Assembly: GCA_001464355.1 (NCBI GenBank)
Contig: LNEU01000029.1
Coordinates: 1-64,000, forward strand
From: Burkholderiales bacterium Ga0077544
GTDB taxonomy: Bacteria; Pseudomonadota; Gammaproteobacteria; Burkholderiales; Burkholderiaceae_D
DNA: 64,000 nucleotides
Direction of reading: 5' to 3'
Below, in pieces: positions 1 through 64,000 of the stretch. The notes under the pieces are model-generated. The model did not search any database and was not told the origin of the DNA. It worked only from the letters and a program-made list of their open reading frames with translations. A program made the translations under genes and the position numbers. Within the stretch, counting starts at the first letter, position 1. Each line of letters begins with the position of its first letter.

Positions 1-66
1 CGAAGACATTCAACGTTGGGCTATATCAGCCCAATTGACTTTGAACAGCAAGCTCAGTTAGCTTAA
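1..66 (+). mobile_element. IS3-family transposase (OrfB), C-terminal end only
   Basis: The first 22 codons from base 1 are open and end in TAA at 64-66. They read RRHSTLGYISPIDFE followed by a short tail, the typical C-terminus of the DDE transposase OrfB of IS3-family elements (H/R-S-x-LGY-x-SP-x-x-F/YE). The rest of the element lies left of the window. The stop is followed after about 30 bases by a plausible right terminal repeat, so this is the right edge of an insertion sequence and not a stray fragment. Confidence 0.8.
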
Positions 67-96
67 TGCGGTGTCTTTCAGTTTGGGGACAGGCCA
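67..96 (+). repeat. Probable right terminal inverted repeat of the IS3-family element
   Basis: After the transposase stop the sequence runs to GGGGACAGGCCA. Read inward from base 96 it begins TGGCCTGTCCCC, matching the 5'-TG start and C/G-rich run usual for IS3-family ends. The exact boundary could instead be base 98 (TGTGG). The left end and the target duplication are outside the window, so the boundary is inferred from one side only. Confidence 0.45.
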
Positions 97-209
97 CAGG
101 TTGCGATCTTGAGGACGCGGATATCGGTAGGGCTAATGCTGGAGGGGGAGTTACTAGGTGCTGCTGCTTTACTGGATTTAGCCTGCACTTTGCTACTGGC
201 TTGTTTCAT
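78..209 (-). pseudogene. 5' end of a small gene cut off by the IS element
   Basis: A minus-strand frame opens at ATG 209 behind a good ribosome-binding site (AAGGGG, 7 bases upstream). It reads MKQASSKVQAKSSKAAA, then a Ser/Pro-rich stretch and DIRVLKIATC. It then runs straight into the IS end and stops inside it. The first 37-38 codons look native: a Lys/Ala/Ser-rich lead followed by the start of a folded domain. The last residues come from the IS. It lies just downstream of the 230-residue gene on the same strand and was probably the third gene of that unit. I do not recognise the original protein. Confidence 0.5.
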
Positions 210-290
210 AGATGGCCCCTTTGAAGAGTTGAGATGTGTAGTGGTTGTTAATGTGCTTCCTTATAAGATGGCGATTTTTCCGCGTTTGGT

Positions 291-983
291 TTAGTACCAG
301 TAGCCGTAGTCGATCAGTTCGTTTTGGAATAGATCAATGTAGATGTGGTCCGGTGATGGAGATGCCAGGATATCGCTGACCTTCAGATACACAATTTCAA
401 ATCCTGCCTTGTTCATTCCATACTGAGCCGTCGAGCGGAACATGTCCGGTTCAACACCAAGCATGTTTTCATCGACGGGAATGTGTACTTCGATGAACTC
501 GTCCGCTGTGAGTGACGAGGCCAGTCCCGCTAGACCTGTAATCGCCACAACGATTCCTTCAGATAACAACCGATCTTGAACGATCATTCCTTCAGTGCCA
601 GATTCCAACTCCACCATGTAGGTGTTCAAAGGGCACTGGAAATAAATGGCACCGCTATCGTTGCTGTTCTGCGTGGGCCCTGACCAGTAGGACACAATGT
701 CTGCATACTTTTCAGGTAGATCAGGAGCGTTTTCAAAGATGCATCCTCGCAAGTTGGCAGGTAGCTCGATCTTTACCTTTTCGTTCGAGTTGAACATCAC
801 AGATGTGGGATGGCTAGGAAGCGGCTGTAGTGGCAGATAGTTGGCGTTCTTGAGACGGTAGCCTGGGCGATTCTCAAAGTCAGGATTGTCGTCGCAGAGC
901 TCGACCCGGTCGTGGTAGTCCATATCCTTGATTGTTTGTGATGTTTCATAAGCTTGCTGAGTGATGTAGATGGTCGCGGTCAT
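291..983 (-). CDS. Hypothetical protein, 230 aa, partner gene of the radical SAM protein
   Basis: I do not recognise a family. The start at 983 is supported by an AAAGGAT ribosome-binding site close upstream. The protein is acidic, with no signal peptide. One short hydrophobic stretch near residues 145-160 (VVAITGLAGLASS) may be a buried helix and is too short to be a clear membrane anchor. The C-terminus is rich in Tyr and Asp (IDYGYWY). It follows the radical SAM gene on the same strand after 74 bases with no visible terminator, so the two are probably co-transcribed. It could be a substrate, a regulator or an effector of that enzyme; nothing in the sequence decides between these. Confidence 0.7.
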   Translation of the reverse strand: MTATIYITQQAYETSQTIKDMDYHDRVELCDDNPDFENRPGYRLKNANYLPLQPLPSHPTSVMFNSNEKVKIELPANLRGCIFENAPDLPEKYADIVSYWSGPTQNSNDSGAIYFQCPLNTYMVELESGTEGMIVQDRLLSEGIVVAITGLAGLASSLTADEFIEVHIPVDENMLGVEPDMFRSTAQYGMNKAGFEIVYLKVSDILASPSPDHIYIDLFQNELIDYGYWY

Positions 984-1057
984 GTATATCCTTTTATGGA
1001 AAGTGGAGAAGTACTTAGGGGAGAGAGATTGAAGCTATAGAGGAATAGAGCAGGGAA

Positions 1058-2239
1058 TCAAACTGAGACGGATGGTGCAAATTCGATGACTGAATAGCCT
1101 TTCTTGATCAGTTTGAGTTTGTGTCTACTTTCGATCTGGGAACGATCGGTACTGAATAGATGCATTGCTCGAGGTCCAGGAATGGAATGAGCTGTTTTGT
1201 GGATGACGGCATTGCGGATGGTTTGTTCGCCGACGGACGGATCGAAGAAGAACCCTTGGTTGTATCCAAAGCGATCTAAGGCGTACTGGGCATTGAAAAT
1301 GAAGGTATGAGCGTCGTAGGCATTTGCCATCAAGATCAACTGGATCGATTTGCCGGCTCTAGTGGATGTGCCTATGAAGTAGCGGGGATAGCTACCTGCG
1401 GGGGACGTCTCTTTGAATGTGTATGCAAACTCCTCGGTTAGAGATGTAAGGACGCTGCTATCTGTAGCGATGATGTCGATGTCATCGTATTCCAGGTGGT
1501 TGGTAGGGCTGACTAGATGTTTGGCAAAACCTCCGAAGATATAAATGTGTGAATGATGCATAAGCCGGTGAGCCAATGCTGCATGGTCCTGAACGATGCT
1601 GTACCCGTTGCCCTCGACCTTAGATAGGTACCGACTCTCTAGGCAGAGCTTCTTAGGGACGAACACAATGCCACTGTGCCCGAAAGACATACAGGCCGGG
1701 TTTATGGAATGGACGCTGTTGAAGTTCTCCCGTAACGCTAGCCGTCCACCTAGTTTTGATCGAATTCCCATGTATTGCGGTTTTAATGCATTGAGCTCCT
1801 GTTCAGGCAAAGAAGGTAGTACCAAAGAATATTCAATGTCCATGCCTAGCCACTGATCCTTATAGCGATCAATTTCGGTAAATATCTCCTGATCTAGTGA
1901 AATAGAAACGTAGTCAGCGATACCTCTCAGTTGAGCGACATGTTGCACCTCGCGGGTGATGACGCGGACCTTGAAACCATGTGCCTTGATGATGCTGGCC
2001 ATGCGCTCCAGGTCGTGCCGATTTTCTTCAAATCGATAAAGCGGGTCCCCACCTCCGCTAATCGTGATGAACGATTTATTGCACTGCTTGATGAAGTTTG
2101 AGATGGCTTGTTCGGATTGAGCGCCGTGGGGGAGGAGGGGAGATGTTCGCCAGTTGCAATAAGAGCAGACTTTGGAGCAGCCGAATCCTTTTTGCTTCCA
2201 GTTGACGATGATGGTGAAGTTTGGTGTGTGTGAATGCAT
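1058..2239 (-). CDS. Radical SAM protein with C-terminal nucleotidyltransferase-like domain
   Basis: From ATG 2239 (AAAAGGAGCC directly upstream) the protein is 393 aa. The N-terminal half carries the radical SAM cluster motif C-x3-C-x2-C (CSKVCSYC, residues 21-28) and the SAM-contact motif SGGGDP (about 61-66), followed by an alternating beta/alpha pattern. At about residue 236 a second unit begins with GGFAKH and then DDIDI near 252. This is the G-G...D-x-D arrangement of the polymerase-beta / tRNA-nucleotidyltransferase fold. A longer form starting at GTG 2269 would add ten residues but lacks a ribosome-binding site. Radical SAM enzymes cleave S-adenosylmethionine at a [4Fe-4S] cluster to make a radical; the substrate here is unknown. 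The combination of the two domains is uncommon. The radical SAM part is secure and the NTase-like part is inferred from short motifs. Confidence 0.8.
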   Translation of the reverse strand: MHSHTPNFTIIVNWKQKGFGCSKVCSYCNWRTSPLLPHGAQSEQAISNFIKQCNKSFITISGGGDPLYRFEENRHDLERMASIIKAHGFKVRVITREVQHVAQLRGIADYVSISLDQEIFTEIDRYKDQWLGMDIEYSLVLPSLPEQELNALKPQYMGIRSKLGGRLALRENFNSVHSINPACMSFGHSGIVFVPKKLCLESRYLSKVEGNGYSIVQDHAALAHRLMHHSHIYIFGGFAKHLVSPTNHLEYDDIDIIATDSSVLTSLTEEFAYTFKETSPAGSYPRYFIGTSTRAGKSIQLILMANAYDAHTFIFNAQYALDRFGYNQGFFFDPSVGEQTIRNAVIHKTAHSIPGPRAMHLFSTDRSQIESRHKLKLIKKGYSVIEFAPSVSV

Positions 2240-2331
2240 TGGCTCCTTTTTGTGGACGAAAAAAACCACGGACCGAAGTACGTGGGCTGGATTGGATAAT
2301 TAGATTTACTAAGTAAGTGACATCGGCTGGT

Positions 2332-2358
2332 TTGACCTTAAGGCTTGTCTCACATAAA
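2332..2358 (+). promoter_or_regulatory. Weak candidate promoter for the GTPase cassette
   Basis: TTGACC at 2332-2337 resembles a -35 box. CATAAA at 2353-2358 is a 4-of-6 match to a -10 box, with a short 15-base spacer. It lies in the divergent gap between the radical SAM gene and the GTPase cassette. The match is weak and the true promoter may differ. Confidence 0.25.
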
Positions 2359-2481
2359 TACTTACTGGAAACTTTTCAATTTACAATGTGTTTAGTTCAG
2401 AGGTCCGGTTCATAAGTGCTAGTCGAATCACGTAGAGTTCTGCTCGAACTCCTTGACCAATATTTGAAGGGATGCAGTCGT

Positions 2482-3147
2482 ATGCTGCCATTTATCGCTT
2501 TGGGTGCCGTTATTTTGGGTGCCACGGCTGTTGTTGTGAAAAAGGTTTGGAAGAAAGAGCCGGTGCCGCCGGCTATCATTAATCTCGACCGTTTTGCTAT
2601 TTGGGGGCGACCAAACTCGGGTAAGACCACGTTTATTTTTCGAATTTTGAAAAAGGATATATCTGACAGGAAGGAGCAGACCACGTCAAAACGAACATAT
2701 AAAGATATTCCTCCTTTTCCCGTCGATGGTATGCAATATCAAATACGAGAAGTTACGGACATGCCTGGCACCAAAGATCGTTTAAGTGATTGGTTAGCCA
2801 TAGTTAAGACGCACGAACATGTCTTCTACTTGCTAAATCTTTCTCGCAAGGACGATGATGAATACAAAGCGTGGGTTCGCGCAGATTTGCGCGCTACCAT
2901 GAAAGCGCTGGGCGAATCAAAAAAGCTTGATAAAAAGCTGCATGTAATTGCTTCTCACGTCGACAAGTCGAGTTTTTCCGGCGTAGCGCCGGAGGAGGTC
3001 AATAATGTCCTTCAAGAAGATTTGGGTATTCTGCGATTTATGGAAGAAACAGCGGGAGTAAAAAGTTATTTGTATGCGGTCGACCTGACAAATCCGGGCA
3101 GCTTTTCCACGCTGATAGAAAGCATAGTTCGGGACACATGTGATTGA
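2482..3147 (+). CDS. Membrane-anchored small GTPase (P-loop NTPase)
   Basis: With the start at ATG 2482 (GAAGGG upstream) the protein is 221 aa. Residues 2-20 form a hydrophobic anchor (LPFIALGAVILGATAVVV) followed by a Lys-rich positive patch, so the enzymatic part should face the cytoplasm. The Walker A / G1 motif is GRPNSGKT (42-49), G3 is DMPG (93-96) and a G4-like SHVDK lies at 158-162 in place of the usual N/TKxD. The order and spacing fit a Ras/Arf-like GTPase domain. It heads a three-gene cassette, and the next gene starts inside its stop region (8-base overlap). An upstream in-frame start at 2416 is possible but would put charged residues before the anchor. The exact subfamily is not recognised; a defence or signalling role is conjecture. 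Confidence 0.75.
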   Translation: MLPFIALGAVILGATAVVVKKVWKKEPVPPAIINLDRFAIWGRPNSGKTTFIFRILKKDISDRKEQTTSKRTYKDIPPFPVDGMQYQIREVTDMPGTKDRLSDWLAIVKTHEHVFYLLNLSRKDDDEYKAWVRADLRATMKALGESKKLDKKLHVIASHVDKSSFSGVAPEEVNNVLQEDLGILRFMEETAGVKSYLYAVDLTNPGSFSTLIESIVRDTCD

Positions 3148-3610
3148 TCTGAAGCAAAACAAATACCTGTACGCGCAAGCGTTGGATAACTCGGGTGATT
3201 CGGAGTTCTGGATGTTTGATGCATCGCAGGGGGCGTGGAGTCATCTGCCAATGGAAGATGCAAGGGAAGGCCTTGTACGCAATTCGTTAGACGTACTTGC
3301 AGCAGATGGACGACGTTACTTTCGATCAGCGCATGTGGAGTGCCACGCGTTTTTTAGCGGACTTGCAGTGTTAAAGGTAGTCCCAACAATGCTTGATATT
3401 GATGGCCGTGTTTCACCAGTTTTGATTTTGCTTGACGTATTCAGCAAACATCGGAGTGAAGGGTTGAAGAGCCTACCTCAAATACTTGAGCGCATGCGTG
3501 GAAAATTAGGTTGGGAAGTTGAGGAGCAACTTTCAGAATTTCATATCTGCTTGCGACGTTCAAGGTTTATTGCATTTATAAGTTTGCTGTTTTCATCTAA
3601 AGATAGGTAA
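3140..3610 (+). CDS. Hypothetical protein, 156 aa, second gene of the GTPase cassette
   Basis: The frame starts with GTG at 3140, overlapping the GTPase stop codon by 8 bases, a layout typical of translational coupling. I do not recognise the fold. The middle (VSPVLILLDVF) and the end (FIAFISLLF) are short hydrophobic runs. The rest mixes charged and aromatic residues (SEFWMFDAS near the N-terminus), which suggests a compact alpha/beta protein. It is followed by the third gene after only 3 bases. Its position suggests a protein that acts with the GTPase, for example as a regulator or effector, but this is inference from order alone. Confidence 0.65.
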   Translation: MIDLKQNKYLYAQALDNSGDSEFWMFDASQGAWSHLPMEDAREGLVRNSLDVLAADGRRYFRSAHVECHAFFSGLAVLKVVPTMLDIDGRVSPVLILLDVFSKHRSEGLKSLPQILERMRGKLGWEVEEQLSEFHICLRRSRFIAFISLLFSSKDR

Positions 3611-3613
3611 GTA

Positions 3614-4402
3614 ATGAAGTCTTACATTAAAAAGGTATTCATCGTTGACCGCGAGTTTATGAGTGACTTAAAGGAGCGCTCACGCAAAGAGTATGAACTT
3701 TTTACTGAGCCTGAGCTTGATACAAAGATAATTTGTTTGCCTTTATCTGAGCAGGAAGCAGAAAGCCTTACGCAGGTCATCGATTCATCGGCAATCTGTG
3801 CGGGGAGCATTTTGATTAAGCCCAACTACTCCCAAGATTTTGTGCCTGTTGATCATTTCTCAGAAGAGGTCGTTATTCGCAAGTACGGACTTTTTGTGCA
3901 ATTTTGCGTTGTACTGGGCGCCAAAAAAGTGTCCATCCTTAACGAGGAAGGAATGAAATTGGAATCAGGCGATAGCAGCGCTTTAGATTTCACAGCTGCA
4001 GGCGGCGGGTTTGGCACAAGTGTAAATGCATCGGCAGGAATGAACCGCTCTAATCTAAATCATCATATTAAAGAGTCAGCTATGAGTCTGAACACAGTAG
4101 CCGAAGGCGGCGAGCCGGACATAGATACTGCGAAGGGACTTATGGACCAATATGGATTACATAAGGATCCTCTCTTCAGCGGCCTTTTGATCATGCGCCA
4201 GAGTAAATCAAACAAACTTCAGAGGCATGAACTAACCCTAGACTCCTCTAAGGATGTAAGCCGTATATTCGACTCTTCAATGAATGCCAAGCTTGATGTC
4301 CTAATAGAAATGTATAAAGGTAAGGCGGGCTTTGAACAAAGTCGAAAGGTGATTGAAAAAAATAAGGTAGCAACAAAGCTCTCCGTGGTTGTCGAGTTTT
4401 GA
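3614..4402 (+). CDS. Hypothetical protein, 262 aa, third gene of the GTPase cassette
   Basis: The ATG at 3614 lies 3 bases after the previous stop. I do not recognise a family. The first 125 residues look like an ordinary alpha/beta domain starting with VFIVD. A flexible Gly/Ser/Ala-rich segment (AAGGGFGTSVNASAG, about 129-143) follows. The C-terminal half is helical and charged, with Lys-rich stretches near the end, and there is no signal peptide or membrane span. The cassette ends here; the next gene to the right is convergent. Codon use is more AT-rich than in the core genes further right, in keeping with transfer. Confidence 0.65.
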   Translation: MKSYIKKVFIVDREFMSDLKERSRKEYELFTEPELDTKIICLPLSEQEAESLTQVIDSSAICAGSILIKPNYSQDFVPVDHFSEEVVIRKYGLFVQFCVVLGAKKVSILNEEGMKLESGDSSALDFTAAGGGFGTSVNASAGMNRSNLNHHIKESAMSLNTVAEGGEPDIDTAKGLMDQYGLHKDPLFSGLLIMRQSKSNKLQRHELTLDSSKDVSRIFDSSMNAKLDVLIEMYKGKAGFEQSRKVIEKNKVATKLSVVVEF

Positions 4403-4597
4403 TAAGTCTCGAACGCGGGGCTAGCCAACGGACGAATTTGACTTGGATCGGGCTTGGAATTGCGTCGGGTATTCTTAAAGATTACCAATAACTGTGAGAT
4501 GGCAACGGTGTGCAGGGTATTCTGAGCGCAGGTGAATGATCGACTCCTGTTAATCAGATGTCGCTTTGTCGTTATATTTACTGCAGCTAATACATGT

Positions 4598-5494
4598 CTA
4601 AAGCACGTTTTTATACGACTGCTCAATCAAGCCAAACACATACTCCAATTCATCCTTCGATTTCAGATAAACGCGGCGATCCATGGTCCAGTTGTACCCA
4701 TCCGGGATTTTTTCAACACGGTTTTGCGGATCGACATAATCGATAGGCCGCAATTGAATCTTGATTTGGTTCTTGCCGATATGCAGGTCGGCAAAGTTCT
4801 TTGATACGCGATAGGCGACGTAGAGCGTATTTGGTTTTTCATTGACCGATTCATCGAGCGCCATTATGCGTTCCCGTAAATCATCAAACAGGTCACGAAT
4901 CGCGTCTGTCGCTTTGCTTCGGAGCTCCTCTACTGATGGCGTATCTTTCTCTAGGGGCAGCAGGCTGGAAGCTGGAATCGCCTGCGGCAGCGGCGGCTCT
5001 GACAGGGTCACCGGCTCTAGCGTGAAGATGTCGCCTTCATAATAGCGATAGCGCATCAGTTCAATTCGCAGCGGCACGACTTCCACTGTGTCGATATCGA
5101 ACTTGCTGAACGATTCCGCAATGCAGATCACCCACGGGTTATGCCAATCAAGCTTGATCTTGTCCGCGACCGCGTTCCCGAGCTTGTCCATCATCAGCTT
5201 TTCAAAGAATCCCGGTTTTTGCGTCTTTAGCCACTTCAGATAGGACAGCGCCTGATTGATCACGTTGTCGTTCTTGTTGCGCTTGTACTCGATGATGACA
5301 GGCGCACCGTTAGTATCTACCGCCAAAGTATCGATCCTGCCACCCAGCGTGGTGACGTACTCGCTAGCCAGGAAGTGCAGTTCAAGCACTTCCATCAAGT
5401 TGGTCTCCACTAATTGCTGGAGATTCTTTTCCTTATCGAGCGGAAGCGCATTGAGATTTTTCAGCTTTCCGGCATTGACCTTGAAGATTGGCAT
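4598..5494 (-). CDS. DUF5655 protein with PD-(D/E)XK-like N-terminus, linked to type I R-M
   Basis: The 298-residue protein has two parts. The N-terminal half contains GGRIDTLAVD followed by VIIEYKR (about residues 51-71), a D...E-x-K pattern with the spacing of PD-(D/E)XK nuclease-like folds. The C-terminal third (about 190-298) reads as a DUF5655 domain with YVAYRVSKNFADL and the closing helix EYVFGLIEQSYKN. Proteins of this type are often found beside type I restriction genes or in DNA-repair contexts. Here it follows hsdS on the same strand after 43 bases and is probably the last gene of the hsd operon. Whether it cuts DNA or only binds it cannot be told from sequence. Confidence 0.8.
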   Translation of the reverse strand: MPIFKVNAGKLKNLNALPLDKEKNLQQLVETNLMEVLELHFLASEYVTTLGGRIDTLAVDTNGAPVIIEYKRNKNDNVINQALSYLKWLKTQKPGFFEKLMMDKLGNAVADKIKLDWHNPWVICIAESFSKFDIDTVEVVPLRIELMRYRYYEGDIFTLEPVTLSEPPLPQAIPASSLLPLEKDTPSVEELRSKATDAIRDLFDDLRERIMALDESVNEKPNTLYVAYRVSKNFADLHIGKNQIKIQLRPIDYVDPQNRVEKIPDGYNWTMDRRVYLKSKDELEYVFGLIEQSYKNVL

Positions 5495-5537
5495 ATGGGA
5501 GCCCTTTATGCGGCTTTTTTGACAGCGCGTTTCGGCG

Positions 5538-6833
5538 CTACAGTGTCGCCAATCGCGCTAACAACGAGCTGGCTGGCTCATCACTCGGATCTTGCGCGAC
5601 CAATTCGCCACGGAAGGCTTTCGCGAGGATCGCGGGCGTGAGTTGATCGACCCGTTTGCTCACGGTCGCGAGACTGGTTTCAAGCTTATCAGCGATGGCG
5701 AATAGCGCGTCTACGCGGCGGACGATTTCAAATTGCTCGGTGAGCGTTGGTAGTGAAAGTTTTTGTGCTAACAATGAGCGTTGATAAATTGCGGCGACAC
5801 TTGTGGTTGCGGACTTAACTTGTTCAAGTCGTTGTCTACCTAACGGGGAGCGGAACCATATTTCGACGTATTCTGAAAGAACACTTTTTTTAAAGCGAAC
5901 TCTGAGAATATTGTTATTAAAAATAGCTGGCTCTCCCTGCCACACACAAGACTTCCCGACCAATTCCATGCTATTTCGCGTATTGAACAGCCAATCCCCC
6001 TTTTTAAGCTGAAATTTTTCTCTTTCGACTTGCGAACATTGCACACCGACCAAACTATCTAATGAATACCCCCAATTTTCAGAAATATTATTCATTTTTA
6101 AGTATGGAGTGGTTTCATTTGCTAACTTATATTGCTCGGCGGCGGAGCGAACTAAGCCCACAATAGAATCTTGAATTAATTCAGAAAATTCAATCTCAAA
6201 AGTCTGAAATTCAGCACCTTTTCGCCAGTCCTCTGTCAATGATCCAGTTATAGCAGCAGCAAGAACAGACTGCCGAAAACGTTTGATAAGTGTGGGCACT
6301 TTGTCGAGCCGTGCGCGGCAGGAATTCACCGCCGCCAGCAGGGTGTCGAGTTTATCCGCGATGCGTTTTTGTTCGTTGAGTGGGGCGAGTAGAAATGGAG
6401 CTTTTGAGAATCGACCTTTATTTAGAATCGCAATTGTCGTAGCTGACGCCTCACTTTCCATCCAGCTTTTAAGTGTTTTGCAGTAATAATATCCGTAACG
6501 ATCGCTGACATATTTTGAATGAAATTCAATACTATTAATTTGCTGATTTGTTGCCAACTCCGTCCCTGCAATTGCAACTCTACCTAAGTTTCCAATGCAA
6601 GATACCAAGATTGCTCCAGATCTGAGTTTCCTTGCTCGTTGAATCCCAATATCAGATAGATATTCCACCGAGGATGTTATGGGAATATTTGAGTTCAAAT
6701 CACCAGGCTTTACAAATGGATAATTCCCGCCAAAATACAAAGGATTTTCTTTTTTGGATGGAGTGCCGCCAGTTGTGATTACCCCGACATCTTCTAACGT
6801 CGCAACCAGCCATGATTCGGGTAATTCGCTCAC
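5538..6833 (-). CDS. hsdS: Type I restriction-modification system specificity subunit HsdS
   Basis: The 431-residue protein has the HsdS layout: two variable target-recognition domains, each followed by a conserved helical linker. The first linker is near residues 150-210 (PLNEQKRIADKLDTLLAAV and GSLTEDWR). The second is near 370-425 (TEQFEIVRRVDALFAIADK and AFRGELV). HsdS reads the bipartite DNA target and holds the HsdM and HsdR subunits together. Its start overlaps the hsdM stop by 4 bases. The stretches coding for the recognition domains are markedly more AT-rich than the linkers, which is usual for exchanged HsdS domains. The frame is intact. Confidence 0.93.
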   Translation of the reverse strand: MSELPESWLVATLEDVGVITTGGTPSKKENPLYFGGNYPFVKPGDLNSNIPITSSVEYLSDIGIQRARKLRSGAILVSCIGNLGRVAIAGTELATNQQINSIEFHSKYVSDRYGYYYCKTLKSWMESEASATTIAILNKGRFSKAPFLLAPLNEQKRIADKLDTLLAAVNSCRARLDKVPTLIKRFRQSVLAAAITGSLTEDWRKGAEFQTFEIEFSELIQDSIVGLVRSAAEQYKLANETTPYLKMNNISENWGYSLDSLVGVQCSQVEREKFQLKKGDWLFNTRNSMELVGKSCVWQGEPAIFNNNILRVRFKKSVLSEYVEIWFRSPLGRQRLEQVKSATTSVAAIYQRSLLAQKLSLPTLTEQFEIVRRVDALFAIADKLETSLATVSKRVDQLTPAILAKAFRGELVAQDPSDEPASSLLARLATL

Positions 6834-8281
6834 GCTTCGACCTCTTCTACTACCAATGCGTCAATAATCCCCTGCAACTCTGCTAGCGTCGCTTCTAGCT
6901 CGCCTATCGCTTCCTGAGCCAATACTTCTGGTGCTGGCAAATCGGCAGCATCTTCAACCGAATCATCTTTCAGCCAGCTGATGTCGAGACTGTCATTTCG
7001 GTTAGCGATCTCGGCGCGGGTGAAGTGGCGGAAGCGGCCTTGTTCGCCGGTATCTACACGTTTGGCGAGACTGGAGGCTTCGCCTAATGGATCAGCACCG
7101 TAAGCGGCTTCAAACTCAGCGAAGTGGTCGCGCTTGAGCTCAGTGCGTTTACCAAATTGCGGCATGTTAGCGCGCATGTCGTAGAACCAAACCTCCTTGG
7201 TATTACCTTTGTCGGTTTTACCTCGGGTGAAAAATAGCACATTGGTTTTGACGCCTTGGGCATAGAAGATTCCAGTGGGCAGCCGCAAGATGGTGTGAAG
7301 ATTGCATTTGTCCATCAGGTCGGCGCGGATGCTTTTTCCGGTATTACTTTCAAACAGCACGTTATCCGGCAAGACGACGGCAGCGCGGCCACCTTCGCGC
7401 AAACCACGATAGATGTGCTGCAAGAAGGCGAATTGTTTGTTGGAAGTCGGGTAGGTGAAATCGTCACGGTCCGGCAAGCCGCCACCCTGTTTTGTGCCGA
7501 ACGGCGGATTGGTCAGCATCAGCGTGGCCTTCTTTAATGCCGCGCCTTGTGGCGACAGAGTATCGCCATAGTTAATGCCGGCTTCGCCTTCATTGTCGAT
7601 GCCGTGTAGCATCAGGTTCATCAGGGCGAGGCGGTGCGTGTCCTGTACATGCTCCATACCGTAGAAAGTAGATTGCGCGTATTTCCGCTGCTGCGCTTCA
7701 GTCCAAACGGTCTTGTCGTGATGCGTGTCGATGTAGTGATGTGCGGCGATCAGGAAGCCGCCAGTGCCTGCTGCCGGGTCTTGGATGATGTCGTCGGGCG
7801 ACGGCTGCATCACCGCAACCATGCTGTCGATCAGCACACGGGGCGTGAAGTATTGACCGGCGCCAGATTTCTTCTCATTGGCGTTTTTTTGCAGCAAGCC
7901 TTCGTACAGGTCACCCATGCCTTCGGCCTTGGCGCTGTACCAGTCGATCTTATTGATCTCTGTGACAAGCGTGCTGAGTGTGGCGGGTTTTTTGATGAAG
8001 GTGCTGGAGTTGGCGTAGATTTCTTGCACAATGCCTTTGCCCTCGCGCCCGAAGTCTCGCAGCAAATCTTCGTAAAAGCGCAGCCGATCCGGCGCGGATT
8101 GTGCGACCAAATCTTTCCAACGGTGATTTTCTGGCAACTTGTCTTGCTGGCCGGTTTCTTCGGCCATTTTCAGGAACAATAAGTATGTCAGCTCAGTGAC
8201 GTACTGGTGATAGGTTACGCCGTCGTCTTTCAAGACATTACAGAGATTCCACAGTTTGCCTACGATGTCTTGGGTGCTCAT
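6830..8281 (-). CDS. hsdM: Type I restriction-modification system DNA methyltransferase HsdM
   Basis: The 483-residue protein matches HsdM in length and motifs. An N-terminal helical domain (about 1-130) is followed by the SAM-binding motif DPAAGTGGF (near 168) and the catalytic motif NPPF (near 258), which marks an N6-adenine methyltransferase. With HsdS it methylates the host target and blocks HsdR cleavage. It lies between hsdR and hsdS; the gap to hsdR is 25 bases and hsdS starts within its stop. The start at 8281 gives MSTQDIVGKLWNLCN, a usual HsdM N-terminus. Confidence 0.95.
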   Translation of the reverse strand: MSTQDIVGKLWNLCNVLKDDGVTYHQYVTELTYLLFLKMAEETGQQDKLPENHRWKDLVAQSAPDRLRFYEDLLRDFGREGKGIVQEIYANSSTFIKKPATLSTLVTEINKIDWYSAKAEGMGDLYEGLLQKNANEKKSGAGQYFTPRVLIDSMVAVMQPSPDDIIQDPAAGTGGFLIAAHHYIDTHHDKTVWTEAQQRKYAQSTFYGMEHVQDTHRLALMNLMLHGIDNEGEAGINYGDTLSPQGAALKKATLMLTNPPFGTKQGGGLPDRDDFTYPTSNKQFAFLQHIYRGLREGGRAAVVLPDNVLFESNTGKSIRADLMDKCNLHTILRLPTGIFYAQGVKTNVLFFTRGKTDKGNTKEVWFYDMRANMPQFGKRTELKRDHFAEFEAAYGADPLGEASSLAKRVDTGEQGRFRHFTRAEIANRNDSLDISWLKDDSVEDAADLPAPEVLAQEAIGELEATLAELQGIIDALVVEEVEA

Positions 8282-8306
8282 TATTTTTTGTCGTCTCTAT
8301 ATTTAA

Positions 8307-11300
8307 CTATGCTACTTTGGGAGCCTGCTTTTCCCAAATGGCGCTATTGAATTCATCAAGAATTGTTTGCAGTTGTCCATCAAACTGCTTATCGAGGCGC
8401 TCGAAGCCCCCTGCCTGTTGTTTGAATAGCTGATTCGGATCGTCGATGGCCGATCTATCGACCACTAAATTGACTTTGGTCTGGCTGGCAATTGTTTGCA
8501 GCCATCTGCGCTGGGGCGTGGTCCAATCTGTGCGACTGCCGAGCATTTTTTGCAGAGCTTTATCGACCCGTTCATTATATGGCATCAATGCGTCGCCTAG
8601 CGCTGCGCGACGGATGTGGCCGATGATACTTGCCGCATATCCTTGGTTAGTGGTTTCACGCCAAGCTGTTTCTAAATTTATCTCTGAATAACCTGCTTGG
8701 TCGAGTGTGAAAGCCAGTTCCTTTAACTGTTTGCGGGTAAGTTCACGTGGCCGGGTTAGTACGGTGACTAGTGCGGGGATCTCGTTACCGCTGTTGCGAA
8801 TGTACTCGTCAAACTCTTTTAAGTAATCGGCTGGCTTTAGACCTTTGCCATAACCACTGGTAGCGGAGACGAATACATCTAGATGGTCGGAAATGTAGGT
8901 AACCGGTGATGGTCCACTATATTTTGTGTCTAGCAGTTCAGCGAGGCGTGCGCCATCTATAAACCAACCGCTTATTTGATCCACTGACAATGTTTTGAGC
9001 TCCTTGATGAATGACTCTGGCGGCTGACCGGCAATAGCTTCAAATACTTCTCGTTGTGCATCAGTCAGAGAGCGCTTTTTGCGCTGAAGTTTTGCAATAA
9101 ATTGTTCACGCGAGAGTTCTGCCAGCTCAGGCTGGTCTTTGATTAGTAATTCCTGAATCAGCTGCGAAAAGCTGATTTTTGGATCGACGACAACCGGCTG
9201 CATGGTGGTCATGCTTTGCAGAGCGTCATAGAGGCCTACCGCATCAAATATACGGAAAGTTTCTTTGCCAATTTCGTCGCACATTCGGGTGGCGCGGCCT
9301 AGCATCTGTTCGTACAGAATACGGCTGCTGACGCGGCGCAGGAATACCAGATTAGCGATCTCTGGCACGTCAATCCCAGTAGTGAGTAGATCAACTGTGA
9401 CGGCGATATTCGGAATCGATTCATTCTTGTAACGGCGAATCAGTTCGAGTGGTTTGTGAGCCGCCCCGGTTATCTTGATAACCGCATCGTCATCGACGCT
9501 GCCGTAAGTGTTCGCCAGTGCTATTTTGAACAGCTTGACGACGAGGTCGGCATGGGCGTCGGTAGCGCAAAAAATAAGAGTTTTCGCTTTGAGATTGGGG
9601 TCGATCTCTTTGGCGAGATAATCGCAAACGACGCGATTGAAATCTTCGGTGATGACTTTTTTGTTGAAATCTTCAACATCGAGCTTGATTTCATCGGGAG
9701 TGGTAAACAGTTCTACCTGATTGCTGCGCACATCATAGACCGACAGGGATTGCCCTTTTTCCCATTTAATGCCGGCGGTGGACAGCTGGGTCTTGATATT
9801 GAGCGGAGGTTCATGGTCGATCAGAAAACCGTCGATCACGGCTTCGCGATAGGTGTATTGATAAACCGGGGCGCCGAAAATTTGTGTGGTGTGCAGCGCG
9901 GGTGTGGCGGTCAGACCAATTTTGACAGCGTCGAAGTATTCCAACACGCGGCGGTACTTGGACACATAATCATCCTGGCTGCGAAATGCCATCTCAGTGT
10001 CTGACAGCTCACGGTCAAGCAGGTAGCCGCGATGACATTCATCGATGACGATGCAGTCATATTGATCGACTGTTGGCATAGCTGCGTCTTCAGAGGGAAA
10101 CAATACTCGATGGACCATGCCTTGTATGGTGGCGATTTGTACCGCGGTGGCGCTATCTGGAATTTTATCTTCCAACTCTTTCAGGCCAAAAATATCTGCG
10201 AAGGTTTGCAGATTTTCCATCCTGGTATCTTTGAAGGCATTGGCGGCCTGTTCGCCTAATGCTGAGCGATCAACCAGAAACAAGATCCGGCGAAAGCGCT
10301 GTGCTTTGAGCAAGCGGTAGATGAGCGCGATGCAGGTTTTTGTTTTGCCGGTACCAGTGGCCATGGCAACCAGACACGCACGCTGTCCTTCGGTGATGGC
10401 GGCTTCTACTTTTTGGATCGCAGTGGTTTGGTATTCACGTAATTTGAAATCGTATTCGAACGGCTCTGCTGCGAGCTTCTGTGCTGCCGCTGCGTGATCT
10501 TGCTTGAGTAGTTCCGACAAGCCTTCCGGCGAATACCACCCATCTAGTGCGCGCGATAAGTTTTCCGCTTTACGCACGTCACAAAACCATACGCCGCTTT
10601 TTGTTTCGACTTGCTTAAGGTAGGGACGGCCATTACTGGAAAATACAAAGGGCAACTGGAACTCCGACCATGGAGCGTGGTCAGCTTGCGTCATTCCATC
10701 AACGATTTGAAATTCTCGACTGTATCGTTTGGACTGCTGCAGGTTGCCTGAGACATCAATATTCTTTTTCTTGGCTTCGACGGCTGCAACGGGAGTGAGA
10801 CCAATAAATAGTAAGTAATCGGCGCGACCAGTTTTGGTTGGCCACTCTGCAATTGCCTTGTTTTTCCCTTTTTCTGGACGTGCGCCTTTGCCGAAAGTGA
10901 GGTTGACAGTATCTACGTCCCAACCCGCATCGCGTAATTGTTGATCAATCAAGACACGCGTTGCGGCTTCATCCAGCTGAATATGTTCGGCTGCTTTGTT
11001 AGAAGCTTTGACAATCTGCGCCAACTCTGTTGCAGGTTTGCTGGATGTTTGCGTTTGGAGTTCTATCAAACGTGCATGTGTGGCGGCTTTCTCATGCTCT
11101 GCTAGCGAAACTAGTTCTTGCCAAATCTGGTTCTCTTCGCTGCTTTTTGCGATTGTCTCTTTGGCTTCGTTCAGTTGTATTTGCGTTGCTACATGAGTGG
11201 TTTGATATGCGGTGAGCTCTGCTTGAAGTCGTGCCAGTTCCTGTCGCATCTCAACCGATTCATCCTTTGGGGCTTGCGGAGGAGTAAAGGGGCCTGACTT

Positions 11301-11681
11301 GAAGTCGGCATCTTTGTAGGTGCGATGAAACCAGATTCCTAATTGCCACGACATTTTTAGCGCAGAGAGCGCAGCTGCATGGTCACCACTGATGGCATGG
11401 TTTGCTTGGTTGCCAATCTTACGAATTTCGTGAAAGAGTTGATCTACTTGTTTAGGCAGCAGGCCTTCATCACGAAGACGATAGAGCAGGTCAAACTGAC
11501 TTTCCTCAGGAGCGACAAATTTGCCTGAATAGGCAGCAACCGCTTGCGCAAGCAATTCGCCAAACTGCCGAACCTTCAAGAGGCAAGTATTGGGGTCATC
11601 TGGAAAATATTTTTCCGATAGCAAACCAAGGCGTGCGAGTTGGGGTTCGTAGCTTTGAAGGTGTTTAAAATTGGTCGCCAT
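8307..11681 (-). CDS. hsdR: Type I restriction enzyme motor and nuclease subunit HsdR
   Basis: I place the start at ATG 11681 (MATNFKHLQ, 1124 aa), because the 30 residues before it in the open frame look non-native (CCCH). Starts at 11699 or 11771 are possible. A helical DUF4145-like region (about 1-110) and a coiled-coil stretch (about 115-230) come first. The HsdR nuclease motif follows with GRADYLL and EAKKKN. Then comes the superfamily 2 motor with ATGTGKT, DECH and TATPA, and an EcoEI-type C-terminal domain. HsdR uses ATP to pull DNA through the complex and cuts at a distance from unmethylated sites. It is the first gene of hsdR-hsdM-hsdS-DUF5655. All key residues seen are intact. Confidence 0.92.
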   Translation of the reverse strand: MATNFKHLQSYEPQLARLGLLSEKYFPDDPNTCLLKVRQFGELLAQAVAAYSGKFVAPEESQFDLLYRLRDEGLLPKQVDQLFHEIRKIGNQANHAISGDHAAALSALKMSWQLGIWFHRTYKDADFKSGPFTPPQAPKDESVEMRQELARLQAELTAYQTTHVATQIQLNEAKETIAKSSEENQIWQELVSLAEHEKAATHARLIELQTQTSSKPATELAQIVKASNKAAEHIQLDEAATRVLIDQQLRDAGWDVDTVNLTFGKGARPEKGKNKAIAEWPTKTGRADYLLFIGLTPVAAVEAKKKNIDVSGNLQQSKRYSREFQIVDGMTQADHAPWSEFQLPFVFSSNGRPYLKQVETKSGVWFCDVRKAENLSRALDGWYSPEGLSELLKQDHAAAAQKLAAEPFEYDFKLREYQTTAIQKVEAAITEGQRACLVAMATGTGKTKTCIALIYRLLKAQRFRRILFLVDRSALGEQAANAFKDTRMENLQTFADIFGLKELEDKIPDSATAVQIATIQGMVHRVLFPSEDAAMPTVDQYDCIVIDECHRGYLLDRELSDTEMAFRSQDDYVSKYRRVLEYFDAVKIGLTATPALHTTQIFGAPVYQYTYREAVIDGFLIDHEPPLNIKTQLSTAGIKWEKGQSLSVYDVRSNQVELFTTPDEIKLDVEDFNKKVITEDFNRVVCDYLAKEIDPNLKAKTLIFCATDAHADLVVKLFKIALANTYGSVDDDAVIKITGAAHKPLELIRRYKNESIPNIAVTVDLLTTGIDVPEIANLVFLRRVSSRILYEQMLGRATRMCDEIGKETFRIFDAVGLYDALQSMTTMQPVVVDPKISFSQLIQELLIKDQPELAELSREQFIAKLQRKKRSLTDAQREVFEAIAGQPPESFIKELKTLSVDQISGWFIDGARLAELLDTKYSGPSPVTYISDHLDVFVSATSGYGKGLKPADYLKEFDEYIRNSGNEIPALVTVLTRPRELTRKQLKELAFTLDQAGYSEINLETAWRETTNQGYAASIIGHIRRAALGDALMPYNERVDKALQKMLGSRTDWTTPQRRWLQTIASQTKVNLVVDRSAIDDPNQLFKQQAGGFERLDKQFDGQLQTILDEFNSAIWEKQAPKVA

Positions 11682-11898
11682 ATTGTCTTGTAGTTTCATT
11701 CTCAACTGGACTATAAGCGAAATATTTGCATGACAACAACATCTTATTGCTGGGCTGTGAGTTCCCATCAAATAAGCCCGTGCTTACGCATGAGCGATGA
11801 ATGGAAAGATTCGCTGGCGGGAAGTCGTGCATCATGGCGTGGATATGCAAAATATGAAATGAACATCTATTCAAAGCCTCGCTAAAAGCCATTCCACA

Positions 11899-12045
11899 AT
11901 GCTAGGCGCGATTGCGATGGTTAGAGCAAATAAGAATGTTTTTGATGACATGTCGAGCTCCGATGTATTGAAGGCTCAAATATTAGCCACACCACTTAAT
12001 ATCGACTGCGACACGATTTCGTGTCGACGTAAAAGACTTGATTAG
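11899..12045 (+). pseudogene. Possible remnant of a HigA/XRE-type antitoxin gene
   Basis: A short plus-strand frame of 48 codons contains RANKNVFDD and, seven residues further on, LKAQIL. This resembles the N-terminus of HTH-containing HigA-type antitoxins, which typically read 'NVF-x-D-L-G ... LKAxL' before the helix-turn-helix. The frame ends at TAG 12043-12045, before any helix-turn-helix could form, and a perfect palindrome interrupts its 3' part. No toxin gene is adjacent. It may be a decayed toxin-antitoxin gene at the edge of the island, or a chance frame. Confidence 0.3.
12009..12026. repeat. Perfect palindrome, 8-bp arms
   Basis: CGACACGA and TCGTGTCG form perfect 8-base arms with a 2-base centre (TT). 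There is no following T-run, so it is not a terminator. It may be a protein-binding site or a leftover of a recombination site. Confidence 0.5.
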
Positions 12046-12071
12046 ATACGACTGGAAGATGACGGTGGGAG

Positions 12072-12090
12072 TATTAGACACTGTCTAATA
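12072..12090. repeat. Perfect palindrome, 9-bp arms
   Basis: TATTAGACA and TGTCTAATA flank a single C, giving a 19-base perfect palindrome about 25 bases before the tRNA-Asn terminator. The odd length with one central base is usual for dimeric repressor or recombinase sites. No gene next to it explains it. Confidence 0.5.
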
Positions 12091-12113
12091 TCGAACGGAA
12101 CTGAACAAATAAA

Positions 12114-12141
12114 AAGGCCCCACGCTTTCACGTAGGGCCTT
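12114..12141 (-). terminator. Rho-independent terminator of tRNA-Asn
   Basis: On the minus strand AAGGCCC ... GGGCCTT forms a 7-bp GC-rich stem, extended by further pairs toward the loop, followed by TTTATT. It lies 8 bases past the CCA end of the tRNA. Confidence 0.8.
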
Positions 12142-12149
12142 GTATTCTG

Positions 12150-12225
12150 TGGCTCCCCGACCTGGACTCGAACCAGGGACCTGCGGATTAACAGTCCGTC
12201 GCTCTACCAACTGAGCTATCAGGGA
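12150..12225 (-). tRNA. tRNA-Asn (anticodon GTT)
   Basis: The 76-base minus-strand sequence folds as a tRNA. The acceptor stem is TCCCTGA / TCGGGGA, the D-arm carries AGCTCAGTTGGTAGAGC and the T-arm carries GGTTCGAGTCC. The anticodon loop is CTGTTAA with anticodon GTT for asparagine. CCA is encoded. The accessory region lies on its 3' side, the usual target side for tRNA-directed integrases. Confidence 0.97.
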
Positions 12226-12236
12226 ACAGAAGCGAG

Positions 12237-12266
12237 ATTATAAGATGTTTCTTGCTCGCCTGTCAA
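12237..12266 (-). promoter_or_regulatory. Consensus sigma-70 promoter of tRNA-Asn
   Basis: Read on the minus strand, TTGACA (12266-12261) and TATAAT (12242-12237) are both perfect consensus boxes with an 18-base spacer. The -10 box ends 11 bases before the tRNA 5' end. Confidence 0.85.
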
Positions 12267-12331
12267 AGCTTGTGCAATAAATTTCTTTGCTTCGTTACTC
12301 TTGGCGCAGAAATTTATTGCAGGGGCGAATA

Positions 12332-13546
12332 TTAAAGAACTTTTGCGATTGCTGCAATAACGTAATCGATGTTTTTTGTGTTCAGTGCAGCGACACAAAT
12401 ACGGCCAGTGTCGACAGCGTAAATCGAAAACTCATCACGCAGACGTTCCACTTGTGGTTTGGTCAAGCCCGAGTACGAGAACATACCGCGTTGTTCTGTC
12501 ACGAAATCGAAGTTGTGGGCAGGTGCTTGTTCTTTCAGCTTCTGCACAAATGCTTGACGCATTTCGCGGATGCGTACGCGCATGCCAGCCAGTTCTTCTT
12601 CCCACAATGCACGCAGTTCTGGTGATGCCAGAGCGGTTGCAACGACTTGGCCGCCGTGGATAGGTGGGTTGGAGTAGTTGGTACGGATGACGCGTTTCAA
12701 TTGCGACAAGACGCGTGCTGCTTCTTCTGCATTGCTGGAAACGATGCTCAATGCGCCAACGCGCTCGCCATACAGCGAGAACGATTTGGAGAATGAGTTC
12801 GAAACGAACACAGCGCCGCCTGCTTCAGCGAATTGACGAACAACTTTGCCGTCCGATTCGATGCCGTCGCCAAAACCTTGGTAGGCCATGTCGAGGAATG
12901 GAATCAAGCCACGTGTTGTGACAACATTCAACACTTCCAGCCATTGTGCGTCGCTCAGATCAGCGCCGGTTGGGTTGTGGCAGCAAGCGTGCAACAGAAC
13001 GATCGAGCCGCTAGGAATCGATTTGAGTGTGTCGAGCATGCCAGCGAAGTTGACGCCGCGCGTTACTGCATCGTAGTACGGATAGTTGTTGACGGTGAAG
13101 CCTGCGGATTCAAACAGGGCACGGTGATTTTCCCAGCTTGGATCGCTGATCCAGACTTGCGCGTTTGGCGCAAAGCGTTTCAGGAAATCAGCGCCGAGCT
13201 TCAATGCGCCTGTGCCGCCAATTGCTTGCGCGGTGACTGCACGTTTGTCCTTGACTACTGAACTATCGGCACCAAATACGAGTTCTTGTACTGCTTTGTC
13301 GTAGGCAGCCAGGCCGTCGATAGGCAAGTAGCCACGTGGCGACAGTTTTTCCATTAATTGCGCTTCGGCTTTGCGTACGCATTCGAGCAATGGCAATTTG
13401 CCGTTATCGTCGTTGTAAACGCCGACACCAAGATTGATCTTATTCGGATTCTTGTCGGCATTGAAAGCCTCGGTAATGCCAAGAATCGGGTCACGGGGCG
13501 CCATTTCGATGGCGTTGAGGAGCGAAGCAGGAAGAGGTGCGTTCAT
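12332..13546 (-). CDS. tyrB: Aromatic amino acid aminotransferase (class I PLP-dependent)
   Basis: The 404-residue protein from ATG 13546 (MNAPLPASLL) is a class Ia aminotransferase. It moves the amino group between aromatic amino acids or aspartate and 2-oxoglutarate. The PLP lysine lies in NSFSKSFSLYGERVG (near residue 255), the cofactor-binding Asn/Asp pair appears in HNPTG and LDMAYQG, and the substrate arginine region reads SNPPIHGG. The SNPP-x-HGG form fits TyrB/AspC. TyrB and AspC are hard to tell apart from sequence, so an aspartate aminotransferase role is also possible. A longer open frame to 13639 adds residues that do not look native. The gene is divergent from uvrB. Confidence 0.88.
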   Translation of the reverse strand: MNAPLPASLLNAIEMAPRDPILGITEAFNADKNPNKINLGVGVYNDDNGKLPLLECVRKAEAQLMEKLSPRGYLPIDGLAAYDKAVQELVFGADSSVVKDKRAVTAQAIGGTGALKLGADFLKRFAPNAQVWISDPSWENHRALFESAGFTVNNYPYYDAVTRGVNFAGMLDTLKSIPSGSIVLLHACCHNPTGADLSDAQWLEVLNVVTTRGLIPFLDMAYQGFGDGIESDGKVVRQFAEAGGAVFVSNSFSKSFSLYGERVGALSIVSSNAEEAARVLSQLKRVIRTNYSNPPIHGGQVVATALASPELRALWEEELAGMRVRIREMRQAFVQKLKEQAPAHNFDFVTEQRGMFSYSGLTKPQVERLRDEFSIYAVDTGRICVAALNTKNIDYVIAAIAKVL

Positions 13547-13663
13547 CGTGATAACATCAAAAGTTAGCTGCAAACGGTCGTTTTGCAGTGGGGTTGTGTA
13601 GAGCGCAAGACCATAAGTCTTGCGGAAAATGCGACTCACTATTTTACCAAAGGTCGGATTTAA

Positions 13664-15748
13664 ATGGCTGATTTATCCCAAGTTCCCGATTCCGTTGACG
13701 AATCGAAAATTGTTACCTTCCCGAATTCCCCATTTCGTCTATATCAGCCGTTTCCTCCGGCAGGTGATCAGCCGACCGCGATTGCTAAGCTGGTCGAAGG
13801 CATAGATGACGGCTTGTTTTATCAGACCTTGCTGGGCGTAACCGGCTCGGGCAAGACATATACAGTTGCCAATGTGATCGCACAGATGGGGCGTCCGGCG
13901 ATTGTGTTTGCGCCGAACAAGACTTTGGCTGCACAGCTATACAGCGAATTCCGCGAGTTCTTCCCGCAGAATGCGGTGGAATACTTCGTCAGCTATTACG
14001 ATTATTACCAGCCGGAAGCCTATGTTCCGCAGCGCGATTTGTTCATCGAGAAAGATTCTTCGATTAACGAACATATCGAGCAGATGCGCCTGTCATGCAC
14101 CAAGTCGCTGATGGAGCGGCGCGATGTGGTGATCATTGCGACGGTATCAGCGATTTACGGTATTGGTAATCCGAGTGAATATCACCAGATGATTCTGACC
14201 TTGCGTGCCAAGGACAAGGTCAGCCAGCGCGATGTGATTGCGCGCCTGATCGCGATGCAATACACGCGCAATGAAGTTGATTTTGGCCGCGGTACTTTCC
14301 GTGTGCGCGGCGATACGATTGATATTTTCCCGGCGGAACATGCGGAACTGGCAATCCGTCTGGAAATGTTTGATGACGAAATTGAAAGCCTGCAGCTATT
14401 CGATCCGTTGACCGGCCGCGTCAAACAAAAGATTCCGCGCTTTACGGTTTATCCGGGTTCGCATTATGTGACGCCGCGTGCGACGGTCTTGCGTGCGATC
14501 GAAACCATCAAGGATGAGCTGCGTGAGCGTCTGGAGTTTTTCCGCAAGGAAAACAAGCTGATCGAAGAGCAGCGTCTGGAGCAGCGCACCCGTTTCGATC
14601 TGGAAATGATGCAGGAAATCGGCTTTACCAAAGGCATCGAAAACTACTCGCGCCACTTGAGCGGTGCCAAGGCCGGCGATCCGCCGCCAACATTGGTTGA
14701 TTATCTGCCGCCGGACGCCTTGATGTTCATGGATGAGTCGCATGTATTGATGGGCCAGCTCAACGGCATGTACAACGGCGACAGGGCACGCAAAACGAAT
14801 TTGGTTGATTACGGCTTCCGCCTGCCGTCAGCACTGGATAACCGGCCGCTGCGCTTTGACGAGTTCGAAGGCAAGATGCGGCAAATGGTGTTTGTTTCGG
14901 CGACGCCGGCCGACTATGAAAATACGCATGCCGATCAGGTGGTCGAGCAGGTTGTGCGTCCGACCGGTCTGGTCGATCCATTGATCAGTGTGCGTCCGGC
15001 CTCGACACAGGTGGATGACCTGATGTCGGAAATTACCGAGCGCGTAAAAAAACACGAGCGGGTGTTGGTGACGACGCTTACCAAGCGCATGTCTGAGCAG
15101 TTGACGGAGTTCCTTAGCGATAACGGCATCAAGGTGCGTTATCTGCACAGTGATATTGATACCGTTGAGCGGGTGGAAATACTGAGGGATTTGCGCCTGG
15201 GCACTTTCGATGTGCTGGTCGGTATTAACTTGTTGCGCGAGGGCCTTGATTTGCCTGAGGTTTCATTGGTGGCGATTTTGGATGCGGACAAGGAAGGCTT
15301 CCTGCGTTCCGAGCGTAGCTTGATTCAAACCATAGGCCGCGCGGCGCGTAACCTGAGCGGTATGGCGATTCTGTATGGCGACAAGATCACGGATTCGATG
15401 CGCAGGGCCATTGATGAAACCGAACGTCGGCGCGCCAAGCAGATCGCTTTCAATACGGCCAATAACATTACGCCGATCGGTATCAAGAAGCATATCCGCG
15501 AGTTGATTGATGGCGTGTACAGCCAGCAGGATGCGCGTGAAGAATTCAATATTGCGCAAGAACATGCGAAGTATGAGGCGATGAGCGAGAAGCAGGTCAG
15601 CAAGGAAATCAAGCGACTGGAAAAACAGATGCAGGGTCATGCAAAAAACCTGGAGTTCGAGAAGGCTGCGCAAGTGCGCGATCAGTTGCGAGTATTGAAG
15701 GAACAATTGTTTGGCGCGCCGGGCGAGGACCATATTGTGCCGGCTTGA
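13664..15748 (+). CDS. uvrB: Excinuclease ABC subunit B
   Basis: This 694-residue protein is UvrB, the damage-verifying helicase of nucleotide excision repair that receives DNA from UvrA and recruits UvrC. It has Walker A GVTGSGKT (near 57-64), the damage-probing beta-hairpin with [12 protein letters not shown] (near 107), the helicase motifs DESH and FVSATP, and GRAARN in motif VI. A C-terminal UVR coiled-coil motif follows for UvrC contact (near 650-685). The start is [10 protein letters not shown]. No SOS box is visible in the short gap to tyrB, so damage induction is not evident here. Confidence 0.97.
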
Positions 15749-15856
15749 TCGATAAATAATGAGATGAGGGACTGCAGTTTTTCGTGTGCCGCAAAGTGTT
15801 GCGGCTACAATCGCTGCTTTCGCCCGCAGGCATAAACCTCAGTCGTTATAAACCTC

Positions 15857-16648
15857 ATGCAAACAATTCCATCGTCTTTTTTCGCCATGCTGGATGTCGC
15901 TGATGCTTCTTGGCGTCCGATTCTGCTGGCTGGCCTGACTGCGGTTCACAAAGCCTTCCCTGATTATTTGCCGACGCTGGCTGATGATCATTACCTGCCG
16001 AATGGTGACAGGCTGTTCGCCGCATTTGCGCAACCGTTGGATGCCGTGCAATACGTATTGGTTGGCGAAGGACCTTACCCGCGTGCCGATAGCGCAACGG
16101 GCGTTTGCTTCATGGATGGCGCCGTCAGTTGCTTGTGGTCGGAAAAAGGATTGTCCAAACAGGTGAATCGCGCGACTTCATTGCGCAATTTCATGAAGAT
16201 GCTGTTGGTGGCAGATGGACAATTGTCCATCGAACAAACTACAGGAGATGCGCTGGCGGGCGTATCCAGCAAGGCGCAGGCAGCACCTGCATCGGTGATT
16301 CAAACCTTGCCGGAATTGCAGGACAATTTGACAGCACGCGGTTTTTTATTGCTGAATGCCGCGCTGGTTTTTCGCTCACATGTGCCGCCGGTTAAGGAGG
16401 CCAAGCCGTGGATACCATTTTTGCAGACCGTGCTGAGCGCTTTGGCAGACCACGCCGAGCGCGCTGCGAAACAGCCGCCGACACTGGTGTTATGGGGAAA
16501 GATTGCCGTGCAACTGGAGGCCTTGCCTGAGACTGTTCGCTTCCCTAAAAAAATCTCTGAGCATCCGTACAACTTGAGTTTTATCGGAAATCAGGTGATG
16601 CAGGAGCTTTTTGGCAGAATGCATCTGCTGAAAACGAATCGCTCTTAA
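15857..16648 (+). CDS. Uracil-DNA glycosylase-like protein with altered catalytic motif
   Basis: The 263-residue protein follows the layout of family 1 uracil-DNA glycosylase. VLVGEGPYP lies where UDG has the water-activating motif GQDPYH (near residue 68). GVCFMD follows, then LLLNAAL for the uracil-contact motif LLLN (near 164), LVLWG, and HPYNLS where HPSPLS is expected. The catalytic Asp of GQDPYH is replaced by Gly and the His by Pro, so normal uracil excision is doubtful. It may be a binding protein, a glycosylase with another substrate, or a diverged family member. It lies downstream of uvrB on the same strand, after 108 bases. Its stop overlaps the stop of the convergent TetR gene in a shared TTAA. 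Confidence 0.72.
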   Translation: MQTIPSSFFAMLDVADASWRPILLAGLTAVHKAFPDYLPTLADDHYLPNGDRLFAAFAQPLDAVQYVLVGEGPYPRADSATGVCFMDGAVSCLWSEKGLSKQVNRATSLRNFMKMLLVADGQLSIEQTTGDALAGVSSKAQAAPASVIQTLPELQDNLTARGFLLLNAALVFRSHVPPVKEAKPWIPFLQTVLSALADHAERAAKQPPTLVLWGKIAVQLEALPETVRFPKKISEHPYNLSFIGNQVMQELFGRMHLLKTNRS

Positions 16649-17373
16649 ATCAAACTGAGCTGACGCAGATCTTCGGACTCTGCGCGCTTCTTCAATTCTT
16701 CTGCAAACAGCGAATTCTCGATAGGCGGCGTCGTCAGTGGTTTGCCACTGGCTTTATGGTCTTTTGCCAGCAGTCGCGCAATCATGCTTTCAAAAAAAGC
16801 TGGTAAGGTATTTTGATCTTCGTGCGCATGAAAATGCTGGCGTATCACCATGCCATCCCACATTCCCGTCAGGAACAAGGCAGTTTGCGCGGCATCGAGT
16901 GTTGCATCTATCTGGCCACGTGCCTGTGCAATGCGCAAAAGATTGGTCAAGCCCATGATCCATTCCGCTTCTATCTTGCGTAAAACGGCGCCGACACGCT
17001 TGCTGCGCATGCCTTCTGCATACACCTCAGTCATCAGGCTGGCATCGCCGCCGGCCCGATAGCGTTCGGCAAACTGACGCGTGATTGTGCTAAGTGCGGC
17101 TTGTATGGATTCGGCATCGCGCATCTGTACCAGCATTGCGCGCGCCTGACGGCGTTCGTCTTCCACCATCGCTTCGATGATGGCTTCCTTGCCGGTGAAA
17201 TAGCGATAAACCGCGCCTGGCCCTAGGCCGGTTTCAGCACAAATCTGTTGCATGGATGTTTGGTGGAACCCGGTTTTTCGGAAACATTTGCCGGCAGCCT
17301 TCAGAACTTCGATTCGCTTTTTGTCGGCTTTTTGAGTAGGTGATTGTGGAGTCTTGGAAATACGTGTGGCCAT
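16645..17373 (-). CDS. TetR/AcrR-family transcriptional regulator
   Basis: The 242-residue protein has the TetR helix-turn-helix at about residues 20-66, with AAGKCFRKTGFHQTSMQQI and GLGPGAVYRYF. A helical ligand/dimer domain follows (about 85-215), then a polar tail. These proteins repress genes until a small molecule binds. The upstream gap holds two near-identical TTGA-N8-TCAA sites that are good candidates for its operators, so it probably regulates itself. The ligand and any other target are not visible. The DNA-binding domain is clear. Confidence 0.88.
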   Translation of the reverse strand: MATRISKTPQSPTQKADKKRIEVLKAAGKCFRKTGFHQTSMQQICAETGLGPGAVYRYFTGKEAIIEAMVEDERRQARAMLVQMRDAESIQAALSTITRQFAERYRAGGDASLMTEVYAEGMRSKRVGAVLRKIEAEWIMGLTNLLRIAQARGQIDATLDAAQTALFLTGMWDGMVIRQHFHAHEDQNTLPAFFESMIARLLAKDHKASGKPLTTPPIENSLFAEELKKRAESEDLRQLSLI

Positions 17374-17423
17374 TGCAGAATTCGAAACGAAGTTTCAGTC
17401 AATTAATGTGGTGCTTATTATAA

Positions 17424-17442
17424 ATTGAATATTCGCTCAAAA
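17424..17442. promoter_or_regulatory. Putative TetR-regulator operator, copy 1
   Basis: ATTGAATATTCGCTCAAAA lies 51 bases upstream of the tetR start. The core TTGA-N8-TCAA is an imperfect palindrome. It shares 17 of 18 bases with copy 2. Assignment to this regulator is by position and symmetry. Confidence 0.5.
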
Positions 17443-17542
17443 TGTTATCTGCTTTTTTGAATATGTTTGGTTTATTGCTTGGTTTGTAAAAATTTTCTCT
17501 AATTTTTCTATTTTGGTGGGATTTGAGTCGAAAATTTTCCTG

Positions 17543-17561
17543 ATTGAATAATCGCTCAAAT
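17543..17561. promoter_or_regulatory. Putative TetR-regulator operator, copy 2
   Basis: ATTGAATAATCGCTCAAAT repeats copy 1 with one core mismatch, 119 bases further from the tetR start. Two spaced copies suggest cooperative binding or control of a second transcript. Confidence 0.5.
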
Positions 17562-17820
17562 TTATATGCGGCTGTCAGCGTGTATTCGATACCTTGGAGG
17601 CCTGCGTTGTCATCGCATGTAGATTGTGCGGCGACACGGTAAGCCGGCTGCGCGAAATTACTTCGATTTTTATTGTGCGGATGACAAGAATGTTTGTGTG
17701 CCAAAATCCGGCTTAGTGACGCGGGTCAAGGATGGCCGCACTGCTTTGCTAATAAAATTGCGGTGCAGAAAGTTGGGCCTTGGTTGCAATTGACAATGGT
17801 TTATTGTGGAAATCCAGTAC

Positions 17821-17866
17821 CTGACAGATTCAGTCAAGTTTGTTATACTTGACCAAATCGATCAAC
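17821..17866 (+). promoter_or_regulatory. isc operon promoter with probable IscR site
   Basis: CTGACA (17821-17826) and TATACT (17844-17849) with a 17-base spacer make a good sigma-70 promoter. An ATACTTGACCAAATCGATCAA-like stretch overlaps the -10 box and start point. It resembles the left half of a type 1 IscR site, as expected for autorepression by [2Fe-2S]-IscR. The IscR part is inferred from similarity and position. Confidence 0.65.
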
Positions 17867-17909
17867 AACTCGGTTTATTACATTTGGTTGATTCTGGAGG
17901 CGGTATTTC

Positions 17910-18383
17910 ATGCGTTTGACGACTAAAGGGCGTTTTGCTGTAACAGCAATGATTGACTTGGCGTTGCGCCAAGACAATGGTCCGGTCACGCTCGCCGGGA
18001 TTAGTCAGCGACAAGAAATTTCGCTGTCTTATCTGGAACAATTGTTTGGAAAATTGCGTCGCCATGAAATCGTGGAGTCGGTACGTGGACCGGGTGGTGG
18101 TTACAACCTAGCACGTCGCGCAGAAGATGTAACGGTCGCCGACATCATCATTGCTGTTGATGAGCCGCTGGATGCAACGCAGTGCGGTGGCAAAGAAAAT
18201 TGCCATAGCCCTGAGCACGAACATGGTGGACGATGCATGACACATGACCTGTGGGCAACGCTGAATTCAAAAATGGTGGATTATCTCGATTCTGTATCTT
18301 TGAAAGATTTGGTCGACCAGCAAAAACAAAAGATTTCTGAACAATGCGTGGTGGTCGTACACCGGAACCACGCAGCCGTTTGA
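17910..18383 (+). CDS. iscR: Fe-S cluster assembly transcriptional regulator IscR
   Basis: The 157-residue Rrf2-family regulator starts at ATG 17910 behind a strong GGAGG site. The winged helix covers about 1-70 ([19 protein letters not shown], then [13 protein letters not shown]). The cluster-binding Cys residues lie in CGGKENC and GRCMTHDLW (about 90-110). IscR represses the isc operon when it carries a [2Fe-2S] cluster and so senses iron-sulfur supply. It is the first gene of the operon, 17 bases before iscS. Confidence 0.95.
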
Positions 18384-18400
18384 TTATTGGAGCCTTAAAG

Positions 18401-19654
18401 ATGAATGCCCCGTTAGATAAAAGCCTGATAGATACGATCAAGGCACCGCACTTTCCGATTTATATGGATTACTCGGCGACGACGCCTATCGATCCACGCG
18501 TAGCCGACAAGATGATTCCGTATCTGCGCGAGCAGTTCGGCAATCCGGCTTCGCGCAGCCATATGTATGGCTGGACGGCAGAAAAAGCGGTGGAAGATGC
18601 GCGCGAACAAGTGGCCAAGCTGGTGAACGCGGATACGCGCGAGATCATCTGGACATCGGGTGCAACCGAAGGCAACAACCTGGCGCTCAAAGGCGCAGCG
18701 CAATTCTATAAAACCAAGGGCAAGCACATCATCACGGTGAAAACCGAGCACAAAGCGGTGCTGGATACTGTGCGTGAACTGGAACGCCAGGGTTTTGAAG
18801 CAACTTATTTGCAGCCGCAAGACAATGGCTTGATCACGATCGAACAATTGGCTGAAGCAATTCGCCCAGACACAATTCTGGTGTCGGTCATGCTGGTCAA
18901 CAATGAAATCGGTGTGATTCAACCTATCGACGAAATCGGCGAACTGTGCCGCAGCAAAGGCATTATTTTCCATTGCGACGCTGCGCAGGCTACCGGCAAA
19001 GTCAAGATCGACCTGGAAAAAACCAAAGTCGACCTGATGACCTTTACCGCACATAAAACCTACGGTCCTAAAGGCATAGGCGCCTTGTATGTGCGTCGCA
19101 AACCACGTGTGCGTATCGAAGCGCAAATGCACGGTGGTGGCCATGAACGCGGTTTGCGTTCAGGTACGTTGGCAACGCATCAGATCGTCGGCATGGGCGA
19201 AGCCTTCCGCATCGCTCGCGAAGAGATGGATGAAGAAATCGTCCGCATCACCGCATTGCGTGATCGTCTGGCCAAGGGCTTGATGGATATGGAGGAGGTC
19301 TATATCAATGGCGATATGGATCACCGCGTACCGCACAACCTGAACGTCAGCTTCAACTATGTTGAAGGCGAATCGTTGATCATGGCGATCAAGGATTTGG
19401 CTGTTTCTTCAGGTTCCGCTTGTACTTCGGCCAGTCTGGAACCATCTTATGTATTGAGAGCGCTTGGTCGCAGCGACGAACTGGCGCACAGCTCGATCCG
19501 TTTCACTTTCGGTCGTTTTACCACCGAAGAAGACGTAGATTTCACGATCAATCTGATCAAGGAAAAAGTCACGAAGCTGCGTGAATTGTCGCCGCTGTGG
19601 GATATGTATAAAGACGGGATCGACATCAGCACGATCCAATGGGCGGCACACTAA
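18401..19654 (+). CDS. iscS: Cysteine desulfurase IscS
   Basis: The 417-residue PLP enzyme removes sulfur from cysteine and passes it as persulfide to IscU and other acceptors. The PLP lysine is in [18 protein letters not shown] context (AHKTYGPKG near residue 218). The persulfide-forming Cys lies in [20 protein letters not shown] (near 340). The ATG at 18401 has GGAG eight bases upstream. The open frame extends back to 18344 but that part overlaps iscR in another frame and has no start signal. The MNAPLDKSL leader is about 12 residues longer than in E. coli IscS. Confidence 0.96.
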
Positions 19655-19662
19655 TCGTTTTG

Positions 19663-19686
19663 GTTTCTGCCGATAGCGGCAGAAAC
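19663..19686 (+). other. Intercistronic hairpin between iscS and iscU
   Basis: GTTTCTGCCG and CGGCAGAAAC pair perfectly over 10 bases around an ATAG loop, just after the iscS stop. No T-run follows, so it is not a terminator. It more likely affects mRNA processing or stability, or sets the ratio of IscS to IscU. Confidence 0.65.
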
Positions 19687-19709
19687 AAGGTTTAACAAGG
19701 AGCATCAAA

Positions 19710-20126
19710 ATGGCTTACTCAGACAAAGTTCTCGATCATTACGAAAATCCACGCAACGTTGGTGCGTTCGATAAGGGTGATGACACGATCGGTACCGGCA
19801 TGGTTGGCGCGCCGGCTTGCGGCGACGTCATGAAGCTGCAGATCAAGGTCGGTGCAGACGGCTTGATCGAAGACGCAAAATTCAAAACCTATGGCTGCGG
19901 TTCCGCGATTGCTTCGTCATCGCTGGTGACCGAATGGGTTAAAGGCAAGACCCTGGATCAAGCGCTGTCGATCAAAAATACGCAGATCGCTGAAGAGTTG
20001 GCATTGCCACCAGTGAAAATTCACTGCTCGATTCTGGCTGAAGATGCGATCAAGGCTGCAGTGCTGGATTACAAAACCAAGCATGGCGTAGCAGAAGTAA
20101 AAGCAGAAGCGGAAAAAGCAGCTTAA
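19710..20126 (+). CDS. iscU: Fe-S cluster scaffold protein IscU
   Basis: The 138-residue protein is the scaffold on which [2Fe-2S] clusters are built. The three ligand cysteines are in PACGDV (near 37), YGCGSA (near 63) and KIHCSI (near 106). The HscA-binding LPPVK lies just before the last cysteine. It has an AAGGAG site and follows iscS after 55 bases containing a hairpin. The C-terminal tail is Ala/Glu/Lys-rich and slightly longer than usual. Confidence 0.97.
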   Translation: MAYSDKVLDHYENPRNVGAFDKGDDTIGTGMVGAPACGDVMKLQIKVGADGLIEDAKFKTYGCGSAIASSSLVTEWVKGKTLDQALSIKNTQIAEELALPPVKIHCSILAEDAIKAAVLDYKTKHGVAEVKAEAEKAA

Positions 20127-20189
20127 TTTTGTTGGTTCGCGCAGTATTTTGCTGCGCGCTTCAACGGCAATTTTTTTGAGCGAAGAATC

Positions 20190-20513
20190 ATGGCTATTAC
20201 ACTGACTGAAAAAGCGGCGAAACACATCAATCGCTATATGGAACGGCGCGGCAAAGGTATCGGCCTTCGTTTCGGCGTGCGCACGACCGGTTGCTCCGGC
20301 CTGGCGTACAAGCTGGAATATGTGGACGAAAGCGCGACCGAAGATAGCGTATTTGAATCGCATGGCGTGAAAGTCTTTGTCGATCCTAAAAGCTTGCCTT
20401 ATATCGATGGCACAGAGCTGGATTTTGCACGTGAAGGTTTGAACGAAGGTTTCAAGTTCCATAACCCGAACGTCAAGGACGAATGCGGTTGTGGTGAAAG
20501 TTTCCGTATTTAA
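20190..20513 (+). CDS. iscA: Iron-sulfur cluster assembly protein IscA
   Basis: The 107-residue A-type carrier has the expected three cysteines in TTGCSGL (near 35) and CGCGESF at the C-terminus (near 99 and 101). It carries clusters or iron from the scaffold to target proteins. The start at 20190 ([10 protein letters not shown]) is usual for IscA. It is followed by a probable terminator before hscB, so the iscR-S-U-A part may be expressed more strongly than the chaperone part. Confidence 0.96.
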
Positions 20514-20571
20514 TTCGTGACGACTGTGCGGTAAAAAGTGCCGTAAATGTCAGCAGATGTTTTGTTCCGAT

Positions 20572-20604
20572 AGAGCCTGTAGAACGTGTGCAGGCTCTTT
20601 TATT
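20572..20604 (+). terminator. Probable internal terminator between iscA and hscB
   Basis: AGAGCCTG and CAGGCTCT form an 8-bp GC-rich stem with an 11-base loop, followed by TTTTATTT. It sits 60 bases after iscA and 72 bases before hscB, inside the isc operon. It would let only part of transcription pass into hscB-hscA-fdx-iscX. Confidence 0.6.
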
Positions 20605-20676
20605 TGATGCATCAACAACTCGACAGCGATAGCGCTGCATCGCAAGATAAGCCAGCCGATCGCCAGCGCACAAGAA

Positions 20677-21192
20677 ATGCAAAATCACTTCGATCTTTTC
20701 CATCTGCCGCAGCATTTCACGATTGATGCCAGCGCACTCGATAGCGCCTATCACAGCGTGCAGAATCAGGTCCATCCAGACAAGTTCGCTAATGCCTCCG
20801 ACGCTGAAAAGCGCGTTGCAATGCAATGGGCCACGCGCGCGAATGAGGCATACAAAACATTAAAAAGTCCGTTCAAGCGTGCAGCGTATTTGTGCGAGCT
20901 GAATGGCGTCGATTTGCAGACAGAATCGAATACGGCGATGCCGGTCGCATTCTTGATGCAGCAAATGGAATGGCGAGAGGCGCTTGATGATGCGCGCGCA
21001 CGAAAGAATAGGGATGAGCTGGACGCGCTGGATACTGCTATTCGCAGCGCACGCAAAGCAGAATTGACAGAGATTGCGAAGTTGCTGGATGCCGATGACT
21101 TTACGCAAGCCGCCGGTTTGGTACGGCAGTTGATGTTCCTCGAAAAATTTGCAGATGAGGTGTCCAACGCGCTGGATGCGCTGCAGGACTAG
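20677..21192 (+). CDS. hscB: Fe-S co-chaperone HscB (J-domain)
   Basis: The 171-residue protein has an N-terminal J-domain with the invariant HPD (VHPDKFAN, near residue 31) that stimulates the HscA ATPase. A C-terminal three-helix bundle (about 85-171) binds IscU. The start MQNHFDLFHLPQ is typical. It is followed by hscA after 75 bases. Confidence 0.94.
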   Translation: MQNHFDLFHLPQHFTIDASALDSAYHSVQNQVHPDKFANASDAEKRVAMQWATRANEAYKTLKSPFKRAAYLCELNGVDLQTESNTAMPVAFLMQQMEWREALDDARARKNRDELDALDTAIRSARKAELTEIAKLLDADDFTQAAGLVRQLMFLEKFADEVSNALDALQD

Positions 21193-21267
21193 CATTGTTG
21201 TTCGTTGCGGCCGGTGAACGGTCGCACGGACTTAACTGAAACAAGAAAATATAAGTTACCAACGAAT

Positions 21268-23130
21268 ATGGCTCTTCTTCAAATCGCCGAACCCGGCATG
21301 TCTACCGCACCGCACCAGCACAGGTTAGCGGTCGGCATCGATCTCGGCACAACCAATTCCTTGGTTGCGACCGTACGCAACAGCATTCCGGAAGTATTGA
21401 CCGATGAAGAAGGGCGCTCATTGCTGCCGTCAGTCGTGCATTACCTCAAGAATGGCAATGCGCAGATCGGCTACAAGGCGCAGGCAGCGCAGAATACCGA
21501 TCCGAAAAATACCATCGTTTCCGTCAAGCGCTTCATGGGGCGCGGTTTGAAAGACATCGCGTACGCGGAAAATCTGCCTTACGATTTTCTTGATACGCCC
21601 GGCATGGTGCAATTGAAAACCGTTGCTGGCGTAAAAAGTCCGGTTGAAGTATCGGCAGAAATTCTCGCGACCTTGCGTCAGCAGGCCGAGGATGCATTGG
21701 GCGATGAACTGGTTGGTGCCGTGATTACCGTGCCTGCATACTTCGATGATGCACAGCGTCAAGCGACTAAAGATGCGGCTAAATTGGCTGGATTGAACGT
21801 ATTGCGTTTGCTGAATGAGCCAACCGCAGCGGCGATCGCGTATGGCCTTGATAACGCTTCAGAAGGCGTGTTTGCGGTTTACGATTTGGGTGGCGGTACT
21901 TTCGATGTATCCATCCTGAAATTGACCAAGGGTGTGTTTGAAGTGCTGTCCACTGGCGGTGATTCTGCGCTGGGCGGCGACGATTTCGATCATCGTTTGT
22001 TTTGCTGGATTATCGAGCAATCCAATTTGGCACCTTTATCCGACATCGATACCAGCATCCTGATGGTCAAGTCGCGTGAGGCAAAAGAACTGTTGTCATC
22101 GAAATCAGAAACACATATCGATGCAGTGTTGACCTCAGGTGAAGAAGTGCACGTGACGGTGACTGCCGAGGATTTCACACGGATCACGCAACACTTGGTG
22201 GCGAAGACGATTACGCCAACTAAGAAGGCCTTGCGCGACGCGGACCTGACTGTCGATGATGTCGATGGTGTGGTGATGGTGGGCGGTGCAACGCGCATGC
22301 CGCATATACGCAAGGCGGTCGGCGACTTTTTCCAGGCCACGCCTTTGGCAAATATCGATCCGGATAAAGTGGTGGCGCTGGGCGCCGCGATTCAGGCAAA
22401 TCTCTTGGCTGGCAATCGTGCCGCCGGCGATGACTGGTTGTTGCTGGATGTGATTCCACTGTCGCTGGGTATCGAAACCATGGGGGGCCTGGTGGAAAAG
22501 GTCATCCCGCGCAATTCGACGATTCCATGCGCGCGCGCGCAGGAATTCACGACCTTCAAGGATGGTCAGACCGCGCTAGCTGTGCACATCGTGCAAGGTG
22601 AGCGCGAGCTGGTAACGGATTGTCGTTCCCTGGCAAGGTTTGAGTTGCGTGGCATTCCGCCTATGGCTGCAGGTGCAGCGCGCATACGCGTGACCTACCA
22701 GGTGGATGCGGATGGTTTGCTGTCGGTGTCTGCCCGTGAGTTGCGTTCCGGCGTAGAGGCTTCCATCAGCGTGAAACCGTCGTATGGGCTGGCCGATGAT
22801 CAGATCGCTCAAATGCTGCAGGATTCGTTCAAGTCGGCAGATGTCGATATGGCAGCACGTGCCTTGCGCGAAGAGCAGGTAGAAGCTGAACGCATAGCTC
22901 TGGCGACGCAGTCGGCGCTGGATGCCGATGCGAGCTTGTTGTCGGATGATGAGCAAAAAGACGTCATTGTCTTGCTCGACAATGTACGGCGTGCTGGTAG
23001 CGGTGCGGATCACGTAGCCATCAAGGCGGCTGTCGATGCATTGGCGCACGGGACGGAAGAATTTGCTGCGCGTAGAATGGATAAAAGCGTACGTACAGCT
23101 TTGGCCGGCAAGAAGCTGGACGAGATTTGA
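21268..23130 (+). CDS. hscA: Fe-S cluster chaperone HscA (Hsp70 family)
   Basis: The 620-residue Hsp70 relative helps release clusters from IscU. The ATPase domain begins with [10 protein letters not shown] (near 24) and contains the phosphate motifs [10 protein letters not shown] (near 207) and GGATRMP (near 345). The substrate domain starts near 400 ([14 protein letters not shown]) and a helical lid ends the protein. I chose ATG 21268 (MALLQIAEP), because the 21 residues before it do not look native. HscA is specialised for the motif LPPVK, present in IscU upstream. Confidence 0.95.
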
Positions 23131-23241
23131 TTGATTGTTTGCCCTAGCTTATTGAGGCAAAAAGCAGTATGGCGTTGAAAAAATCGGTAAAGAATCAGCA
23201 TTTTTTCAACGTAATAACATTTAACTTTCGAGGTAAACCAA

Positions 23242-23580
23242 GTGCCGCAAATTGTTGTTCTTCCCCATCATGCCTTGTGCCCTGACGGTGCCGTGATTGA
23301 CGCACCAGCTGGTAAATCGATATGTGACGTCTTGCTTGAGAACGATATTGATATCGAACATGCTTGCGAGAAGTCCTGTGCCTGCACCACCTGTCACGTG
23401 ATTGTGCGCGAAGGATTCAATTCCTTGAACGAGGCTGGTGAGACTGAAGAAGATTTGCTCGATAAAGCCTGGGGGCTGGAAGCGGCATCGCGCTTGTCGT
23501 GCCAGGCGATCGTGGCAGACGAAGATCTGGTGGTGGAAATCCCGCGCTACACGATCAACCACGCCAGCGAAAATCACTAA
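23242..23580 (+). CDS. fdx: [2Fe-2S] ferredoxin of the ISC system
   Basis: The 112-residue adrenodoxin-type ferredoxin gives electrons for cluster assembly. The four ligand cysteines lie in CEKSCACTTC (Cys near 42, 48 and 51) and LSCQAI (near 87). It starts with GTG at 23242 behind AGGT and is the gene between hscA and iscX, the normal order. Confidence 0.96.
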   Translation: MPQIVVLPHHALCPDGAVIDAPAGKSICDVLLENDIDIEHACEKSCACTTCHVIVREGFNSLNEAGETEEDLLDKAWGLEAASRLSCQAIVADEDLVVEIPRYTINHASENH

Positions 23581-23599
23581 AAATTTCTAGGAGCTTGCA

Positions 23600-23794
23600 A
23601 TGAAATGGACAGATACCATCCGCATTGCGGAAGAGTTGAATGATAAATTTCCGGATATCGATCCGCTGACCATACGCTTCACCGATTTGCATAAGTGGGT
23701 ATGCGAACTGGAAGATTTTGATGATGCACCGGATCGTTCCGGTGAAAAAATTCTCGAAGCGATTCAACAGGCGTGGATAGAAGAAGCCGAATAA
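23600..23794 (+). CDS. iscX: Fe-S cluster assembly protein IscX
   Basis: The 64-residue acidic protein ([15 protein letters not shown], then [11 protein letters not shown]) matches IscX, an iron- and IscS-binding modulator of the ISC machinery. It has a TAGGAG site, follows fdx after 19 bases and closes the operon just before a strong terminator. Confidence 0.95.
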
Positions 23795-23862
23795 ATATCA
23801 CCTACATAGTTCGAATAACTGTGACGTCAGAGTGATTTCAGCTCAGGAACTGCTGCAAAAAT

Positions 23863-23898
23863 AAAAAAGGGAGCGGCAAACTTGCCGCTCCCTTTTTT
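23863..23898. terminator. Bidirectional terminator between iscX and the glycine-zipper gene
   Basis: A near-perfect stem (AAGGGAGCGGCAA / TTGCCGCTCCCTT) with a 2-base loop has an A-run on the left and a T-run on the right. It can end transcription from both sides. It serves isc on the plus strand and the convergent gene on the minus strand. Confidence 0.9.
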
Positions 23899-23912
23899 GT
23901 GTCGGTTTTTAC

Positions 23913-24557
23913 TTAACGTGCGCGTAAATAACCATCTACTACACGAACACGATCACCTGTGCTCCAGTTAGGTTGCTTGTCATACGGGAAGGTCCGCATT
24001 TTGCCATCTTCCATGCGCACATTAACTTCATACGTAGCTTGCGTGCGCGTGCGCTTCTCGATTTCGTTGCCAGCAAAACCGCCGCCTACCGCACCGGCAA
24101 CGGTTGCCAGCGTTTTACCACTGCCCCCGCCGATTTGGTTTCCCAGCAAGCCGCCAACTACTGCACCACCAACCACACCAACGCCGCTTGGTTTTGCTTG
24201 AGTTTGTACTGAACGCACCGATTCAATGCGACCACAGTCGTAGCAGATTTGTGCCTGTGCGACCTTGGTATCAGCTTGGCGTTTGGCTTGATTGTCGGCC
24301 TTGCGTGCCGCAGCCTGGCGTTCATCGGCTTCTTTGCGCGCCTGGTTTGCTTTATCTTCTGCTGCTTTGGCGGCTGCAGCTTTATCTGCAGCTTCCTTTT
24401 CCAGCGCAACGATGGCCTCTTTTTGAGAGCCTTCACTATTTGAGTTTGGCAGCATGCCGGTCATGGCCGCTACACCGACCAGACTGACGAGCAGTACACC
24501 GACGGCAGCTGCAGCAATAAGGGGATGAATACGTTTTGAATTATTGTTAGTTTCCAT
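23913..24557 (-). CDS. Glycine-zipper 2TM domain envelope protein
   Basis: The 214-residue protein starts at ATG 24557 with GGAGG seven bases upstream. An N-terminal membrane anchor (about 14-33, LIAAAAVGVLLVSLVGV) is followed by an Ala/Lys/Glu-rich coiled coil (about 47-100). A glycine zipper comes next (GGAVVGGLLGNQIGGG, about 128-160), then a C-terminal beta region with VRMEDGKMR. This is the glycine-zipper 2TM (17 kDa antigen) family found in envelopes. The function is not settled for such proteins. It is convergent with isc and unrelated to it. Confidence 0.82.
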   Translation of the reverse strand: METNNNSKRIHPLIAAAAVGVLLVSLVGVAAMTGMLPNSNSEGSQKEAIVALEKEAADKAAAAKAAEDKANQARKEADERQAAARKADNQAKRQADTKVAQAQICYDCGRIESVRSVQTQAKPSGVGVVGGAVVGGLLGNQIGGGSGKTLATVAGAVGGGFAGNEIEKRTRTQATYEVNVRMEDGKMRTFPYDKQPNWSTGDRVRVVDGYLRAR

Positions 24558-24704
24558 AAATCCTCCGGGTGTGGATATTTCCACGGTTTGTTTGTGTGGA
24601 TGAAGTATTGATCCACTTGAATCAAATAAAAAGCTTAAACCTGTGTCAGATGTAAGCTGATGTAACTATGACTGTGTCTGAGAGCAATTAGTTGCCCAAA
24701 TAGA

Positions 24705-24730
24705 AAAAGGACTGTCTGGACAGTCCTTTT
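24705..24730. terminator. Terminator downstream of lysS
   Basis: GGACTGTC and GACAGTCC pair around a 2-base loop, flanked by an A-run and a T-run. On the minus strand it ends lysS transcription; it can also work on the plus strand. Confidence 0.8.
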
Positions 24731-24766
24731 ATTTGCATTTGGCTAGAATTGTTTCTATTTCGAAAC

Positions 24767-26302
24767 TTAATCTTCTCGGCGCAGATGTGGGAATAGCAAT
24801 ACGTCGCGAATATTTGGCGAGTCGGTGATGATCATCATCAGGCGGTCAATGCCGATACCGCAACCACCGGCTGGCGGCATGCCGTATTCGAGTGCGCGAA
24901 TATAGTCGGCGTCGTAAAACATTGCTTCTTCGTCGCCGGCATCTTTTGCTGCGACCTGTGCCTGGAAGCGCGCGGCCTGATCTTCCGCATCGTTCAACTC
25001 CGAGAAGCCATTGGCAATTTCGCGACCGACCATGAACAATTCAAAGCGCTCGGTGATGCCGGCTACGGTATCCGAGGCGCGTGCCAGCGGCGATACTTCA
25101 ACCGGGTAATCGATGATGTAGGTCGGTTCCCACAATTGCGCCTCTGCGGTTTCTTCAAACAGTCCGAGTTGCAATGCGCCCAGGCCGGAATGCGCATGTG
25201 GTTTGACGCCAAACTTCAGCAATTCTTTCTTGATGAACTCTGCGTCGTTGAGTTGTTCTGCCGTGTAACCGGGTGCGTATTTGTTGATCGCTTCAACAAT
25301 GGTCAAACGATGGAATGGTTTGGCCAGATCCAGTTCACGACCGCCGTAGGTCAACGTTGCTGTACCGTGCGCATCGATCGCCGCCTGACGAATCACTGCT
25401 TCGGTGAAGTCCATCAGCCATTTGTAATCGGTGTACGCCGCATAGAATTCCATCATCGTGAATTCTGGATTGTGACGTATCGATACGCCTTCATTGCGGA
25501 AGTTGCGGTTGATCTCGAACACGCGATCGAAGCCGCCTACCACCAGACGCTTCAGATACAACTCAGGCGCAATACGCAGGAACATTTGCATATCGAGCGC
25601 ATTGTGATGCGTGGTGAAAGGCTTGGCCGCCGCACCACCGGGAATCGTGTGCAGCATCGGCGTTTCGACTTCCATGAATTCATTCTTTTCCATGAAACGA
25701 CGGATGGACGAAATCGCAGCAGTACGCGCCTTGAAGGTACGGCGCGTGTCTTCGTTCATGATCAGATCGACATAACGCTGACGGTATTTGGTTTCCTGAT
25801 CGGCCAGACCATGGAATTTATCCGGCAATGGACGCAGCGATTTGGTGATCAGGCGCAGTTCGGACACCTTGATGGTCAGTTCATCGGTCTTGGTTTTGAA
25901 CAAAGTCCCACTGACACCGAGGATGTCGCCCAGATCGTAATGATGCAGTGCTGCCATCGCCGCTTCGCCAGTCAAATCCAAAGTCGCATAGATCTGAATA
26001 CGACCATCAGCTTTCGGGCCGGACGCATCCTGCAAGGTTGCGAATGCCGCTTTCTTGCCGGCTTCACGTTTCAACATCATGCGGCCTGCCAGTACTACCG
26101 TGACAGGTTCCGCTTCCAGTTCTTCGCGTGTCTTGCTGGCGTATTTTTCCTGCAAGTCGGCCGCCTTGTGTTGCGGACGGAAGTCGTTCGGGAAGGCGAC
26201 GCCTTGCTCGCGCAATGCGCTCAACTTGGCGCGACGCTCAGCGATGATTTTGTTTTCGTCTATCGGTAGCGATGCTGCGGCGTCGTCGTTATGCGTAGTC
26301 AT
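24767..26302 (-). CDS. lysS: Lysyl-tRNA synthetase, class II
   Basis: The 511-residue enzyme attaches lysine to tRNA-Lys. An N-terminal OB-fold anticodon domain (about 60-165) is followed by the class II core. Motif 1 is EVETPMLH, motif 2 is [19 protein letters not shown] (near 270) and motif 3 is [11 protein letters not shown] (near 485). All are intact. It follows prfB on the same strand after 57 bases, the same prfB-lysS order seen in many proteobacteria. Confidence 0.97.
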
Positions 26303-26359
26303 GGGAACAATCTGTTAAGTAAATGCGATTAAAAATTAAGCAGTGGCGATGAAGAGCGC

Positions 26360-27464
26360 TTATACGCCTTGTTTCAGTGATGCAGCAATGAAGTCGTCCA
26401 GATCGCCATCCAGCACGGCCTTGGTATTGCCGGTCTCGAAGCTGGTGCGCAAATCCTTGATGCGCGATTGATCCAGCACGTAGGAACGGATTTGATGACC
26501 CCAGCCGACATCGGTTTTGGAATCTTCCAGCTTTTGCTGTTCGCTCATGCGATTCCGCATTTCCAGTTCAAACAGCTTGGCTTTCAGCATGTCCCAGGCT
26601 TCCGCCTTGTTGCGATGCTGTGAACGGTCGTTCTGACACTGCACAACAATACCGGATGGACCATGCGTCAGACGCACCGCAGAATCGGTTTTATTAATAT
26701 GCTGACCACCGGCACCGGACGCACGATAGGTATCAATACGCACGTCGGCAGGATTGATGTCGATCTCGATAGAGTCATCGACTTCCGGATACACAAACAG
26801 GCTGGAGAACGACGTGTGGCGACCGTTGGCAGAATCGAATGGTGATTTGCGGACCAGACGATGTACACCGGTTTCTGTGCGCAGCAGGCCATAGGCGTAT
26901 TCGCCTTCGACTTTCAACGTGGCAGTTTTGATACCGGCGACCTCGCCATCCGATTGTTCCAGAATTTCAACCTTGAAGCCCTTGCGTTCGCAATAGCGCA
27001 AATACTGACGCAACAACATCGATGCCCAATCCTGCGCTTCGGTACCACCAGCACCCGCTTGAATGTCGATAAAGCAGTTGTTGGCATCCATCGGGCCACT
27101 GAACATGCGGCGGAATTCCATGCCTTCGACGATCTTGAGCAATTCTTGCGTATCGGCTTCAATCGCGGCGACAGTGTCTTCGTCTTTTTCTTCGCGCGCC
27201 ATCTCAAACAAATCCTGTGCATCTTTCAGCTCAGCATCGACTTTAATAATGGTATGCACGATCGCTTCCAGCGATTTCTTTTCTTTGCCCAGATCCTGGG
27301 CGCGTTTTGGATCGTCCCAGACTTTCGGGTCTTCCAGTTCGCCGTTGACTTGGTCTAGTTTCTCTGACTTGATATCGAAGTCAAAGATACCTCCGAAGTT
27401 CGGTCGCGCGAGTCGTGAGATCGGCGAGCAGGGATTCGAGGGAATTGAGGCGTTCGGCTTCCAT
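26360..27464 (-). CDS. prfB: Peptide chain release factor 2, with programmed +1 frameshift
   Basis: RF2 reads UGA and UAA stop codons. The gene starts at ATG 27464 ([13 protein letters not shown]), and codon 28 is an in-frame TGA (27383-27381) in the slip context CGGAGGTATCTTTGAC. A +1 shift at CTT-T continues as GAC-TTC-GAT into the long frame. The SD-like GGAGG just before the slip codon is the known stimulator. The anticodon-like SPF ([11 protein letters not shown]) and the GGQ loop ([10 protein letters not shown]) are intact. A start at 27259 would lose the N-terminal 65-70 residues. The frameshift makes RF2 regulate its own synthesis. Confidence 0.96.
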
Positions 27465-27607
27465 AGTATTTTCTTTTGCGGTAAAACCGGACATTATACG
27501 CGAGCTGCACCTTGCTTTTAAGACGTTTCAAGCGGCTTGCCTGGACATGCATTTTGGGGCACTTTTACAGTCTTCTTCAGCTGGAATTTATTCAAGGGGA
27601 AATAAAT

Positions 27608-28333
27608 ATGGCGCGATCGCGACTTGCTTGCGGAGTACTTTGCATGTGCGCGGTACTGGCTGGATGTGCTGCCACGCCAGCACCGCGCGGGGAAGTCAAG
27701 GGGATGTCGACTAGCGGCAAGGAAATGGCGCAATCCGATACAAATCGCATCGCCACCATAGGTATGCGCGACAATCTGGAGAGTCTTTATCTGTTGATGG
27801 ACAAGCTGTACAGACGTAATCCTGCTGAATGGAAAAAGACTGCTGCAACTCGCGAAGAAGCTATCAAACGGGTGCGGGATGCAATCGAGCTGCGGAAACC
27901 TTGGCCGGGCTTGCAGGGGCAGCGCGATATCAAGGCTTTATCGCTGGCACTGACCTCGGATTTCAGCGGTGACCGGGTGGCGGCGTTTATCTACGCAGCT
28001 AGTGACATGATCATTGTTGCGCATGGTGGCAAGACGGAATTCTTCCTGATCGATAGTCTGGATGCCCAACATCTTTATAACTCCGCGCGCAATATTGAAA
28101 TTGCCGTTTGGTTGATGGGGAGCCGTCGCGATGCGACTGGCAAGGTGTTACTGCTGTCCGACGATATCAGTGAAAACGGACGTAATCTAAGCTTCGAACG
28201 GGAGTTCGGAAAAATCGTCGGGAGGCTCGATTTGCTGGCCGCATTTGTTACTGAAAAATACCGGCGTGCCGGTATCACCTATGTGCAAAGCCTGGTCGGT
28301 GGCTCGTTTCTACAATTTTTACCAGTACGTTAA
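27608..28333 (+). CDS. Predicted lipoprotein, conserved-type hypothetical
   Basis: From ATG 27608 (GGGGA upstream) the 241-residue protein has a lipoprotein signal with lipobox LAGC (CVLCMCAVLAGC-like end, cleavage before Cys near 20). The mature part is mostly helical. It includes LLMDKLYRRNPAEWKK and, near residue 120, a hydrophobic segment FIYAASDMIIVAH that may be a buried helix. No enzymatic motif is visible. It lies alone between divergent prfB and convergent recJ. I do not know its role; an envelope location is likely from the lipobox. Confidence 0.75.
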   Translation: MARSRLACGVLCMCAVLAGCAATPAPRGEVKGMSTSGKEMAQSDTNRIATIGMRDNLESLYLLMDKLYRRNPAEWKKTAATREEAIKRVRDAIELRKPWPGLQGQRDIKALSLALTSDFSGDRVAAFIYAASDMIIVAHGGKTEFFLIDSLDAQHLYNSARNIEIAVWLMGSRRDATGKVLLLSDDISENGRNLSFEREFGKIVGRLDLLAAFVTEKYRRAGITYVQSLVGGSFLQFLPVR

Positions 28334-28354
28334 AGCAGGCATTTCACAGGTTTT

Positions 28355-30052
28355 TTACTCAGCAGCTTCAGCGTGTTCGACCAGCAATTGTACGCGCGTT
28401 CTGCCATTGAATTCATTGGCATCCAGACGGTAGGCGACTTTGGCGCGGCCCGGTAAAGAATCGATGTGACCAAACCAGATCGCATCGTAGCTCACGCCAT
28501 CTTTTTCCAGCGTCAATTTCAGGTGCCGCTCCTTCAGAATGCGCTGGCTAACCACGCGGAACTCATCACAGAACAGCGGCGGCGCAAACCCTTGACCCCA
28601 CACCTGTGCTTCCATCAACTCAATGAATTGTGTGGTGAAGTAGGCTGATTCGAGCGGGCCGTCTGTTTCGATCACGCGCTCAAGTTGATTCTGGTTCAAC
28701 CAATCCTTGCCTACCGCTTCAAAAGCTTGCGTGAATGCGTCCAGCGCATCAGCGCGTATCGTCAAGCCAGCGGCCATTGCGTGTCCGCCAAATTTATCGA
28801 TCAAGGTAGGCGCATGTTTGGATACCAGATCCAGCGCGTCGCGCAAATGGAAGCCGGCAATCGAACGACCCGAACCCTTGATCCAGCCATCGCCGGCATC
28901 GGCAAAAGTGATGGTCGGACGATAGAACTTGTCTTTCAAGCGGGATGCGACAATTCCGATCACGCCTTGGTGCCAACTGGCGTCAAACACGCTAATGGTG
29001 GTTTTGTTTTGAGGATCAAAATTATCGAGTAATAGCAGGGCGGTTTCCTGCATGTCGGCTTCGATCGTGCGACGTTCACGATTGATTTCATCGAGTTGCT
29101 GGGCAATTGCCCAGGCACGGCCTTCATCGTCGGTGGTCAAGCATTCAATGCCGAGTGACATATCCGACAGGCGTCCTGCTGCGTTCAAGCGTGGCCCCAA
29201 AGCAAAGCCTAGATCAAATGGCGAGGCACGTCGTGCTTCGCGTCCGGCTGCGCGGAACAGCGCAGCAATGCCAGGATGCATGCGACCAGCACGCATGCGC
29301 TTCAAACCTTGCGCCACCAGGATGCGATTGTTGGCGTCGAGTTTGACGACGTCGGCTACGGTGCCGAGTGCGACCAGATCGAGCAATGTATCCAGCTTGG
29401 GTTGGTTTTGCGCGTCGAAGATGCCGCGCTTGCGCATTTCCGCACGCAAGGCCAACAGTACGTAAAACATTACGCCTACGCCAGCCAGATTCTTGCTGGG
29501 GAAGCCGCAATCCGGCTGATTCGGATTGACGATGACGCGGGCCGCCGGCAAGGTGTCGGCCGGCAAATGGTGGTCGGTAACGACGACGTCGATGCCGCGT
29601 CGATTGGCTTCTGCCACGCCGTCTATGCTGGCGATGCCGTTATCGACGGTAACGATGATGTCTGGTGATTTTTCGCGGACGGCGAGGGCGACGATTTCTG
29701 GCGTCAGGCCGTAGCCGTATTCAAAGCGATTCGGTACGATGAAATCGACAATCGCGCCCATGGAACGCAGGCCACGCAAAGCGACTGCGCAAGCCGTCGC
29801 GCCGTCGCAATCGTAATCGGCGACGATCACCAGTTTCTTTTTGTCGGCAATCGCATCCGCCAAAAAAACGGCGGCGACGTCAATATGCAGCAAGCCCGGA
29901 GGTGGAAGCAGTGAAGTCAGGTCGCTGGCCAATTCCTTTAGATCAAGCAAGCCGCGCGCAGCGTACAAGCGGGCCATGACAGGGTGCACACCGCTTTGGC
30001 GCATGCGCTCCGCGTCGCGAAACGGGTAAGGTCTAGTGGCGATACGGGTCAT
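28355..30052 (-). CDS. recJ: Single-stranded-DNA-specific exonuclease RecJ
   Basis: The 565-residue 5'-3' exonuclease acts in recombination and mismatch repair. The DHH domain has DYDCDGATA (near 79) and VTDHHLP (near 157) for the Mn ions. The DHHA1 domain has GGHAMAAGL (near 418), and an OB-like C-terminal domain closes the protein. Its start overlaps the rpfE-like gene stop by 4 bases, so the two are co-translated. Confidence 0.95.
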   Translation of the reverse strand: MTRIATRPYPFRDAERMRQSGVHPVMARLYAARGLLDLKELASDLTSLLPPPGLLHIDVAAVFLADAIADKKKLVIVADYDCDGATACAVALRGLRSMGAIVDFIVPNRFEYGYGLTPEIVALAVREKSPDIIVTVDNGIASIDGVAEANRRGIDVVVTDHHLPADTLPAARVIVNPNQPDCGFPSKNLAGVGVMFYVLLALRAEMRKRGIFDAQNQPKLDTLLDLVALGTVADVVKLDANNRILVAQGLKRMRAGRMHPGIAALFRAAGREARRASPFDLGFALGPRLNAAGRLSDMSLGIECLTTDDEGRAWAIAQQLDEINRERRTIEADMQETALLLLDNFDPQNKTTISVFDASWHQGVIGIVASRLKDKFYRPTITFADAGDGWIKGSGRSIAGFHLRDALDLVSKHAPTLIDKFGGHAMAAGLTIRADALDAFTQAFEAVGKDWLNQNQLERVIETDGPLESAYFTTQFIELMEAQVWGQGFAPPLFCDEFRVVSQRILKERHLKLTLEKDGVSYDAIWFGHIDSLPGRAKVAYRLDANEFNGRTRVQLLVEHAEAAE

Positions 30053-31104
30053 GATGCAAGACGTGCCAGCGACGGCTTAGACCAGAATTTACGCAACGAT
30101 GATTTGCTGATGGTGTAGGTGGAGCAAGCGGTGTTGTGGCTGATCGTGATTGCCAGTTTATCGAGGCGGCCTTCCTGCAATGCCTTCAGCAATGGCTCAA
30201 ACCAAAGTGCTTCCATAGCCTGAAAGCGCATCAGCCATTCCGACCAATCGCCGGCTAATGCTGGCTCGATTAGGTTGTGCAGAACCAGCAAACCGTGCTG
30301 CGGTTTTTCATTCAAGATATCGGGCGCTGAGTTGATGGCAATCTGCTTAGCTGCTAAGGCGGCAAAAGGTTTCCGTGTATCTGAAAAAACGAATACTTCT
30401 TCAAATTTTGTATCTGCGTTTGAAGTTTTTTGGGCTTCTGCGCCACCCGATAACCATACCGAATTGATCGGCTTCAGGCCACGCGCTTCGCGTTCATCGT
30501 TGATTGCGTGCCCATGCCAATGCATCTGGATTTCATTTTGCAGGCGACGCCAGTCACGCTCATGCGGCCCTTTAGGCATCCAGATATCGATGTTGTGACC
30601 GCAGGCTGCATCTGACGTGGATGTTTGCAGAGAGTGCCATTCATCCGCTCGCATGAACCAGGTTTGCGCATCGCCGTACACCAATGTTTTGCCGACTTCT
30701 GCAAACAAGGGCTGCACGATATCGAACAGTGCTCGCGCATCAGATTCGGTCAATTGCAATTGACGTGGGTCGGTCAAGACCAGATGGTCGCGTGAAATGT
30801 GCAGATGCACCGGTTGCAAAATGAACCAGGTGCCTGTTTCGGCCGGCAAATTAAAGCTGCGCATGACGTTGGTCGCAATTGCCGGGCTGTTGCCAAAATC
30901 GCTGGTGGCACTAGCGTCGAACTGGCGAGCCAGCCAGTATTCATGTGGCAAGGCACGAGCGAAACCATCGGAGGACTGCTGTGCAGAGCGGCTGGAGCGG
31001 GCTAGCAGCATCGCAAACGATGGCATTTTCAGTTCGCGCAACAGGTCGCGCGCCAGTTCGGCAGGCGGCATCGCAAATGGTAAAAGAAGTTCAAGTTGAG
31101 TCAT
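30049..31104 (-). CDS. RpfE-like conserved protein upstream of recJ
   Basis: From ATG 31104 the protein is 351 aa (MTQLELLLPFAMPPAE). It has no signal peptide and few known motifs. The middle reads HLHISRDHLVLTDP and the later part HNIDIWMPKGPHERDW and SVWLSGGA. This pattern fits the RpfE-type proteins that some genomes annotate as regulatory protein or phosphoglycerate-mutase-like; in Xanthomonas rpfE also sits next to recJ. The 4-base overlap with recJ points to a shared function, but no biochemical role is established. The family call rests on memory of that neighbourhood and weak sequence likeness. Confidence 0.6.
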   Translation of the reverse strand: MTQLELLLPFAMPPAELARDLLRELKMPSFAMLLARSSRSAQQSSDGFARALPHEYWLARQFDASATSDFGNSPAIATNVMRSFNLPAETGTWFILQPVHLHISRDHLVLTDPRQLQLTESDARALFDIVQPLFAEVGKTLVYGDAQTWFMRADEWHSLQTSTSDAACGHNIDIWMPKGPHERDWRRLQNEIQMHWHGHAINDEREARGLKPINSVWLSGGAEAQKTSNADTKFEEVFVFSDTRKPFAALAAKQIAINSAPDILNEKPQHGLLVLHNLIEPALAGDWSEWLMRFQAMEALWFEPLLKALQEGRLDKLAITISHNTACSTYTISKSSLRKFWSKPSLARLAS

Positions 31105-31337
31105 GCCGCGATTGTAGGTCAATTGCGCCTATTGCTGGCGGTGATATCGCTGGTTCGCTGGGCGAGCAGCGACAATCAGCGCAACAATATTTGTTGGGCT
31201 GAGGGAACGTTCGCAGTGCGCTGCTACTCAATGATGGGCACTAGCACGCGGGTAATTAGAACGGCGGTTTTCTCTTTTGTACTTTGCTGACAGTCTGGAA
31301 TGTATGGCAAACTGCGTGCTGCATTCAGGAGCCTTCA

Positions 31338-32603
31338 TTGAGCATTATAAAAAATCTATCTTTCGAGTGGCTGGTCGGCATACGTTATACGCGTGCCGGC
31401 AAACGCAGTGGCCGCAATAGCTTCATCTCATTCATTTCACTGATTTCCATGGCCGGTATTGCGCTGGGTGTGGCGGCGTTGATCGTTGTGCTGTCGGTGA
31501 TGAACGGTTTTCAAAAAGAAGTACGCGATCGCATGTTGTCGGTGCTGTCGCATATCGAAATCTTTGAGCCGCAAGGTGCATTGCCGGATTGGCAAAACAC
31601 GGCACGCGAGGCATTCACCAACAAGGAAGTACTTGGCGCAGCGCCTTATGTCGATGCGCAAGCGATGATGACGCGTGACGAAACCCTGCGCGGCGTCGCC
31701 GTGCGCGGTGTATTGCCGGATCAGGAACCAAAAGTTTCGGACGTGGCTTCGCAAGTCAAATGGGGCAGCCTGAATGATTTGCGGGGCGGTGAGTTCAATA
31801 TCGTGCTGGGTACTGAACTGGCACGCAGCATGAATGCGCAGCTTGGCGACAAGGTCACAATGATTGCGCCGCAAGGACAGGTTACACCTGCCGGTGTGAT
31901 TCCGCGACTCAAGCAATTCACTTTGGTCGGCATCTTTGATTCGGGACATTTTGAATACGACTCGACACTGGCGTTTATTCATATTGATGATGCGATGAAG
32001 ATGTTCAAGCTGGGTGCGCCGTCCGGTTTGCGTTTGAAAATTGAAGACATGCAGCGTGCACCGCAAGTCGCGCTGGATTTGTCGCGCACCTTGACTGGCG
32101 ATGTATTGATACGTGACTGGTCGCGTCAGAATCGCAACTGGTTTGCTGCTGTGCAGACCGAGAAGCGCATGATGTTTATCATCCTGACGCTCATCATTGC
32201 CGTCGCCGCGTTCAATCTGGTTTCTACGCTGGTGATGACAGTGACTGACAAGCAGGCAGACATTGCGATTCTCCGTACGCTAGGTGCATCGCCGGGATCA
32301 ATCATGAAGATTTTCATGATTCAGGGCGCTTTGGTTGGTCTGGCTGGGACGGCAATCGGTGTCGGTGGTGGTGTGTTGATCGCATCCAATATCGACGTCA
32401 TCGTGCCGTTTATCGAAAGACTCTTGCACGTGCAGTTCCTGCCTAAAGATATTTATCTGATCAGTTCATTACCGTCCGACTTGCGTTGGCCGGATGTGTG
32501 GACGATCGGCGGCGTGGCAGTTGTGTTGGCCTTCCTGGCGACGATTTACCCAAGCTGGTGGGCTGCCCGCGTAAAACCTGCGGAGGCATTGCGTTATGAG
32601 TGA
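31338..32603 (+). CDS. lolC: Lipoprotein-releasing ABC transporter permease LolC/E type
   Basis: The 421-residue inner-membrane protein starts with TTG at 31338, with AGGAG six bases upstream. It has one membrane span near residue 35 ([21 protein letters not shown]). A large periplasmic MacB-like domain follows (about 55-270), then three spans in the C-terminal part ([42 protein letters not shown]). With LolD it extracts outer-membrane lipoproteins and hands them to LolA. No separate lolE is present, so the permease may work as a homodimer (LolF-like). It overlaps lolD by 8 bases. Confidence 0.9.
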
Positions 32604-33297
32604 ACATGTATTGGCTTGCCGCGATCTTGCGAAGACGTTTACGCAAGGGAAATATGCGGTTGATGTACTGAAGGGCGTCAATCTCGATATCGTCAAAGGC
32701 GAACGGGTAGCTATCGTTGGTGCCTCCGGCTCGGGCAAATCGACTTTGCTGCATTTGCTGGGCGGACTCGATACACCTAGTACAGGTTCAGTGACTTTGC
32801 TGAATCAGGATTTTGCCAGTCTGGATGAAAAGACGCGCGGTAATGTGCGCAATCGCTCGCTCGGTTTCGTTTATCAATTCCATCATCTGTTGCCTGAGTT
32901 TTCAGCATTGGATAATGTCGCCATGCCCTTGATGATACGTCGCGTACCACGTGCAGAAGCGCATGATGCAGCGCGTGCAATTCTGGCGCGTGTCGGTCTA
33001 GAGCATCGTGTGACGCACGTACCAGGTGAATTGTCTGGCGGCGAGCGTCAACGTGTCGCGCTGGCGCGTGCGTTGGTGACGCAACCTGCGTGCGTGCTGG
33101 CAGATGAACCTACCGGCAATCTGGATAGACATACGGCGCAAAAGACTTTCGATCTGATGCTTGAGTTGTCGCATACATTGGGTACGGCGTTTGTTATCGT
33201 CACACATGACGTTGAACTTGCGACGCATTGCGATCGCATATTGCGTTTGTCTGAAGACGGTTTGCAACCCTACAATGATGAGTTGCATCGCGCCTGA
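32596..33297 (+). CDS. lolD: Lipoprotein-releasing ABC transporter ATPase LolD
   Basis: The 233-residue ABC ATPase has Walker [10 protein letters not shown] (near 42), the signature [15 protein letters not shown] (near 146), and Walker B with [11 protein letters not shown] (near 165). It powers the LolC-type permease encoded just before it, whose stop it overlaps by 8 bases. The frame is full length. Confidence 0.94.
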
Positions 33298-33390
33298 TTA
33301 GTTGCTGAAGAGCGTGTGGCAGGTCAGCACGATGAATGCGCGTATATGGTTGATTGTTCTATGACACTAGCCTGAGGTGTGGATAGATAG

Positions 33391-34188
33391 ATGTGGATAG
33401 ATACCCATTGCCATCTGGATGCTGCAGAGTTTGCTTCTGAAGAAGATGCGGTCGCTGCACGCGCTCAGCAGCAGAATGTGGCCATGATTGTCATCCCGGC
33501 AGTCGAACTTAGCAACTTCGCCGCCGTCGAGTCGCTGGCACACAGAAATTCCAATTGCACTTACGCGCTAGGGATACATCCGATTTTTGTTCCGCAGGCG
33601 AGGGAAGAAGATCTGGCTGAGATGCGCGCCGCTGTTGAAGCTGCCATGAACGATGTGCGCTTTGTTGCGATTGGCGAAATCGGTTTGGATTTTTTTATTC
33701 CGATATTGACGACACCAGAGATGCGCGAGAAGCAGGAGTTCTTCTACACCGAGCAACTGAAGATCGCGCGCGATTTTGGTTTGCCAGTTTTACTTCATGT
33801 TCGTAAATCACAAGACAGCATTCTGAAATATCTGCGCCGAATTAATGTGATCGGTGGCATTGCCCATGCATTCAACGGCAGTTTTCAACAGGCAGAAATC
33901 TTTATCGAGCTTGGATTCAAACTCGGCTTTGGTGGCGCGATGACCTTCACGCGCGCATTGCAGTTAAGGCGTCTGGCAACCATGCTGCCTATCGAGGCTA
34001 TCGTGCTGGAAACGGATGCGCCTGATATTTCTCCTGCGTGGTTACATCCGCAACGCAATAGCCCCGAGCAATTGCCGCGTATAGGTCAGTTACTGGCTGA
34101 ATTGCGTGACATGCCAATTGCAGCCATTGCACAAATCACGTCTGCGAACGCGCTAGCCGCGATGCCGCGACTCGGTGCCGTGATCTAG
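33391..34188 (+). CDS. TatD-family metal-dependent deoxyribonuclease
   Basis: The 265-residue TIM-barrel hydrolase has the metal-binding THCHLD at the N-terminus, GEIGLDFF (near 93), LLHVRKS (near 130), IAHAFNGS (near 152) and ETDAPDISP (near 210). These are the conserved features of TatD/YcfH nucleases. A PHP-type or YjjV-type role cannot be excluded. It starts 94 bases after lolD and comEC follows after 8 bases. Confidence 0.88.
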   Translation: MWIDTHCHLDAAEFASEEDAVAARAQQQNVAMIVIPAVELSNFAAVESLAHRNSNCTYALGIHPIFVPQAREEDLAEMRAAVEAAMNDVRFVAIGEIGLDFFIPILTTPEMREKQEFFYTEQLKIARDFGLPVLLHVRKSQDSILKYLRRINVIGGIAHAFNGSFQQAEIFIELGFKLGFGGAMTFTRALQLRRLATMLPIEAIVLETDAPDISPAWLHPQRNSPEQLPRIGQLLAELRDMPIAAIAQITSANALAAMPRLGAVI

Positions 34189-34195
34189 CTGCCAG

Positions 34196-36610
34196 ATGCG
34201 CAGCGCGATCGTCGGCTTTGTCGTCGGTGCTGCCTGCCTGCAGATGCAGGCTACGCTGCCCCAGTACTTCTTCCTTATTTTTCTGTTCATTCTTGCTTGT
34301 GCGCTTTTTGCGCTGAGTCGTCGCGTCGTTCTATCTCAATACAAAAATCTTTTGCGCTTCGTAATGGGGGTGCTGCTGGGTTTCGTATGGGCCGCACTGT
34401 TTGCGCAATATTATTTGTCGCAGGAACTGCCGAAAGAGTTGGAAGGTCAGGACGTCACGATAGTCGGTACGATAGACAGCATGCCCAGCTATTTCGAGCG
34501 TGGTGTGCGCTTCAATTTTACTGTTGAAAAAGTAGTGCCACTTGATGGAATCAAGCCGGTACTTCCCGCAAGGTTGGCCTTGTCCTGGTATTCCGCTTTC
34601 GGTGTGGATGAAATAAAAAATGTCGCCGAAGTGTACCCAGGCGAACGCTGGCAATTCGTCGTGCGTTTACGTAAGCCGCACGGCAACGCGAACCCGTATG
34701 GCTTCGATTATGAAATGTGGCTGCTGGAGCAGAATATTCGGGCGACCGGCTATATACGGCCCGATCTTTCAAGTGGACAAAAGAACGCGCGACTGGATCG
34801 TTTCGTCTTCAGTTTCAATAATGTAGTTGAGCGTTGTCGCAGCTGGTTGCGCGAGCGCGTACAGCAGGCCTTGCCGGGTAAACCTTATGCCGGTGTGATC
34901 GTGGCGCTGGTAGTCGGGGACCAGCGCGCGATCAGTCAATCTGACTGGACGGTGTTTAACCGAACGGGAATATCGCATTTGGTCAGCATCTCTGGATTGC
35001 ATATAACAATGGTCGCTGCCTTGTTTGCCGGTTTGATTTTTGCACTGTGGCGACGTTCATTTTTTACTTCAGCCCGGTTACCCTTGATCTTGCCTGCACA
35101 GAAAGCGGCTGCACTGGGCGGGGCATTGGCGGCATTGATTTACGTGCTGCTCGCCGGCTCCGGTTTGCCGGCGCAGCGTACGCTAATCATGTTGAGCGTG
35201 GTTGCGACGGCCTCGTGGTACGGGCGCATTACCAGTATTTCGCACGTGCTTTGTCTGGCTTTGGGGCTGGTTGTTCTGCTGGATCCGTGGGCGGTGCTGG
35301 GATCTGGATTCTGGTTGTCGTTTGCTGCGGTAGCCGTGATTCTGTATGTCAGCGTGGGACGTGCGGCCGAGCATACATCCGCTGAGCAAGCGCGGTGGCG
35401 TGCGGCGTTGAGGAATGCGACCTTGACGCAATATGCAGTAACGCTGGGTTTGGTGCCGTTGACAGTATTGCTGTTCGGTCAGACATCTCTCGTGAGCCCG
35501 GTCGCCAATGCGATAGCGATTCCACTGGTCAGTTTTCTGGTGACGCCTTTGGCATTGGTCGGTAGCGTGTTGCCTGCGCCACTGTCGACATGGTGTCTGC
35601 TGTCTGCACATTTTCTGATGGCGCAACTAGCGCAGTTGCTGCAATGGTTGAGTGGATTTTCATTCGCAGTGTGGGCTGCGCCGGTTCCAGTGTGGTGGAT
35701 GTTCGGGCTGGCTTTGATCGGCACGCTCTGGATGCTCGCGCCGCGCGGCTGGCCTGCGCGCTATCTGGGCTTGTTTGCATGGTTGCCGCTGGTGTTGAAT
35801 GTACCCACCCATCCGCGCGCCGGAGAAATGTGGATCACTGCGTTTGATGTGGGACAGGGCACGGCGCTGTTGATTGAAACCGAACAGCATCGCTTTCTCT
35901 ATGATACCGGCCCTTTTTATTCGCCGGAATCGGATGGCGGAAATCGCGTGATCTTGCCTTATCTGCGTGCACGCGGCATCAACCGGCTGGACGGTATGAT
36001 GATTTCGCATAGCGACATGGATCATGCGGGAGGTGCGCTATCAATCATGAAAGAAATCAATGTTGCGCGCATATCATCATCGTTGCCGCTGGATCATCCG
36101 ATTGTTCATGCTGCCTCCTTGCATCAGCCATGCGTTGCAGGTCAATCCTGGCATTGGGATGGTGCCGATTTTGAATTGCTGCACCCGACTGCGGCCAGTT
36201 ATGCCAGCGACAAATGGAAGCCGAATGCACGTAGTTGTACCTTGAAGATTACGTTGAACGGGTTTTCCATCTTGTTACCCGGCGATATAGAGGCCGGGCA
36301 GGAGGCCGAACTAGTGGCGGTCGACGCGGGCAAACTGACGGCAAATGTTTTGCTCGCGCCGCATCACGGCAGCGGTACGTCTTCGACCTTGCCGTTTCTG
36401 CGGGCCGTGAATCCGCAGATTGCACTGTTTCAAGTAGGGTATCGCAATCGCTACCGTCATCCCAAAGCGGAAATATTCGAACGCTACGGCGAACTGGGTA
36501 TTCAGCGCTTGCGCAGTGACGAGGCTGGCGCTATATCTTTACGCTTTGGTTCTGCGATAGAAGTGAGCGAATACCGTAGCAAATATCCCCGCTATTGGTA
36601 TGGCCGTTAA
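34196..36610 (+). CDS. comEC: DNA internalization protein ComEC/Rec2
   Basis: The 804-residue protein has an N-terminal set of membrane spans with a DUF4131 region (about 25-180). The Competence domain follows, with VALVVGDQRAIS and GISHLVSISGLHI (near 260) and many further spans. The C-terminal metallo-beta-lactamase fold has DVGQGTALLIE (near 557), SHSDMDHAGG (near 605) and LLAPHHGS (near 722). It forms the inner-membrane channel that takes single-stranded DNA into the cell. All parts are intact, so natural competence is possible; no other com genes are in the window. Confidence 0.93.
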   Translation: MRSAIVGFVVGAACLQMQATLPQYFFLIFLFILACALFALSRRVVLSQYKNLLRFVMGVLLGFVWAALFAQYYLSQELPKELEGQDVTIVGTIDSMPSYFERGVRFNFTVEKVVPLDGIKPVLPARLALSWYSAFGVDEIKNVAEVYPGERWQFVVRLRKPHGNANPYGFDYEMWLLEQNIRATGYIRPDLSSGQKNARLDRFVFSFNNVVERCRSWLRERVQQALPGKPYAGVIVALVVGDQRAISQSDWTVFNRTGISHLVSISGLHITMVAALFAGLIFALWRRSFFTSARLPLILPAQKAAALGGALAALIYVLLAGSGLPAQRTLIMLSVVATASWYGRITSISHVLCLALGLVVLLDPWAVLGSGFWLSFAAVAVILYVSVGRAAEHTSAEQARWRAALRNATLTQYAVTLGLVPLTVLLFGQTSLVSPVANAIAIPLVSFLVTPLALVGSVLPAPLSTWCLLSAHFLMAQLAQLLQWLSGFSFAVWAAPVPVWWMFGLALIGTLWMLAPRGWPARYLGLFAWLPLVLNVPTHPRAGEMWITAFDVGQGTALLIETEQHRFLYDTGPFYSPESDGGNRVILPYLRARGINRLDGMMISHSDMDHAGGALSIMKEINVARISSSLPLDHPIVHAASLHQPCVAGQSWHWDGADFELLHPTAASYASDKWKPNARSCTLKITLNGFSILLPGDIEAGQEAELVAVDAGKLTANVLLAPHHGSGTSSTLPFLRAVNPQIALFQVGYRNRYRHPKAEIFERYGELGIQRLRSDEAGAISLRFGSAIEVSEYRSKYPRYWYGR

Positions 36611-36738
36611 TGGATTTGAGATGGCAAAAAATTGCAATCCTTGTAATTTGAATATGCGGGGCGTTTGGGCCTGCCTGGCATCTGACAAAGCTGTCCGCAC
36701 CCGGTACAGTCAGGATAGCGTCTTCAGATTACAGCTGA

Positions 36739-38496
<1,758 letters not shown>

Positions 38497-38583
38497 CGAC
38501 AGCGCGGGCTGAAGCATGCATGCTTTTGACCAGCCATCGTGTGCAAAACGGTATTTAGAATTTTGCTGATTAGGGAGAAATAA

Positions 38584-39867
<1,284 letters not shown>

Positions 39868-39923
39868 TTTCTATGCGGTCGTGCGGCTTTGCTGCAGGAC
39901 CGGATTTGCCGTGTAAATGTCCG

Positions 39924-40256
39924 ATGCGCCTCATCATTCTCTGTCTCGCTGCACTCCTTGTGCTGATTCAGTACCCGCTGTGGTTGGGCAAGGGTGGATG
40001 GTTGCGCGTATGGGATCTGGATCAGCAAGTGATCTCTGCACAAAAGAAGAACGATGAATTAAGAGCGCGCAATGCGAAGCTTAATTCCGAAGTGCAGGAT
40101 TTGAAGGATGGTACCGGCGCGGTCGAAGAGCGCGCCCGTTACGAGCTGGGGATGATCAAGGAAAACGAAATCTTTGTTCAAGTGCTCGATCCAAACAAGA
40201 AGTCCTCGTTCGTTTCTATTCCACCACCCAAGATTGAACCTAAAGAAAAGCACTGA
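39924..40256 (+). CDS. ftsB: Cell division protein FtsB
   Basis: The 110-residue protein has one N-terminal membrane span (about 3-19, [18 protein letters not shown]). A coiled coil follows (about 30-72) and then the [16 protein letters not shown] motif typical of FtsB/DivIC. It bridges FtsL and FtsQ in the divisome. ATG 39924 is chosen because the residues before it have no membrane or start features. The eno-ftsB order is common in proteobacteria. Confidence 0.93.
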
Positions 40257-40271
40257 ATAATGCATGCAAAT

Positions 40272-40302
40272 AAAAAACGCGCTTAATCAAGCGCGTTTTT
40301 TT
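40272..40302. terminator. Terminator between ftsB and hslO
   Basis: AACGCGCTT and AAGCGCGTT pair around AATC, with an A-run before and a T-run of seven after. It ends ftsB and, on the other strand, hslO. Confidence 0.9.
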
Positions 40303-40330
40303 GGTACATATTTGCCTGAGCTTGTTTCTA

Positions 40331-41257
40331 TCAGTGTTTGATCGGACTGGCCGCAATCAAGGTTTCTACCGGGGCTTCAGTTGTGAACAGATGCGCGCAA
40401 TCCACTGGGTCAAATTCATAATGCTGGCCACAGAAGTCGCAATCGACCGCGAGTTTACCTAATTCTTCCAGCGCAGAATTCACTTCTTCCTGCCCAAGCA
40501 TTTGCAGCATCGTGCCGACTTTTTCGCGGGTGCAGGTGCACAGGAAATGCGGATGCTGCGGATCGAAAACACGTATCGTTTCTTCCCAGAACAAACGTCG
40601 CATCAGGGTTTCGACATCCGTCGTAACCATTTCTTCCTGACGCAAGGTCGATGCGAGCATCACTGATCTGTCCCAGGTTGCCAGATCATTTTCAGTGCTG
40701 GTGACGATGCCGCCTTCATGCGGTAGTTTCTGCAGCAACAAACCACGTGAGACGTCACTGTCAGTAGCGAGCCACAGCTTGGTATCGAGTTGTTCCGAGC
40801 GCAGCATGTAGTTTTCAATCACGGTCGCGACCGTGTCGCCATCCAGCGGCACAATACCTTGATAGGCTTGCTGCCCCGGCAATTTGTCCTTCGGATCCAG
40901 CGTGATGACGAAGCGACCTTGGCCTTTGACGTTCACCAACTCTGGCAGCGTGGCGTCGTCGCTGACGACAGCGTTGTCTGCCAGCTTGGCAGTGGCGCGC
41001 ATGTTCAGATCCGAATCGCATTCCACGACCAGCAAGCGCAAGGGGCCGTCACCATATATTTGCATGATGATGGCACCGTTGAATTTCAGATTGGCCGAGA
41101 GCAGTGCAGTTGCTGCGAGCATTTCACCCAGCACTGTTTTTACTGCTTGCGGGTAATCGCGACGCGCTTGTACGTGCTTCCAGGTTTCTGAAACGTCGAC
41201 CAGTTCGCCACGTACAGTCGCGTCTTCAAACACGAATTTTTGCATTGTGTCAGCCAT
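40331..41257 (-). CDS. hslO: 33 kDa redox-regulated chaperone Hsp33
   Basis: The 308-residue chaperone becomes active when oxidised. The four zinc-binding, redox-sensing cysteines are in CTC (near 241-243) and CDFC (near 273-276). The N-terminal domain shows the usual YGDGPLRLLVVE (near 68). The start MADTMQKFVFE lies two bases after the stop of the gamma-carbonic-anhydrase-like gene, so both are probably one transcript. Confidence 0.94.
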   Translation of the reverse strand: MADTMQKFVFEDATVRGELVDVSETWKHVQARRDYPQAVKTVLGEMLAATALLSANLKFNGAIIMQIYGDGPLRLLVVECDSDLNMRATAKLADNAVVSDDATLPELVNVKGQGRFVITLDPKDKLPGQQAYQGIVPLDGDTVATVIENYMLRSEQLDTKLWLATDSDVSRGLLLQKLPHEGGIVTSTENDLATWDRSVMLASTLRQEEMVTTDVETLMRRLFWEETIRVFDPQHPHFLCTCTREKVGTMLQMLGQEEVNSALEELGKLAVDCDFCGQHYEFDPVDCAHLFTTEAPVETLIAASPIKH

Positions 41258-41259
41258 GC

Positions 41260-41784
41260 TTATCCTATTTTCTTCAATGTATTTTTAAACTCGCGACTAC
41301 GTGTCACGTAACTGTCAGCAATTCTGCGCAGGTTAGCGATATCACTTTCGCTGAGTGTGCGAACTACTCTCGCTGGCGCACCGAGTATCAGCGAGTTATC
41401 CGGGTATTCCTTGCCTTCCGTGACGAGAGCGCCGGCACCGACCAGGCAATTTTTTCCTATCTTTGCACCATTCAAAATCACTGCCTGAATACCGATCAAG
41501 GATCCTTCTCCGACGGTGCAGCCATGGATCATCGCTTGATGACCGACACTGACATTGTCACCCAGCGTAAGCGGAAAGCCTGGATCTGCATGCAATACGG
41601 TGCCTTCTTGCAGATTGCAGTTTTCACCAATAGTGATGTCTTCATTGTCGCCACGCACTGTTACCTGAAACCACACGCTGGAATTAGCCTTGATTGTGAC
41701 GCGACCCACCACCGTAGCCGAATCAGTAATGTAGGCAGAGGGCGCAATGTCAGGAATGTGTTCGCCTAATTGGTAGATAGCCAT
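41260..41784 (-). CDS. Gamma carbonic anhydrase family protein (hexapeptide repeat)
   Basis: The 174-residue protein is a left-handed beta-helix with hexapeptide repeats (VGRVTI, SVWFQV, IGENCNL). The metal-binding His residues lie in GDNEDI...VLHAD and VGHQAMIHGC (near 87-92). It fits the YrdA/PaaY/CaiE-like branch of gamma carbonic anhydrases. Activity in this branch varies, and some members are thioesterases or inactive. It is cotranscribed with hslO. Confidence 0.9.
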   Translation of the reverse strand: MAIYQLGEHIPDIAPSAYITDSATVVGRVTIKANSSVWFQVTVRGDNEDITIGENCNLQEGTVLHADPGFPLTLGDNVSVGHQAMIHGCTVGEGSLIGIQAVILNGAKIGKNCLVGAGALVTEGKEYPDNSLILGAPARVVRTLSESDIANLRRIADSYVTRSREFKNTLKKIG

Positions 41785-41953
41785 GATTCAGTAAAAGAGT
41801 GGTTGTATAGACTGCGTGCGGATAGCGTTGATGTGCCAGATCCAGCAATGCATGCAAATGGGGTCAAATAACGGAAATGGAAGGGTCTTTTGCTTCACAA
41901 TGCCATCTCTAGCTGCGTTTCCGTCTGCAAAGGCATTATTTTACGTCACTCAC

Positions 41954-42808
41954 ATGAATTGTCCCCACCTTAGTAATTCCACAAGCATCACCGAATTGCG
42001 CGCGCTCGCATTGCAATCGGCGGGCGAAACCGATTCATCGCGCAAGGCAGAGGGTGTCATTGCAATGGCTACAAGTTGGCAGGCCGGTGAATTGTCCTTG
42101 GATACGCAGCAGTCATTGGTGGCACAACAATCCATACCGGGCCGACCCGCCAAACCTGAGCTGATCTCTCCCAAGTTTGTAAAACATCGTTCCATGCTGA
42201 CGGTGGAAGGCCGTGCCGCGATGATTCATGCACTGACGCATATTGAATTCAACGCGATCAATCTTGCCCTGGATGCGCTGTGGCGTTTCGCCGGCATGCC
42301 GCGCGCCTACTACTTGGATTGGTTGCAAGTGGCGGCTGAAGAGGCTTTGCACTTCTCTTTGCTGGCGGCGCATTTGCAGACTTTAGGCTATCAATATGGC
42401 GATTTCCCCGCGCATAACAGCATGTGGGAAATGGCTGATAAAACCAGCGGCGATATTCTTGCGCGGATGGCACTGGTGCCGCGCACGCTGGAGGCGCGTG
42501 GACTGGATGCGACGCCGATGACGCGTGCCAAGCTGGCGCAAGCCGGTGATCAGCCAGCGGCGGAGATTCTGGATATTATCCTGCGCGATGAAATCGGTCA
42601 CGTCGCCATTGGTAATCACTGGTACAAGGTGCTGTGTGATGAGCGTGACCTGGATCCGGTCGCCACCTATGCGACTTTGACGGTGCAATACAAAGCTCCG
42701 GTGCTGAGAGGGCCGTTTAACTTGCCTGCCAGGCGAGCGGCGGGTTTTAGTGAGATTGAATTGACAGCGCTGATGGATGGCGTACCATCGGCCTCGGCAT
42801 CAAAGTAG
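41954..42808 (+). CDS. Ferritin-like domain protein (DUF455)
   Basis: From ATG 41954 the protein is 284 aa. Helices with HIEFNAINLALDALWRF (near 95), AAEEALHF (near 125) and RDEIGHVAIGNHWY (near 215) carry the Glu/His pairs of a ferritin-like di-metal centre. DUF455 proteins share this pattern; one proposed relation is to tRNA hydroxylation, but the role is not firm. Earlier starts at 41900 or 41816 are possible: the first has a GGAAGGG site but with long spacing. It lies apart from its neighbours. Confidence 0.8.
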   Translation: MNCPHLSNSTSITELRALALQSAGETDSSRKAEGVIAMATSWQAGELSLDTQQSLVAQQSIPGRPAKPELISPKFVKHRSMLTVEGRAAMIHALTHIEFNAINLALDALWRFAGMPRAYYLDWLQVAAEEALHFSLLAAHLQTLGYQYGDFPAHNSMWEMADKTSGDILARMALVPRTLEARGLDATPMTRAKLAQAGDQPAAEILDIILRDEIGHVAIGNHWYKVLCDERDLDPVATYATLTVQYKAPVLRGPFNLPARRAAGFSEIELTALMDGVPSASASK

Positions 42809-43019
42809 TTGTCAGTGTTACACCTTGTTACCGCATAAATGAAACTTGATTAGAAGTTGATAGTCAGATGGAAAGGTTGCAATTGAGTTATCTCGTCAGG
42901 TGCTCGGCAATCGAATGCGCAAAAATGTAATGGCCATAAGTTATCGTAAGTGTTTATTGGTTGCAGGCATTTTTCGCGTTGCTTCAAATTTGTAACTTCA
43001 ATTTATAAAAGGGAAAATC

Positions 43020-43325
43020 ATGAATTCAAGCAAAACTCTCACCTCCATACTCGCGGCGACTGTGTTGATCGCAGGATTGGCTGCTTGCCAGAAAAAAGAA
43101 GAAGTCGCTATCGATAAAGGCCCTGCAGAAACCGCAGGTCAGAAAATTGATGAGGCTGCCGCCACTGCAGGACAAAAAATAGACGAAGCAACGACAAAAA
43201 TGGGCGAGGAAGCTGACAAGGCAAAAGCTGAAGCCAGCCAAAGTGCTGCCAACATGCAGGATGCAACTGGAAAGAAACTGGAAGAAGCCGGCCAAAATAT
43301 GCAGGACGCTGCTAAAGACAAGTAA
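43020..43325 (+). CDS. Small Ala/Lys/Glu-rich lipoprotein
   Basis: The 101-residue protein begins with a lipoprotein signal ending in lipobox LAAC (Cys near 23) and AAGGGAA upstream. The mature part is built from repeats around AGQKIDEAA and AGQNMQDAA, which would form one long amphipathic helix. It resembles the entericidin or YjbJ/CsbD-like stress lipoproteins in composition, but I cannot assign a family. It ends at a strong terminator and is probably monocistronic. Confidence 0.75.
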   Translation: MNSSKTLTSILAATVLIAGLAACQKKEEVAIDKGPAETAGQKIDEAAATAGQKIDEATTKMGEEADKAKAEASQSAANMQDATGKKLEEAGQNMQDAAKDK

Positions 43326-43339
43326 TGGCGTAAGCGTTA

Positions 43340-43374
43340 GCGCGCCGATGATTCAGAATCATCGGCGCGCTTTC
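43340..43374 (+). terminator. Terminator of the small lipoprotein gene
   Basis: A 14-bp perfect stem (GCGCGCCGATGATT / AATCATCGGCGCGC) with a CAG loop is followed by TTTC. The long GC-rich stem compensates for the short T-run. Confidence 0.75.
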
Positions 43375-43598
43375 TCGTTAACGGCTACTTGAGCATTGCC
43401 ATTACTTTCGGTTGAAATTTTATGGCCTTTACCAGATCAATCTTCGTCGGGCTATTCCATGACTTCGTTAATTGAAAATCTTGCATAAACGCGCTCGCTT
43501 CCACAGGTAAAATAATTGCCACCCTTTGTAAATACTGACAGAATTTTTGCCGCAAGTAATTTCGCACTTTTATTTACAGCTTTCTATTTTCATTTCAC

Positions 43599-44480
43599 AT
43601 GAAGTCTTCGCGCTCGGAATTTCTGGCTATTCGTGGCATGCAATATCATTTACGGCATTGGGGTGATGCAGATGCACCGATGTTATTCATGCTGCACGGC
43701 TGGATAGATGTATCTGCATCATTCCAGTTTTTGGTCGATGCGCTGAAGCGTGATTGGCATGTGATTGCACCTGACTTACGCGGCTTTGGCTTGAGCGACT
43801 ACGCGACGGGCTCTTATTGGTTTCCTGACTATCTGGCTGATCTGGACGCGCTGCTGCTGCACTATTCGCCGATTCAGCCCATCAATTTACTGGGCCATAG
43901 TCTGGGTGCCAATGTCGCTGGTATTTATGCTGGTGTTCGTCCTCAACGGATCAAAAAACTTGTGATGCTGGAGGGATTCGGTATGCCGGCGACGCAAGCG
44001 GATGAAGCACCGGCGCGTTATGCAAGATGGCTGGACGAAGTGCAGGGTAATCCAACGTTGCGCAGCTATCCGACGTTGCAAGAGGTCGCACAGCGCCTGC
44101 AAAAGAATAATCCGCGTTTAAGCGATCAGCGGGCAGACTTCCTGGCCCAACATTGGGCTGCGAAAAATGAAGCGGGAACTTGGGATATCCAGGCTGATCC
44201 CTGGCACAAGCTGCCAAATCCAAACTTGTATCGGGTGGAAGAAGTCATGGCATGCTGGCAAGCCGTGCAGGCTCCCGTACTGTGGGTTGAGGCAAAGAAT
44301 AGTGAACTGCTGTCCAGAATGGGGTCCAATCAACAGGCGCGTGCAGAGATCGACAGGCGTGTCGCATATTTGGAGAACGCCACTAAGGTCACCAAATTGA
44401 TGATCGAAAATGCGGGTCATATGCTGCAGCACGATCAGCCCGAGATGGTGGCGCAGGCGATTGATCAATTTCTGGATTAA
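43599..44480 (+). CDS. Alpha/beta hydrolase
   Basis: The 293-residue protein has the alpha/beta hydrolase signs: oxyanion region LHGWIDVSAS (near 31), nucleophile elbow GHSLGAN (Ser near 106), acidic residue in WVEAKNSELL (near 230) and catalytic His in NAGHMLQHDQP (near 270). The sequence after the His fits the esterase/epoxide hydrolase-like group. The substrate is unknown. It stands alone before the PHP gene. Confidence 0.88.
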   Translation: MKSSRSEFLAIRGMQYHLRHWGDADAPMLFMLHGWIDVSASFQFLVDALKRDWHVIAPDLRGFGLSDYATGSYWFPDYLADLDALLLHYSPIQPINLLGHSLGANVAGIYAGVRPQRIKKLVMLEGFGMPATQADEAPARYARWLDEVQGNPTLRSYPTLQEVAQRLQKNNPRLSDQRADFLAQHWAAKNEAGTWDIQADPWHKLPNPNLYRVEEVMACWQAVQAPVLWVEAKNSELLSRMGSNQQARAEIDRRVAYLENATKVTKLMIENAGHMLQHDQPEMVAQAIDQFLD

Positions 44481-44568
44481 AACCTTGCTTCAATAATTCT
44501 GCATTGCAACATAAATTTTATTATCACGCGTACAATCGAACTGTATTTTTGTTTTTGACACTACCTCC

Positions 44569-45411
44569 ATGCGCATGCTGAACGTTGACCTTCATTGCCA
44601 CTCTAATGTTTCTGACGGCACATTGACGCCGACGGCATTGGCTACGCGTGCCAAGGCCAACGGCGTTGATGTGTGGGCCATGACCGATCACGATGAAGTG
44701 GGTGGCATAGTAGAAGCGCGCGCTGTCGCCAGAGCGCTTGATTTACCCTTTGTGCCGGGCGTGGAAATTTCCATCACATGGGCGGGCCAAACCGTCCATA
44801 TCGTCGGTTTGCAAATCGATGAAAACAATCCGACGCTGGTTCAGGGACTTGCAGCTACGCGTGGTGGACGCGAGCAACGTGCGCGCGAGATCGCTGCTCA
44901 ACTGGCAGCGGCTGGCATCCCGGACGCCTTCGAGGGCGCTCTCAAGTTTGTCGGTAATCCGGATTTGATTTCGCGCACCCATTTCGCCCGTTACATCATA
45001 GAATTAGGCTTGTGCAAGGATTTGCACGACGTCTTTGCCGACTATCTGGGAGAGGGAAAACCGGGTTTTGTGCCGCATCGGTGGGCGACTTTGCAAAACG
45101 CGGTGGAATGGATTAGGACTGCTGGCGGCATTGCCGTGATTGCACACCCGGGGCGTTACAAATTCAGCGATCTTGCCTTTGATGCATTGTTTAGTGAGTT
45201 CAAGGATTTGGGTGGTGGCGCAATTGAAGTTACGACCGGCAGTCATACCGTCGATCAGTATGACTACTATGCAAAAGTAGCCAATAACTATGGATTTTTG
45301 GCGTCGCGCGGCTCCGATTTCCACGGGCCTGGAGAATCCCGGGTTGATCTGGGAGAGCTGCCACCTCTGCCATCTGGCGTGAAGCCCATCTGGCACGACT
45401 GGCATATTTGA
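44569..45411 (+). CDS. PHP-domain phosphatase (RNase AM / YciV type)
   Basis: The 280-residue protein has the four PHP motifs: DLHCHSNVSDG (near 7), MTDHDEVGG (near 38), IAHPGRY (near 192) and SRGSDFHGPG (near 246). It fits the YciV/TrpH group, which removes 3'-phosphate from 3',5'-nucleoside bisphosphates and trims 5' ends of RNA. The yciO-like gene lies two genes further on; in E. coli yciV and yciO also lie side by side. A second ATG six bases later is possible. Confidence 0.87.
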   Translation: MRMLNVDLHCHSNVSDGTLTPTALATRAKANGVDVWAMTDHDEVGGIVEARAVARALDLPFVPGVEISITWAGQTVHIVGLQIDENNPTLVQGLAATRGGREQRAREIAAQLAAAGIPDAFEGALKFVGNPDLISRTHFARYIIELGLCKDLHDVFADYLGEGKPGFVPHRWATLQNAVEWIRTAGGIAVIAHPGRYKFSDLAFDALFSEFKDLGGGAIEVTTGSHTVDQYDYYAKVANNYGFLASRGSDFHGPGESRVDLGELPPLPSGVKPIWHDWHI

Positions 45412-45497
45412 TGGGTTATTGTTCCCGTGTCTTCCCTGGTTGCCGATTAGCGACGAATGTTGATTGAGCGAAGTCGCTTAATCAGTTATCTTGCGCT

Positions 45498-45526
45498 CTT
45501 GAAATTTCAGATGGCGTCCCTATTTA
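45498..45526 (+). promoter_or_regulatory. Sigma-32-like heat-shock promoter of htpX
   Basis: CTTGAAA (45498-45504) followed after 13 bases by CCCTATTTA (45518-45526) matches the sigma-32 pattern CTTGAAA-N13-15-CCCCATNT with one mismatch in the -10 box. It lies 35 bases before the htpX start, where a heat-shock promoter is expected. Confidence 0.65.
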
Positions 45527-45560
45527 TCAAACGCATCTAATTCCCTTTGGAGATTATTGA

Positions 45561-46433
45561 ATGAAACGGATTTTCCTCTTCGTCGCAACCAACATTGCCG
45601 TCATCGCCGTGATGTCGATCGTGTTGTCGTTGCTGGGTGTGGATCGCTTTATTTCACAAGCCGGTCTGAACCTGCCGATGCTGCTGGTGTTCTCGCTGGT
45701 GGTTGGTTTTACAGGTTCCATCATTTCGCTGCTGATCAGCAAACCGATGGCCAAATGGTCGACTGGCGCCCGCGTCATTGACGCACCATCGTCGAGCACT
45801 GAGTTGTGGCTGATCGATTCTGTGCGCAAGCTGTCGGAACGCGCCGGCATCGCGATGCCTGAAGTCGCCGTGTATGACGGTGAACCGAATGCGTTTGCAA
45901 CCGGCGCATTCAAGAATTCCGCGCTGGTTGCGGTGTCAACCGGCCTGTTGCAAAGCATGACCAAGGAAGAAGTCGAAGCGGTGTTGGCGCATGAAGTCGC
46001 CCACGTTGCAAATGGCGATATGGTGACGATGACTTTGGTACAAGGCGTGGTCAATACCTTTGTCGTATTCCTGTCGCGCGTGGTGGGGTATTTCGTGGAT
46101 CGCGCAATCAACAAAGACAATAGTGGCGGGCAGGGCATCGGTTACACGATTACCGTGATCGTGTCGCAGATCGTGTTTGGTATTGCTGCATCGGTAATCG
46201 TTGCATGGTTTTCGCGTCACCGCGAATTCCGCGCGGATGCAGGCGCGGCAAAGTTGCTGGGCAGCCCGCAACCGATGATGAAGGCGCTGGCACGTTTGGG
46301 TGGCCTCACGCCGTCCAGTTTGCCGGAAGGAATGGCATCCATGGGCATCAGTGACAAACCTGGTTTCATGTCACTATTTTCCAGCCATCCGCCGATTGAA
46401 CAACGCATCGCTGCCTTGCGCGAAATTCGATAA
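45561..46433 (+). CDS. htpX: Membrane zinc metalloprotease HtpX
   Basis: The 290-residue M48 protease degrades misfolded membrane proteins. Two N-terminal spans (about 5-25 and 35-55) precede the catalytic [10 protein letters not shown] (HExxH near 142). A third hydrophobic block follows (about 155-215), then the third ligand region [12 protein letters not shown] (near 222). The [18 protein letters not shown] segment is usual for HtpX. It lies behind a sigma-32-like promoter and a GGAG site. Confidence 0.95.
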
Positions 46434-46515
46434 TTCTTTTATCGGGTAGGCATACGACGGCGACCTGATGGTCGCCGTAATTTCTTGGATTTTTATACTC
46501 GGATTCTTATATTTA

Positions 46516-47139
46516 ATGAGCCAGTTTTTTCAGATACACCCGGAAAATCCGCAATTGCGTCTGATCAATCAGGCTGTGCAAATCATCAAGGATGGCGGCA
46601 TCGTCGCGTTGCCGACGGATTCCTGCTATGCACTGGTTTGTCATCTCGACGACAAGGATGCCGTGACACGTTTGCGTCGGATTCGCAACGTCGACGACAA
46701 GCATCATCTAACATTGTTGTGCCGCGACCTGAGTGAAATTTCCCTCTACGCGAGGATCGATAACCAGCAATACCGCTTGCTGAAAGCGGCAACGCCTGGT
46801 CCATACACATTTATTCTGGAAGCGACGAAGGAAGTGCCGCGTCGTTTAAGTCATCCGTCGCGCAAGACAATCGGCCTGCGTGTGCCTGAAAACCGGATTG
46901 TGCATGCGGTGCTGGAAGAGTTGGGCCAGCCTTTGCTGGGAACTACACTGATTTTGCCGAATGAAGATGAGCCGCTGACAGACCCGGAAGAAGTGCGCGA
47001 TCGTCTGGCGAAACTGGTCGATCTGGTGGTCGATGGTGGGGCTTGCAGCCTGCAGCCAACCACGGTGATCGATATGACCGGCCCTGAACCTGTGCTGCAA
47101 CGGCAGGGACGTGGTGACGCCTCGCCGTTCGGCCTTTAA
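46516..47139 (+). CDS. L-threonylcarbamoyladenylate synthase-like protein (YciO/Sua5/YrdC)
   Basis: From ATG 46516 (MSQFFQIHPENP) the protein is 207 aa. The YrdC-like fold shows GGIVALPTDSCYALVC (near 28), TPGPYTFILEATKEVPRR (near 98), TIGLRVPENRI and the C-terminal STVID-like QPTTVIDM (near 182). The KRxxx-type contacts resemble YciO more than TsaC, so its role in tRNA t6A synthesis is uncertain. It lies between htpX and the M50 protease. Confidence 0.85.
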   Translation: MSQFFQIHPENPQLRLINQAVQIIKDGGIVALPTDSCYALVCHLDDKDAVTRLRRIRNVDDKHHLTLLCRDLSEISLYARIDNQQYRLLKAATPGPYTFILEATKEVPRRLSHPSRKTIGLRVPENRIVHAVLEELGQPLLGTTLILPNEDEPLTDPEEVRDRLAKLVDLVVDGGACSLQPTTVIDMTGPEPVLQRQGRGDASPFGL

Positions 47140-47283
47140 TTTCTGCGCTAGAGGCTGGAAGATATTGCCAGCCTCTATTCTCCGGGGTTTGCATCGTGTT
47201 ATTTCAATTGCTCTGCCTGCGACTATGCCGTCGTTCTGCTTATAGCCGCAAGTTGCAGCGCTCCCTCTGATAAAATTCTGCCC

Positions 47284-47940
47284 ATGAACGAACTCATCCA
47301 AACCTTTGCTGTTTACGCGCTGCCGATTGTCTTTGCGATCACGCTGCATGAAGCAGCACATGCATACGCGGCCAAGTACTTCGGCGATACGACCGCCTAC
47401 GCTCAAGGGCGCATGAGCCTGAACCCCATCAAACACATCGATCCGATTGGCACCTTGCTGATTCCTATCGTGCTGTATTTCGTCGGCAGTCCGTTTTTGT
47501 TCGGCTACGCGAAACCGGTACCCGTCAATTTCGGCAATCTGCGCAATCCGAAAAAGCAGATGGCTTTTGTTGCGCTGGCGGGACCGCTGGCTAATCTGGT
47601 GATGGCGCTGATGTGGCTGGTGCTGATCATCGTCTTGCATGCCTTCAATTCCAGCGAAGAATTTTTTATGCGTATGGCACAAGCCGGCGTGCTGACTAAT
47701 CTGGTGATCTTTGCTTTCAACATGTTCCCTGTGCCACCGCTGGATGGCGGGCGCGTCGTGACCAGCATGCTGCCGCACAAGTATGCGTATAAATTTGCAC
47801 AATTGGAGCCATATGGCTTTTTCATCGTATTGGCGCTGATGTTTTTGCAAGTGCTGCATTTCTGGATGATGCCTGTGATGCAAGGTGCTAAAGCTTTCTT
47901 GCTGCTACTCGTTACCCCTCTTACTTTTTTTCTGAACTGA
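47284..47940 (+). CDS. Site-2 protease family membrane protein (M50)
   Basis: The 218-residue protein has the intramembrane zinc motif HEAAHAYAAKYFGD (HExxH near 20) and the second motif NMFPVPPLDGGRV (near 145). At least four hydrophobic segments surround them. It is the short form, without PDZ domain, found next to trpS in many betaproteobacteria. Substrates are unknown. The gap to trpS is 6 bases. Confidence 0.9.
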   Translation: MNELIQTFAVYALPIVFAITLHEAAHAYAAKYFGDTTAYAQGRMSLNPIKHIDPIGTLLIPIVLYFVGSPFLFGYAKPVPVNFGNLRNPKKQMAFVALAGPLANLVMALMWLVLIIVLHAFNSSEEFFMRMAQAGVLTNLVIFAFNMFPVPPLDGGRVVTSMLPHKYAYKFAQLEPYGFFIVLALMFLQVLHFWMMPVMQGAKAFLLLLVTPLTFFLN

Positions 47941-47946
47941 GTTTTT

Positions 47947-49152
47947 ATGTCTATCGACCGCGTTGTTTCCGGTATGCGCCCAACTGGTGCACTGCATCTT
48001 GGCCACTATCATGGTGCGTTGAAGAACTGGGTCAGATTGCAAGATGAAGTGCCTTGCCTTTTCTTTGTCGCCGACTGGCATGCGTTGACGACGCATTACG
48101 ATGATCCAAGCATCATCGAAGCCAGTACCTGGGAAATGCTGATTGACTGGCTTGCTGCCGGCGTAGATCCTTCCAAGTCGGATATATTCATCCAGTCGCA
48201 GGTGGTCGAGCATGCAGAACTGCATTTGCTGCTGTCGATGGTGACGCCTCTCGGCTGGCTGGAACGCGTGCCGACTTACAAAGACCAGCAGGAGAAATTG
48301 TCTGAGCGCGATCTAGCGACCTATGGCTTTCTCGGTTATCCCTTGCTGCAAGCGGCAGACGTATTGATTTATCGTGCGACGCAAGTGCCGGTGGGTGCCG
48401 ATCAGATTCCACACATCGAAATGATGCGTGAAATCGCACGTCGCTTTAATCATTTGTACGGCAAGGAAAAAGGTTTCGAAGAAAAAGTCGCGGAGACATT
48501 AAAGAAATTGAGCGGCAAGCAAGGCAAGCAATACAAGGAGTTGCGCACCGCCTATCAGGAACAGGGCAATGCCGAAGCACTAGGCTGGGCGAAAACCTTG
48601 CTGGATAGCGTGCAAAGCATCAGCGAAACCGACCGCGAGCGCTTGTTCGGTTATCTGGCCGGCACGCGCAAACAGATTTTGCTCGAGCCGCAAGCGCGCC
48701 TGACGGAAGCATCGCGCATGCCGGGACTCGATGGGCAAAAAATGTCCAAGAGCTATGGCAACTCGATCACTTTGCGCGAAGACAAGGAAAGTCTGACGAA
48801 GAAAATTCGTACGATGCCGACTGATCCGGCACGTGTGCGTCGCACCGATGCAGGTGATCCGGAAAAATGTCCTGTCTGGCAATTGCATCTGGTCTACTCA
48901 GATGCACCAACCAAGGAATGGGTAGTCAAAGGTTGTACTTCGGCCGGCATCGGTTGCATCGAATGCAAACAACCTGTGATCGATGGCGTACTGAAAGAGC
49001 AGGAACCTATGCGTGAACGTGCGCAGAAATACATAGACGATCCATCGCTGGTGCGCGCCATCGTTGCGAATGGACGCGACAAGGCGCGTGCGCTGGCGCA
49101 AGAAACCATGCGCGAAGTGCGTGACGCAATGGGTTTGGGTTACCGCTCATGA
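47947..49152 (+). CDS. trpS: Tryptophanyl-tRNA synthetase
   Basis: The 401-residue class I synthetase has TGALHLGHYHGAL (HIGH-type motif, near 12-24), VPVGADQIPHIEMMRE (near 145) and GQKMSKSYGN (KMSKS, near 260). The protein is longer than the 330-residue E. coli form because of an insertion near 175-235, a common feature of this branch. It is followed by a methyltransferase gene that overlaps its stop by 4 bases. Confidence 0.95.
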   Translation: MSIDRVVSGMRPTGALHLGHYHGALKNWVRLQDEVPCLFFVADWHALTTHYDDPSIIEASTWEMLIDWLAAGVDPSKSDIFIQSQVVEHAELHLLLSMVTPLGWLERVPTYKDQQEKLSERDLATYGFLGYPLLQAADVLIYRATQVPVGADQIPHIEMMREIARRFNHLYGKEKGFEEKVAETLKKLSGKQGKQYKELRTAYQEQGNAEALGWAKTLLDSVQSISETDRERLFGYLAGTRKQILLEPQARLTEASRMPGLDGQKMSKSYGNSITLREDKESLTKKIRTMPTDPARVRRTDAGDPEKCPVWQLHLVYSDAPTKEWVVKGCTSAGIGCIECKQPVIDGVLKEQEPMRERAQKYIDDPSLVRAIVANGRDKARALAQETMREVRDAMGLGYRS

Positions 49153-49739
49153 GCATAGCGGGCAAAAACGATGCAGATCCGCATTTGCTTTCCCAGCCAT
49201 CAGCCTGGGTCACCCGTTTTGCGCACTTGATTCCATCCGGTGAAATATTGGATCTCGCATCCGGTGCCGGTCGTCACAGTCGCTGGCTGGCAGAGCAGGG
49301 ACATCCTGTGCTGGCTGTGGATCGCAATCCCGAGGCACTGGCGCTTGCAGCAGGAGAGGGCGTACAGACCCTGCAAGTGGATCTGGAAACTGGTAATCCC
49401 GAACAGGATTGGCCGTTTGCAGCGGAACGCTTTGCTGCTGTGGTTGTTGTGAATTACCTGCATAGGCCGCTTTGGAAGAAGTTGATCGCCAGTCTGGCCG
49501 TTGATGGCATTTTGATCTATGAAACCTTCGCTCTGGGGAACGAGCAATTTGGCAAACCATCCAATCCTGATTTTTTGCTGCGGCATGGCGAATTGCTGGA
49601 AATCGCCGATAGTCATCACTTGCAAGTGATTGCCTATGAAAATGGCTACGTTGATATGCCTAAACCGGCCATGGTGCAAAGAATCTGCGCCATCAAGAGT
49701 CGGCATCGCCCGCCACCCGAAAATCTTCGCTTAATTTGA
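49149..49739 (+). CDS. Class I SAM-dependent methyltransferase (TehB-like)
   Basis: The 196-residue protein has the SAM-binding glycine motif LDLASGAGRHSRWLA (near 35-49), AVDRNPEAL (near 57) and the later VVVVNYLHRPLW (near 97). This resembles the TehB/UbiE-like small methyltransferases. The substrate is unknown. It starts inside the trpS stop (ATGA), so it is translated together with trpS. Confidence 0.85.
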   Translation: MSIAGKNDADPHLLSQPSAWVTRFAHLIPSGEILDLASGAGRHSRWLAEQGHPVLAVDRNPEALALAAGEGVQTLQVDLETGNPEQDWPFAAERFAAVVVVNYLHRPLWKKLIASLAVDGILIYETFALGNEQFGKPSNPDFLLRHGELLEIADSHHLQVIAYENGYVDMPKPAMVQRICAIKSRHRPPPENLRLI

Positions 49740-49822
49740 TCGGCGCTGCAGCAAGACTGCACCATACACGCGGGCTATCCGCTACAATCTAATATTCTCC
49801 AATTTTTCGTTCACATACTATT

Positions 49823-50701
49823 ATGATTCAGGGCAGCATAGTCGCAATCGTTACTCCCATGCACGCTGACGGCTCACTCGATTTGCCTGGTCTGCGCAAA
49901 TTGATCGATTGGCATATAGCCGAAGGTACGGACGGCATCGTGATTGTCGGTACCACCGGTGAGTCGCCTACCGTTTCGGTTGATGAACATTGCGAGCTGA
50001 TCCGCGTCGCGGTAGACCACACCGCCAAGCGCATTCCCATCATTGCCGGCACAGGCGGCAACTCCACTTCTGAAGCGATCGAGCTGACCCAGTTCGCCAA
50101 AGATGTGGGCGCGGATGCTTCCCTGCTGGTGGTTCCTTACTACAATCGTCCGACGCAAGAAGGCATGTATCAGCACTTCAAAAAGATCGTTGAAGCGGTT
50201 GATCTACCGGCGATTCTTTATAACGTGCCTGGCCGCACCGTGGCCGATATGGCGAACGAAACGATTTTGCGTCTGGCGCACATTCCAGGTGTGATCGGTG
50301 TCAAGGATGCGACTGGCAATATTGCGCGCGGCATCGACTTGATGCGCTTGAAGCCAGCTGAATTTGCGGTTTACTCCGGTGACGACGCCACAGCAATGGC
50401 ATTGATGCTGTGTGGCGCCAAAGGCAATATTTCCGTGACGGCAAACATCGCGCCACGCGGCATGCATGCGCTATGCGAGGCGGCGATGAACCAGCGTGTT
50501 GCTGATGCCATCGCTATCAATAACAAGCTTTTCCCATTGCACACCAAGCTGTTCGTCGAACCGAATCCTGTCCCATTGAAATGGGCAATGGCAGAAATCG
50601 GCCTCATTTCCCCAGGTATGCGTTTGCCTATCGTGCCACTGGCTGCCGAATACCACGAAGAGGTGCGGGCGGCAATGCGTGAATCGGGTGTATTACAATA
50701 A
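49823..50701 (+). CDS. dapA: 4-hydroxy-tetrahydrodipicolinate synthase
   Basis: The 292-residue TIM-barrel enzyme joins pyruvate and aspartate semialdehyde in lysine and peptidoglycan synthesis. The marks are [10 protein letters not shown] (near 43), [14 protein letters not shown] (near 106), LYNVPGRT (near 133) and the Schiff-base Lys in IGVKDATGN (near 161). It is followed by bamC after 82 bases, an order also found in E. coli. Confidence 0.97.
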
Positions 50702-50783
50702 GCCTCGATTTGGGCCGGCATTTGAAGTTACCTGCTGAACAGACTTTTTAAGTATTCACATTATTACTCGGAAGATTTCTTAC

Positions 50784-51935
50784 ATGGCTCAAAGCAGCTT
50801 CGCAAAACGTGGAATGATTTACGTGCTCGCGCTCACCGGCCTGGCTGGATGTAGCTCCATCAATTCAATGCTGGAACCAGGACGAATCGATTACAAAAGC
50901 GAGGTCAAAAAGACGCCTACGCTGGAAATTCCGCCTGATCTGACGCAGTTGCAACGTGAAAATCGTTACGCACTGCCGGATTCCAATCGCGGCACGGCGA
51001 CTGCTTCTGCCTACAATCAACAACAAACTACACGTCCAAGCGAACAGGCGGCAACGGTTGCGCCTAAAGCATTGTCGGATGTACGTGTAGAACGCGATGG
51101 TTCGCAACGTTGGCTGGTCGTGAACCAGACGCCTGAAACCTTGTGGCCTTTGATCAAGGATTTCTGGCAAGACAATGGTTTCCTGATCAGCCTCGATGCA
51201 CCGCAAACCGGTGTAATGGAAACAGACTGGGCAGAAAACCGCGCAAAGATTCCACAGGATTTCATTCGTAATTCCCTGGGCAAGATTTTCGACTCGCTCT
51301 ATTCAACCGGCGAACGCGATAAATTCCGTACCCGTCTGGAGCGTCGTGGCGATGGCGCGACTGAAGTGTACGTTAGCCACCGTGGTGCCGAAGAAGTCTT
51401 GACCGGTACCGACAAGGAAACTACTGTCTGGACCGCGCGTCCTTCCGATCCTGATCTGGAAGCGGAATTCCTGTCGCGACTGATGGTGCAGTTGGGCGTT
51501 GAAGGTACGCGTGCCAAAGCTGCTGTGGCCAATGTTGCCGCCCAATCGTCACGTGCAAAAATGGTCAAAAGTGCCAACGGTAGTTACGTTCAGGTTGACG
51601 AAAGCTTTGACCGTGCATGGCGTCGTGTAGGTTTGGCGCTGGATCGTGTCGGCTTCACCGTTGAAGATCGTGATCGTACGCAAGGTTTGTACTTCGTGCG
51701 CTATGTTGATCAAGGCGACGATGCAAAGAACACCGAGAAAAAAGGTTTCTTGAGCAATCTGTTTACCTTCGGTAGCTCCAAGGCTGAAAAAGACAAGGCT
51801 GCCGCGCGTTATCGTATCTCCGTCAAGGGTGCCAATGACTCAAGTCAGATTTCTGTGCTGAACAACGATGGCAAACCGGAAGTGTCGAAAACCGGCGAAA
51901 GAATTCTGACTTTATTGAACGAACAACTGAAGTAA
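50784..51935 (+). CDS. bamC: Outer membrane protein assembly factor BamC
   Basis: The 383-residue lipoprotein has a signal ending in lipobox LAGC (Cys near 23). An unstructured, Pro/Gln-rich N-terminus (about 30-95) binds BamD. Two helix-grip domains follow (about 105-225 and 265-380), with VNQTPETLWPLIKDFW and DESFDRAWRRVGLALDR at the same point in each. It belongs to the BAM complex that inserts beta-barrel proteins into the outer membrane. It follows dapA. Confidence 0.92.
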   Translation: MAQSSFAKRGMIYVLALTGLAGCSSINSMLEPGRIDYKSEVKKTPTLEIPPDLTQLQRENRYALPDSNRGTATASAYNQQQTTRPSEQAATVAPKALSDVRVERDGSQRWLVVNQTPETLWPLIKDFWQDNGFLISLDAPQTGVMETDWAENRAKIPQDFIRNSLGKIFDSLYSTGERDKFRTRLERRGDGATEVYVSHRGAEEVLTGTDKETTVWTARPSDPDLEAEFLSRLMVQLGVEGTRAKAAVANVAAQSSRAKMVKSANGSYVQVDESFDRAWRRVGLALDRVGFTVEDRDRTQGLYFVRYVDQGDDAKNTEKKGFLSNLFTFGSSKAEKDKAAARYRISVKGANDSSQISVLNNDGKPEVSKTGERILTLLNEQLK

Positions 51936-51975
51936 TAGCGAATCTGATTCTTCCTGTGATTGTCGAGGTTCGTCG

Positions 51976-52752
51976 GTGAAATTTGCCAGCCTCGGCAGTG
52001 GTAGCGAAGGAAACGCCTTACTCATTTCTACCCGATCCGGCACGACCAGCACCACGGTCATGCTGGATTGCGGCTTCGGCATTCGGGAAACCGAACGTCG
52101 TCTCGAACGGCTACAAATGATGCCCAGCGATCTGGCCGGTATCATTGTCACTCACGAACATCAAGACCATGTTGGTGGCGTATTCAAGTTCGCTCGGCGT
52201 CATCGCGTGCCGGTCTGGCTTACTTTCGGTACTTATCAGGCAACCCGTGATCGTTGCGAGGACGTGGACATTCATTTCTGTCGCGATGGCGCGTCCTTTG
52301 CCATCGGTGATCTGGAACTGTCACCTTATACCGTCCCGCATGATGCGCGCGAACCGGTCCAGTATGTAGCGAGCAATGGCGCGTTGAGGTTGGGTGTGTT
52401 GACCGATGCCGGGCATGCGACCTCGCATTTGATTGCGGCGCTGGCCAGTTGCGATGCCTTGATGCTGGAGTGTAATCATGATCGGCAGATGCTGCGCGAT
52501 TCAACTTATCCGCCTTCGCTGAAGCATCGGATAGGTGGTGATTACGGGCACTTATCGAATCAGACTGCCGGTGAAATTTTGAACCAACTGGACAAGTCAA
52601 GACTGAAGCGTGTAGTCGGCGCTCATCTGAGTCTTAAAAACAATACGCCTGAACTTGCAAGAATCGCACTAACCGACGTGGTAGCAGATCGAATCGAAGT
52701 AATGATCGCGTGTCAGGAGGAAGGGTTTTCCTGGGTGGAATGTGACGACTAG
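51976..52752 (+). CDS. MBL-fold metallo-hydrolase (YycJ/WalJ-like)
   Basis: The 258-residue protein has the metal-binding THEHQDHVGG (HxHxDH near 58-63), DAGHATSHL (near 138), LECNHD (near 159) and GAHLSLKNNTPE (near 214). It starts GSGSEGNA, as in YycJ/WalJ proteins. Those act as 5'-exonuclease-like or hydrolytic enzymes of unclear role. It follows bamC after 40 bases and may share its transcript. Confidence 0.88.
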   Translation: MKFASLGSGSEGNALLISTRSGTTSTTVMLDCGFGIRETERRLERLQMMPSDLAGIIVTHEHQDHVGGVFKFARRHRVPVWLTFGTYQATRDRCEDVDIHFCRDGASFAIGDLELSPYTVPHDAREPVQYVASNGALRLGVLTDAGHATSHLIAALASCDALMLECNHDRQMLRDSTYPPSLKHRIGGDYGHLSNQTAGEILNQLDKSRLKRVVGAHLSLKNNTPELARIALTDVVADRIEVMIACQEEGFSWVECDD

Positions 52753-52804
52753 ATGATGCTGGTCACTGTGAGCGTCGTATCATCGCGATACGAAAAAGAC
52801 ATAA

Positions 52805-52832
52805 AAAAAGCCGACTCTAAAGTCGGCTTTTT
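52805..52832. terminator. Terminator between the MBL and repeat-lipoprotein genes
   Basis: AAGCCGACT and AGTCGGCTT pair around CTAA, with A-run and T-run on the two sides. It serves the repeat lipoprotein gene on the minus strand and the bamC/MBL transcript on the plus strand. Confidence 0.85.
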
Positions 52833-52848
52833 CATCCAAAAAACTGGA

Positions 52849-53097
52849 TTATTTTGCTGCAGGAGCTGCTTCAGCTGCTGGTGCAGCAGGTGCCGCTTCA
52901 GCTGCTGGTGCAGCAGGAGCTGCTTCAGCTGCTGGTGCAGCAGGAGCTGCTTCAGCTGCTGGTGCAGCAGGAGCTGCTTCAGCTGCTGGTGCTGTAACAT
53001 TGACTTCAACAGCTGGAGTTGCAGGAGCTTCTTCTTTTTTCGAGCAAGCGGTCAAAGCGATAGCCAACAGGGATGCGAGCAACAGGGATTTTGTCAT
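52849..53097 (-). CDS. Small lipoprotein made of Ala/Pro repeats
   Basis: The 82-residue protein has a lipoprotein signal with lipobox LTAC (Cys near 18) followed by SKKEE. From about residue 37 to the end it is built from the nonapeptide unit AAPAAPAAE repeated four to five times. The repeat region probably forms a flexible arm that spans part of the periplasm or binds peptidoglycan. It is the last gene before a terminator, with its start at 53097. The family is not recognised; low-complexity lipoproteins like this are found in several betaproteobacteria. Confidence 0.7.
   Translation of the reverse strand: MTKSLLLASLLAIALTACSKKEEAPATPAVEVNVTAPAAEAAPAAPAAEAAPAAPAAEAAPAAPAAEAAPAAPAAEAAPAAK
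52862..52996. repeat. 27-bp tandem repeat, about five copies
   Basis: The unit GGAGCTGCTTCAGCTGCTGG plus TGCAGCA is repeated five times in tandem with very few changes. The second copy reads GGTGCC at its start and the last ends in GCTGTA. The period equals nine codons and stays in frame, so copy number can change without breaking the lipoprotein gene. It is not a CRISPR array: there are no spacers. Confidence 0.9.
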
Positions 53098-53389
53098 GAT
53101 TATCTTTCAATAATGAGTCAGGGTTGATGTTAATTGCGATGAATAATTACCGGTAATTATCGCTCTATAGGTTGCTTCGTATGTATTTCGAACCAAATGC
53201 TGCGGTGCGATGAAACGAAACCTTCCTAACCGATAATTATAGCGCTTCTTTTTGCTTGTGACACAACACTTTTACATTTTGGTAAGTGTGCTGCCTTGAT
53301 AATATTTTTTCGTCACAAAATGACACGGATATATCTGAATTGAGGTTGGCCTGACACAGATTACTTCAGCTAACTTCGCTCTTTTTACG

Positions 53390-54511
53390 CTATTGCAAAG
53401 TCAGCCAGCCGTCCTTGTACCAAGTTTGCAGGGCGTCGATGACATCTTCGGATGCAGATTCAACGATGACATGGGACAGCGCCCGTTCGTTGGCTAAAAC
53501 TTGAAGAACTGCCAAGTCTTGCTGGCCAACTTCAAAGGATGTGCCATTAATAAAGACATAATTCCCGCGGTGCAGCATCTGGGTTTTAAGAGATAGTTTT
53601 ACGCCATTTTTTTTGGCTTTTTGGATAAAACGGACGCTAGTCAAAAGCGGTTCCGGGGCATCGAAAAAGATTTGTGCCTTGGGCTCGGACAGGTATTCAC
53701 CCAAAAAGAGAGTGATGTCTTCTTGTGTGAATTTCACCTTGTTCAATTCGGCGCTGACGCGGGACAGCATGAGATTGCTGATTTCGGCTTTATGTTTTGG
53801 CAATTTCAGGTCGGGATCTGCATAGCGGCCAGGCAGGTCGATACTATCGATCATCGATTCGAGAAATGCCTCGCCCAGCTCCTGATAGGAAGGTGCGCGA
53901 AAACCGATCGAATAAGTCATGCACTCATCCATCGCCACGCCTTCATGCGCGTATTGCGGTGGCAGATACAGCATGTCGCCCGGAGCAAGAATGAATTCTT
54001 CTTCGGCTTGAAAGTTCTTCAAGATCTTCAGCGGCACGTCGTCGACAAGTGTCAAATCAGTCTGCGCACTAATGCGCCAGCGCCTCTGTCCGTGCGCTTG
54101 CAGCAGGAACACATCGTAAGAGTCGAAATGTGCACCCACACCACCGGTCTCAGTTGCGTAGCTGATCATCAGATCGTCAAGGCGAGCATCCGGGACAAAA
54201 TCGAATTGCCGCATCAAGGCATCGACCGATGCGTCGACCAGATTGACGCCTTGCACCAGCAAGGTCCAGTTTTTCTGTGTCAATGGCGGAACTTGCTCGA
54301 AAGGGCCGTTGTCCATCTTCCAGTGCCGCTTTTCGTGCGTGATCAGGCGCGATTCAACATCGTCGCGTTGCACCAGATCGAATAATTCATCGCGCGACAA
54401 CAGTGCTTCAAAGTCTGGTATCGCTTGACGAATCACCAAAGGTTTTTTGTGCCAGTAGTCGCGCAGGAATTCTGTCGCGGTCATGCCGCCTAAAAGAGTC
54501 AATTTTTTCAT
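53390..54511 (-). CDS. JmjC-domain oxygenase, ribosomal protein uL16 hydroxylase type (YcfD/RoxA-like)
   Basis: The 373-residue protein has a cupin/JmjC core with the Fe(II) ligands in GAHFDSYDVF (His and Asp near 127-129) and the third His in QYAHEGVA (near 188). The 2-oxoglutarate Arg/Lys partner is expected in the HGQRRWRIS region. A C-terminal helical and winged-helix part (about 225-373) follows. This is the layout of E. coli YcfD/RoxA, which hydroxylates an arginine of ribosomal protein uL16. No partner gene is adjacent. Confidence 0.87.
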   Translation of the reverse strand: MKKLTLLGGMTATEFLRDYWHKKPLVIRQAIPDFEALLSRDELFDLVQRDDVESRLITHEKRHWKMDNGPFEQVPPLTQKNWTLLVQGVNLVDASVDALMRQFDFVPDARLDDLMISYATETGGVGAHFDSYDVFLLQAHGQRRWRISAQTDLTLVDDVPLKILKNFQAEEEFILAPGDMLYLPPQYAHEGVAMDECMTYSIGFRAPSYQELGEAFLESMIDSIDLPGRYADPDLKLPKHKAEISNLMLSRVSAELNKVKFTQEDITLFLGEYLSEPKAQIFFDAPEPLLTSVRFIQKAKKNGVKLSLKTQMLHRGNYVFINGTSFEVGQQDLAVLQVLANERALSHVIVESASEDVIDALQTWYKDGWLTLQ

Positions 54512-54579
54512 GGCGCCATTATATAGGCAGCCTGCGCAGTGCAGGGTGATGCGAGGTATTCATCTCATATGCGCAAGGG

Positions 54580-54585
54580 TATAAT
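54580..54585 (+). promoter_or_regulatory. -10 box before slyD
   Basis: A perfect TATAAT with GGG just before it lies 28 bases upstream of the slyD start. No clear -35 box accompanies it. Confidence 0.45.
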
Positions 54586-54613
54586 GGCCGCCACACAAAA
54601 TGAAAGGATCATC

Positions 54614-55159
54614 ATGAAGATTGCCAAAAATACGGTCGTGACCGTTGATTACACATTGTCAGACGCGCAAGGCGATTTGATTGAAGAAAGTCGTGACCCT
54701 ATGGTCTACCTGCATGGTGGTTATGAAAACACCTTGCCGAAGATTGAAGAAGCGCTCGACGGCAAGGAAGTCGGCTTTGAAGATACGATCCAGGTTGAGC
54801 CGCAAGACGCGTTTGGCGACTACGATCCTAATCTGGTGAAAATAGAGCCACGCGGCCGTCTGCCGACACCGCTGGAAGTCGGCATGCAGTTTGAAGGCTC
54901 ACCGGAAACAGAAGATGAAGATGAACAACCGTTGATTTTCACCGTGACCGATATTGCGGATGACAAGGTGGTACTCGATGGTAATCACCCATTGGCCGGC
55001 ATGGCTTTGCGCTTCACTCTGAAAGTCACTGAAGTGCGAGCTGCAACCGAAGAAGAAATCGCGCACGAGCATGTACACGGTGCGCACGGTCATCACCATG
55101 GCCTGGATGAAGATGATGGAGAAGCAGGCGATCATTTCAGTACCCACCCTGTACATTAA
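54614..55159 (+). CDS. slyD: FKBP-type peptidyl-prolyl isomerase SlyD
   Basis: The 181-residue protein starts at ATG 54614 (GGATC upstream). The FKBP domain is split by an insert-in-flap domain (about 70-125), as in SlyD, with SRDPMVYLHGG near 28. The C-terminal tail is rich in His (HEHVHGAHGHHHG, near 152-164), which binds nickel or other metals in SlyD. The protein helps folding and, in other species, metal delivery to hydrogenase. The tail is shorter than in E. coli. Confidence 0.9.
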   Translation: MKIAKNTVVTVDYTLSDAQGDLIEESRDPMVYLHGGYENTLPKIEEALDGKEVGFEDTIQVEPQDAFGDYDPNLVKIEPRGRLPTPLEVGMQFEGSPETEDEDEQPLIFTVTDIADDKVVLDGNHPLAGMALRFTLKVTEVRAATEEEIAHEHVHGAHGHHHGLDEDDGEAGDHFSTHPVH

Positions 55160-55194
55160 TCAGTGTCTGCTACCTGCTTGAAGAAAGCAGGTGT

Positions 55195-55237
55195 TGAAAT
55201 AAAAAAGGATGCGTTTAACGCATCCTTTTTTATTTCA
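55195..55237. terminator. Bidirectional terminator between slyD and the secreted protein gene
   Basis: A 21-base perfect inverted repeat with a one-base centre (core GGATGCGTT / AACGCATCC) is flanked by A- and T-runs. It ends both convergent genes. Confidence 0.9.
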
Positions 55238-55281
55238 GTTGTTGCATGTCGATTACTTCAGTTTTGCCGTGATATGCAATC

Positions 55282-56229
55282 TTATCGACGGGTTGCCTGT
55301 GTGGGCAGCGATGGATGCTTCATCGCGAATAACTGTGGCTGGTTCGAATCCACAGTAATCTTGATCCAAGGTGCTTCGGTGTGCAGTGTACCTATGTTCG
55401 CCTTCCAGTCTATTCCCTTCTTTGTCGACATACGGCGCGCATCCAGATCGCTGTGCACAATCAGTATCTTTCCCGGAAATTTCGCAGCAAATGCAGTGAT
55501 TTGCCGACGCACGTCGGCAAATCCTTCGCGTTTGCTGGCGGAGAAAAACGATGAGTGCTCGGCGTGGGCCAGCGGATTGCCGTCGCAAAAAATCACAACG
55601 CCATCCAGCTTGCTGATTTTTGCCGTTAAAAAGATGCGCTTGAGCCAGTCGTTGTTCGCAATTTGCCTGTCTTCGAATTCGCTATTGCGACCGGCCGCAT
55701 TCAGGTAGTTATTATTGTTCGACGGCAGATTAACCGTTGCAAACATGATGTCGCCTATGCGCCAGTGCATGTTCTCGGCATACAGGCGAAACTTCGGCAT
55801 TGTGGACTGATGCACCACAGGGATTTTGCTGTCGCCAAAAGAGAATTCATCTGCAAAGAATACATCGCGCAAACGACTCAGACGTTCAGCGGAAATCGAG
55901 CGATTCTTGGTGTTGAGGCATTGCGCCCAATCGCTGGCAGTGACGGAAACGATCAAGCCGTTTTTGGCGCTATCAAACATGCTGCGACGATTTTTATAAA
56001 CCTCGTCGCTACAACTTTCATCGCCGGCCTTGACACCATTGGCCACGATGAAGGCGAGGTTGTCGGCATCGCTTTCCGCGATGGCGTCGCGCACCATGTT
56101 TTCTCCGGTGACTGCCTTGAGCGGTTTGGCAATAACGCCAAAGCTGAATGGACTGGACTGTGTGCTGTGCGCAAACAAAGGATGCAGCAGCGCAAAAGTC
56201 ATCAGCAAGGAAACTACATATTTCTTCAT
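55282..56229 (-). CDS. Secreted calcineurin-like phosphoesterase-family protein, motif degenerate
   Basis: The 315-residue protein has a signal peptide (about 1-20, [15 protein letters not shown]). The mature part follows the plan of secreted metallophosphoesterases: [19 protein letters not shown] where active members have GDNDW, and a core [12 protein letters not shown] (near 170). VVIFCDGNP and ILIVHSDLD (near 280) follow in place of the usual metal-binding His motifs. Several expected ligands are missing, so it may not hydrolyse phosphate. It starts within the mutS stop (4-base overlap) and is read in the same transcript. The family call is tentative. Confidence 0.6.
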
Positions 56230-58871
56230 TCTTTATGCTGATTGCTCAGTTCCTTCAGTCTGTAAAGTGCATCCAATGCATCGCGTGGCGATAACGCATC
56301 CGGATTGATGGCCGCCAGCGCATCTTCAACCGCAGATGGCTGCGCATGTATTTCATCGTCAGCCAGCGCTACACCGCCAGGATCGGCAAACAAATCAAAC
56401 TGCGGCGTCGTCTGCATCGAGTTGGCTTCCAGCGATGCCAGATGCTTGCGGGCTGCGCGTATCACCGCTTGCGGCACACCAGCGAGCTGTGCCACCTGCA
56501 AACCATAACTCTGGGATGCAGGACCGGCTTCTACTGCATGCAGGAAAACAATCTTGTCCTTGTGCTCGACTGCCGATAAGTGCACGTTGGCGGCAGATGG
56601 ATGGACATCGGGCAGTTGCGTCAGTTCAAAATAATGCGTTGCAAACAATGTAAAGCTGCGGGTAGTGTCGATCAAATGCTTGGCAATGGCCCATGCCAGT
56701 GCCAGCCCGTCAAAGGTCGAGGTGCCGCGCCCGACTTCATCCATCAGGACGAGGGAATTCTCTGTAGCACCATTCAATATGGCCGCCGATTCCGTCATTT
56801 CCACCATGAAAGTGGAGCGGCCGCCAGCCAGATCATCCGCCGCGCCGATACGCGTGAAGATGCGATCGATAGGGCCGATAGCTGCACTCGCAGCGGGTAC
56901 AAAGCTGCCGATATAAGCCAGCAAGGTTATCAACGCAACCTGTCGCATGTAAGTCGATTTACCGCCCATATTCGGACCGGTAATTAACAGCAGCTTGCTT
57001 TCATCGCTCAACAGGCAATCATTGGCGATGAAGCGTTCGATATGGTTTTCCACCACCGGGTGTCGGCCTTGCACTATCTTGATCATCGGATCGGCGACCA
57101 GTTGCGGCGCACACCAGTTGTGACGCAAAGCATGTTCCGTCAGCGCGACCAGCGTATCGAGTTGCGCCAGCGCATGTGCAATATTTTGCAGCGTACCAAT
57201 GTGCTGCGCCATTTGCTGCAGCACTTGTTCATACAGATATTTTTCTCGCGATAGCGCACGTTCCTGCGCGGACAAAGCCTTGTCTTCAAATGCCTTCAGC
57301 TCGGGCGTGATGTAGCGTTCGGCATTCTTCAAGGTTTGACGCCGGCGATAATCATCCGGCACCTTGTCGGTCTGCCCATGCGTGACTTCGATGTAAAAGC
57401 CGTGCACCTTGTTGTATTCGACGCGCAGATTGTTGATGCCTGTGCGTGCGCGTTCACGCGTTTCCAGATCGACCAGGAATTGTCCGGCGTTTTCCGATAA
57501 GCCGCGCAACTCATCCAGTTCGGCATCGTAGCCGCGCGCAATCACGCCGCCATCGCGCACCATCGCGGCCGGTTCCATTGCAATTGAACGTTCTATCAGA
57601 TCCAGACATTCGCTCGGGGTGGCAAGTGCATCGTGTATAGATTTCAACAAAGGTGCATCGGCATCCTTGTTGCACATAGAGACATAGGCGCGCAAGGACG
57701 GCAATTGTTGCAAGCCGCCGCGCATGCCGGCCAGGTCACGTGGACGAGCCGATTGCAGCGCGATGCGGGTGGTGATGCGTTCGACGTCGGGTACCGACGC
57801 CAAGGTCGAAGAAATCCCTGTGCTTGCATCGGCGCGCATCAATGCATTGATCGCGGCATGACGTGCGCGTGCGACGGTTTGATCGCGGCGTGCGTGATGC
57901 AACCAATGGCGAAGCAGGCGCGAACCCATCGCGGTGCGGCAATGATCTAGCAAGGAAAAGAGCGTGCCTGAATTGACGTCCTGACCGCGTATGGTTTCAG
58001 TCAGTTCCAGATTGCGGCGTGTGGCGGCATCGAGTCCTATGAATTCATTTTCTGTTTCCACCGTCAGCGTACGCACATGCTGTAGGCCTTTTCCTTGCGT
58101 GGATTGTGCGTAGAGCAGTAATGCGCCGGCAGCGCCGATGGCAGCACCCAGATGCTCCGCGCCGAAACCGGTGAGTGCGGCTACATTCAATTGTTCGTAC
58201 AGCGCTTTCGTGCCGTGCGCTATATCGAAGTGCCAGTCAGGGACAGTAGTATTTTTGGCAAAGGCGAATTCATTGAATAAATCGTTGACGTTGCCCGGCA
58301 ATAGAATTTCAGCCGGGGCAATGCGCTCCAGTTCATGTTTCAGTCGCGTGTCTGCATTCTCGGCATCGGTAGAGAATTCCATCAACTTCAAGGCACCGCT
58401 CGCCATCGATAACCATGCCATACCGATGGTGATGGTCTTGCGTTGCGTGGTGCTATAAAGCGCAAGCAAAGGCTGCTCGGATTTTTCCGGCAACAGGTCG
58501 GAATCGCTGAGCGTACCCGGCGTAATTACGCGCATGACCTTGCGTTCTACAGGGCCCTTGCTGGTGGCCGGATCGCCTATCTGTTCGCATATCGCTATCG
58601 ATTCACCCAGCTTGACCAGCTTGGCCAAATATTGATCGACCGCATGAAAAGGCACGCCGGCCATCTTGATTGGGTTGCCGTTGGATGTGCCGCGTGCGGT
58701 GAGGGTAATGCCGAGCAGGCGCGAAGATTTTTCTGCATCTTCGAAAAAAAGTTCGTAGAAATCGCCCATACGAAAAAACAGCAAGGTCGTTGGATGCTCG
58801 GCCTTGATGCGCAAATATTGCTGCATGTATGGTGAATGCTGCGGTTTTTCTGCGATTTCTTTTTTTGTCAT
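56226..58871 (-). CDS. mutS: DNA mismatch repair protein MutS
   Basis: The 881-residue protein recognises mismatches and starts repair with MutL. The mismatch-binding F-x-E is in [12 protein letters not shown] (near 36-46). The connector, lever and clamp domains follow. The ATPase has Walker [14 protein letters not shown] (near 640), [12 protein letters not shown] (near 718) and the final dimer helix. Length and motifs are those of a full MutS. The downstream gene overlaps its stop by 4 bases. Confidence 0.97.
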
Positions 58872-59074
58872 TGCGTTAAAAGTATGGAATGTTTTCTACG
58901 ACATTTACAGCGGTGTAATGCGCTTTAGGATGTCCCGATGCCGGTAGAGATTTGCAGCAGGCAGTATGGAGTATATCTGGTGCAGTCTTCAATGAAATTA
59001 TTGTCTGGGCGGCTCTGTTTTCAGCGTAATTCACGCATGCCTGTTTTTTGCCTAGCTTTCCATGGGGCATCAAT

Positions 59075-59115
59075 AAAAAAGCCATGCCACGAGATTGTTC
59101 GTGACATGGCTTTTT
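59075..59115 (-). terminator. Terminator of rhlE
   Basis: AAAAGCCATG and CATGGCTTTT pair, with a further inner stem CACGA / TCGTG and a short loop. The T-run is on the minus strand, about 40 bases past the rhlE stop. Confidence 0.8.
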
Positions 59116-59155
59116 AGTTAGAGCATCAACGCAGATTCTACATCTGCGTTGAATT

Positions 59156-60508
<1,353 letters not shown>

Positions 60509-60824
60509 GAGAACTCAATAGAAAAATATCGGCCTGTCGCCGCAGAGGGCGCCAGTCGCAGGCAAACGGGATTGGAATACGGAGGTCGTTAGACAGCGGC
60601 AAGGTGACTGGAGAGGTGCCGCGTGCGGCGAGTATAACAGCAGCGTGCTGCATGCCGCGGAATAGTTGGCATCTAACTTGGTTGCGCAGTGACCCGAAGC
60701 GCTAAAGCACAAAAGAAAAATGAAGAGAAAACATCGTCGCCTTATTGTTCGGGCGTTAGTGTTTTCTCTTCATCAGCTTCGCCAAACTTGAGCTCGCAAG
60801 AATCTGCTCACTCAATACAACAAC
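60509..60824. other. Gap between rhlE and suhB
   Basis: No gene is visible in this 316-base stretch. It holds the upstream region of rhlE and the long hairpin terminator of suhB at 60710-60773. A plus-strand open frame across it has no start signal and overlaps suhB in antisense. Confidence 0.5.
60710..60773 (-). terminator. Long-loop terminator of suhB
   Basis: ATGAAGAGAAAACA and TGTTTTCTCTTCAT are a perfect 14-base inverted repeat. The 26-base loop contains a second short stem (CGCC / GGCG). On the minus strand the stem is followed by TTTTTCTTTT, so it fits a terminator about 50 bases past suhB. The AT-rich outer stem and branched loop are unusual. Confidence 0.6.
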
Positions 60825-61619
60825 TTATTTTGCATATGGGCTCAGCAAGGAAACCATTTGTGCGAAGACTTTTGGCGTACCTGCAAGGATGTCGCCTTTG
60901 TACAAGTAATCCGATTCGCCTTCAAAAGTGCCGACGATGCCGCCGGATTCGGTGATCAGCAAGGAGCCAGCCGCCAGATCCCATGGCTTCAAACCTTTTT
61001 CAAAGAAGCCATCCAAACGACCTGCTGCAACGTAAGCCAGATCCAGTGCTGCCGAACCTGGACGGCGCAGACCGGCGCAGCTTTGCGACATGATCTTGAA
61101 CATTTTCAGGTACTGGTCGATATCGTCAGTTGCGCGGAACGGGAAACCGGTGCCGATCAATGCATCGTTGATTTTGTCGCGCTTGGTGACGCGTATGCGT
61201 TTTTCATTCAGATACGCACCACCACCTTTGGTTGCGGTGAACAGGTCATTGCGGGTTGGATCGTAGATCACAGCTTGCGTGATCTGGCCGCGTTGTTGCA
61301 GCGCGATCGATACGCAATATTGTGGAAAGCCGTGAATGAAGTTGGTGGTGCCGTCCAGCGGATCGATGATCCAGACGTTTTCATTGTCGTCGTGCAGATT
61401 GGCGGATGCGCCTGATTCTTCTGCGAGGATTGCGTGATCAGGGTATGCAGTTTTCAGAATCTCAATGATCGCTTGCTCGGCGGCCTGATCGACTTCAGTG
61501 ACGAAGTCGTTAGGATTTTTTTCCGTAACCTTGACGCGGTCAAGATCGAAGGATGCGCGGTTGATGATGGCAGCGCCACGGCGAGCCGCTTTAACCGCCG
61601 TATTAAGCATGGGATGCAT
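60825..61619 (-). CDS. suhB: Inositol monophosphatase family protein SuhB
   Basis: From ATG 61619 ([10 protein letters not shown]) the protein is 264 aa. The metal-binding motifs are EESGAS (near 67), [17 protein letters not shown] (near 83) and [15 protein letters not shown] (near 213). It hydrolyses inositol 1-phosphate and, in E. coli, also joins transcription antitermination complexes with NusA on rRNA operons. The 17 residues before this start look non-native. It is divergent from trmJ. Confidence 0.94.
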
Positions 61620-61749
61620 AGAGATTCCGTTAAAATGGCGGCGCCGTCGCGTAAGCGAAGATGGCACCACCTAAATTGAAATTAATGAGCGATGCGGTAT
61701 AGATATGCCATTTCGACATGATTCTTACCGCGCAATGCCGCTATTTTAA

Positions 61750-62511
61750 ATGAACCTGCCTCAAACTGACACGCCTCTTTTCAATCGCCTGCGTTTTATC
61801 TTGGTCGAAACCAGCCGTCCCGGCAATATCGGGGCTGCCGCGCGTGCGATTAAAAACATGGGATTTTCCGAACTGGTGCTGGTGAATCCGCGCTTTGCCG
61901 ATGTCGTGCAGCAGGAAGAGGCGGTTGCTTTTGCCAGCGGTGCCAATGATGTGTTGGCAGCGGCACGGATTGTTGGCTCGATTGAAGAGGCGCTGACCGA
62001 TTGCAATTATGCGGCGGCAGTGACGGCACGACTGCGCGAGTTTTCGCCGCCAGTGATCTCACCGCGCACTTTGGCAACGCGGCTAAATGAAGAAACGAGT
62101 TTGCGTGCGGCTGTAGTTTTCGGCAATGAGCGCTTCGGTTTGCCGAATGAGATCGTTGAGAAATGCAATGTCCTGATCAACATTCCAGCTAATCCGGACT
62201 ATTCATCCTTGAATCTGGCGCAAGCTATACAAGTCGTGGCATATGAGGCGCGGATGGCCGGTATCGGCGAGACGCTTGCTGTGAATTCGACTATCGGTTT
62301 TCAAGGCGAAGCAGCGGGGATGACGCAAATCGATGGCATGTATGCCCATCTTGAACAGGCGTTGGTGGCTATTGATTTTCTGGATGCAGATAATCCGAAG
62401 AAGTTGATGCCGCGTTTGAAGCGACTGTTCTCTCGCACTCAGCTGGAGACGGAAGAAGTCAATATCCTGCGCGGAATCGCAAAGCAGATTTTGGCGAAGT
62501 GTAAAAAATAG
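61750..62511 (+). CDS. trmJ: tRNA (cytidine/uridine-2'-O-)-methyltransferase TrmJ
   Basis: The 253-residue SPOUT methyltransferase has NIGAAARAIKNMGF (near 22-35), FGNERFGLPNEIV (near 122) and the knot motif NPDYSSLNLAQAIQVVAYE (near 146), as in TrmJ/YfhQ. It adds a 2'-O-methyl at position 32 of several tRNAs. A C-terminal helical extension (about 190-253) is usual for TrmJ. It is divergent from suhB and convergent with lexA. Confidence 0.92.
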   Translation: MNLPQTDTPLFNRLRFILVETSRPGNIGAAARAIKNMGFSELVLVNPRFADVVQQEEAVAFASGANDVLAAARIVGSIEEALTDCNYAAAVTARLREFSPPVISPRTLATRLNEETSLRAAVVFGNERFGLPNEIVEKCNVLINIPANPDYSSLNLAQAIQVVAYEARMAGIGETLAVNSTIGFQGEAAGMTQIDGMYAHLEQALVAIDFLDADNPKKLMPRLKRLFSRTQLETEEVNILRGIAKQILAKCKK

Positions 62512-62638
62512 GTTTGCGCTTCATCTTTATAGATGCGCATGAAGATGTAGATACAAGTCGCAGATGCCGATGACTACGGCACTTGCGGCGCCGTTTGAAA
62601 ATTTAGATAAACAGCAACCGCGACGAAAACCTAAGTGC

Positions 62639-63301
62639 TTAGTGCCAGCTACGCATCAAGCCAACAGCCAATCCTTCCAGCGCAAAATCATCGTGCTCAA
62701 GATTGACGCGGATAGGTTGGAAATCTGGATTTTCAGGTAACAGTTCAATCAAGGAGCCGGTCTTCTTGTAACGCTTGACGGTGACGTCGTCACCCAGGCG
62801 CGCCACGACAATTTGCCCATTTTTTGCACTATCGATTTTTTTCACCGCCAGCAAATCGCCATCGAGAATACCCGCGTCGCGCATCGACATGCCGCGAACT
62901 TTCAGCAGATAGTCGGGTTTGGCGGAGAACAATGATTTATCCACGTTATAGGTAGCTTCAATATGTTCTTGCGCCAGGATCGGTGAGCCGGCAGCAACGC
63001 GACCAACCAGCGGCAAGCTCAATTGCATCAATGCCGGATGTGGCAAAGCCATCTGTCTGCCTGGATAGCGCTCTTCACCATTGCTGCCGACATCGCGCAA
63101 GCGTATGCCGCGTGAAGTTCCTGGTGAAATCTCAATCGCGCCTTTGCGTGCCAGTGCCTGCAGATGTTCTTCTGCGGCATTGGCGGACCGAAAACCGAGT
63201 TCCGTGGCAATTTCGGCACGCGTCGGCGGAAAACCAGTGTTTTCAATCGCGTCGCGGATCAGGTTCAGGATTTGTTCCTGGCGGGCTGTCAGTTTGATCA
63301 T
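62639..63301 (-). CDS. lexA: SOS repressor LexA
   Basis: From ATG 63301 ([12 protein letters not shown]) the protein is 220 aa. The winged helix covers about 1-68. The self-cleavage site is Ala-Gly in GRVAAGSP (near 107). The catalytic Ser is in [15 protein letters not shown] (near 139) and the Lys in [13 protein letters not shown] (near 176). LexA represses DNA-damage genes until RecA filaments trigger cleavage. Two perfect SOS boxes lie upstream. The open frame continues to 63433 but crosses into the operator region. Confidence 0.97.
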
Positions 63302-63379
63302 TGCGTGGCCTAGCTTGAGTCTTGCGTGAGGTAGCGATATCGATTTATAGATACGCGTTACCGTAGGGCGTCTATTAAA

Positions 63380-63395
63380 CTGTTTATATAGACAG
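63380..63395. promoter_or_regulatory. LexA box (SOS operator) 2, upstream of lexA
   Basis: CTGT-TTATATAG-ACAG is a perfect 16-base CTGT-N8-ACAG site, 79 bases before the lexA start. It ends one base before the next box. Confidence 0.9.
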
Positions 63396-63396
63396 T

Positions 63397-63412
63397 CTGT
63401 ATTTTTATACAG
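63397..63412. promoter_or_regulatory. LexA box (SOS operator) 1, upstream of lexA
   Basis: CTGT-ATTTTTAT-ACAG is a second perfect CTGT-N8-ACAG site. The centre-to-centre distance of the two boxes is 17 bases, so two LexA dimers could bind side by side and repress lexA itself. Confidence 0.92.
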
Positions 63413-63490
63413 TGCATGCCGGAACGCAAGCAAATTCGCTTATTTCCCCAAGGAAAATGCAGGCTGCCGCGCGATAAATGCTTGAAAGCG

Positions 63491-63519
63491 TTGAGTTTTT
63501 TGCCGTGAAGGCGTATGAT
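63491..63519 (+). promoter_or_regulatory. Promoter of rpsF
   Basis: TTGAGT (63491-63496) and TATGAT (63514-63519) with a 17-base spacer make a strong sigma-70 promoter. It leaves a leader of about 68 bases before rpsF. Confidence 0.75.
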
Positions 63520-63594
63520 TGCGCGTTTTCCTCTTCCCACACTCGTCTTGACGCCGAGGTGGGCAATCTTCAAATCCGTCCAAAAGGAGCTTAC

Positions 63595-63963
63595 ATGCGT
63601 CATTATGAAATCGTATTTATCGTCCATCCGGATCAAAGCGAGCAAGTGCCTGCAATGATCGAACGCTACAAAGGCATCGTCACCGCACGCGGTGGTGTTG
63701 TTCATCGCGTGGAAGACTGGGGCCGCCGTCAAATGGCGTACCTGATCCAAAAACTGGCTAAAGCCCACTACGTCTGCCTGAACATCGAATGTGATGGCGA
63801 AACACTGGCTGAAATCGAAACCGGCTTCAAATTCAACGATGCCGTTCTGCGCCATCTGACCGTGAAATTGAAGAAGGCTGAAACAACGCCATCGCCAATG
63901 ATGAAGGCTGTGCAGAAGGAAGATGCTGCCAAGAGCCATCGTACCGAGGCACCTGCTGCCTAA
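63595..63963 (+). CDS. rpsF: 30S ribosomal protein S6
   Basis: From ATG 63595 (AAAGGAG upstream) the protein is 122 aa. It starts [17 protein letters not shown] and contains [18 protein letters not shown], the S6 signature, with a polar tail at the end. S6 binds S18 and 16S rRNA in the platform of the small subunit. It normally leads the rpsF-priB-rpsR-rplI operon, and the sequence after it fits a priB start. Confidence 0.97.
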
Positions 63964-63987
63964 TTATTGCAACGACGTATCAGGAGA

Positions 63988-64000
63988 GTGAATCAGCTTC
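63988..64000 (+). CDS. priB: Probable start of primosomal replication protein PriB (partial)
   Basis: GTG at 63988 opens the frame V/M-N-Q-L, which fits the start of PriB, the usual gene after rpsF. An AGGAG lies only one base before the GTG, which is very close. The true start may be further right, outside the window. Only four codons are visible, so the call rests on gene order. Confidence 0.4.

What the first reader, a model, noticed from the sequence alone, without database searches (positions are those of the whole stretch)
2482..4402. Compact cassette: membrane-anchored GTPase plus two unrecognised proteins
Three tightly packed genes (8-base overlap, then 3-base gap) encode an N-terminally anchored small GTPase with intact G1 and G3 and an unusual G4 (SHVDK), a 156-aa protein and a 262-aa protein with a Gly-rich linker. 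The coupling, the AT-rich composition and the position between an odd radical SAM unit and a type I R-M operon are what one expects of an undescribed defence or conflict module. The function is not visible in the sequence.
Basis: partly seen in the sequence, partly recalled or inferred. Interest (0 to 1): 0.75.

Follow-up and report, generated by a model that had tools for sequence, protein, structure and literature searches.

The report
Rare mobile three-gene GTPase module
Three tightly packed bacterial genes, one a membrane-anchored molecular switch and two of unknown families, travel together as a small mobile unit and are probably a rare, undescribed conflict or defence device, although no function has been shown.

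Summary
Window 2482-4402 holds three packed genes: A, a GTPase with a hydrophobic N-terminus (221 aa; Pfam MMR_HSR1 above cut-off); B (156 aa) and C (262 aa), with no match above a cut-off in Pfam, NCBIfam, PADLOC or PHROGs. The intact A-B-C order also occurs in Janthinobacterium sp. GW458P and Duganella rivi FT55W. A, B and C were found in the same 3 of 294 family genomes, plus one weak B hit that I reject. In D. rivi the module is a 2.08-kb insert holding only these genes, between arsC and ispB, where relatives are empty or carry other genes. So it is a real, horizontally moving, co-inherited unit. The unusual G4, SHVD, is invariant in the three copies. Defence is plausible but unproven: a defence candidate and a type I R-M operon adjoin the window copy, but 10 neighbour proteins of the other two copies gave no PADLOC match. 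Best reading: a membrane-tethered GTPase switch (A), a fast-evolving adaptor or sensor (B) and an effector (C). C as a MACPF-like pore-former was tested and not supported.

The parts
2482..3147 (+). gene A: small TRAFAC-type GTPase, 221 aa, hydrophobic N-terminal anchor
   Evidence: Pfam MMR_HSR1 30.7 bits, cut-off 21.9; relatives 39.8 and 34.5 bits; alignment
2482..2538 (+). predicted N-terminal membrane anchor of A (MLPFI invariant in 3 of 3, followed by KK)
   Evidence: topology inferred
2605..2628 (+). G1/P-loop GRPNSGKT
2758..2769 (+). G3 DMPG (Thr follows in 3 of 3)
2953..2964 (+). unusual G4 SHVD, invariant in 3 of 3
3140..3610 (+). gene B: 156 aa, no known family, alpha/beta fold predicted; fastest-diverging of the three; hydrophobic C-terminal stretch in 3 of 3 by eye
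3614..4402 (+). gene C: 262 aa, no known family; candidate effector
3947..4078 (+). small-residue-rich, low-confidence middle segment of C (residues 112-155)
4598..5494 (-). neighbour: PADLOC phage-defence candidate PDC-S18 (DUF5655; NucS_C below cut-off)
5538..11771 (-). neighbour: type I restriction-modification operon (hsdS, hsdM, hsdR)
   Evidence: hsdS; hsdM and hsdR

Best explanation
The three genes form one horizontally moving functional unit, a GTPase-switched conflict module. Inferred mechanism: A sits on the inner membrane with its G domain in the cytosol and acts as a GDP/GTP switch. B binds A and controls it (exchange, hydrolysis or sensing of an intruder's signal). On triggering, A-B releases or recruits C, which acts at or near the membrane to stop the infected or competing cell. 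Shown here: the unit, its coupling, its conservation, its rarity in the genomes sampled, and in D. rivi its insertion as a unit. Inferred: membrane topology, complex formation, the roles of B and C, and defence as the purpose.
For: A, B and C were found in the same 3 of 294 family genomes in the same order. The frames are conserved as coding (weak for B). In D. rivi the cassette is a 2.08-kb insert with only A-B-C, absent from the relatives compared. It is AT-rich and patchy: C in 1 of 13, 1 of 40 and 1 of 74 genomes of the three genera. A is a GTPase above the Pfam cut-off in 3 of 3. It has Thr after DMPG, where Ras has Gln (recalled), so hydrolysis may need a partner (inference). B diverges fastest (29-40% against 45-57% identity), as sensors in conflict systems often do (general knowledge). 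The window copy adjoins PDC-S18 and type I R-M. In 2 relatives of D. rivi the same site holds a CBS-domain gene plus an SF2 helicase with weak DrmD/BrxH similarity.
Against: No PADLOC match among the 10 proteins tested beside the other two copies. None of A, B, C matches a PADLOC model at E<=1. Other cargo at the Duganella site looks metabolic or regulatory by eye. The C model is poor (pLDDT 46.5) and C has no recognised effector domain. No relative was found in plasmids (A, C), phages (C) or viral contigs (A, B, C); A and B were not searched against phages. Only three copies are known, so statements on rates and co-occurrence rest on very few sequences, and the A and B profiles were built from those same three.
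Confidence: 0.5

Rival explanations
1. A membrane-localisation or polarity module: A with a Roadblock/longin-like regulator B places C at a membrane site, as MglA/MglB do in Myxococcus, with no conflict role.
For: B is modelled with fair confidence (pLDDT 76) as an alpha/beta meander; its weak Foldseek list includes a Roadblock-longin protein (8yqg, rank 18, prob 0.35), CpaF (prob 0.85) and TagF (prob 0.30). MglB, a Roadblock-domain protein, is the GAP of MglA (abstract of PMC9481161). A of Duganella has weak Arf and SRPRB similarity (E 6e-4 and 2e-4, below cut-off).
Against: No Foldseek hit at E<=0.001 in either library. The best PDB hits by E-value are the 9-1-1 clamp (E=6e-3), not a GTPase regulator. 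In the 50 rows shown per search the TM-score by query length is at most 0.36, by target length at most 0.42. Rarity and insertion as a unit would be unusual for a polarity module (judgement).
Confidence: 0.2
2. A toxin with its keepers: C is toxic and A and B restrain it (a three-part toxin-antitoxin or addiction unit that stabilises the insert).
For: Compact, mobile and co-inherited; small genes with overlaps.
Against: No toxin or antitoxin family matches above a cut-off. A GTPase as antitoxin would be unusual.
Confidence: 0.15
3. C is a minimal MACPF/CDC-like pore-former switched by the GTPase.
For: By eye, Y-G-x(9)-G spacing and a later GG lie as in two bacterial MACPF proteins; the hhalign alignment lands on that motif. 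Duganella C has a weak PlyB_C match (E=0.22, below cut-off).
Against: The hhalign score of 16.6 is inside the shuffle range (at least ten of 100 column shuffles scored 16.8-22.2) and hardly above unrelated A and B alignments (15.8, 14.9; reversed C 11.6); the MACPF side had only two sequences. Pfam MACPF gives no match at E<=10 in the three genomes. No MACPF among the 7 PDB profile hits at E<=10 or in the fold search of a poor model.
Confidence: 0.08
4. A metabolic or stress accessory unit that merely rides on mobile DNA.
For: Core-like surroundings in two of three copies and mixed cargo at the Duganella site.
Against: No metabolic domain above a cut-off in any of the three proteins.
Confidence: 0.07

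Closest known systems
DO-GTPase/GAP1 GTPase-centric conflict systems (Kaur et al. 2020, PMC7159879)
   Same: A switch GTPase, about 13% of them with N-terminal TM segments, in mobile neighbourhoods with a co-evolving partner gene, typically downstream, and effectors (passages and section 27 read).
   Different: A falls below the DO-GTPase cut-offs and has no invariant Glu in the Walker B region; B and C hit no Pfam model above cut-off, so none of GAP1, GASH or FNIII if held there.
AP-GTPase/Roc proteins in prokaryotic conflict systems (PMC8195603, passages read)
   Same: Small Ras-like GTPase switch. The G4 Ser-His-x-Asp recalls the Thr-His-x-Asp of Roc domains (recalled; not found in the passages searched).
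   Different: No COR domain or LRR; the Roc HMM is below cut-off.
MglA/MglB polarity GTPase with Roadblock regulator (abstract of PMC9481161)
   Same: Small bacterial GTPase with a small dedicated partner (B's role is inferred; that mglA and mglB are neighbours is recalled).
   Different: A has a predicted membrane anchor; B's fold match is not significant; a third gene, C, is present in all three copies.

Membership tests
TRAFAC-type small GTPase (A) | MMR_HSR1 HMM above curated cut-off | tested here: met
   30.7, 39.8 and 34.5 bits against 21.9
TRAFAC-type small GTPase (A) | G1 GxxxxGKT and G3 DxxG intact | tested here: met
   GRPNSGKT and DMPG in the window; GxPNxGKT and DMPG in 3 of 3
TRAFAC-type small GTPase (A) | classical G4 NKxD | tested here: not met
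   SHVD in 3 of 3
DO-GTPase/GAP1 system | DO-GTPase HMM above cut-off | tested here: not met
   best 23.8 bits (Duganella A), cut-off 27; best stretch of 20 residues at the P-loop
DO-GTPase/GAP1 system | conserved Glu in Walker B | tested here: not met
   no Glu is invariant in residues 84-105 of A; feature taken from PMC7159879 section 27, which does not give its exact position
DO-GTPase/GAP1 system | GAP1 protein encoded beside the GTPase | tested here: not met
   B and C match no Pfam model above cut-off in any of three copies; that Pfam holds GAP1 models is recalled
Roc/AP-GTPase | Roc HMM above cut-off, with COR domain | tested here: not met
   15.0-16.9 bits, cut-off 27; no COR match and A ends after the G domain
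Roadblock/longin regulator (B) | Roadblock/longin fold | tested here: inconclusive
   model pLDDT 76; no Foldseek hit at E<=0.001; 8yqg at rank 18, TM 0.34
MACPF/CDC pore-former (C) | MACPF HMM or profile match | tested here: not met
Known anti-phage system | PADLOC model match for A, B or C | tested here: not met
   0 of 3 window proteins at E<=1; the relatives' A, B, C were not scanned
Anti-phage defence in general | protection against phage | not testable with these tools
   needs phage challenge

The most novel reading that the evidence does not exclude
A bacterial immune module of a new kind: a membrane-tethered Ras-superfamily GTPase that, with a dedicated small regulator, directly licenses a membrane-attacking effector (C, possibly a very small pore-former), all within 2 kb and moving as one insert.
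Probability: 0.12. Interest if true: 0.85.

Novelty: new variant of a known kind. Interest (0 to 1): 0.55.

Why it matters
GTPase switches guard immunity and cell death in eukaryotes, and large GTPase-centred conflict systems have been predicted in bacteria. A two-kilobase version with one G domain, one regulator and one effector would be a minimal, testable form of that logic and would give two new protein families a context.

Tried and rejected
MACPF hypothesis for C: tested by Pfam HMM, profile-profile comparison with 100 column shuffles, PDB profile search and fold search; not supported. Fold of C: the model is too poor to use. Weak fourth B hit in G140 (E=8e-4, one stop inside): rejected; by coordinates it lies antisense inside an ORF that reads like a glycosyltransferase. 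My notebook entry called that ORF an EPS polymerase; that was wrong. Relatives of C in phages, plasmids and viral contigs, of A in plasmids and viral contigs, of B in viral contigs, and of the cassette DNA in E. coli genomes: none; B and A of Duganella gave only plasmid hits with E>=1. Terminal repeats around the cassette: none convincing in the three loci. att-like repeat of the tRNA-Asn 3' end: only short chance-level matches in the window. Promoter and terminator scans: no more than the shuffles give. Paper searches for a small-GTPase anti-phage operon or a three-gene GTPase phage-defence system returned 0 papers holding all terms; the term sets were narrow and the held library is partial, so this says little. 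Six further paper searches were seen as listings and gave no description of this cassette.

A half-remembered consensus of an uncharacterised protein family resembling C was tested as a query: no plasmid or viral relative, a weak Trypco2 match below cut-off. Its hhalign score against C (36.6; best of 100 shuffles 21.6) is not evidence, since I wrote it after seeing C.

Full report
What is there. Window 2482-4402 (+) holds three genes. A (2482-3147, 221 aa) is a small GTPase; B (3140-3610, 156 aa) starts eight bases before the end of A; C (3614-4402, 262 aa) follows three bases later. A passes the Pfam cut-off for MMR_HSR1. Its G1 and G3 are intact, and its G4 reads SHVD. B and C of the window match nothing above a cut-off in Pfam or NCBIfam and nothing at E<=1 in PADLOC or PHROGs. 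The only weak Pfam matches were to C: YolD (E=0.067, window copy) and PlyB_C (E=0.22, Duganella copy), both below cut-off. For the relatives, all six proteins were scanned in Pfam and three of them (both C, one B) in PHROGs; none was scanned in NCBIfam or PADLOC.

Relatives. C of the window as a query found 3 of 294 genomes of the same family, the window's own included. A B profile at E<=0.01 found the same three plus one hit that I reject (4 of 294). An A profile at a strict E<=1e-15 found the same three (3 of 294); weaker A relatives would not have been listed. The A and B profiles were built from these three copies, so the informative part is that no fourth genome appeared. Both carry A, B and C in the same order with overlaps or short gaps. 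In one search I set the start of C in D. rivi at a codon that is no start; the nearest start is a TTG one codon earlier, read from the RBS line of that call and the longer ORF. C was found in 1 of 399 genomes of the order, 1 of 398 of the phylum, 1 of 74 of the genus of D. rivi's genome, 1 of 40 of the genus of the Janthinobacterium genome and 1 of 13 of the window's genus; each time the only match was a genome already known. The pattern scan of genome contigs gave no locus from the single sequence (49 stretches examined) and 2 from the alignment (70 stretches).

Conservation. Identity to the window is 49 and 48% for A, 45 and 46% for C, 29 and 36% for B. In all nine pairs third codon positions differ most; the excess is large for A and C and small for B, so purifying selection is well supported for A and C and weakly for B. 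The G4 SHVD, the DMPGT motif and the first five residues MLPFI of A are invariant in the three copies. B ends in a hydrophobic stretch in all three (by eye).

Mobility. In D. rivi the cassette lies between an arsC-like gene (named by eye) and ispB (Pfam polyprenyl synthetase). Of 31 genomes of that genus searched with ispB DNA, all matched; besides the known one, 19 came back as loci and were compared, the other 11 were not. In 10 of 19, arsC lies within 220 bases of ispB; L023 and L033 show the junction just after what reads as a shared terminator, matching L005 6732 and 8817. In 5 of 19 the gap is 0.76-1.17 kb; in 3 of 19 it is larger (1.9-3.4 kb, refetched as L037-L039); in 1 the contig ends. 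No locus matched the cassette by blastn at E<=1e-5. The insert is thus about 2.08 kb and contains A, B and C only. I found no convincing terminal repeats, so how it moves is unknown. I could not do the same test for the other two copies.

Surroundings. In the window, the cassette lies in an AT-rich stretch between a radical-SAM-like gene (Pfam E=0.003, below cut-off) and a PADLOC candidate, PDC-S18, followed by a type I R-M operon and tRNA-Asn. The window starts at the contig start, so the left part of the region is cut off. Beside the other two copies, 10 neighbour proteins, not all of those within 8 kb, gave no PADLOC match at E<=0.001. Six of the ten were also scanned in Pfam: five matched DnaJ, SnoaL-like, NAPRTase, TonB receptor and polyprenyl synthetase families and one matched nothing. 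Two of the genomes related to D. rivi carry, at the same arsC-ispB site, a CBS-domain protein and an SF2 helicase whose best PADLOC matches are weak DrmD and BrxH hits. Others carry cargo that by eye looks like an oxygenase, a regulator or a repeat protein (not tested by HMM). The site is therefore not purely a defence site.

Structure. B was modelled with fair confidence (mean pLDDT 76.3, pTM 0.75) as three strands, a helix, four strands and C-terminal helices. Foldseek gave no hit at E<=0.001 in PDB or in viral models; the best PDB hits are the 9-1-1 clamp (E=6e-3, TM below 0.2), and weaker ones include CpaF, TagF and a Roadblock-longin protein. C was modelled poorly (pLDDT 46.5, pTM 0.39) and its fold search is uninformative. 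A was not modelled: the two structure jobs went to B and C.

How it probably works. I take A as a membrane-tethered switch. Its Thr after DMPG, where Ras has Gln (recalled), suggests that hydrolysis depends on a partner or on dimerisation, and B is the obvious candidate (inference). B diverges fastest, which fits a sensing or adaptor role. C, with no recognised domain and present in all three copies, is the candidate effector. Rarity, insertion as a unit and constant partnership fit biological conflict better than housekeeping, but only one of three copies is known to sit beside defence genes. I give 0.5 to a conflict role and about 0.93 to the weaker claim that the three genes are one horizontally moving functional unit.

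Comparison. GTPase-centred conflict systems are known in prediction (PMC7159879, passages and section 27 read; PMC8195603, passages read). A, B and C fail the membership tests for those systems that I could run. The G4 resembles the Roc form as I recall it; the Roco review passages that I read say only that Roc G4-G5 vary. I therefore file it as a new variant of a known kind, a GTPase-switched conflict module, with the kind itself inferred.

Noticed in passing
window 1058-2269 (-): Radical-SAM-like protein (Pfam E=0.003, below cut-off; PHROG 17662 of unknown function, E=1e-5) with a weak nucleotidyltransferase-type match in its C-terminal half (E=0.029, below cut-off); possibly a separate island gene.
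   Followed up: partly
window 291-983 (-): 230-aa protein with no match at E<=1 in Pfam, NCBIfam, PADLOC or PHROGs.
   Followed up: partly
window 4598-5494 (-): PADLOC phage-defence candidate PDC-S18 (E=3e-87) with DUF5655 and a NucS_C match below cut-off, directly downstream of the type I R-M operon.
   Followed up: partly
L038 2773-5008, L039 3697-5972: Two-gene unit, CBS-domain protein (RNxxxH-like motif by eye) and SF2 helicase with weak DrmD/BrxH similarity, at the arsC-ispB site of two genomes of the D. rivi genus; possibly an undescribed defence pair.
   Followed up: partly
L018-L039, between arsC and ispB: Variable site in the genus of D. rivi: arsC and ispB within 220 bases in 10 of 19 loci, different cargo in 8, contig end in 1.
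   Followed up: partly
window 12150-12225 (-): tRNA-Asn whose 3' end faces the R-M/cassette region, as at an island boundary; only short chance-level matches to it elsewhere in the window.
   Followed up: partly
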